In this document: in pieces, positions 1 to 34,064 of the stretch | How the letters are laid out: the number at the start of each line of letters is the position of its first letter | How positions within the stretch are numbered: the first letter of the stretch is position 1 | DNA from: Gammaproteobacteria bacterium | GTDB lineage: Bacteria; Pseudomonadota; Gammaproteobacteria; GRL18 | DNA length: 34,064 nt | Assembly (NCBI GenBank): GCA_026196615.1 | Contig: JAPHSW010000158.1 | Coordinates: forward strand, 1-34,064 | Direction: 5' to 3' | Notes under the pieces: model-generated | The model's input: only the letters and a program-made list of their open reading frames with translations | What the model was told of the DNA's origin: nothing | The model's database searches: none | Translations under genes and position numbers: made by a program

Positions 1-250
1 TGTTAATGGTCAAACAGTTAATGTTGCGTCTTTTACTTGTTCTCCTGGAGATGTTATTTCCATTCGTGAAAAAGCTAAGAAACAACAACGTGTAAAAGAT
101 GCTTTGGAATTACGTAAACAGCGTGAATCTGATGAGTGGATCTCAGTTGATGAAAAAGCAATGGAAGGTACATTTAAATCAGTTCCTGAGCGTGCTGACC
201 TACCAAGCGAAATCCAAGAAAACCTAATTGTGGAATTATACTCTAAGTAA
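1..250 (+). CDS. rpsD: 30S ribosomal protein S4, 3' end (partial)
   Basis: Open from the left edge (codons begin at base 2) to TAA at 248-250, giving the last 82 residues of ribosomal protein S4. S4 binds 16S rRNA early in 30S assembly and in many bacteria represses translation of the alpha operon. The visible part carries the end of the S4 RNA-binding domain ([14 protein letters not shown]), the conserved MEGTFK segment and the family C-terminus LIVELYSK. The 5' part lies outside the window. rpoA follows 104 bp downstream on the same strand, as in the classical alpha operon (rpsM-rpsK-rpsD-rpoA-rplQ). Confidence 0.97.
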
Positions 251-354
251 TTCTACCATTTGTTGATATCACTATTCCTCATTATCCTTTGAAGGTGATG
301 AGGTTTATGTGTTTTTGATATAAAAATAATCTTAAAATGCTATGAGGACACTTC

Positions 355-1350
355 ATGCAGGACTCTGTATCTCAGTTTCTAAGACCTAAACTAGTTGATG
401 TTCAACAATATTCAGAAAATCATGCGAAAGTTGTTTTAGAACCTCTTGAAAGAGGCTTTGGACATACTTTAGGTAACTCATTACGCCGCATCTTACTTTC
501 TTCTATGACAGGTGCATGCATCTATGAAGTAGAAATAGATGGCGTACTGCACGAATATTCAAGCATGGAAGGGGTTCAAGAAGATGTTATTGAAATCTTA
601 TTGAATCTTAAAGGCGTTTCAATCATTTTAAATAATCGTGATGAAGTTGAATTAACCCTGGCCAAGAAAGGTCCAGGATTAGTGACAGCAGCAGATATTG
701 CTCTTGATCATGATGTTGAAATTGTCAACCCTGATCATGTTATTTGCAATTTATCAAATGACGCTGAAGTTACAATGAAGCTGCGTATTAATAAAGGGAT
801 TGGTTACCACCCATCTAATACCCGCAAAACTTCAGAAGATTCAGATACAGTTATTGGCCGTTTACAACTGGATGCCAGTTATAGTCCAGTTGTTAAAGTT
901 TCTTACTCAGTTGAGAATGCTCGTGTTGAGCAACGTACAAATTTAGACAAGTTAATTATTGATCTTGAAACTAATGGTACGATTGATCCTGAAGAAGCAA
1001 TTAAACACGCGGCAACTATCCTTTCTGATCAGTTATCTTCTTTTGTGAATCTTAATGTTCGCGAAGCTGAAGCTCCTGAAGAGAAAGAGCCAGAAATTGA
1101 TCCAATTCTACTTCGTCCTATCGACGATCTAGAATTGACGGTTCGTTCAGCAAACTGTTTGAAAGCAGAACAAATTTACTTTATTGGTGATTTGATTCAA
1201 AGAACAGAAGTTGAGCTACTTAAGACTCCTAATCTAGGTAAAAAATCTTTAACTGAAATTAAAGACGTCCTGGCTTCAAAAGGTTTGAGTCTTGGAATTA
1301 AATTAGAAAATTGGCCACCTGCTATTCTAAAAGATAGTACTAAGCTTTAA
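355..1350 (+). CDS. rpoA: DNA-directed RNA polymerase subunit alpha
   Basis: 331-residue alpha subunit of RNA polymerase, normal length for Gammaproteobacteria. The N-terminal dimerisation/assembly domain (about 1-235) shows the conserved [19 protein letters not shown] segment. A short acidic linker (about 236-250) leads to the C-terminal domain (about 250-320), with [17 protein letters not shown] and the helix-hairpin-helix region [16 protein letters not shown] that contacts UP-element DNA and activators. The ATG at 355 is preceded by GAGG (in tatgaggacacttc). The gene sits between rpsD and rplQ in the conserved alpha-operon order and is most likely cotranscribed with them. Confidence 0.99.
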
Positions 1351-1460
1351 TTCTTTTTTAAGAAAAATATAAAATCTACGTGAGTAGTGTTTACAGTTAC
1401 TTTGATTCAGTGTCTTTTGTTGTTCACTGGGTGCTGTAAATTATTTAGAAGGTAATTAAA

Positions 1461-1865
1461 ATGCGTCATCGTCATAGTGGTCGTCAATTAGGCCGTAATA
1501 GTTCTCACCGTAAAGCAATGTTCAAAAACATGGCTGTTTCTTTATTACGTCATGAAATCATTAGAACAACTTTGCCAAAAGCAAAAGAATTACGTCGTGT
1601 TGTTGAGCCATTAATTACTCGTGGTAAAACAGATTCTGTTGCTAACCGTCGTATCATTTTTGCTCGTACACGTGATAATGAAGTTACTGCAAAATTATTC
1701 ACTGAGATTGGTCCAAGATATCAAGACCGTCCAGGTGGTTATGTTCGTATTCTAAAATGTGGTTTTCGTAAGGGTGACCGTGCACCAATGGCTTATGTAG
1801 AATTGGTTGATCGTCCTATCATCGAAGATGAAGACGAAGATGATATTGAAGAAATGGATGAATAA
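1461..1865 (+). CDS. rplQ: 50S ribosomal protein L17
   Basis: 134-residue ribosomal protein L17 of the large subunit. The N-terminus [20 protein letters not shown] and the later [20 protein letters not shown] segment are family signatures. The protein ends in a strongly acidic tail ([13 protein letters not shown]), which makes it slightly longer than the 127-residue E. coli protein. AGAAGG about 9 nt before the ATG serves as ribosome-binding site. The rpoA-rplQ spacer is 110 bp, longer than in E. coli, and contains a possible long-range pairing (tttacag near 1390 with ctgtaaa near 1435). Last gene of the alpha operon; a strong terminator follows about 40 bp downstream. Confidence 0.99.
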
Positions 1866-1906
1866 GTTTCACTGACTTATTTTGTTTAGGAAAGCTTAGA
1901 CTTTCC

Positions 1907-1940
1907 CATAAAAAAACCGAGCTTGCTCGGTTTTTTTATG
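1907..1940. terminator. Bidirectional intrinsic terminator between rplQ and uvrA
   Basis: Perfect 16-bp inverted repeat around a TT loop. Each arm is CAT plus seven A plus CCGAGC, so a GC stem is flanked by seven A on one side and seven T on the other. This suits factor-independent termination on both strands, ending the rplQ operon (+) and the uvrA transcript (-) between these convergent genes. Confidence 0.95.
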
Positions 1941-1954
1941 CCTGCTTTTTAGTG

Positions 1955-4789
1955 CTAAAGATAAGGCTTAAGATAAGTTCCAGTATATGACTTTTTGTTT
2001 TTAATCAATTTTTCTGGTGTTGTACAATCTATTACTGTTCCACCTTTGTTGCCACCCTCTGGTCCCATATCAATGAGCCAGTCTGCAGTTTTTATGACAT
2101 CAAGATTGTGTTCAATAATAACCACAGTGTTTCCATGATCACGGAGTCTAAATAAAACTTGTAATAGTTGTTTTATGTCATAAAAATGCAAACCAGTGGT
2201 TGGTTCATCGAGAATATAAAGTGTTTTTCCTGTGTCTCTTTTGGATAACTCTTTAGATAACTTTACTCTCTGTGCTTCACCACCCGAAAGCGTTGTAGCA
2301 CTTTGTCCAAGCTTAATATACGTCAGGCCAACATCAAGTAAAGTTTGTAATTTACGTTTTAATGCTGGTATTGCACTAAAAAACTCATGAGCATCTTCAA
2401 TGGTCATATCCAGTATCTGGTAGATATTTTTACCTTTATATTTTATTTCTAAAGTCTCACGGTTGTAGCGTTTTCCTTTGCAGACATCACAGGGGACATA
2501 GATATCAGGTAGAAAGTGCATTTCAACTTTTATGACACCATCACCCTGACAAGCTTCACACCGTCCACCTTTAACATTGAAACTAAATCGACCAGGAGTA
2601 TAACCTCTAGAACGTGCTTCATTTGTTGCAGTAAATAAATCACGAATTGAAGTGAAAAGTCCTGTGTAAGTTGCTGGGTTTGAACGAGGGGTGCGACCAA
2701 TAGGGCTTTGATTGATATCAATAACTTTGTCAAAGTGTTCAATGCCCTTGATGGATTTATAAGGGGCTGGAGATGTATTAGCACGATTTAATTCAGCAGC
2801 TGAATATTCGTAAAGTGTATCATTAATTAATGTGGACTTTCCTGAGCCAGAAACACCGGTTACAACTGTTAATAAACCAACTGGAATGGTTATATTCACA
2901 TTTTTAAGATTGTTACCAGTTGCTCCTGTAATTTTAAGTAGACGTTTTGGATCAATCTTTGTTCTTTCTTTAGGCACAATAATGCCATCGGTTCCATTTA
3001 AGAACTGAGCTGTAATTGATTTTTTATTTTTTAAGATATTCTTTAGACTGCCTTGAGCAATAATTTGGCCACCATGAATCCCTGCACCAGGCCCAATATC
3101 AACAATATGATCTGCAGCGCGAATGGCATCTTCGTCATGTTCTACAACGATGACAGTATTTCCAAGATCTCGTAGGTAAACGAGAGTATTCAAAAGACGT
3201 TGATTGTCTCTTTGGTGCAAACCAATAGAGGGTTCATCAAGAATATACATGACACCGACAAGACCAGCTCCAATTTGACTGGCAAGACGGATTCGTTGTG
3301 CTTCACCACCCGATAAGGTTTCTGCTCTTCGATCCAGTGTTAGATATTCAAGTCCTACATTGACTAAAAAATTGAGTCTTTGTAATATTTCAATGACAAT
3401 TTTTTTTGCAATTTCACCACGCTTACCTTTGAGTGATAAGGTTTCAAAAAACTGCTGAGTTTCGCCAATGGAAAGATTGGTGACATCTGGTAATGTTTTA
3501 CCTTTTATAAAGACATGTCGAGCGGCTGTATTTAAACGACTTCCCTGACATTCAGGACAAGGTTGAATTGTTTGATATTTACTTAATTCTTCTCGAACAA
3601 CATTTGAATCAGTTTCTCTATAGCGTCGTTGCATATTGAGAATCACGCCTTCAAATGGGCCATTACGAGTTGTCTTTCTGCCCTTGTCATTTACATATAC
3701 AAAATTAATGGATTTATTGTCATTACCATATAAGATCATGTTCTGGAGCTTTTTGGATAAATCCTTAAAGGGGGTTTCAATGTCAAATTTATAGTGTTTA
3801 GCAAGGGAACTTAACATCTGAAAATAATAGGCATTGCGACGATCCCAACCACGAATCGCCCCAGAAGTTAGAGGCAACGAGGGATCATGAACGACTTTGG
3901 ATGGATCAAAAAACTGATTAACTCCAAGCCCATCACAGCTAGGACAAGCACCAGCAGGATTGTTAAAAGAGAATAATCTGGGTTCAAGCTCTGTCAAACT
4001 GTATCCACATTCAGGACAGGCAAATTTTGCTGAAAATGTGATGTCTTCGAGTAAAGAGTCTTTAGCAGACACTGTATCCATATAACTAATACGTGCGATG
4101 CCATTAGATAGTTCCAGTGCAGTTTCAAAAGAATCTGCAAGACGTTGTTTAAGATCTGGGCGTACTTTGAATCGATCAACGACAACTTCAATGGTGTGTT
4201 TTTTATGTAACTCTAATTCAGGAGCACTATCCAGATCATAAATTTCACCATCAATTCGTGCTCTAATATAACCCTGAGCTATTAGCTCACTGAAAAGAAC
4301 ATGATGTTCCCCTTTTCTGGACTGGACAACAGGGGCAAGTAGCATTAATTTACTACCCTCTGGTAAAGCTAAAGTCCGATCAACCATTTGGCTGATTGTT
4401 TGTGCATCGAGAGTGGTATCATGTTCAGGACATCGTGGTGTTCCTGCTCGGGCAAATAGCAAACGTAAATAATCGTATATCTCAGTAACTGTTCCTACGG
4501 TTGAACGTGGATTATGTGAGGTTGATTTTTGTTCGATAGAAATGGCTGGGGACAGACCTTCAATATGATCAATATCAGGTTTTTCCATCATTGATAAAAA
4601 CTGTCTGGCATAGCTGGATAATGATTCAACATAGCGTCGTTGACCTTCAGCGTAAATTGTATCAAAAGCCAGAGATGATTTACCTGATCCTGATAAGCCT
4701 GTTATCACAATCAATTTGTCTCTTGGAAGTTCAATATCGATATTTTTTAAATTGTGGGTTCGAGCACCCTGTATTTTAATTGTGTCCAC
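1955..4789 (-). CDS. uvrA: Excinuclease ABC subunit A
   Basis: UvrA is the damage-recognition ATPase of nucleotide excision repair and loads UvrB on lesions. Two ABC ATPase modules are visible: Walker [10 protein letters not shown] (about residue 31) and GVSGSGKST, signatures LSGGEAQR twice, and Walker B/D-loop [10 protein letters not shown] and [10 protein letters not shown]. Zinc-binding CxxC pairs occur in CPECGYS and in the CEACQGDG...CDVCKGKR region. The frame is open to a TTG at 4816, but I chose GTG at 4789 because the family begins near (M)[15 protein letters not shown] and AAGG lies 8 nt upstream; this gives 944 residues against 940 in E. coli. Divergent from yajR across about 125 bp; I saw no convincing LexA box there. 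Confidence 0.97.
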
Positions 4790-4915
4790 ACTCTGCCTTA
4801 AAGAAAAATCTAACAAGCCTTGCCAAAAACTGATAATATACTGTCTTTCGAATTGAAAGAAAACCGCTAAAAATGATATCCAGTTATTTATCTGGATGAG
4901 TAAGTTGTATTGTAA

Positions 4916-6310
4916 ATGAAAGAAACCGAGATAGATAAACTTAATCCAATAGAAAAGCGTGCTGCTGCATCATTATCAAGTATTTATTCGTTACGGATGC
5001 TTGGTCTGTTTATGATTTTTCCTGTATTTTCACTTTATGGCCAAGAACTTGAAGGTAATACCCCTTTTTTAATTGGTTTTGCAATTGGCGCATATGGTCT
5101 GACACAGGCTATTTTTCAAATTCCCTTTGGTATGCTTTCAGATAAAATTGGTCGCAAGCCGGTTATTGTTGCAGGTATGCTTATTTTTGCTCTGGGCAGT
5201 GTGATTGCCGCGGTGTCAGATTCGATATATGGTGTTATTTTAGGGCGTATTATTCAAGGAAGTGGTGCAGTGGCAGCTGCTGTTATGGCGCTTGCTGCTG
5301 ATTTAACACGAGAAGAGCATCGAATTAAGATTATGGCCACTATTGGTATGAGTATTGGCTTTGCTTTTGCTATTGCAATGGTCATGGGGTCAATTCTTAA
5401 TGAAATGATTGGTGTTAATGGTATTTTCTGGCTGACAGCCGTATTTGCTTTAATCGGTGTTGGGGTCACTTTATTTTGGGTGCCCGATGCACCAAAAACA
5501 TTTCATAGAGAAACTGAGCCTGTACCAGCACAGTTTAAATCTATTCTACAAGATCATCAGCTATTACGACTTGATATCGGCATTCTGATTTTGCACATGG
5601 TATTGACGGCCACATTTCTTGTGATACCCATTGCACTTGTTAATGAACAACATGCCAACTTCCCATCTTCAGAACATTGGAAAATTTACTTACCTGTTAT
5701 GATTCTGGCCATGGGCTTGATGGTGCCATTTATTATTATTGCTGAAAGCAAACGCCGTATGAAGGAAGTGTTTGTTGGCGCAATTGCAGTGGTGGCATTG
5801 GCAGAATTAGGTTTTTGGGCTTATAACGATTCATTTTATGCGCTGGTCTTTTTTATACTGCTTTTTTTTGCAGCCTTTAATGTGCTTGAAGCTTCATTGC
5901 CTTCATTGGTGTCCAAAATGTCACCAACTGAAGCTAAGGGAACCGCAATGGGAGTTTATAGCACCAGTCAGTTCCTGGGTGCCTTTTTAGGTGGAATTGT
6001 TGGTGGACAGTTATTGGGCTTATATGGGGTAAACGGTGTCTTTCTGTTCGCTATGTTTGCCATGATTTTCTGGAGTTTGATTGCTCTGACAATGAAAAGT
6101 CCACGCTATTTAAGTACCTATGTTGTGAAACTGAGTAATGTGAAAGAAGATGAGATATCAAAAGTAACCGCAGGTCTGACGGGCATTTGTGGTGTCGCAG
6201 AAGCTGTTGTGATTCCAGATGATGGTGCTGCTTATTTAAAAGTTGATTTGCATGCTCTGGATAAAGTCAGACTAAAAGAGTTTTCTCAAAAATATTCAGA
6301 AGTTCAATAA
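4916..6310 (+). CDS. yajR: YajR-type MFS transporter with C-terminal YAM-like domain
   Basis: 464-residue major facilitator superfamily protein with about 12 membrane segments. The MFS motif A is clear in the loop after TM2 ([14 protein letters not shown]). The N-terminal half has [20 protein letters not shown], the C-terminal half [20 protein letters not shown]. After the last helix comes a soluble tail of about 65 residues ([16 protein letters not shown] onward) whose pattern fits the ferredoxin-like YAM domain of YajR. The substrate of this family is not established; a proton-driven drug or metabolite efflux role is usually assumed. uvrA, this MFS gene and ssb are close in many gammaproteobacteria; here ssb lies about 16.6 kb further on. 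Confidence 0.9.
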
Positions 6311-6388
6311 CATCATTGTGTTTGATGGTTGATAAGTTTCAGAATTAATAGGTTCTAGCCATGCAACCATAAGAATCATAGATTAACT

Positions 6389-6442
6389 GCTTTGGACGAA
6401 AGCAGATATATCAGTCTTTTCTATCCTGGTCGGTAATGACCT
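6389..6442 (+). repeat. Repeat unit B, copy 1
   Basis: Aligns with the reverse complement of 15228-15283 at about 48 of 56 columns, with two single-base gaps. The shared core is GATATATCAGTCTTTTCT, flanked by GCTTTGG at one end and ATGACCT at the other. Origin unknown; it may be a relic of a small dispersed intergenic repeat. Confidence 0.8.
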
Positions 6443-6477
6443 TAAGCGGATATAACAGCATTTTTTAATATGGTCGT

Positions 6478-6538
6478 TAATGGTGTAAAGCAGCTATTCC
6501 TGTCTGGATATTGAATCAGCGAAATCGTCCCTTAGTGG
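6478..6538 (+). repeat. Repeat unit A, copy 1
   Basis: Aligns without gaps to the reverse complement of 15310-15370 with 41 of 61 identical positions. Shared blocks include TGGTGTA, GATATT and CGTCCCTT. It lies about 35 bp after unit B. At the other locus, read in the matching orientation, A comes before B, so the units may derive from a tandem or repeatedly inserted family. Confidence 0.65.
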
Positions 6539-6611
6539 AATTTTTTGTAAAACTAATTAACCTTAAAACCAGACAAAAAGCAGTAGTTTATATGATTCTC
6601 GTACAATTAAA

Positions 6612-6869
6612 CTATGATGGGGAATTTTTAGGCTTTATCCATTTCGCCATCGTTATGAGTATTACTTCTGGATTGATGGGTTTGGCAATATGGTCATTCA
6701 TACCAACTTCTAAAACCTTTTCTATATCCTGTTTCATAGCATTGGCCGTCATGGCTATTACTGGTAAGTTTTTAAAGTTTTCCTGTTGTCATATTTTTTT
6801 GGTTGATTCATAATCATCCATAAGAGGCATCATGCAATCCATTAGTGCGTCATCAAAGCTTTCACTTAA
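6612..6869 (-). pseudogene. Decayed response-regulator receiver (REC) domain, remnant of a hybrid kinase or regulator
   Basis: One reading frame spells most of a CheY-like receiver domain interrupted by a TGA at 6791-6789. Before it: LSESFDDALMDCMMPLMDDY, with the expected phosphoacceptor Asp in MDCMMP. After it: LPVIAMTANAMKQDIEKV and GMNDHIAKPINPEVILITMA, with the conserved Thr of MTA and Lys of AKP. The frame ends with TAG at 6614-6612. The TGA stands where relatives usually have Arg, so a CGA-to-TGA change would explain it. Stops appear immediately upstream of 6869, so the N-terminal part (beta1-beta2 with the acidic pocket) is missing; the break lies about 25 bp from the end of the phosphoesterase gene. 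The MDCxMPxMDGYE style is typical of hybrid sensor kinases. Almost certainly non-functional. Confidence 0.88.
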
Positions 6870-6894
6870 TTACTTTCATCAATTCTGATTTTAC

Positions 6895-7740
6895 TTAAAT
6901 GATCCGTTCCTCCGCAAAACGCATATTGCCCCCTTCCAAGAAAATCCTCACTAGATAGATGTGCATGTCATCGCTGCCCAGACTCTCATAATAGAGGAAC
7001 ATGTTGTCATCGTTGACAACGTTAGAGGAGGATAATGAGCCATTCATGAAATGGAAGAAGGAATGGTCATTATAGAGATTGGTGGTTCGCCTCAGCTCCA
7101 ATTCGTGGCTATGGCCGCAAAAGACGTATTCGATTTTATGTCTCTGAACAAAATCAATCAGGATCGATGAATTTTTTAGAGGACACTCATCGGTGCTCAA
7201 AATAGAATAATGAGTCACGAGCAGTAATCGGTCATATTCAAGCTGGTCGATTTTCTCTGAAGCCACCTTCAGTACCTCTTTTTCCACAAACCCGTCATCA
7301 TTGTACAGTTCAGTGGAATCAATGTTGATAATCAGGATGGATTTCTCGTCTATGGTAAAGGACTTGAGAAAATTTACATCGGTAAAGTTTTCACGTACAT
7401 TGGTTATTTCCCGATTCAAAAACAAGTGTTTCTTGCTAGTTTGTACCGTATCAGAAATATGGATGATTGGGGTGTCATAAATATACTTGCGGAACAGTTC
7501 ATGGGATCTCATGTTTCTTTTGTCGTGGTTACCAATAATGGAGATGACATTTTCACATTTGAGTCCCGCCAGGAAAAGTCCTGCGGCTACATACTCGTCT
7601 TCCAGAGCATCAGTTGTGCTATCTCCAGTGTTAATCACGATATCGGCATTATATGAGTTGAGTTTTGCCAGCAGGACCTGGTCATCTCCATTCCAATGAC
7701 GAGGGCCGAAATGTAGATCGGAGATATGTAAAATATTCAT
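6895..7740 (-). CDS. Calcineurin-like metallophosphoesterase
   Basis: 281-residue cytoplasmic protein with the full metallophosphoesterase metal-binding series: SDLHFG (D8, H10), TGD (D40), GNHD (N71, H72), THYS (about residue 177) and GHSH (about 213-216). This arrangement fits the CpdA/Icc-like group of phosphodiesterases, but the substrate cannot be read from sequence. Ends in TAA next to the truncated receiver pseudogene. Its transcript would run in the same direction as the four-gene operon upstream (8106-11896) but is separated from it by 365 bp, so it probably has its own promoter. A role as headgroup phosphatase or phosphodiesterase for that operon is possible but only an inference from proximity. 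Confidence 0.85.
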   Translation of the reverse strand: MNILHISDLHFGPRHWNGDDQVLLAKLNSYNADIVINTGDSTTDALEDEYVAAGLFLAGLKCENVISIIGNHDKRNMRSHELFRKYIYDTPIIHISDTVQTSKKHLFLNREITNVRENFTDVNFLKSFTIDEKSILIINIDSTELYNDDGFVEKEVLKVASEKIDQLEYDRLLLVTHYSILSTDECPLKNSSILIDFVQRHKIEYVFCGHSHELELRRTTNLYNDHSFFHFMNGSLSSSNVVNDDNMFLYYESLGSDDMHIYLVRIFLEGGNMRFAEERII

Positions 7741-8105
7741 GCTTAATTTCTTTTTGAATGAGATGTTATAAAAAATATCAGTTGATAACGCTAAAATATA
7801 CCTTCTAAAACTAATTACGCGCTTGTTATGTGATCTCTACCGCAGTAGCAGTTACATCCACTGGCTTAATTGAAATTGTTACAATTCTAATATTTAATTA
7901 TATGTCTTTGAAAAAATACTCATAATTCACTGAATATTTTTAAGTGTTAGAAATTACTGTCTGATTTCTTCATCCATTGTTGATATTGATTGCCTGATGA
8001 ATGATATTACCGCTAAAGTAATAATCGAGATGCTAGGTACTATTTTGGGAGTTCTTAAATGAGCAATCAAAGTAATATTAGCATCACCAAAACGAAAGAG
8101 AAGAA
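7741..8105. other. 365-bp spacer with no supported gene
   Basis: AT-rich stretch between the phosphoesterase and nucleotidyltransferase genes. It presumably holds the promoter of the phosphoesterase gene, but I could not pick a clear -35/-10 pair. Two tiny plus-strand frames overlap as ATGA at 8059-8062 (21 and 16 codons), and a minus-strand frame of about 47 leucine/isoleucine-rich codons runs out of the end of the nucleotidyltransferase gene. None has enough support to be called a gene. Confidence 0.5.
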
Positions 8106-8870
8106 TTAATGATAAATGTCATTTACATAAATCTTAGCGGCCTCACTAAAATCCTCTAGGGTATCTATCTCTATCCATTTTGAGCCAGTAATATCCAGTG
8201 CGTAAAAAGGCACTTGCTGTTCTATTAATCTTTCATATGCCTCTTCGTAGTACTCCTGATGGTTGCTTTCATCTTCCATCATTAATCTCAACTCTGAAAA
8301 AAGTTTAATAGCTGTTGTTTTACTGATTTTTTCAATACCAATAGATTCGCCAATGGCCTTAATGGGATCAACTGATTTATTTGCTTTTACCACTTGATTG
8401 TTCTCATTGATTATCACTTTGACTTCTTCAGCATCTAACTGAATATTTTTATCAATACAAAAACAATTTTCATAATCACTTGCGATGAGATTTTCTAGAA
8501 TATTTTTATCAAAGACCACATCTGCATCAAACTTGATAAATGCTGAATTACCAACATATTTTTCAGTCAACATTAATGAGTAACCCGTATTGGTATCTGC
8601 GAAGCTTTCATTGACGAGATAGATTACATCAAGATCTGGAAATTTATCGCTGACAAATGCTTTTATCTGCTCTTGTAAATAACCTAACACCAAAATAACT
8701 TCTGTAATGCCGCAATCTAAGATATTGTTTATCATCATCTCAAGAATGGGTTTATCTTTAACTTTCAACAGGCTTTTAGGGCAATTATCAGTAAGCGGTC
8801 TGATCCGTGACCCGACACCCGCAGCAAGAATAATGGCTTTAATAGGATGATTTTGTTTATTTTTGTTCAT
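8106..8870 (-). CDS. LicC/PntC-like nucleotidyltransferase (probable CTP:phospho- or phosphono-alcohol cytidylyltransferase)
   Basis: 254-residue nucleotidyltransferase of the sugar-nucleotide/phosphocholine cytidylyltransferase fold. The N-terminal nucleotide loop is LAAGVGSRIRPLT (residues 15-27), followed by PKSLLKV. NTGYSL (94-99) and the metal-binding FDADVVF (D115, D117) follow, and near the C-terminus is WIEIDTLEDF, the second metal site typical of LicC-like and 2-aminoethylphosphonate cytidylyltransferase (PntC) enzymes. The expected reaction is CTP plus a phosphorylated or phosphonate amino-alcohol giving a CDP-linked headgroup. Its ATG overlaps the stop of the ATP-grasp gene by 4 bp (ATGA). 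The CDP-alcohol phosphatidyltransferase in the same operon would use its product. A hexose-phosphate substrate is the main alternative. Confidence 0.85.
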   Translation of the reverse strand: MNKNKQNHPIKAIILAAGVGSRIRPLTDNCPKSLLKVKDKPILEMMINNILDCGITEVILVLGYLQEQIKAFVSDKFPDLDVIYLVNESFADTNTGYSLMLTEKYVGNSAFIKFDADVVFDKNILENLIASDYENCFCIDKNIQLDAEEVKVIINENNQVVKANKSVDPIKAIGESIGIEKISKTTAIKLFSELRLMMEDESNHQEYYEEAYERLIEQQVPFYALDITGSKWIEIDTLEDFSEAAKIYVNDIYH

Positions 8871-9934
8871 GCTTGTAACTCATTAGTTAAACGCTCTCGC
8901 AGTCTTGGTATAGTAAGAGAAAAATTAGAAATTCGGTAGGCTTTATTTATCCAGCCATTGAGATAGAATTTACCCGTATTTTCTAAAATATAGTGTGGAT
9001 ATGAGCGACAATCAGCCAAGGTTTCGATTTCATTTAATACCCATTGACCGCTGTTAATATCAACAAAAAAATCGATTCTTAGATTTGGAAAGGTAGATGC
9101 CCTCGCTAAAGCTAATGCTGTTTTTTTGAGTTTTTCAAAAAACTGTTCCTTTAATATTTGTGCCATTTGTCGATCACCTTCAAGATGCTCTCCCTTATTA
9201 CCTAGACAAATATTTTGAGCATTTCGACAGCCAACGTACAATAATTCCCCCCAAGCGGTATTAAATTTCATTTCAGTTGGGCCTTGCTGAGATTTGTCAT
9301 GAGGGAATAATGCTTGGATGGTCAAACCGGAGTCAATGTGGCGCAGATGAGTATCAATATGACCAGAAGTTACACCAAGGATGTCTTCTTTAATCCAGTG
9401 AGAAAATGTTTGGAAATCTGTAATAACTTGATGAGCAGAAAAGAGGGGATCTCTTTCGTTAGAACTGCCCAAAAATTCTGCTTTTAGTTTGCTCTTATAA
9501 CGAAATGCTTTTAACGTGCCAATGCTCTCCGAACCATTAATGGGTTTAATAATAAATTCTTCTCGGTTTTTTACTTTAGCAAACACAAGCTGGAATAAAC
9601 GTTTAATTTCTGATTCGTCATTCAATGATGAACTATAAGTATATGTTTCTTGAATAGGTACTAAATCTTTAACCCATTCGATGAGCAATATTTTATTGGC
9701 AAAGAAGGATAAGGCATCGACTTTATTTAAGGTTAGATCTGGTTTTTGTACATTGTGCATCAAACTATGATAATCAATATTTCCAGCATAGTGATTCATT
9801 TTATGACTACAATCGAATACTGATGAAATCTCATAATTTTTCGTATGCACTAAGATAGGTTCATAAATAGTGTTTTCGGCTGTTTTTTCAGAGACATGTT
9901 TTGACGGTGATATATTTTCTATATTCGTGTTCAT
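8867..9934 (-). CDS. ATP-grasp-like ligase of unknown substrate
   Basis: 355 residues from ATG at 9934, chosen because it overlaps the upstream stop as ATGA; the frame extends to an ATG at 10012, but that reads inside the upstream gene. ATP-grasp traits: a lysine-bearing strand and loop EFIIKPINGSESIGTLKA, and near the C-terminus an acidic metal-binding pair, LRIDFFVDINSG followed by WVLNEIETLADC. These proteins typically ligate a carboxylate to an amine, thiol or hydroxyl through an acyl-phosphate. I do not recognise a specific subfamily. Lying between the phosphatidyltransferase and the nucleotidyltransferase, it may attach an amino acid or other acid to the headgroup or its precursor. No signal peptide or membrane segment seen. 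Confidence 0.72.
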   Translation of the reverse strand: MNTNIENISPSKHVSEKTAENTIYEPILVHTKNYEISSVFDCSHKMNHYAGNIDYHSLMHNVQKPDLTLNKVDALSFFANKILLIEWVKDLVPIQETYTYSSSLNDESEIKRLFQLVFAKVKNREEFIIKPINGSESIGTLKAFRYKSKLKAEFLGSSNERDPLFSAHQVITDFQTFSHWIKEDILGVTSGHIDTHLRHIDSGLTIQALFPHDKSQQGPTEMKFNTAWGELLYVGCRNAQNICLGNKGEHLEGDRQMAQILKEQFFEKLKKTALALARASTFPNLRIDFFVDINSGQWVLNEIETLADCRSYPHYILENTGKFYLNGWINKAYRISNFSLTIPRLRERLTNELQA

Positions 9935-10698
9935 TTTGCTTTTCCAAGTTGTCGTCCTAGATCCAAACCTCGAAAAATAGCGTAAATCAATTGACTGATA
10001 GCGAAGACCCATAACATTGGTGTTAGACTATTGAATATTAGGGCGAACGATAGCATAAAAATAAACACCCCTTCATCAAAAGCTAAAATCTTGTGCTGCT
10101 CGGCGAAAAACCAACGAATATTCTCTATAGCACTAAAACTTATCCCCGCTTTATCAGGCATTTTTTCAGATAATTTTTTGGCAGAGCACTGCTCCAAGTA
10201 AGTAGCGTCATTCTCCATTTGTGTGTAATAGTACATATACTTGACGTAACCGCGCAGAGAGAAAAATGCGACGCCTATAAAGGCTAGAAAAATTGGCTCT
10301 ACGCTTTGAGATTGATTATAAGCAGCATAGCCAACAGCACCAAACCAAAGAATCACCTGGAGATGATCGGTAAATTTATCATAATAACTGCCTGAAGAAG
10401 AATAACTCTTGCGATAGCGTGCCATTTGTCCATCCATACAATCAAGTACATGGCTAAGTTGGATTAACCCTGCTGCAATGATAAAGTTGACACTGCCTCC
10501 TATCACAATAAGCACCATAGATATTAACGCAATCACAAATGATAATAAGGTAATAATATTCGGTGATAACCACTTTATATCCACCATAAAATAATTGGCG
10601 ACTATCGCTAAAGGGGAGGTGACAAAGGATGACCACCATTCGTCATCTTTGTTTTTAGTCGCCCATAATAGGATCATTTTCTCGTTTACAAGAGTCAT
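9931..10698 (-). CDS. CDP-alcohol phosphatidyltransferase family membrane protein
   Basis: 255-residue integral membrane enzyme with the complete family motif D(x2)DG(x2)AR(x8)G(x3)D(x3)D at D86, D89-G90, A93-R94, G103, D107 and D111. Hydrophobic segments surround it (about 46-68, 69-84, then several after 115 and near 200-240). The family transfers a phosphoalcohol from a CDP-alcohol to a second alcohol, or an alcohol to CDP-diacylglycerol, at the inner membrane. With a cytidylyltransferase in the same operon, the first mode (headgroup-CDP plus diacylglycerol or similar) seems likelier. The start ATG is 1 bp after the aminotransferase stop, and its stop overlaps the ATP-grasp start, which points to translational coupling. 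Confidence 0.9.
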   Translation of the reverse strand: MTLVNEKMILLWATKNKDDEWWSSFVTSPLAIVANYFMVDIKWLSPNIITLLSFVIALISMVLIVIGGSVNFIIAAGLIQLSHVLDCMDGQMARYRKSYSSSGSYYDKFTDHLQVILWFGAVGYAAYNQSQSVEPIFLAFIGVAFFSLRGYVKYMYYYTQMENDATYLEQCSAKKLSEKMPDKAGISFSAIENIRWFFAEQHKILAFDEGVFIFMLSFALIFNSLTPMLWVFAISQLIYAIFRGLDLGRQLGKAK

Positions 10699-10699
10699 T

Positions 10700-11896
10700 T
10701 TAAATTGTTTCCACAGAAATTAATGCAGGAGGAGTCAATACATCTTGAATGCTGGTCAAAAAAGGTTTGCGAGAAGTTACTAAAGTCAACTTAGGATCTT
10801 CTTGTTGATTGAAGCTATGTAAAATTTCTTTTTGTACATCCAAGAAGAATTGAATATCATCAAAGGATACCTCACCAATATTGCCCACTTGAAACATCTT
10901 ATTTTTAAAACATCCCTTACCCTCGTAAATAATGATAGATTTATCTCGTAGTTTTTGGCGTAGTACATCAACGTCAATATAAGCAGGAACATGCACAGTG
11001 GTTAATATGGAGCACATATCGCGTTCATTAAGTAGAAACTTAAGTCCTAATATCTGCATGCCTTCGCGTAAAAAGTTTGCTTTACATCTTAGTTCGGCAT
11101 AACGATTGGCAACACCTTGTTTAAGTATATTGCTCAATGCTTGCTCAAGTGCAAAAAAAAGTGGTACGGCAGGTGTATTAGGTGTTTGTGACACTGTTTT
11201 TAGGAATGTATATAATTTATATAAATTCAAATAGGCCGTTTTAATTGGATAATTTTTTAATTTTTCAAATTCAACTGTTTTACCAATAACAAATGATAAA
11301 CCAGGGTAGGAGCCTATTGCTTTTGAGCTTGAACTTGAGAAAAAGGAAATGTTGTTTCTTTTAACATCAATCGCTTCAGCACCTGCACTACTAACACAAT
11401 CGACGATAAAAATTGCACCATTCGCTTTTGCTAACGCGCCAATGGATTCTAAAGCATTAAGAATGCCTGAACTCGTTTCATGATGAACCATGGCTATGAC
11501 ATCAATTTTATGCTTTGTTACATAGTCTGAAATTATTTTAATATCTAATCGCTGTCCCCAAGGAAATTCAAGTACAAATGTATTCTTATTGTGGATCTTG
11601 GAAATTTCATGCAAGCGGCTACCAAATTCTCCATTAGAGAGAACAAGGATGTTCTTATCACCAACAACAGAAGAAAGCATCGCTTCATTCGCGGCTGTTC
11701 CAGAACCTGTTAAGACTACACCTCTATAGTCATCTACCGCTTCTATTTCAAATACTTTAAGTAATTTTTGTTCAATACTTTGCAATAAAAGATCAAAGTC
11801 AGTTTCCCGATGACAAATATCTTCTTTAGCAATAGCGGAACGTACATTAATAGCAACATTTACTGGGCCAGGTGTTAATAATAAATATTTATTCAT
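10700..11896 (-). CDS. Class V PLP-dependent aminotransferase, 2-aminoethylphosphonate transaminase-like
   Basis: 398-residue fold-type I aminotransferase. It begins MNKYLLLTPGPVNV, the opening shared by AEP-pyruvate transaminases and alanine-glyoxylate/serine-pyruvate aminotransferases. GSGTAANEAML (64-74) binds the cofactor phosphate, D166 in VDCVSS pairs with the pyridine nitrogen, and K192 in SSSSSKAIGSYPG is the Schiff-base lysine. It has a C-terminal extension of about 30 residues beyond the usual end. CTGGAG lies 11 nt before the ATG. First gene of the four-gene operon. The likely role is amination of an aldehyde to give an amino-alcohol-type headgroup. No PEP mutase or phosphonopyruvate decarboxylase is visible here, so a phosphonate substrate is not proven. 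Confidence 0.82.
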   Translation of the reverse strand: MNKYLLLTPGPVNVAINVRSAIAKEDICHRETDFDLLLQSIEQKLLKVFEIEAVDDYRGVVLTGSGTAANEAMLSSVVGDKNILVLSNGEFGSRLHEISKIHNKNTFVLEFPWGQRLDIKIISDYVTKHKIDVIAMVHHETSSGILNALESIGALAKANGAIFIVDCVSSAGAEAIDVKRNNISFFSSSSSKAIGSYPGLSFVIGKTVEFEKLKNYPIKTAYLNLYKLYTFLKTVSQTPNTPAVPLFFALEQALSNILKQGVANRYAELRCKANFLREGMQILGLKFLLNERDMCSILTTVHVPAYIDVDVLRQKLRDKSIIIYEGKGCFKNKMFQVGNIGEVSFDDIQFFLDVQKEILHSFNQQEDPKLTLVTSRKPFLTSIQDVLTPPALISVETI

Positions 11897-12619
11897 ACAT
11901 ATATCTCCAGATAAAGATTAATTTACCGATAACTTAATGATGCTCACACAGGATAGGCGAGCAAACAAAATAAGATTGTTGAACAACAAATTAATATTTT
12001 CCGAAAACAAATAACGATTTATGTATGCAAATAGTGGCCTAACGCTTCAGTAGTTCGTTAGAACTCTGGTCACGCATTCTAAGCTAAACTTATGACACGC
12101 CTGAGTTCTGCCATCATATAAATAACTACATCGACAGGAATACAGAGCTAAAAGCTATACAGCTTAAGCGTTCAACATAATATAAACTTTATTCAAGTTC
12201 GCTCTACACATGTATTTCGTATAGGCATATTAATCAAGAAATGTAGAGATAATAAATTTTGAAAGGAAAAATCTGACAAAGAGGCAATGATCTATCTACA
12301 AAATCATTGTCCGCTCTTTTCATTATTTCTAGTCAGCTGGAATAATATTCATCGAAAATAGCTGATAAGAAGGGATACTAAAATGAGATGTATCAATCCC
12401 GAGTTTGACTAGAAAGTTGTTATCTTAACCTGTTATAATTGATCAGATATGCACTTAAAATCCGTGCTAAATCAATATCATCCTTAACGCTACAAAGATT
12501 TTCTGATGACTTGAAAAGTAACTAACGCTTTCCTAAGAAGAATATTTTTATTTTCTTCTTAGGATTCACGCTGATAGTATCTATGTAACAGCTTCAAATA
12601 AATGGGAACTATTCTAGTT
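11897..12619. other. 723-bp intergenic region upstream of the aminotransferase operon
   Basis: No gene is supported in either direction. It should contain the promoter of the minus-strand operon at 8106-11896. Two small symmetric elements are visible: TTGTTGAACAACAA at 11976-11989, 80-95 bp before the aminotransferase start, a possible operator; and the 12-bp stem-loop at 12531-12564 after groEL, listed separately. The length and lack of coding potential suggest that genes were lost here or that the region is regulatory. Confidence 0.5.
12531..12564 (-). terminator. Stem-loop downstream of groEL
   Basis: Perfect 12-bp inverted repeat, TCCTAAGAAGAA paired with TTCTTCTTAGGA, with a 10-nt loop, located 56 bp after the groEL stop codon. 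The stem is AT-rich and no U-tract follows on the groEL (minus) strand, so it may be a weak terminator or an mRNA 3'-end stabiliser rather than a classical intrinsic terminator. Confidence 0.5.
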
Positions 12620-14248
<1,629 letters not shown>

Positions 14249-14306
14249 TTAAAATACCTTTATATAAGTAAATTTTATAAATTTATGATTGATAATTAAG
14301 TGAATC

Positions 14307-14594
14307 TTATCCAAGAACGCCTAAAATATCTTCTTCTTTCATAATCAAGTAAGTTTCTCCATCAACTTTAACTTCACTACCCGCATACTTACCAAAAATA
14401 ATTTTTTCACCAACAACTACATTCATTGCTAATAAATCACCATTATCAGTTCGTCTACCTTTGCCTACAGCTATAATCTCGCCTTCTGATGGTTTTTCTG
14501 CTGCTGAATCTGGTATGTAAATACCACCCGCTGTTGTTTTTTCTTCTTCTTTACGGCTAACGATAACACGATCACCTAGTGGTCGAATATTCAC
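14307..14594 (-). CDS. groES: 10 kDa co-chaperonin GroES
   Basis: 95-residue co-chaperonin that caps the GroEL ring. [17 protein letters not shown] and the mobile-loop region [19 protein letters not shown] are visible, as is the later [11 protein letters not shown]. Start codon is GTG at 14594, preceded by a very strong ribosome-binding site AAGGAGG. First gene of the groES-groEL operon. I did not find a convincing sigma-32 promoter or a CIRCE inverted repeat in the upstream sequence. Confidence 0.98.
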
Positions 14595-14788
14595 TGATTA
14601 TCCTCCTTAGTTTTTTTTACACAATATATAATTTGAGTTTATACTCACGATATTTAAAATGCATAGACTAATTTTAGTCATATAAAGAACTGGCATAACG
14701 TCGGTTCTGGTTAATTTAATGAACTTTAGTTTTAGTTACATGACTCTATAGAAGTATTCTCAGCATTAACCATACTATCAATACACTC

Positions 14789-14929
14789 TTAGATGTAAGT
14801 ATCTAATTCTTCTATTGGAACTTGATCTTCTTGGGCAGATGTCTGCACTCTGCCTTCATTTCTTATGCAGTTGTAGCTAAAAGAAGATTCAATTAAGACT
14901 GAAAAAACGAAATTTAAAAATGTTTGCAT
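14789..14929 (-). CDS. Possible small protein of 46 residues, or N-terminal gene remnant
   Basis: Frame from ATG at 14929 to TAA at 14791-14789, with AGG about 6 nt upstream of the start. The N-terminal half is hydrophobic (MQTFLNFVFSVLIESSFS), like an export signal; the C-terminal half is polar and acidic (SAQEDQVPIEELDTYI). The PIEEL segment after a signal-like start faintly resembles the beginning of S41 C-terminal processing peptidases (usually ...PLEELRTF...), which would make this a truncated remnant, but the match is too short to rely on. Reading on past the stop the frame stays open for another 19 codons. It could equally be a chance frame. Confidence 0.3.
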   Translation of the reverse strand: MQTFLNFVFSVLIESSFSYNCIRNEGRVQTSAQEDQVPIEELDTYI

Positions 14930-15227
14930 TTTTTCCTAAATGAAAGATTATTAATATTTAATCAAGCAAGTTAACCATTGAAATCAATGCTACTTTCTTA
15001 ATTAGGAAAACTCATTGATATCACCAAAAATTCAAACATAAAATTTATGTTTAAAATTAATAATGATCCATTGGTTTATTATAAATAGTGCCTTTTTACT
15101 AAAAAACAAACGGAAAATTTTAATCGTAAGGATAAATAAATTTTGTTTTATCTAATTTTGAAGAATTAATAATGGCTGCTAACTGGAAAGATAAGCATGA
15201 GCCAAACTGACCCAGAATGGTAGCAAT

Positions 15228-15283
15228 AGGTCATGCCTGACCAGAATAAGAAAAGACTGATATATCCGCTTTACGCCCAAAGC
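15228..15283 (-). repeat. Repeat unit B, copy 2 (inverted)
   Basis: Reverse complement matches 6389-6442 at about 86 percent. Core on this strand is AGAAAAGACTGATATATC. An additional TATATCCGC occurs at both 15261-15269 and 15305-15312 or so, within and next to the unit. Confidence 0.8.
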
Positions 15284-15309
15284 GACCGAATAAGTAATCA
15301 CTCATATAT

Positions 15310-15370
15310 CCGCAAAGGGACGTTTTGAGCTATTGAATATCTTGTTGGCAATGGCGGTTATACACCAATA
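15310..15370 (-). repeat. Repeat unit A, copy 2 (inverted)
   Basis: Reverse complement matches 6478-6538 without gaps at 41 of 61 positions, including AAGGGACG, AATATC and TACACCA blocks. It lies 26 bp after unit B copy 2. Confidence 0.65.
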
Positions 15371-15491
15371 GCGGCCAAATTATTGTATCAATCTTTGACC
15401 ATATTTGGGTCACATGACTAGTTCCTAATACCCATGAGTTTTTATTTTCTAAGACTAGGATATTAAATTAACATATTGTTTATTTTTAATA

Positions 15492-15520
15492 TTGATTAGA
15501 ATGAACGTTCGTTTTATAAT
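15492..15520 (+). promoter_or_regulatory. Probable promoter of the TetR gene overlapping operator 1 (15497-15516)
   Basis: TTGATT (15492-15497), a 17-bp spacer and TATAAT (15515-15520) make a good sigma-70 promoter. The near-palindrome TAGAATGAACGTTCGTTTTA at 15497-15516 fills the spacer and matches operator 2 at 16151-16170 in 15 of 20 positions, so a repressor bound here would block RNA polymerase. The -10 ends only 6 bp before the ATG at 15527, so transcription would start about at the A of the start codon, giving a leaderless mRNA; no Shine-Dalgarno sequence is present. Confidence 0.7.
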
Positions 15521-15526
15521 TACCCT

Positions 15527-16123
15527 ATGACTAAAGCCAACAAGAAAGTTATTCAATCCGGTAAAGGGGTGCATGAACGAGTTATTGATGCATCCTTGCA
15601 TTTGTTTACTCAGCAGGGATATTTCAATACTTCAGTACCTGATATTGTCAAGGCTTCAAACTGCAGCACAGGCTCAATTTATCATCATTTCAAAGATAAA
15701 GAAGGCATTGCCAATGCATTATATGAGAGCTTGTTACACCGTATGAATGCAGTTCTGGGAGAGATAGAGCAACAATTTCCAACGTCAAAACAACGCTGCC
15801 GGGCAGTAATTGAATTATTATTTCAACTGACTGAAACAGAGCCAGATGTCATGGAATTTATTATATATGCGAAGCATAAAGAGTTTTTACCTGGTAATAA
15901 TCCAATTTGTTCATCTAGACCTTTTCAGAAAATGCGTGAATTTATTACCGAAGGAATCGCCAATGGTGAGCTTGAGCCAATCGATGATATGGTTGCCGCA
16001 GCGTCAATCTATGGTGGTGCTTTACGTCTGATTGTTTTGCGCCTGGATGGCGTCATAGAACACTCATTAATGGATAAATTGGATGATGTCTGGAAGTGTG
16101 CATGGCGGTCTGTAGCTGCTTAA
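15527..16123 (+). CDS. TetR/AcrR-family transcriptional regulator
   Basis: 198 residues. The N-terminal helix-turn-helix domain is clear: VIDASLHLFTQQGYFNTSVP, then IVKASNCSTGSIYHHFKDKEG, the recognition helix and following YxHFxxKE signature. The remaining 140 residues form the ligand-binding/dimerisation domain and contain Cys residues (QRCRAV, NPICSS, VWKCAW). Likely a repressor of its own gene and of the downstream row: near-identical 20-bp sites lie exactly 30 bp before its own ATG and before the ATG of the next gene. The ligand is unknown. The neighbours (DsrE-like protein, thioredoxin fusion, DASS transporter) suggest a sulfur compound, thiol stress or organic acid. Confidence 0.92.
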   Translation: MTKANKKVIQSGKGVHERVIDASLHLFTQQGYFNTSVPDIVKASNCSTGSIYHHFKDKEGIANALYESLLHRMNAVLGEIEQQFPTSKQRCRAVIELLFQLTETEPDVMEFIIYAKHKEFLPGNNPICSSRPFQKMREFITEGIANGELEPIDDMVAAASIYGGALRLIVLRLDGVIEHSLMDKLDDVWKCAWRSVAA

Positions 16124-16150
16124 ACGCACTTTTTTATCTTTATGAATTTC

Positions 16151-16170
16151 TAGAACGAGTATTCGTTCTA
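16151..16170 (+). promoter_or_regulatory. Operator 2, perfect inverted repeat upstream of the membrane-protein gene
   Basis: TAGAACGA-GTAT-TCGTTCTA is a perfect 8-bp inverted repeat with a 4-bp spacer. It matches operator 1 (15497-15516) at 15 of 20 positions and sits at the identical distance, 30 bp, before the next start codon (16181). A weak -10 (TAATGT, 16169-16174) occupies the same relative place as the tetR -10. Confidence 0.8.
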
Positions 16171-16180
16171 ATGTATCAAA

Positions 16181-16612
16181 ATGGAAAATATGATGTTTAT
16201 GATTGAGTATAATGATATTGGATGGCGCTACTGGTTAGTGACAGCAGTTTTGTTAACGGTGGGTGTCCTGGGAGAACCTATTGGTTTTGTACTGGCTATA
16301 AGCCTCACAGTAATACAACTAATTCATTTTATATATAAAGAACACAGTATCACCAGCTTTCCTATTCAAGTACGAATTTGGTATCTCATGCTTCTTCTTG
16401 TTGCCTTACCAGAACCTATGCAATTGATATTCTGGATACCCTGCATTGGCACCTGGGCGCAGGTTATCTTTGGCTATTGCACAATGGCTCGTTTTGTTTC
16501 TCTTTTCCCATGGAATAGAACGGAGTTATTTTCATTGGAATTATTAATAAAAACATTTTTTTCACGTCCAGTGAAAGGCAGTATTAAACAAGGTTTTTCT
16601 GCTGTTGAGTAA
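16181..16612 (+). CDS. Small integral membrane protein of unknown function
   Basis: 143 residues with about four membrane segments: roughly 19-37, 38-52, 66-84 and 86-100, containing ALPEPMQLIFWIPCIG. No known enzyme motif recognised. Start ATG at 16181 is supported by its position exactly 30 bp after operator 2, the same as tetR; a second ATG at 16190 is preceded by GGAA and could also be used. First gene under operator 2 and followed 51 bp later by the exported DsrE-like gene on the same strand. Likely a partner of the exported proteins or transporter of this row; the function is not inferable. Confidence 0.75.
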   Translation: MENMMFMIEYNDIGWRYWLVTAVLLTVGVLGEPIGFVLAISLTVIQLIHFIYKEHSITSFPIQVRIWYLMLLLVALPEPMQLIFWIPCIGTWAQVIFGYCTMARFVSLFPWNRTELFSLELLIKTFFSRPVKGSIKQGFSAVE

Positions 16613-16663
16613 TGACACAGTTAAAGCTATCTCAATATCACTATTAAATTTCAGGACAATATT

Positions 16664-17170
16664 ATGAATAACATCCTCAAACTATCTCAGTTCTCTGTAT
16701 TGGTATTCTTTATTTTTATATCAATAAGTACTGTTCAAGCTGAAAAAATTAATGACTCTGCTGCTCTAGCAGGTATTAATCATGCAAAAAGTGTTTTTTT
16801 GATTGATTTTACAAACGCCAAAAAAACGGCATTTTATCTTGATATTATTCGTGGTACTCACCAGGGCTTAACACGTCAAAATGTGAAATCAGATATGGTG
16901 TTGGTCTTTATTGGAAAAACAGTACAGTATTTAAGTACTGAGCCTGATGATGAGTTGGCAATGGAATATGATTCAGAATTAGCATCTATTCAACACTCAA
17001 TAAAAGAGTTTGCAAAACTGGGTGTCAGAATGGAAGTGTGTGCAGTGGCTACTAAAGTTTTTAATGTAAAAAATAGTTCAATTCCTAAGGAAATGAATTT
17101 GGTGGCTGATGGTTTTATTTCATTAATAGGTTGGCAAACTCAAGGTCATAAGCTGGTGCCAATTTTCTAA
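16664..17170 (+). CDS. Exported DsrE-family-like protein
   Basis: 168 residues. Residues 1-26 form a signal peptide with a hydrophobic core ending in STVQA. The mature part has the DsrE/YchN-like fold pattern: VFLIDFTNAKKTAFYLDIIR, SDMVLVFIGKTVQYL, then FAKLGVRMEVCAVATKVF with C126 at the place where DsrE-type proteins carry their reactive cysteine. DsrE-like proteins act in sulfur-relay reactions; periplasmic versions are poorly characterised. GGAC upstream may serve as ribosome-binding site. It sits in a same-strand row with a TlpA-type thioredoxin fusion, which could reduce its single cysteine. The biochemical role is inferred from fold and neighbours only. Confidence 0.75.
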   Translation: MNNILKLSQFSVLVFFIFISISTVQAEKINDSAALAGINHAKSVFLIDFTNAKKTAFYLDIIRGTHQGLTRQNVKSDMVLVFIGKTVQYLSTEPDDELAMEYDSELASIQHSIKEFAKLGVRMEVCAVATKVFNVKNSSIPKEMNLVADGFISLIGWQTQGHKLVPIF

Positions 17171-17203
17171 ATGTTCTATCTCGAATTTAATTGGTGAGAG
17201 GGT

Positions 17204-17560
17204 ATGGAGTTTTTTAATACGATTGAAAATTCTAAATTAAATGTTAGAAATTTAAAAGAATTATTATCTATCAAAAATCTTCCTATATTATGTCATTCAA
17301 TTCATACAATAATTTCAGATGAACAAAAAAATGGTATTATTTATTGTCTCTGGGGTGAGTTTGAAATTAATCGAGAGGACATAAGGTCTGGTATTCGATT
17401 TTCACTGCCAAATTGTCCCAATGCGCTTGTCTGGTCTATAACAATGGATGATGATAGTGATAATATTATTATTCATTGTACAATCAATAAATCCAGACAT
17501 GAGGATGATTTTATCGACTCCATTGAAGAATTTATGAATGATTGGGATTTAATTATATGA
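17204..17560 (+). CDS. Hypothetical acidic protein, translationally coupled to the thioredoxin fusion
   Basis: 118 residues, acidic, without signal peptide or membrane segment. The C-terminus is especially acidic (HEDDFIDSIEEFMNDWDLII). I do not recognise a family. Three Cys residues occur (LCHSIH, IYCLWG, NCPN) plus one in IIIHCT. GAGAGG just before the ATG is the likely ribosome-binding site. Its stop overlaps the start of the next gene by 4 bp (ATGA), so the two are probably made in linked amounts. Predicted cytoplasmic, unlike its neighbours. Confidence 0.7.
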   Translation: MEFFNTIENSKLNVRNLKELLSIKNLPILCHSIHTIISDEQKNGIIYCLWGEFEINREDIRSGIRFSLPNCPNALVWSITMDDDSDNIIIHCTINKSRHEDDFIDSIEEFMNDWDLII

Positions 17561-18813
17561 GAACACCTTTTTTTCTTCTATGTATAATCCTTTGTGGTGG
17601 TCTCTCTTTTATTCCACAAATGTGTTTTGCGGAAACTGAGATTATTGTTCCTGTTTCACCTGAAGTTGATATTGCTGTAGAGCACTTTCCTTCATCTGGA
17701 AAATACTTGATCGTATGGTTAGCTCCTGAATATGGTTTACGAGCCAATCATCGATTAATGGCTCGTCAGTTGGCTGAGCAAAAAGTTGATGTCTGGTTAA
17801 GCAATATCGTCGAATCACTTTATTTACCTGAAAGTACCAGTGCTCTTAAACAACTGGATGGAAAATATGTAGCGGCCCTCATTGAACATGCCCATAAAAC
17901 AACAGGCAAGAAAATTATTGTTGCAGGTGACTCTTATGCAGCATTAAATGCTTTATTGGGAGCACATCAATGGCAGGAGAGGCGTCACCAGTCTCCTTAC
18001 TTCATTGGAGCATTACTTTTTTCACCTTCAATTTATGCCTATATTCCAACACTTGGTGTGTCGCCTGAGTTTATGCCGATTGCTTCAGCAAGCAATATTC
18101 CTATTATGATCTATCAGGGACAAAAAAGTGGAAACATCACTCAGTTTAAATTGATGCTTGAGCAGTTACAGCAGCATGATAATCCCGTGTATTTTAAAAT
18201 GATTCCTGATGTTAGAAGCCTTTTTTATACGGAAGAGCCAACAGAGGCAATGATAAATACGATAAAAGCACTACCACCTAATATCGTAAAAATGATAACT
18301 GCTCTAGAAAAGCATGGTGTGCCTGAAGAGCCTATAGCACTAAAAAGTATCAGTATTAATGACAATGGAGTTGATCTGTCAATTAAAGACTTTAAAGGAA
18401 ATAATGTTCCCAACCCAATCAATCTTGTGGATGCTTATGGGAAGACTTTTAATAAGGATAATTATAAAGGTCAGGTCACTCTGGTTAATTTTTGGGCAAC
18501 CTGGTGTCCTCCTTGTGTTCAGGAAATTCCTTCGCTCAATCGCTTAAAAAAGAAAATGGAAGGGCAGCCATTTGAACTTATCTCAATTAATTATGCAGAA
18601 GATAAAGAAACTATTTTAGAGTTTATGGAAAAGGTGAATGTAGAGTTTCCTGTGCTGCTTGATCATAATGGTGACTTTGCCAAACAATGGAAAGTCGTGA
18701 CTTATCCGTCAACGTTTGTTATTGATCCGTCAGGAAAAATAAAATACGGCGTTAATGCTGCCATTGAATGGGATGAACCTGAATTTATTAATCAAATTAA
18801 ATCTTTGTTTTAA
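17557..18813 (+). CDS. Exported alpha/beta-hydrolase-like domain fused to a TlpA-type thioredoxin
   Basis: 418 residues from the ATG in the ATGA overlap (17557); the frame extends 5 codons further upstream, but that lies inside the previous gene. A signal peptide covers about 1-25. Residues 40-240 look like an alpha/beta hydrolase, with a nucleophile-elbow-like GDSYA (S126) and LLFSPS and IMIYQG strands. Residues about 283-418 are a TlpA/ResA-like thioredoxin domain with the redox pair W-C317-PP-C320, followed by YPSTFVIDPSGK with the cis-proline. A periplasmic thiol-disulfide reductase tethered to a hydrolase is the natural reading. Whether the hydrolase is catalytic is unsure: I cannot place its Asp and His confidently. 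It may act on the DsrE-like protein of the same row. Confidence 0.82.
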   Translation: MRTPFFLLCIILCGGLSFIPQMCFAETEIIVPVSPEVDIAVEHFPSSGKYLIVWLAPEYGLRANHRLMARQLAEQKVDVWLSNIVESLYLPESTSALKQLDGKYVAALIEHAHKTTGKKIIVAGDSYAALNALLGAHQWQERRHQSPYFIGALLFSPSIYAYIPTLGVSPEFMPIASASNIPIMIYQGQKSGNITQFKLMLEQLQQHDNPVYFKMIPDVRSLFYTEEPTEAMINTIKALPPNIVKMITALEKHGVPEEPIALKSISINDNGVDLSIKDFKGNNVPNPINLVDAYGKTFNKDNYKGQVTLVNFWATWCPPCVQEIPSLNRLKKKMEGQPFELISINYAEDKETILEFMEKVNVEFPVLLDHNGDFAKQWKVVTYPSTFVIDPSGKIKYGVNAAIEWDEPEFINQIKSLF

Positions 18814-18861
18814 TCTCTGCACGAACGTTTTTTAATTATTCTCTCAGATTTATAGGTCACT

Positions 18862-20295
18862 ATGTTAAATAAAGACGTGACAAGTAAATACACGGCATCC
18901 TCATCAAGAGGCCTAGTAAAGACGTCTATTAATGTTTTAGTTTTTCTACTCATTATAATTTCAGTCATACTTTTATTGTTTTATACCCCCTCTTTTTTAA
19001 CTGAAGATGAATCAAAAATTAGTGCGGTATTACTGATCATTATTACTTTGTGGGCAACAGGTATCATACCGGAACATATCACGGCATTACTGTTCTTTTT
19101 GAGTATGATTCTCTTTTCATTGGCACCAGCTGAAGTGGTTTTTTCTGGTTTTATCTCTGCGGTGTACTGGTTGGTTTTTGCTGGTCTGGTTATTGGTTTA
19201 GCCATAAATGAGACAGGTTTGGGTAAACGCTTTGCTCATCGGATTGTGATACATCTTGAAGGCAGTTATTTGAAAATTATTTCAGGTGTGGTTCTCATTG
19301 GTGTTATTTTTAGTTTCTTAATGCCTTCTGCAATGGGGCGAGTTGTCTTATTAGTCCCTATTGCTTTAGGGATTGCCAATCATTTTGGCTTTGCTCCAGG
19401 CTCTAATGGTCGAACGGCTATTGTTTTAGCGGCAATCTTTGGTACGTTTATACCCGCATTTTCAATATTACCGGCAAATGTTGCTAATATGATTCTTGCT
19501 GGTTTAGCGGAAAATCAATTTAATCTATCTTTTTTGTATGGGGAGTATTTGCTTCTCCATTTCCCAGCTTTAGGCTTATTAAAAGCGATTGTTATTATTG
19601 CTTTAATCATTTGGTTTTATCCAGATAGCCCATCAGAAAAACAGTATCGTGAATTGACTGCAAGCAGAAAAATATCAAAAAATGAATCAATATTATTAGC
19701 TCTGATCATCTTGCTATTAGTTCTTTGGGGAAGTGACTTTATCCACCATATTTCTCCTGCATGGATTGCCTTAGGAGGTGCTATTTTTTTGTTATTACCT
19801 GGCATCAGTATTGTTAGCCGAAAAGCCTTTAATGAAAAGATTAACTTCTCTTCCTTATTGTTTGTTGCCGGCATTCTAGGATTTGGTGGTGTTATTAGTA
19901 GCTCAGGTATTGGTGATGTTATAGCACAACACTTTTTGTCCATTTTACCTGTGGAGCAGGGTAAAACGTTTATTAACTTCATGCTGCTTAATTTTATGGC
20001 GGTAGTAACGGGATTTATGACCACATTACCTGGAGTGCCTGCCGTGTTAACACCCTTATCAGCGCAATTATCACAAGCAACTGGCTTGCCTATAGAAAGT
20101 GTGGTGATGACACAGGTGATTGGTTTTTCTACCATTATGTTTCCCTATCAGGCTCCTCCTATCTTAGTGGGCTTACAAATGGCAGGAGAGAATATTTCAA
20201 GTGCAATCAAGTTTTGTTTTTGGCTAACCATTGTGAGCTTGTGTGTTTTAATGCCTATTAACTATTTGTGGTGGCAATTGATGGGGATGTTTTAA
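18862..20295 (+). CDS. DASS/SLC13-family-like transporter
   Basis: 477-residue polytopic membrane protein with about 11-12 helices in two similar halves. Signs of the divalent anion:Na+ symporter group include LWATGIIPEHITALLFFLSM near the first helices and the paired hairpin-type segments FLMPSAMGRVVLLVPIALG and TTLPGVPAVLTPLSAQLSQ. The usual SNT sodium-site motifs are not clearly present, so substrate and coupling ion may differ from dicarboxylate carriers; sulfate, sulfonates or organic acids are possible. AGGT precedes the ATG. A half-site GAACGTT resembling the TetR operator lies at 18823-18829, 33 bp before the start, but the palindrome is incomplete. Last plus-strand gene of the row, convergent with the CadC-like regulator. 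Confidence 0.8.
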   Translation: MLNKDVTSKYTASSSRGLVKTSINVLVFLLIIISVILLLFYTPSFLTEDESKISAVLLIIITLWATGIIPEHITALLFFLSMILFSLAPAEVVFSGFISAVYWLVFAGLVIGLAINETGLGKRFAHRIVIHLEGSYLKIISGVVLIGVIFSFLMPSAMGRVVLLVPIALGIANHFGFAPGSNGRTAIVLAAIFGTFIPAFSILPANVANMILAGLAENQFNLSFLYGEYLLLHFPALGLLKAIVIIALIIWFYPDSPSEKQYRELTASRKISKNESILLALIILLLVLWGSDFIHHISPAWIALGGAIFLLLPGISIVSRKAFNEKINFSSLLFVAGILGFGGVISSSGIGDVIAQHFLSILPVEQGKTFINFMLLNFMAVVTGFMTTLPGVPAVLTPLSAQLSQATGLPIESVVMTQVIGFSTIMFPYQAPPILVGLQMAGENISSAIKFCFWLTIVSLCVLMPINYLWWQLMGMF

Positions 20296-20324
20296 AGAAG
20301 CACTTATTTGAATAGTCTATCTTA

Positions 20325-21950
20325 TTATTTGATACCAGCCAGACGCAGGTTATCAATAATTCTTTGTTGTTTAACTTCATCTTTGATTGGAAATATTCGT
20401 ACAACATCTTCCAACATAAATTGGGGAGCTATGGTATCAAGCTGTTCTGCTGCCCATTCTGCTTCATCTGTTTTTTTCATTCGACTGAGTGTTGCCACTA
20501 GCATGACATGTGATGTAATTAAGCTGTAGTTTTTTTCCATTGCATCTTGTAATGAGGAAAGTGCTTTCTCATCTTCACCAAGAAAAAAATAAGCCTGACC
20601 AAGTGCGGAAGCATAGGGAGCCGGATAATATGGGTTGTCACGCATTAATTGACGTAATATTTTCACGCCTTTAGCCTCATTACCACTGTAAATATGACTT
20701 TCGGCTAAGGTGGCAAAAGCATCTGTATAACTGGGATTCAATTTTAGTGAATAGTTAGCTGATTCAATGGCCAGGCTATACTGATGATTGTTGACTCTAG
20801 CATAAGCCAGAGCCCAATGTGACTGGGGGAGTTCGTTATCAATCTCAATGGCTTTTTCTGCCAATGATATGGCTGTAGATAAAGAATTCTCATTTTCAGA
20901 ATCCCAACGATAGCGATATGCATCAGCATAAGTCAGTGATTGAGCACCATAAGCCCGTGCAAAAGCGGGATCGGTTTCAATGGCTTTCTGAAAATATTGT
21001 CTGGCCATCAAATTAGATGTTTTATTATGTTGGACATAGAGTGATTGTCCTTTTAGAAAAAAGTCGTAAGCTTCAATGCTGCGAGTATAGTGCTGTGCGA
21101 CTCGTTTTTTTTCCTCTTTTGTCAACTTAATGGATAAAGAAGAGACAATTTGTGATGTAATCTCATCTTGTACTTTGAATATTTCTGTAATTTCACTATC
21201 GTAACTTTCTGCCCACATCTGGTGATGTGTTTTGTTGTCAATTAATCGAACATTGACACGTAAGGTGTTTCCTGCACGTTGCACACTTCCTAATAAATTG
21301 AAATGAATGTTCTGTGCCATCTTCTCATTGTTGCTCTGAGTTTGATTCTCAGGTAATTCAATGACTTGTAATCCAGAAATTTTTGAGAGTGCTATTTTGA
21401 TATCAGCCGTTATACCATTACTAAAATAAGCTTGATCATTTTTATCACTTAGATTTTGAAAAGGTAAAATGGCAATTGATAAAGACTGAGGTTGAGAGTT
21501 TAAATAATCGCTATCATTGTTATTTGAGGTGTACCATATTGCACTAATCACCAATATGGTCACAACAGATAGTATACCGATAGTTTTGATTAACCAGGTG
21601 GGTTGTTGGGATTTCTGTGTGGGTGATAATTCATTGTTTTGCTGCCAGCGCACTGGAGCTATCAATCGATAACCCTTTTTAGTGACGGTCTCAATGTATT
21701 TAGGTTGACGAGAATTATCTCCTAGAGCTTTTCTAAGTCTTGTTAAACAAGTTGTTAAGGCATCATAGCCAATGACTTGATCCGGCCAAACTGCTTTTTC
21801 TAATTGTCCGCGGCTCATGACATCACCATGATGGTGAGCAAGAAAAACCAGCAAAGCCATAACCTTACTTTCCAGCTTTATTTGTTGATCTCCCGAAACA
21901 ATCTGGTTTGCGTTAACATCAACATACCAATCTGAAATATAAAAGTTCAT
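20325..21950 (-). CDS. CadC-like membrane-anchored winged-helix regulator with TolB-like and TPR domains
   Basis: 541 residues. Residues about 1-100 are an OmpR-type winged helix (DALTTCLTRLRKALGDNSRQ, then YIETVTKKGYRLIAPV). A single transmembrane segment follows at about 119-140. The outside part starts with a TolB/FlgO-like region (about 157-275, SIAILPFQNLSDKNDQAYFS) and continues as TPR repeats (about 290-520). This is the architecture of one-component membrane regulators that sense an external cue or partner and bind DNA directly. Convergent with the DASS transporter (29 bp between stops) and divergent from the GlcG-like gene (239 bp), the latter being a possible target. The signal is unknown. 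Confidence 0.88.
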   Translation of the reverse strand: MNFYISDWYVDVNANQIVSGDQQIKLESKVMALLVFLAHHHGDVMSRGQLEKAVWPDQVIGYDALTTCLTRLRKALGDNSRQPKYIETVTKKGYRLIAPVRWQQNNELSPTQKSQQPTWLIKTIGILSVVTILVISAIWYTSNNNDSDYLNSQPQSLSIAILPFQNLSDKNDQAYFSNGITADIKIALSKISGLQVIELPENQTQSNNEKMAQNIHFNLLGSVQRAGNTLRVNVRLIDNKTHHQMWAESYDSEITEIFKVQDEITSQIVSSLSIKLTKEEKKRVAQHYTRSIEAYDFFLKGQSLYVQHNKTSNLMARQYFQKAIETDPAFARAYGAQSLTYADAYRYRWDSENENSLSTAISLAEKAIEIDNELPQSHWALAYARVNNHQYSLAIESANYSLKLNPSYTDAFATLAESHIYSGNEAKGVKILRQLMRDNPYYPAPYASALGQAYFFLGEDEKALSSLQDAMEKNYSLITSHVMLVATLSRMKKTDEAEWAAEQLDTIAPQFMLEDVVRIFPIKDEVKQQRIIDNLRLAGIK

Positions 21951-22189
21951 ACTAGACGTGTTTTTCCATTTTTTATTCTATAATACTTTTAACTATCTTA
22001 TTGTTTTTCATGACTTTTCAGTTTCGTCAGATACTCGTTTGAGTTCAGACATAACTTTATAGGCCTTTTGGGTTATAAATTATCACTGATTAAATCATAA
22101 TTTTCAGTGGTAGGTTATGAGACCATTAATCATATATTTTAACAATAACGCTTTTAAAAAATACACCTTTAAAAATACAGGAAGATAAT

Positions 22190-22672
22190 ATGAAATTTAT
22201 AACGGCATCAATTCTAATGTTTGTGACCAGTATGGCATATGCTGATGAGGGCCTAATGGTCAATACTAAGAACCTATCCTTATCAACGGCGACAACGATT
22301 GCTCAAGCAGCGGTTGTGGCCTGTACAAAAAAAGGGATTCAAATTGGTGTCACTGTTGTAGATAGACAAGGTGTTGTTCAAGTAACTCTACGAGATAGCA
22401 TTGCCGCACAAATTACAGTGCCTATCAGTAAAGGAAAAGCCTATACCGCTGTTAACTTTAATGCGGCAACATCAGCGCTTGGTGAAAGAGCTAATGGCCC
22501 AATTGGCCGTGTTCCTGGTATTATTATGTCGGCAGGAGGTCTACCTATTCAGGTAGGTGGTTCATTAGTTGGTGGTGTTGGAGTCAGCGGTGCGCCATCT
22601 GGAGAAACCGATGAAGCTTGTGCTCAAGCAGGAATTGATGCGGTTATGGATGATCTTGAAATGTCTATGTAA
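22190..22672 (+). CDS. Exported GlcG/HbpS-like protein
   Basis: 160 residues. A short signal peptide (about 1-18, ending in AYA) precedes a domain typical of the GlcG/HbpS family (formerly DUF336): LSTATTIAQAAVVACTKKGI, VTVVDRQGVVQVTLRDSIAA, KAYTAVNF, and the glycine-rich end GGLPIQVGGSLVGGVGVSGA followed by DEACAQAGIDAV. Some members bind heme or act as extracellular redox-stress sensors; others are linked to glycolate or diol use. AGGAAG 6 nt before the ATG is a good ribosome-binding site. Divergent from the CadC-like regulator, which may control it. Confidence 0.88.
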   Translation: MKFITASILMFVTSMAYADEGLMVNTKNLSLSTATTIAQAAVVACTKKGIQIGVTVVDRQGVVQVTLRDSIAAQITVPISKGKAYTAVNFNAATSALGERANGPIGRVPGIIMSAGGLPIQVGGSLVGGVGVSGAPSGETDEACAQAGIDAVMDDLEMSM

Positions 22673-22704
22673 AAACTGATTCTTTATAGCCTGTTTCATC
22701 CAAT

Positions 22705-22744
22705 ATTAGTGTCAAGCTATGTTTCTTAATGGCTTGGCACTAAT
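22705..22744 (+). terminator. Stem-loop after the GlcG-like gene
   Basis: ATTAGTGTCAAGC pairs with GCTTGGCACTAAT across a 14-nt loop: 12 Watson-Crick pairs and one G-U. It begins 32 bp after the stop codon. There is no U-tract, so termination efficiency is uncertain. Confidence 0.6.
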
Positions 22745-22923
22745 TATACAAGCATACCAATCAGCTTTTAGTTTTTAGGTTTAATAGAGGTGAATAGGGT
22801 GATAGATATTCTTATGTCCTGTGTTAGAATGACTCAACGTTATAGGAATGCAAATAATAAATAATTACTTTGTAAAGTTTGCCAGATTGAAAGCTGGCAA
22901 TGAGTATCAGAAGAGGATAAATA

Positions 22924-23478
22924 ATGGCTGGAGTAAATAAAGTTATATTGGTAGGTAACCTGGGTAAAGATCCTGATGTGAGATATACGCCAGATGGTAA
23001 AGCGATTACTAATATTACATTGGCCACTTCAGAGTCATGGAAAGATAAAAATACCGGTCAGAAACAAGAAAAAACTGAATGGCATCGAGTCGTCTTTTTT
23101 GGTGGATTAGCCACTATTGCTGGAGAGTACTTACGTAAAGGCTCCAAAGTTTATATTGAAGGTAAGTTACAAACCAGAAAATGGCAGGATCAAAGTGGTC
23201 AGGATCGCTATACGACTGAAATCGTCGTTGATTTTGGTGGTACTATGCAAATGTTAGATAGCCGGACGGGCGGTGATACCGCATTTGGTCAGCAAGGTGG
23301 AGGCAATCAAAACTTCCAACAAAATCAGGCGCCGAATCAGTCTGCACAGCAACAGGCACCACAGCAGAATTTTCAACAAAATCAGGCTCCACAGCAGCAA
23401 CAACCTATGCAACAACCTCAATCAGCTCCAGTTAGTCAGCCTTTTGAAGATGAATTTGATGATGATATTCCTTTTTAA
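22924..23478 (+). CDS. ssb: Single-stranded DNA-binding protein
   Basis: 184 residues. N-terminal OB-fold (about 1-110) begins [20 protein letters not shown] and includes [10 protein letters not shown] and [21 protein letters not shown] Gln-rich linker follows (about 125-170) with two copies of a QNFQQNQAP-type unit, visible as an imperfect DNA duplication at 23309-23330 and 23366-23388. It ends with the acidic tip DDDIPF that recruits replication and repair partners. AGAGGA lies before the ATG. In many gammaproteobacteria ssb follows uvrA and the MFS gene closely; here a large accessory block separates them. No LexA box seen upstream. Confidence 0.98.
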
Positions 23479-23511
23479 AGGTCACCATAGAGTGATTGTG
23501 TAAAATATTAC

Positions 23512-23539
23512 AAAAAGCCTTCTAAATGAGGGCTTTTTT
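23512..23539. terminator. Bidirectional terminator between ssb and gloB
   Basis: AAAAAGCC and GGCTTTTT flank an 11-nt loop, with the T-run continuing to 23539 and A-runs on the other side. It is suited to both ssb (+) and the convergent gloB (-). Confidence 0.8.
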
Positions 23540-23569
23540 GTGTGACAGTAAAACTAATAATTAAAGCAA

Positions 23570-24349
23570 CTAGTCATATTCAGTATCTTTCCAATAACGA
23601 ATAGCGCCAAATACTTCTGCATTGGTTGTTAATTTTTTCCCAGAAAATTTTTCTGCGGCTTCAATGACTTCAGGGGTTTTATAGCGTAAAAAAGGATTGG
23701 TTTTTAATTCCATTTCTAGAGTGGATGGTACGGTTGGAATTTCTTGTTTTCGCTTATTATTATCTTCAATTTCTCTTTGTAATAAGTTTTTATTATCAGG
23801 TTCTACCCATTTTGCAAAACCAATATTGTCTAAAGTGTACTCATGGGCACAATAAACCATTGTCTCAGCAGGTAATAAAGCCAATTTGCTTAAAGAATGT
23901 TCCATTTGTGCCATAGTGCCTTCAAAGACTCGTCCACAACCACAAGCAAACAATGTATCACCACAGAATAAGATCCCAGGACTGTAATAGGCAATGTGCC
24001 CACTGGTGTGGCCAGGGACATCAATTACCTTAAAGCGGGCATTAATTTCAGGAATAAAGACTTCATCATCTTCTTTTAAAGGGTGAGTCATTGATGAAAT
24101 TTTTTCTTTTTCTGGGCCATAGATCTTCATATCAGGAAATTTTTTCAATAATTGAGATACACCTCCAGTATGATCAGCGTGGTGATGGGTCAGTAAAATA
24201 GCCACAGGCTCAATATGTTGTGTTTTAACTAAGTGTAGTATTTGTTGAGCTTCACCGGGATCAACCAATACAACCTGTTTTTGTTCTTCAGCATGAAGCA
24301 TCCATATATAGTTGTCTGAGAAAGCGGGGATAGCTTTTATATTTATCAT
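23570..24349 (-). CDS. gloB: Hydroxyacylglutathione hydrolase (glyoxalase II)
   Basis: 259 residues. Hydrolyses S-D-lactoylglutathione to D-lactate and glutathione, the second step of methylglyoxal detoxification in the cytoplasm. Metallo-beta-lactamase fold with the binuclear site motif LLTHHHADHTGG (about residues 52-63), DVPGHTSGHIAYY, FCGDTLFACGCGR and YCAHEYTL; the C-terminal part (about 170-259) is the substrate-binding HAGH_C domain with NPFLRY. Length matches the bacterial family. Convergent with ssb. The rest of the upstream sequence to the MAPEG gene shows no further gene. Confidence 0.96.
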   Translation of the reverse strand: MINIKAIPAFSDNYIWMLHAEEQKQVVLVDPGEAQQILHLVKTQHIEPVAILLTHHHADHTGGVSQLLKKFPDMKIYGPEKEKISSMTHPLKEDDEVFIPEINARFKVIDVPGHTSGHIAYYSPGILFCGDTLFACGCGRVFEGTMAQMEHSLSKLALLPAETMVYCAHEYTLDNIGFAKWVEPDNKNLLQREIEDNNKRKQEIPTVPSTLEMELKTNPFLRYKTPEVIEAAEKFSGKKLTTNAEVFGAIRYWKDTEYD

Positions 24350-24585
24350 AATAAACTCGTCATTTTTTATACTGTATTTTTATCAGTATCTTCTCAAAAT
24401 TAATAAAAATCCATATCCATTTCAATTAATTTTTTACCATTTTGGCTCAATATCCAGAAATGATTATGATCTCGAAAAGTTGTTTCTGCAAATAGTTCAG
24501 TTGTTTGGCACATAGATGCTCTCTCTGGTTCAATTTAATATGAGTGTTAGCAAGTTTTAAAGCATACAATATCGGAGCATTTACA

Positions 24586-24978
24586 ATGACTATTGAACTA
24601 TACTGGCTTATCTTATCTGTTTTATTCACATCCATTTTATGGATTCCCTATATTCTCAACAGACTGATTGAACAGGGGATTATGAAGGCTCTCTGGGACC
24701 CAGATGGTGAGATGATGACTGAAGTACCCTGGGCAAAACGGTTGATGAGTGCCCATGTTAATTCAGTGGAAAATCTGGTTGTTTTTGCACCGTTGGTCAT
24801 TATTGCTCATATTCTTGGAATTAGTAATGAACTTACTGAACAGGCAGTGGTTATTTATTTTTTCTCTCGACTTTTTCATGCAGTTTTATTTACATTAAGA
24901 GTTCCAGTTCTAAGAATACTTTCATTCTTAGGTGGTTTCTATGCGCAAGTATTGATGATAATTTCATTACTGAGTTGA
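24586..24978 (+). CDS. MAPEG-family membrane protein
   Basis: 130 residues from the ATG at 24586, chosen because GGAG precedes it at good spacing and the family starts with the first hydrophobic helix; the frame extends to an ATG at 24544 without support. Four membrane segments, with the MAPEG signature RLMSAHVNSVENLVVFAPLV linking helices 1 and 2. Eukaryotic MAPEG members are microsomal glutathione transferases and related eicosanoid enzymes; bacterial ones often have glutathione transferase or peroxidase activity, or unknown roles. gloB, a glutathione-dependent enzyme, is divergent next door, which is compatible but not proof of a glutathione link. Confidence 0.87.
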   Translation: MTIELYWLILSVLFTSILWIPYILNRLIEQGIMKALWDPDGEMMTEVPWAKRLMSAHVNSVENLVVFAPLVIIAHILGISNELTEQAVVIYFFSRLFHAVLFTLRVPVLRILSFLGGFYAQVLMIISLLS

Positions 24979-25164
24979 TTAAGGTGAAATAAGGTTAAAG
25001 CACAGTTGTAATTGCTCTGGGATATTTGGAATTTTGATTACCCGTACGGTTAAATGAAAAATCATAGACTAGGACAATGGTACAATGATTTTATAGCTTT
25101 AGGTCTTATGATGATGACTGAGCATCAGGAATAAATGGGTAATCAATAATAATGAGAGCTTACT

Positions 25165-26166
25165 ATGCTTAAAAACAGAGAGCATTTTTCAAAGCCAATG
25201 AACTCGACGGAGCCGGGTGACGTATTGAGCCAAATTTTAAATTCCATTGGTATTTCGGGTAGTGTGCTTTTAAAAGAAGAATATTGCTCACCATGGGCTG
25301 TTTCAGTTCCTCAGTCAACACAGCTTAATATTTTATTAAATACGGCTAAAAATATTCGTGTTGCCACTTTCCATTGGGTTGAACGTGGTCAGCTTAATCT
25401 TAAGTTTGATAGTGGCGATGATGTCAGTATTGAACAAGGTGAAATGATTGTTTGTTTTTCTGGGCAGGGGCATACTCTGTATCAGGGAATAAGTCAGACA
25501 ACGACCTCTTTTGCGAATATTATGGCTGGTACAGAAAATATTTATAAACCTGAGGTGAAGGGGGATAAATCCAGTACGCTCTTAGTGTGTGGTGTTTTTC
25601 TTTTACATGATACATCGCTTAATCCCTTATTGTCATCACTGCCACCTGTTTTGAAACTTGATGTAACAAATTCGGATAAGTTTCCTCGCTTATACGGGGT
25701 GATTCAATTAATGGTTCAAGAATTTAATGATTATTCTGTTGGTAATAGTTATGTTATTGAACGCTATCTGGAAATTTTATGTGCAGAAACCATCAGGGCA
25801 CATATAGAACGTCTTCCTGAACAAGCAACAGGATGGTTGTCAGCAATAAATGATCCCCTAATAGGCAAGTCGATTGAAGCAATACACTTAAATCCTGAAT
25901 TTAACTGGTCAGTTATGGAGCTTGCTTCAAAAGTGGCTATGTCATCATCACGTTTTGCGGCAAGGTTTGTTGCTGCTGTTGGAGAGCCGCCAATGATATA
26001 TGTAACAAAATGGCGTATGTATCTGGCCAGCAGAGATTTGAGAGAGACGTCTAATAGTATTGAGCAGATTGGCAATAAGGTTGGTTATGAAAATATGGCT
26101 TCTTTTAGTCGGGCATTTAAACGACACATGGGTACATCACCGGGAGCATGGCGACTAGATTCATAA
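25165..26166 (+). CDS. AraC-family transcriptional regulator with N-terminal cupin domain
   Basis: 333 residues. The N-terminal part (about 20-220) is a cupin-type sensor domain (VATFHWVERGQLNLKF, EQGEMIVCFSGQGHTLYQG). The C-terminal 100 residues carry two helix-turn-helix motifs (MELASKVAMSSSRFAARFVA and the AraC signature IGNKVGYENMASFSRAFKRH followed by GTSPGAWR). The arrangement is that of the RclR-like cupin_6 group, which responds to reactive chlorine or related stress through Cys residues; here Cys occur at EEYCSP, VCFSG and LVCGVF. Targets unknown; the codirectional MAPEG gene 186 bp upstream is a candidate. Start ATG at 25165 has GAGAG upstream; ATG 25198 is an alternative. Confidence 0.88.
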   Translation: MLKNREHFSKPMNSTEPGDVLSQILNSIGISGSVLLKEEYCSPWAVSVPQSTQLNILLNTAKNIRVATFHWVERGQLNLKFDSGDDVSIEQGEMIVCFSGQGHTLYQGISQTTTSFANIMAGTENIYKPEVKGDKSSTLLVCGVFLLHDTSLNPLLSSLPPVLKLDVTNSDKFPRLYGVIQLMVQEFNDYSVGNSYVIERYLEILCAETIRAHIERLPEQATGWLSAINDPLIGKSIEAIHLNPEFNWSVMELASKVAMSSSRFAARFVAAVGEPPMIYVTKWRMYLASRDLRETSNSIEQIGNKVGYENMASFSRAFKRHMGTSPGAWRLDS

Positions 26167-26625
26167 GGGGGTATTTTAACTGAACTCTTGCTTGGGTGAG
26201 TGGGGCATTTTTGAATTAAAAATTGATTCGAGAAGCTAAACTTGAGAAAGGGAATGGCTGAAATTTATCATAGTATTTTTCAAGAATGACTTATTTCGTT
26301 AATTATATCGATGGTTTTAGCCTCATTTAATGAAAATTTCATAATAAAACATTATTTTTGTTGATGTTTTGTCATAAAATCACTAAAATCGCGTGTAATT
26401 TTCTATGCTTCTCAGCAATTGGGCCAAATTATTTAGAGCAATTTGTGTCTACTGAGACTATTTTCCGGTTTTTTTAAGTTCTACGCCAAATAAAACTATT
26501 GGTGTCGATACTTTTTTCACTATCGGAAAGCAAACCAAATACAAATTTTACACTTATTTTATATTTATTTGACAATAAGTTAAGTGAGTCGATTAACCAG
26601 ATTTTTAGTTTAACCAGAGAATATT
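26167..26625. other. 459-bp region upstream of the EF-G2 gene
   Basis: No gene supported. AT-rich. A perfect -35 hexamer TTGACA occurs at 26569-26574, with a weak -10 (GATTAA, 26591-26596) at 16-bp spacing, which would start transcription only about 25 nt before the fusA-like ATG. An imperfect inverted repeat GTTAA...TTAAC overlaps this promoter. No riboswitch or leader structure was recognised. Confidence 0.4.
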
Positions 26626-28716
26626 ATGGCTGATTTAAGCAAGTACCGTAACATAGGCATCTTCGCACACGTTGATGCGGGAAAAACAACAACCACTGAA
26701 CGTATTTTGAATCTAACGGGTAAGACCCATAAGATTGGTGAAGTACATGATGGTGAAGCAACCACCGACTTCATGGATCAGGAGCAGGAGCGTGGTATTA
26801 CCATTCAGTCTGCTGCAACTTCATGTGAGTGGGATGGTCATCGTATGAACATCATTGACACACCGGGACACGTTGACTTCACTATTGAAGTTTATCGTTC
26901 TTTGAAAGTACTTGACGGCGGTGTAGGTGTTTTCTGTGGTTCTGGTGGTGTTGAGCCTCAGTCAGAAACTAACTGGCGTTATGCGAATGACTCTGGTGTT
27001 GCACGTGTTATTTTCGTTAACAAACTGGATCGTCTTGGCGCTGATTTCTACCGAGTGGTTGATCAAGTTGAGAACGTATTACAAGCTAATCCTTTAGTCA
27101 TGGTTTTGCCTATTGGTGAGGAAGATGACTTCTCTGGTGTGGTTGATCTATTAACTGAAAAAGCATGGGTTTGGGATGGTTCAGGCGATCCTAGTAAGTA
27201 TGAGATACAAGATATTCCAGCTGATTTGGTTGACAGAGCAGCAGAATATCGTGAGCAGTTAATCGAAACAGCGCTTGAGCAAGACGATGATCTGATGGAA
27301 GCCTATCTTGAAGGTGAACAACCTTCTATGGAAGATATCAAGCGTTGTATTCGTAAAGGTACTATTGCTCTTGATTTCTTCCCAACATATTGTGGTTCTG
27401 CATTTAAAAACAAAGGCATTCAATTAGTATTGAATGCGGTCGTTGATTATCTGCCTAACCCAACTGAAGTTAATCCTCAGCCAGAAGTTGATTTAGATGG
27501 TAATGAGACAGGTGAATATGCCATTGTAGATGCAGACAAACCTGTACGTGCTTTAGCATTCAAAATTATGGATGACCGTTTTGGTGCATTGACCTTTACT
27601 CGTATCTACTCAGGTAAAGTTGAAAAAGGCATGACTTTATTAAATACCTTTACTGGCAAAACAGAGCGTATTGGCCGTATTGTAGAAATGCATGCTGATT
27701 CTCGTGAAGAGCTAGACTCTTGTGAAGCGGGTGACATTGTTGCTTTTGTTGGTTTGAAAAACACTCAAACAGGTCATACATTGTGTGATCCAAAAGAGCC
27801 TGCCACTCTGGAACCAATGGTCTTCCCAGATCCTGTTATCTCGATTGCTATTACCCCTAACGATAAGGGTGCCTCTGAGAAAATGGGTATTGCTCTAAAC
27901 AAGATGGTTAAAGAAGATCCTTCTTTCCACGTTGAGACAGACGAAGAAAGTGGTGAAACCATTCTTAAGGGAATGGGTGAGTTACATCTTGATATTAAAA
28001 TTGACATTCTTAAGCGTACTCACGGTGTTGATGTTGAAGTAGGTAAACCTCAGGTTGCCTACCGTGAATCTATCACTCAAGCTGTTGAAGATAGCTACAC
28101 ACATAAGAAGCAGTCTGGTGGTTCTGGTCAGTTTGGTAAGATTGATTATACAATCACACCAGGTGAAGCAAACAGTGGTTATACTTTTGAGTCAACTGTT
28201 ACCGGTGGTAATGTTCCAAGTGAATATTGGGGGGCTATTGAGAAAGCCTTTGGCCGCATGATGGACGAAGGTGTTCTAGCTGGATTCCCAGTGGTTGATG
28301 TTCATGTTGAATTGCAGGATGGTTCATACCACGCAGTGGATTCATCGGCTATGGCGTTTGAATTAGCAGCATATGGTGCTTATCGTCAAACTATGAAGAA
28401 AGCAGGTCCTCAGTTACTTGAGCCTATCATGAAAGTGGATGTTTTCACTCCTGAAGCTCATGTTGGTGATTGTATTGGTGACTTGAATCGTCGTCGTGGC
28501 ATGATTAAGGATCAAGAATCTAATCCAATGGGAACTCGTATTAAAGCTGAAGCACCTCTAAGTGAAATGTTTGGTTACATTGGTGATTTACGTACTATGA
28601 CTTCTGGTCGTGGTCAGTTCTCAATGGAATTTTCACACTATAGTGCATGTCCTAAGAGTGTTGCTGAAGAAGTGATTAAAGAAACCTTAGAGCGTAAAGA
28701 GAAAGCGAAGAAGTAA
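26626..28716 (+). CDS. fusB: Elongation factor G 2 (EF-G2, fusA paralogue)
   Basis: 696-residue translational GTPase. G motifs: [14 protein letters not shown] (G1), GITIQSAA (G2), DTPGHVDFT (G3), [10 protein letters not shown] (G4) and a later G5 region. Domains II-V follow, including [14 protein letters not shown] (domain III) and [14 protein letters not shown] and [13 protein letters not shown] (domains IV-V). The sequence follows the EF-G2 lineage of Vibrio and relatives ([39 protein letters not shown]) rather than the str-operon EF-G1. It lies alone, away from rpsL-rpsG-tuf, as expected for the second copy, with its own terminator. EF-G2-type proteins may act in ribosome recycling or stress translation; the division of labour here is unknown. 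Confidence 0.93.
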
Positions 28717-28751
28717 TTTTTTTCTGAAAAATTCTCTTTATCTTTAAGAGA

Positions 28752-28806
28752 AAAGGCCGTGAACTTTAAGTCGGAGCTCTGACTTAAAATTCACGGCCTT
28801 TTTTTT
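28752..28806 (+). terminator. Strong intrinsic terminator after EF-G2
   Basis: A 20-bp stem with one mismatch (28753-28772 with 28781-28800; outer end AAGGCCGTGAA / TTCACGGCCTT) encloses an 8-nt loop and is followed by six further T. Classical factor-independent terminator about 35 bp after the stop codon. Confidence 0.95.
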
Positions 28807-28871
28807 AGGGAATTTTTGAAATTTATGCTCAAAAAATGCCTTATTCTTATCATATTTTATGGGATGTTTTT

Positions 28872-29126
28872 ATGCAATGTCGTAATGGCTGTGGTGCTTG
28901 TTGCATTGCACCTTCAATTTCTACTGCAATTCCTGGTATGCCCAATGGAAAACCAGCAGGAGAACCTTGTATACAATTAGATGAAAATAATTCCTGTAAA
29001 ATTTTTGGTCAAGCATCAAGGCCTGAGGTTTGTTTGTTATTTAAGGCAAGTGAAGAATTTTGCGGTGAGAGTAATGAATTTGCTTTGCAACGGATAACTG
29101 AATTAGAGCTTGAAAGCCGACCTTAA
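28872..29126 (+). CDS. YkgJ-family cysteine-cluster protein
   Basis: 84 residues from ATG at 28872, chosen because the family begins at M(Q/D)CRxGCGACC and GGGAT lies just upstream; the frame opens 12 codons earlier. Cysteines in CRNGCGACC, PCIQL, SCKIF, VCLLF and FCGES form the putative zinc or iron-sulfur binding cluster of this family (CxxCGxCC type). IAPSISTAIPGMPNGKPAGE is the conserved family core. The function of YkgJ-like proteins is not established. Stands alone between the EF-G2 terminator and the TraB-like gene. Confidence 0.9.
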   Translation: MQCRNGCGACCIAPSISTAIPGMPNGKPAGEPCIQLDENNSCKIFGQASRPEVCLLFKASEEFCGESNEFALQRITELELESRP

Positions 29127-29202
29127 AGAATTCTTCCCTAAACTTATGTTTAAAAAACGATTATAATAAACTTCCAAAATCCTAATAAGGCCAAGATTAA
29201 AC

Positions 29203-30453
29203 GTGGACAAGCAAGAAGCATCAGAGATCGACAATTCAAAGGAAGAACCTATTTTTCACCACCAGATGGCTGGAAAATCAATTACGGTACTTGGTACCGC
29301 TCATGTCTCCAAAACCAGTGCAGATAAAGTACATGAATTATTGGCAACAGGAAATTACGATGGTGTAGCCATTGAGCTTTGCCCTAGTCGTTATAATAGT
29401 ATGATTGATCCTGACAGTCTTGCCAAAATGGATTTGTTTCAGGTCTTTAAAGAAGGCAAAGCCTCTATGGTAATTGCTTCGCTTGCTCTGGGTGCCTATC
29501 AGCAAAAAATGGCTGAAGAGTTTGGTATTGAACCTGGTGCCGAAATGCGTATGGCAATTGATCAAGCTGAAGAGATGAAGAGTGAAATTCATCTAATTGA
29601 TCGTGAAGTCGGTACGACACTGAAAAGAGTATATGGTAATGTCCCCTGGTGGAAAAAAATGGGCATTATTGGCGGCTTACTGGGCAGTGTTGTTTCCAGT
29701 GAGAAAGTCTCTGAAGATGAGATTGAACGACTTAAAGAAGGTGATATTTTAGATTCCACTTTTTCTCAGTTTGCTGAGGAAGCGAAAGAACTTTATGAGC
29801 CTTTGATTGATGAGCGTGATCAATATATGGCTGCTCGTTTAGAACAAATTGTTACCAGCTCTGAGAATCAGTCTATCCTTGCCGTTGTTGGTGCCGGTCA
29901 TCTGAAAGGCATTGAGTCTTATCTGGCAAAAGATGAGCAAATTACTTCAGCAGATGATTTGCATACTAAGGCTCAAGAAACCATTAATCGACTGGATACT
30001 TTACCGAAGAAAAGTCGCTGGCCAAAATTGATCCCCTGGATCATTGTTGCTATTTTATTGACAGGTTTTGCAATTGGCTTTAATAAAAGTACCGATCTGG
30101 GAATTCAGCTTATTATCTACTGGGTACTCATTAATGGCTCTTTGTCTGCTTTAGGTGCCGCTATAGCAAAGGGGCACCCAATGACAGTTATTGGTGCTTT
30201 TTTTGCTGCTCCACTGACGTCATTGAATCCTACTATTGGTGCCGGAATGGTGACTGCTGCAATTGAACTGTATTTTAGAAAACCTAATGTCGGTGATTTT
30301 AGTGACTTAAGAAAAGATACCACTCATGTTTCTGGCTGGTGGAAAAATAAAGTGGCAAGAACTTTGTTGGTATTTTTCTTTTCAACCATTGGTTCAGCAA
30401 TAGGTACTTATGTAGCAGGTTTTAAAATCTTTGAAAGTCTGGTGGGTGCATAA
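29203..30453 (+). CDS. TraB/PrgY-family membrane protein
   Basis: 416 residues with GTG as start codon and only a weak ribosome-binding site (AAGG 12 nt upstream). The N-terminal domain (about 20-260) has the TraB/TIKI-type motifs VLGTAHVSKTSADKV (His), VAIELCPSRY (Glu) and a later VVGAGHLKGI (His), residues that form a putative metallo-hydrolase site. The C-terminal part (about 275-410) carries about four membrane helices, ending ARTLLVFFFSTIGSAIGTYV, which is conserved in the family. Enterococcal PrgY/TraB act on peptide pheromones; chromosomal Gram-negative homologues have no assigned role. The next, convergent gene is a ChaN-like lipoprotein of a related fold. Confidence 0.9.
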   Translation: MDKQEASEIDNSKEEPIFHHQMAGKSITVLGTAHVSKTSADKVHELLATGNYDGVAIELCPSRYNSMIDPDSLAKMDLFQVFKEGKASMVIASLALGAYQQKMAEEFGIEPGAEMRMAIDQAEEMKSEIHLIDREVGTTLKRVYGNVPWWKKMGIIGGLLGSVVSSEKVSEDEIERLKEGDILDSTFSQFAEEAKELYEPLIDERDQYMAARLEQIVTSSENQSILAVVGAGHLKGIESYLAKDEQITSADDLHTKAQETINRLDTLPKKSRWPKLIPWIIVAILLTGFAIGFNKSTDLGIQLIIYWVLINGSLSALGAAIAKGHPMTVIGAFFAAPLTSLNPTIGAGMVTAAIELYFRKPNVGDFSDLRKDTTHVSGWWKNKVARTLLVFFFSTIGSAIGTYVAGFKIFESLVGA

Positions 30454-30473
30454 CTCAATATAAAAACGATTTT

Positions 30474-30503
30474 GGCCAGTTGTTTCAAAATTTAAAACTG
30501 GCC
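30474..30503. terminator. Hairpin between the convergent TraB-like and ChaN-like genes
   Basis: GGCCAGTT and AACTGGCC form an 8-bp perfect stem, extendable by A-T pairs, around a 14-nt AT-rich loop. The following T content is modest. It likely terminates the TraB-like transcript and perhaps the opposing one. Confidence 0.6.
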
Positions 30504-30510
30504 TGATTGT

Positions 30511-31545
30511 CTATTTTGTCTTTGTTTTTTTCTTTTTCATATAAGCTCTCATTTTCTCACACTGGTCTTCGCGCTCAGCCTTCTCTGTAAACCAAACATA
30601 ATCAAAAGGCAGCTGTTGTGCCGTATCACTCCAGCCTTTAGCATATTCTTTAGGATTAAATTCGTCTTCTTCTACTTCTATAAAGGCAAGACTCAAGCTC
30701 TTTAATTTGGGTTGCTCCTGATGCAAGTAATAGGGAATGCCATAATCCGTTCTTGTGTGGCCTGAACCGGCGATTAATACTGTTTTATCTGAAGACTCTT
30801 TTTCCGAAAGAGAATTTAGTATCGCTTGCATCATGGCTAGATCACGTACCTGTTGGCCCAGGAGCATAGGAGAGAGCATTTTTTCAGGTAACATGTCGCA
30901 ATGTGAAGACAGGATTTCTTTTTCCAGTTCTTTTTTTAGTGACTCATCGTATTGGTATTTTAGTAATAGCTCCTGATAGTGTTGATCGAGAATACCACTA
31001 CCTTCTTTAATGACTTTTCTAATGGTTTTTATATCCAGATTTGCCGCAATAATAGGGAGCTTGCTTTCAATCGTGTTGTAAAAAACAGAGCGGTAGTACT
31101 TCCATTCTGGCCAACCAGTCTTTTCCCAGTTAATTGTTTTTGCAAAAGCATCCACCTGGTCTGGAATGGGTGTCATAGAGCTAGTACTGGTTTGAGAATA
31201 ATATTTTTCCTGAAATGTATCTATGATGCTTTGTTGGCTTTGATTGAGCATTTCATAAGCAATAGAGGACTTAAGCTTGTTAGTGGACAGGTGAGCAATT
31301 ACCTTTGCCTGTAACTCATGATGCTTGATGTTGTCATGTGTTTCACCCAGTAAAATAATTTTACTATCAAGGATTCTTTGATTTAAAGTTTCTACGGAAA
31401 CAAAATTTTGTTCTGAGATAGACCATACTTTATCAAGGAGTGGGTGTTGTTGAGAGGAGCTAGTATCAGGTGATTTATTCTGACAAGCACTTAAATTGAA
31501 AAGAAGAGTACAACTAACAACAATTAGTCCAAATATTTTTTTCAT
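30511..31545 (-). CDS. ChaN-like lipoprotein
   Basis: 344 residues from ATG at 31545. I chose this start because it gives a proper lipoprotein signal (MKKIFGLIVVSCTLLFNLSA then C21, lipobox LSAC); the frame extends 24 codons upstream without such a signal. The domain has the ChaN/EreA-like motifs LLGETHDNIKHHELQAKVI (Glu-x-His), SSIAYEML and a C-terminal LIAGSGHTRTDYGIPYYL (His). ChaN of Campylobacter is a heme-binding, iron-regulated lipoprotein. A basic Lys-rich tail (MKKKKTKTK) ends the protein. I saw no clear Fur box upstream, so an iron link stays an inference from the family. Confidence 0.86.
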   Translation of the reverse strand: MKKIFGLIVVSCTLLFNLSACQNKSPDTSSSQQHPLLDKVWSISEQNFVSVETLNQRILDSKIILLGETHDNIKHHELQAKVIAHLSTNKLKSSIAYEMLNQSQQSIIDTFQEKYYSQTSTSSMTPIPDQVDAFAKTINWEKTGWPEWKYYRSVFYNTIESKLPIIAANLDIKTIRKVIKEGSGILDQHYQELLLKYQYDESLKKELEKEILSSHCDMLPEKMLSPMLLGQQVRDLAMMQAILNSLSEKESSDKTVLIAGSGHTRTDYGIPYYLHQEQPKLKSLSLAFIEVEEDEFNPKEYAKGWSDTAQQLPFDYVWFTEKAEREDQCEKMRAYMKKKKTKTK

Positions 31546-31749
31546 GATAGTTTCGCTTAGTTTTTTGGTCAAAGTCATTATTCTGGTGTATATGCTAATG
31601 ACCCATTGTAACTTCAATTGTTTAGATAAGTAATATAAAATGCGCGATATGCTCAGAAATTAAATTTATGCTTTTTTTGATAATTTATTTTGTCAAAAAC
31701 TTTAATTATTAGGAGTTAGTAATTAATGTGCATATCGAAGGAATGTGAT

Positions 31750-33933
31750 ATGAAAAACTACGGATTTATACTATTAATCAGTTTATTGGCATTGATACAA
31801 ACATCTGTATTGTCTGCGAATGATTCATCATCTGATAATATTAATCCCTTCTTAAAATTAATACCCGCAGAGACAATTTTGTTCTCAGGTAACACACAAT
31901 TACTCAACCTGGATGATTATCCTTTATTTAGTTTAGGCCAATCTTTCAATACGCCATTAGATCAATCTGAACGTGATGCTATGGGTAAAGAATTATCTTT
32001 TCTATATGAACTTTATATGGATCTAGAAGCGACTGCTTTGCAGGGTAATAGCTTTTTACAATCACACTATGGTTTGCCAAAGAATATTGCTTTTGCACTT
32101 TACACAATTGGTGTCAGCCCGGTATTAAAAATATCATTAGAAAATGAACAGGCTTTTCTGGATGTTTTAAGTCAAGCAGAAAAAAAATCAGGTTTTGAGC
32201 ATCAAAATGGAGACTTTGAATCACAAAAATACTGGTTTTATCCAATAGGTAATGAGCATCAGTTAATTGTAGCTATTCAAAAAATCGATGAGGATAAGAA
32301 GCTGGCAACACTTGCTTTATTAAGTAATACCTCAAGTGATACACATAAAAAGTCGGTTTTGGGTCTGACACTTCCTGAACAATCAATAGAAGATAAAGTA
32401 ACAAAAATTCAAAATGATAATCAATATCTTCCTCTCTCCATCAGCTTTATAGACTTTAAAGCTCTGGTAAAATCACTATTTAAACCCACTAACTTAACAG
32501 CTGAAGCTCAAGCAGAAAAAAATCCCTGGCTTGAACTATTTGGTGATCAGGAAGCATTTATTCTCGGTTTGCAAGCTTCAAACTGTGAGAATGACTTTAT
32601 GTCTTTAGTACAGGAAATGCCACAACTCATTGCAGGCTATAAGAAATATCAAGTTGAAGGGCAAAGAGTTATCATGGATTTTGAAGCATTACTAGAACTT
32701 AAAAATCATAATGTTAAAACTGAGCTTGATCGCTTTAGAGGTTTTATTCCAAATTATATCAGTAATGGTGCTCAGGATAATATTTTGGCACTTGGAATGG
32801 GGGTTAATTTATCTCAGATTTCACCTTTTTTTATTTATGTCACACAAGCAGTGAGAGAAAGCACCTTTCAATGTGAACAATTAAAAGAAATACAAAAAAA
32901 TATTGCGCAAATGAATCCTTTAATGTTGGCAATGGTGACAGGTGTTGTTGATGGTGTTCATGGGATTGGTTTTGCTCTACAAAATTTCAGTATGGTTGAA
33001 ACAGATGAGAATTCAGATAATCAGTCTTCTAATTCAAATGGTATGGTTCAAGAGGCAAGTAAGAAATTTGAAGTATCATCATTAATTAGTCTGTCAGCGG
33101 ATAATCCTTTAAAAGTCTGGCAAATGATGGCCGCTTTTGTTCCCCAGATTGCATTGATTATTCCCTCAGAAACACCTCAAAAACTTAATTTTCCTGAGTT
33201 GGATGCTATGAACTTAGAAGTTTTTATTGCTACAAAAGGTCAGCATCTGGTCTTATACAGTGGACAACAAGCTGAAGAAATGAGTCGTTCACTATTAGAT
33301 GAAAAAATGGTGGTAAATGGCTTTTTTCAGGAAACATTGAATTACACACACTTGACTAAGGCACTGACAGATGTTCGCCACATGCTGAGTCAGCCAGAAA
33401 ATAATCAGGAGTTACTACCCGTGGAAGCCTGTATTTATTTTGATGAAACTTTAAATATCATGTCTCGACTTTCAGGATTTATTGATTATAAAAGTGATTT
33501 TATTGATCGCGGCTGGTTAAATCTTCTTAATGCGGATATCGAATTGAATCCAGCATTAAAATATGACTACCAACTGGCAGGGAAATATGAAACTTATTAC
33601 ATCAAAGATGGTTGTCAGCTTGGAAAAGATGGTATTGAAGAAGTTCTTGAAGATGGGACAGGTTTTTATCAACAATATTCTGATGATGGGCAATGTTTTA
33701 TTTTTGAAACACGCTATCGTTGGACTCAGTTGAGTGAAGCGATGAACCTACAATATGTGAGTGAACGTAGTCGTCCAGAAGGAGTTTGTGCAAATGAATT
33801 TGATGCCTGGGCAATACCTGCTCCGGAATATGTCAATGATACTTGTCAGCTAAGGAATGATTCAGAAGGTGCTTTTTCCTGTTTGTATCAATGGGATGAT
33901 GAAATGACTAAATCTGTTTATAAACGTATATGA
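31750..33933 (+). CDS. Large exported protein of unknown function
   Basis: 727 residues from ATG at 31750, chosen because AAGGA lies 7 nt upstream and a typical signal peptide follows (MKNYGFILLISLLALIQTSV then LSA); an upstream ATG at 31726 also has AGGAG but would put a charged, Cys-containing stretch before the signal. The mature protein begins near AND and starts with NPFLKLIPAETILFSGNTQL, reminiscent of DUF3352-type exported proteins, but I cannot assign a family firmly. No transmembrane helix beyond the signal. The last 100 residues contain several Cys (DGCQL, GQCFIF, GVCANE, DTCQL, FSCLY), which may form disulfides in the periplasm. Divergent from the ChaN-like lipoprotein. Confidence 0.8.
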   Translation: MKNYGFILLISLLALIQTSVLSANDSSSDNINPFLKLIPAETILFSGNTQLLNLDDYPLFSLGQSFNTPLDQSERDAMGKELSFLYELYMDLEATALQGNSFLQSHYGLPKNIAFALYTIGVSPVLKISLENEQAFLDVLSQAEKKSGFEHQNGDFESQKYWFYPIGNEHQLIVAIQKIDEDKKLATLALLSNTSSDTHKKSVLGLTLPEQSIEDKVTKIQNDNQYLPLSISFIDFKALVKSLFKPTNLTAEAQAEKNPWLELFGDQEAFILGLQASNCENDFMSLVQEMPQLIAGYKKYQVEGQRVIMDFEALLELKNHNVKTELDRFRGFIPNYISNGAQDNILALGMGVNLSQISPFFIYVTQAVRESTFQCEQLKEIQKNIAQMNPLMLAMVTGVVDGVHGIGFALQNFSMVETDENSDNQSSNSNGMVQEASKKFEVSSLISLSADNPLKVWQMMAAFVPQIALIIPSETPQKLNFPELDAMNLEVFIATKGQHLVLYSGQQAEEMSRSLLDEKMVVNGFFQETLNYTHLTKALTDVRHMLSQPENNQELLPVEACIYFDETLNIMSRLSGFIDYKSDFIDRGWLNLLNADIELNPALKYDYQLAGKYETYYIKDGCQLGKDGIEEVLEDGTGFYQQYSDDGQCFIFETRYRWTQLSEAMNLQYVSERSRPEGVCANEFDAWAIPAPEYVNDTCQLRNDSEGAFSCLYQWDDEMTKSVYKRI

Positions 33934-33938
33934 TTTTT

Positions 33939-34064
33939 TTAACTGAATAAGTTTGTTAATCTTTGCTCATAGGTAAGATCTTTAGGAATTGAATTGAAGC
34001 CCCATAAATGATCAAATAGTTGTTTCTGACGCAATTATTATGATATCCAAAGGCTTCAAATGAA
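33939..34064 (-). pseudogene. Probable 3' remnant of a minus-strand gene, cut by the window edge
   Basis: Immediately after the previous stop, the minus strand has a coding-like tail: LRQKQLFDHLWGFNSIPKDL then TYEQRLTNLFS and TAA at 33941-33939. Two adjacent stops occur upstream of it in the same frame (near 34035-34040), while another frame there reads SFEAFGYHNN. A frameshift between the two frames would give one longer C-terminus. It could also be a chance frame. Family not recognised; sequence beyond the window is needed to decide. Confidence 0.35.

Follow-up and report, generated by a model that had tools for sequence, protein, structure and literature searches.

A Four-Gene Bacterial Operon Predicted To Aminate a Small Phosphorylated Compound, Activate It with CTP, and Transfer It to an Alcohol

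Four coupled genes on one strand

The window (the whole stretch of DNA analyzed, 34,064 nucleotides) contains four adjoining open reading frames (ORFs), all on the minus strand, that encode an aminotransferase (AT), a CDP-alcohol phosphotransferase (CDP-OH), an ATP-grasp-like third protein, and a cytidylyltransferase (NT). The AT, an AEP-transaminase-like member of class V, occupies positions 11896 to 10700 (398 amino acids [aa]; PF00266, 81.7 bits) and is separated by a single base (10699) from the CDP-OH gene at 10698 to 9931 (255 aa; PF01066, 50.8 bits). An ATGA at 9931 to 9934 is shared by the CDP-OH gene and the third gene (9934 to 8867; 355 aa plus stop; recognized by motifs only), and a second ATGA at 8867 to 8870 joins the third gene to the LicC/PntC-like NT (8870 to 8106; 254 aa; PF00483, 53.2 bits). 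A longer version of the third ORF (381 aa), beginning at 10012, would overlap the CDP-OH gene by 82 bp; the alignment with both relatives of the third protein (in loci L003 and L004) begins at the 9934 start. The tight one-strand operon described in an earlier note is confirmed, including the 1-bp spacing and the two ATGA overlaps.

A phosphoesterase gene at 6895 to 7740 was rejected as a fifth member, as inspection by eye of L003, L004, L006, and L054 found no equivalent adjoining the set. An Rfam scan of the window gave no match, and a promoter scan was uninformative (28 predictions versus 21.5 ± 4.0 in shuffled sequence).

Recurrence of the gene set

Both relatives found for the third gene (L003 and L004) have an AT, a CDP-OH, and an NT alongside, in loci of 60% and 37% G+C, the NT of L004 running for 57 codons before the contig ends. 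The third protein is 62% identical over the alignment to its relative in L003 and 58% identical to that in L004. The CDP-OH of L003 is also 62% identical to that of the window, as opposed to 27% for the AT and 23% for the NT; at the sequence level, L003 is one conserved CDP-OH/third-gene pair joined to different enzymes of the AT and NT kinds. Partial sets occur on a Sulfitobacter plasmid, which has AT, CDP-OH, and NT (64, 54, and 53% identity) without the third gene, and in genome G293, in which 274 bp separate an AT-NT pair (72 and 62.5% identity) from a PgsA-like CDP-OH (66 bits, under the cut-off of 109.1). The G293 assembly comprises 340 contigs (completeness 90%, contamination 3%), such that membership of the AT-NT contig is not certain; an AEP cluster on another contig includes an AT and a PntC of its own. 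The four genes are conserved together elsewhere, in distantly related bacteria, as the reading in the earlier note implied.

It is most improbable that these are degradative or unrelated genes adjacent by chance. PhnW can serve AEP degradation, according to the available text of PMC10590968, and the set is rare among the genomes searched, but it recurs in loci spanning 37 to 60% G+C, with translational overlaps in three of the four other loci, and no PhnX-like gene was recognized by eye among the ORFs flanking the operon.

Among plasmid records, the third protein had no match, the CDP-OH had two unannotated actinobacterial matches (30 to 33% identity), and the next relative of the NT was in Prevotella (L012, 40% identity), where it adjoins a HisC-like PLP enzyme and, by eye, a LicD-like ORF; no pepM was recognized among the ORFs read there. 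The annotation of a Rhizobium plasmid places a LicC-like NT together with AEPT, aepX (pepM), and aepY (ppd). Scans of viral contigs found no relative of the third protein or the CDP-OH, and phage records searched with the NT yielded 23 records, all below 60% identity. Weak CDP-OH matches in G272 and G428 (43 to 49 bits) were rejected as set members; L055 is a fused NT/CDP-OH ORF, and both L055 and L056 lacked an AT match.

Enzyme families and active-site residues

The AT retains the PLP lysine K192 and an HxET motif (HHETSSG), both of which we take to be catalytic. Its nearest solved chains are the AEP transaminases 6pd1 and 1m32, and its score against TIGR03301 (PhnW-AepZ) is 295.0 bits, under the curated cut-off of 360.8, as are those of the window-type ATs of L004 (292.1) and G293 (284.4). 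The AEPT from a pepM cluster of G293 scores 364.2 bits, over the cut-off. The substrate-anion position is Gln336 in all four window-type ATs and Arg in 31 of the 31 predicted AEP transaminases checked among the 46 over-cut-off PhnW matches listed; the 46 are one phylum sample, and those checked were the 30 with loci and one further. From the alignment ends, position 336 would correspond to Arg360 of human AGT, the substrate-anion residue according to the available text of PMC9340776. In a tree that took in 8 of the 30 checked PhnW matches and has several long branches, the AEP transaminases cluster weakly (80/71), and ATs of the window type cluster separately from them (94/81).

The AT of L003 retains Arg at the substrate position and has its best score with the aspartate-glyoxylate aminotransferase BhcA (205 bits versus 165 for PhnW-AepZ), so that the first step may differ in L003. 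A grouping of the AT with serine-glyoxylate enzymes, named in the earlier note as a refuting outcome, did not occur for the window enzyme, which is nearest to AEP transaminases; that of L003, however, is nearest to an aspartate-glyoxylate model.

The NT profile ranks LicC (1jyk, E = 2e-25) first and PntC (6pd1, E = 1e-22) second among solved chains, on which ground a hexose-1-phosphate enzyme was rejected and the hexose-phosphate grouping named as refuting in the earlier note did not occur; its best NCBIfam matches are sugar nucleotidylyltransferases, all far under cut-off. Residues R15, K25, D106, K153, and E196 of Treponema PntC are retained, among them the catalytic R15, K25, and K153. As to the amine contacts of PntC, E196 is present and E104 is replaced by Asp, which also occupies this site in the Rhizobium NT from a pepM cluster (the LicC row of the alignment, shifted by one here, was left out of the comparison). 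In a tree that omits the L004 fragment and has several long branches, the window NT type (99/98) is apart from the pair formed by the Treponema denticola and G293 PntC proteins (100/99).

The motif DGx2ARx8Gx3Dx3D is complete in the CDP-OH of the window, L003, Sulfitobacter, and G293; in L004, Ser replaces the first Ala, and the strict pattern is unmatched. PF01066 spans enzymes that use a CDP-headgroup donor and enzymes that use a CDP-diacylglycerol donor. Profile searches order AF2299, CHPT1, IPCT-DIPPS, and CEPT1 ahead of the CDP-diacylglycerol enzymes, with E-values of 5e-7 to 3e-4 for CHPT1, CEPT1, and IPCT-DIPPS and of at least 0.013 for PssA and inositol-type chains. This ranking favors, among characterized chains, a predicted kinship with users of CDP-activated polar headgroups. 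It also counts against an arrangement in which NT and CDP-OH are uncoupled, with the CDP-OH using CDP-diacylglycerol, the aminated alcohol serving as acceptor, and the NT product passing to a glycan. The breadth of PF01066, the PgsA-like CDP-OH near the AT-NT pair of G293, and the LicD-like neighbor of the Prevotella NT all fit such an arrangement, but no glycan gene was recognized by eye among the listed ORFs around the operon, and we regard it as improbable.

The third protein is putatively ATP-grasp-like, a label resting on two motifs. IIKPxNGSxSxG and LRxDFFVDxxxGxWVxNEI are kept in all three third-gene proteins and are presumably the Lys-containing nucleotide loop and the acidic metal motif of ATP-grasp enzymes. 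Nothing in Pfam exceeded the cut-off, the best match being ATPgrasp_ST (PF14397; E = 0.09, in one of three sequences), to which hhalign assigned a probability of 7.7% over 35 columns. The best NCBIfam match was D-Ala-D-Lac ligase (E = 0.067, residues 288 to 341 of the 381-aa ORF), a PDB profile search extended to E = 10 returned no ATP-grasp chain, and structure models built with three sequences only had pLDDT values of 35.0 and 33.4. The family labels first given to the AT, the NT, and the CDP-OH, with its complete motif, stand, whereas that of ATP-grasp is weaker than had been stated.

Phosphonate genes in the host

No true PEP mutase (Ppm; EDKxxxxxNS) was found in the 99%-complete host genome, which has only a PrpB-like protein of the PEP-mutase family; the PF13714 search had a positive control in the true Ppm that it found in G293. 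No protein with the PEP-mutase motif was recovered from any of the three genomes with the four-gene set, two of which are of undisclosed completeness. No phosphonopyruvate decarboxylase (Ppd) scored over the cut-off in the host, nor did any in 14 control genomes, leaving the Ppd search with no positive control. That a phosphonate, a headgroup left open in the earlier note, is made in the same cell finds no support in this whole-genome search, and AEP synthesis by the host was rejected.

A phosphonolipid operon could be fed by salvage, with imported phosphonates supplying AEP or phosphonoacetaldehyde, interconvertible by the AT, for conversion to CMP-AEP (NT) and finally to an AEP lipid (CDP-OH). 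T. denticola PntC-AEPT provides, in its two halves, the top solved relative of the window AT and the second-ranked one of the NT, K153 and E196 are present in the NT, the Rhizobium plasmid groups comparable genes with pepM and ppd, G293 also has true PEP mutase clusters, and enzymes that give phosphonoacetaldehyde from other phosphonates exist, according to the available text of PMC10590968. Set against this are the lack of a true Ppm, and of a Ppd over cut-off, in the host; the Arg-to-Gln change at the AT substrate site; the separation of the window AT and NT types from AEP transaminases and the PntC pair in the trees; and the true AEP cluster of G293, which has its own AT and NT. The host does have two PhnD-size PF12974 ORFs, but no phnC or phnE was recognized by eye directly adjoining them. 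On this evidence, salvage is a credible but rather unlikely source of the headgroup.

Proposed pathway

The recurrence of the set and the CDP-OH profile ranking make the predicted logic of the four-gene unit (amination, activation with CTP, and transfer to an alcohol), as the earlier note had proposed it, well supported. The enzyme families of steps 1 to 3, their catalytic residues, and the conservation of the set are features of the sequences themselves. In step 1, the AT would aminate a small phosphorylated aldehyde or ketone, yielding a primary-amine phosphate that may be serinol phosphate, ethanolamine phosphate, or similar, AEP being less likely. In step 2, the NT would use CTP to couple the amine phosphate to CMP, and in step 3, the membrane CDP-OH would transfer the phospho-amine, much as the Kennedy pathway does, to a hydroxyl on diacylglycerol or on some other alcohol of the membrane. 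In step 4, the third protein, if an ATP-grasp enzyme, would form an amide with the headgroup amine or with a partner carboxylate. We infer the substrates, the lipid acceptor, and all of step 4; that steps 1 to 3 operate with a non-phosphonate headgroup is about an even proposition.

We favor a putative amino-alcohol phosphate over AEP, in view of the host genome without a true Ppm or a Ppd over cut-off, the Gln of the window-type ATs, and the separate AEP cluster of G293. The recurrence of the set, the CDP-OH ranking, and the Prevotella NT with no pepM recognized among the neighboring ORFs also speak for the proposed pathway. The available text of PMC13276843 supplies a Campylobacter precedent in serinol phosphate and an ATP-dependent amide ligase. 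Pointing the other way, the solved chains nearest the AT are AEP transaminases rather than enzymes of DHAP or glycolaldehyde phosphate, the NT retains K153 and E196, on which the AEP-specific PntC relies, a true Ppm is encoded in the carrier G293, and the AT of L003 is BhcA-like with Arg.

More tentatively, and with some doubt on our part, the operon may be a bacterial counterpart of the Kennedy pathway that moves horizontally and in which an AT retuned by the Arg-to-Gln change, no C-P chemistry, and a new ATP-grasp-like ligase family that extends the headgroup by an amide would produce an unknown lipid class. If true, the operon would be a compact and probably transferable means of making an uncharacterized bacterial lipid headgroup, the third gene would be a route into an unrecognized ligase family, and AEP-transaminase-like and PntC-like genes alone would be no proof of phosphonate production. 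The existence of carriers with and without PEP mutase makes the question of AEP open to enzyme assay.

Comparison with known systems

Folds of both the PntC-like (NTase-like) and class V aminotransferase kinds occur outside phosphonate chemistry in Mycoplasma penetrans MetRS, whose aminotransferase domain is reported in the available text of PMC13215547 to function in methionine synthesis; unlike the window proteins, it is described there as a single fusion with a tRNA synthetase and no CDP-OH enzyme. Capsule amidation in Campylobacter likewise combines an amino-alcohol phosphate with an ATP-dependent ligase that attaches its amine, a likeness by description only, but the available text of PMC13276843 concerns a sugar polymer rather than a lipid and describes no cytidylyltransferase or CDP-OH step. 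The Pantoea pgb phosphonoglycan cluster also has CDP-alcohol phosphatidyltransferase, nucleotidyltransferase, and aminotransferase genes; as portrayed in the accessible portion of PMC9933511, it differs in having pepM and phosphonopyruvate decarboxylase among 14 genes.

The phosphonyl-tailoring T. denticola PntC-AEPT (Tde1415, PDB 6PD1/6PD2) resembles the operon in uniting an AT with a LicC-like cytidylyltransferase, as set out in the available text of PMC6697681, and has R15, K25, D106, K153, and E196 in common with the window NT. In the window, by contrast, AT and NT are separate proteins with Asp for E104 and Gln for Arg, a membrane CDP-OH and the ATP-grasp-like gene are added, and the host is one in which no true PEP mutase or decarboxylase was found. 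In the Kennedy pathway, a phospho-amine is activated with CTP by a cytidylyltransferase. The CDP-alcohol phosphotransferases that act next there, CHPT1/CEPT1, belong to the superfamily of the window CDP-OH; the window unit differs in being bacterial, in its predicted derivation of the headgroup by transamination, and in its additional ATP-grasp-like gene.

RESULTS

Organization and recurrence of the gene set. The four genes that the earlier note described as a coupled operon were confirmed on the minus strand, from position 11896 to 8106. A single base separates the class V aminotransferase gene from that of the CDP-alcohol phosphotransferase, and ATGA overlaps join the latter to the ATP-grasp-like third gene and the third gene to the LicC/PntC-like cytidylyltransferase gene. 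The most probable start of the third gene is 9934, where the alignments with its relatives begin; the longer open reading frame, from 10012, would share 82 bp with the phosphotransferase gene. Pfam matches above the cut-off among the operon proteins were to Aminotran_5, CDP-OH_P_transf, and NTP_transferase. Between the operon and groEL, a 723-bp stretch (positions 11897 to 12619) contains neither an open reading frame of 100 amino acids nor an Rfam match.

The proposal that these genes act together was supported by a survey of neighborhoods, in which they recur as a mosaic. A pattern scan of genome contigs, based on six peptide patterns that all derive from one sequence and that more distant relatives would escape, recovered two relatives of the third protein, both in MAGs. 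The gene order is aminotransferase, cytidylyltransferase, phosphotransferase, third gene in one (L003, genome G186; 60% G+C) and aminotransferase, phosphotransferase, third gene, and the first 57 codons of the cytidylyltransferase at a contig end in the other (L004, genome G187; 37% G+C). Identities to the window are 57.5 to 62% for the phosphotransferase and third protein of both loci; the aminotransferase and cytidylyltransferase are 27% and 23% identical in L003 but 63% and 63% (fragment) in L004. A single phosphotransferase/third-gene pair is thus accompanied by enzymes of the same two kinds but from different lineages. In Sulfitobacter sp. SK012, a plasmid encodes the aminotransferase, phosphotransferase, and cytidylyltransferase (64, 54, and 53% identity), but neither its annotation nor tblastn of the plasmid collection shows a third gene. 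Within the window's phylum, genome G293 pairs an aminotransferase (72%) and cytidylyltransferase (62.5%) with a different, PgsA-like CDP-alcohol phosphotransferase 274 bp further on. This mosaic supports a functional set over chance neighbors.

The third protein was found in only 1 of 186 relatives' genomes, which include 15 others of the same genus that all lack a match, and in 1 of the 398 genomes that sample the phylum; in each case the genome is the window's own. Phosphotransferase matches at an E value of 1e-10 occur in 3 of the 398, the window's own and two weak matches that look unrelated to the set, and the profile of window-type aminotransferases matched 1 of 48 genomes in the class of G293, namely, G293 itself. 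The patchy distribution, together with loci spanning 37 to 60% G+C, suggests that the set may have been transferred horizontally.

Relationships of the enzymes. A profile of the four window-type aminotransferases, ranked against solved chains, matched best the AEP transaminase (AEPT) half of Treponema denticola PntC-AEPT (222.6 bits), followed by Salmonella PhnW (195.1 bits) and two AEP transaminase chains (183.1 and 179.7 bits); serine and alanine-glyoxylate enzymes scored lower (97 to 162 bits), and among them lies 7e7g, named as an AEP transaminase (145.9 bits). The window enzyme falls below the AEP-transaminase cut-off (295.0 versus 360.8), and the PhnW motif FRxGNIG reads FQVGNIG. Gln336 is present in 4 of 4 window-type sequences; from the alignment ends, we infer that position 336 is equivalent to Arg360 of human AGT, the substrate-anion position (PMC9340776). 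Arg occupies this site in 30 of 30 PhnW loci over the cut-off, the AEPT of G293, two plasmid AEPTs, and the L003 aminotransferase; the last of these, whose nearest relative is BhcA, argues against reading the window enzyme as a non-AEP one. In a 19-row tree with several long branches and an arbitrary root, the window-type enzymes group together (support, 94/81), and AEP transaminases, including the AEPT of a G293 pepM cluster, form a separate, weak group (80/71). A 603-amino-acid open reading frame in genome G216 (L053:7059-8870) fuses an AEP-transaminase-like domain to what looks, by eye, like the start of a Cys/Met-metabolism PLP enzyme.

The closest solved relatives of the cytidylyltransferase are LicC (E = 2e-25) and PntC (E = 1e-22). 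It retains R15, K25, K153, the amine contact E196, and D106 of Treponema PntC, and E104 is replaced by Asp (for the roles of R15, K25, K153, E196, and E104, see PMC6697681). These residues are not sharply diagnostic: Asp likewise stands at 104 in the enzyme from a pepM cluster of Rhizobium, and a Prevotella enzyme, with no pepM recognized in the stretch read, has the same residue set. In a 14-row tree whose deeper branches are unsupported, the window-type cytidylyltransferases group (99/98) apart from the T. denticola and G293 PntC pair (100/99).

The Prevotella enzyme (oral taxon 299) is the nearest outside relative in plasmid records, at 40% identity, and lies in tandem between a HisC-like PLP enzyme and, by eye, a LicD-like open reading frame (L012:4946-7544), likely an aminophosphate decoration set. 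Cytidylyltransferases fused to class I/II aminotransferases occur on plasmids of Gloeothece (L015:5989-7818), with an annotated LicD nearby, and Pseudonocardia (L016:6019-7863). A Mesorhizobium plasmid (L017:4032-8654) carries a cytidylyltransferase, CDP-alcohol transferase, GHMP kinase, and class I/II aminotransferase, with pepM absent from the annotated stretch, and is possibly a parallel activated-headgroup set.

A four-sequence phosphotransferase profile matched, in order, AF2299 (whose donor the search does not give), CHPT1, IPCT-DIPPS, CHPT1, and CEPT1 (E = 8e-9 to 3e-4). All of these rank ahead of the CDP-diacylglycerol enzymes (E from 0.013 upward), a similarity that favors a CDP-activated headgroup as the donor, such as the cytidylyltransferase would provide.

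The ATP-grasp label of the third gene stands in part: two motifs are kept in 3 of 3 sequences, but a Pfam scan gave no match above the cut-off, such that the label rests on these motifs and on weak matches to ATPgrasp_ST (E = 0.09) and D-Ala-D-Lac ligase (E = 0.067). Against five PF14397 proteins, hhalign aligned the lysine-motif stretch alone, at 7.7% probability, and two AlphaFold runs from three sequences gave pLDDTs of 35.0 and 33.4.

Phosphonate genes. Synthesis of a phosphonate in the window's cell, a source that the earlier note had left to a search for pepM and ppd, was not upheld. In this genome (99.21% complete, 288 contigs), the single PEP-mutase-family match is an EDQ...KRCGH protein beside a citrate-synthase-like open reading frame, which we take to be PrpB-like. 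It does not have the EDKxxxxxNS motif of true PEP mutase (Ppm) (PMC6697681). The best match to phosphonopyruvate decarboxylase (Ppd) reached 21.8 bits against a cut-off of 312.5, which 0 of 14 control genomes passed, leaving this search without a positive control. G186 has one EDQ...KRCGH protein and G187 no PEP-mutase-family match, the completeness of neither being given.

A phosphonolipid operon with its headgroup fed by salvage is an alternative that we consider less likely. The genome has six PF12974 matches over the cut-off, two of PhnD size, but no phnC- or phnE-like gene was recognized directly beside these two, and the PrpB-like protein and the subthreshold Ppd score also speak against it.

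The EDK motif is present in both Ppm/Ppd loci of G293. One of these loci includes a separate AEPT and PntC, which share only 32% and 26% identity with the aminotransferase and cytidylyltransferase of the window; the window-type pair is thus an addition to that AEP cluster and not part of it. In both loci (L061 and L062), Ppm is fused to a nucleotidyltransferase-like domain that has lost its signature Arg (E or D); the locus without AEPT and PntC lies about 4 kb from an apparent CDP-alcohol transferase, seen by eye (L062:3150-4007).

DISCUSSION

The explanation that we favor, at about even credence, is a pathway with a nonphosphonate headgroup, in which the aminotransferase would yield a small amine-bearing phosphate, the cytidylyltransferase would activate it with CTP, the phosphotransferase would transfer the activated headgroup to a membrane alcohol, and the third protein would perform a ligation. 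Family and residue evidence underlies the first three steps; the substrates and the ligation we infer.

No description of this gene combination was found in the open-licence literature searched, and there are precedents for its parts: phosphonyl tailoring (PMC6697681), serinol-phosphate amidation (PMC13276843), the Pantoea pgb cluster (PMC9933511), and mycoplasma MetRS, in which a nucleotidyltransferase/aminotransferase pair is put to another end (PMC13215547).
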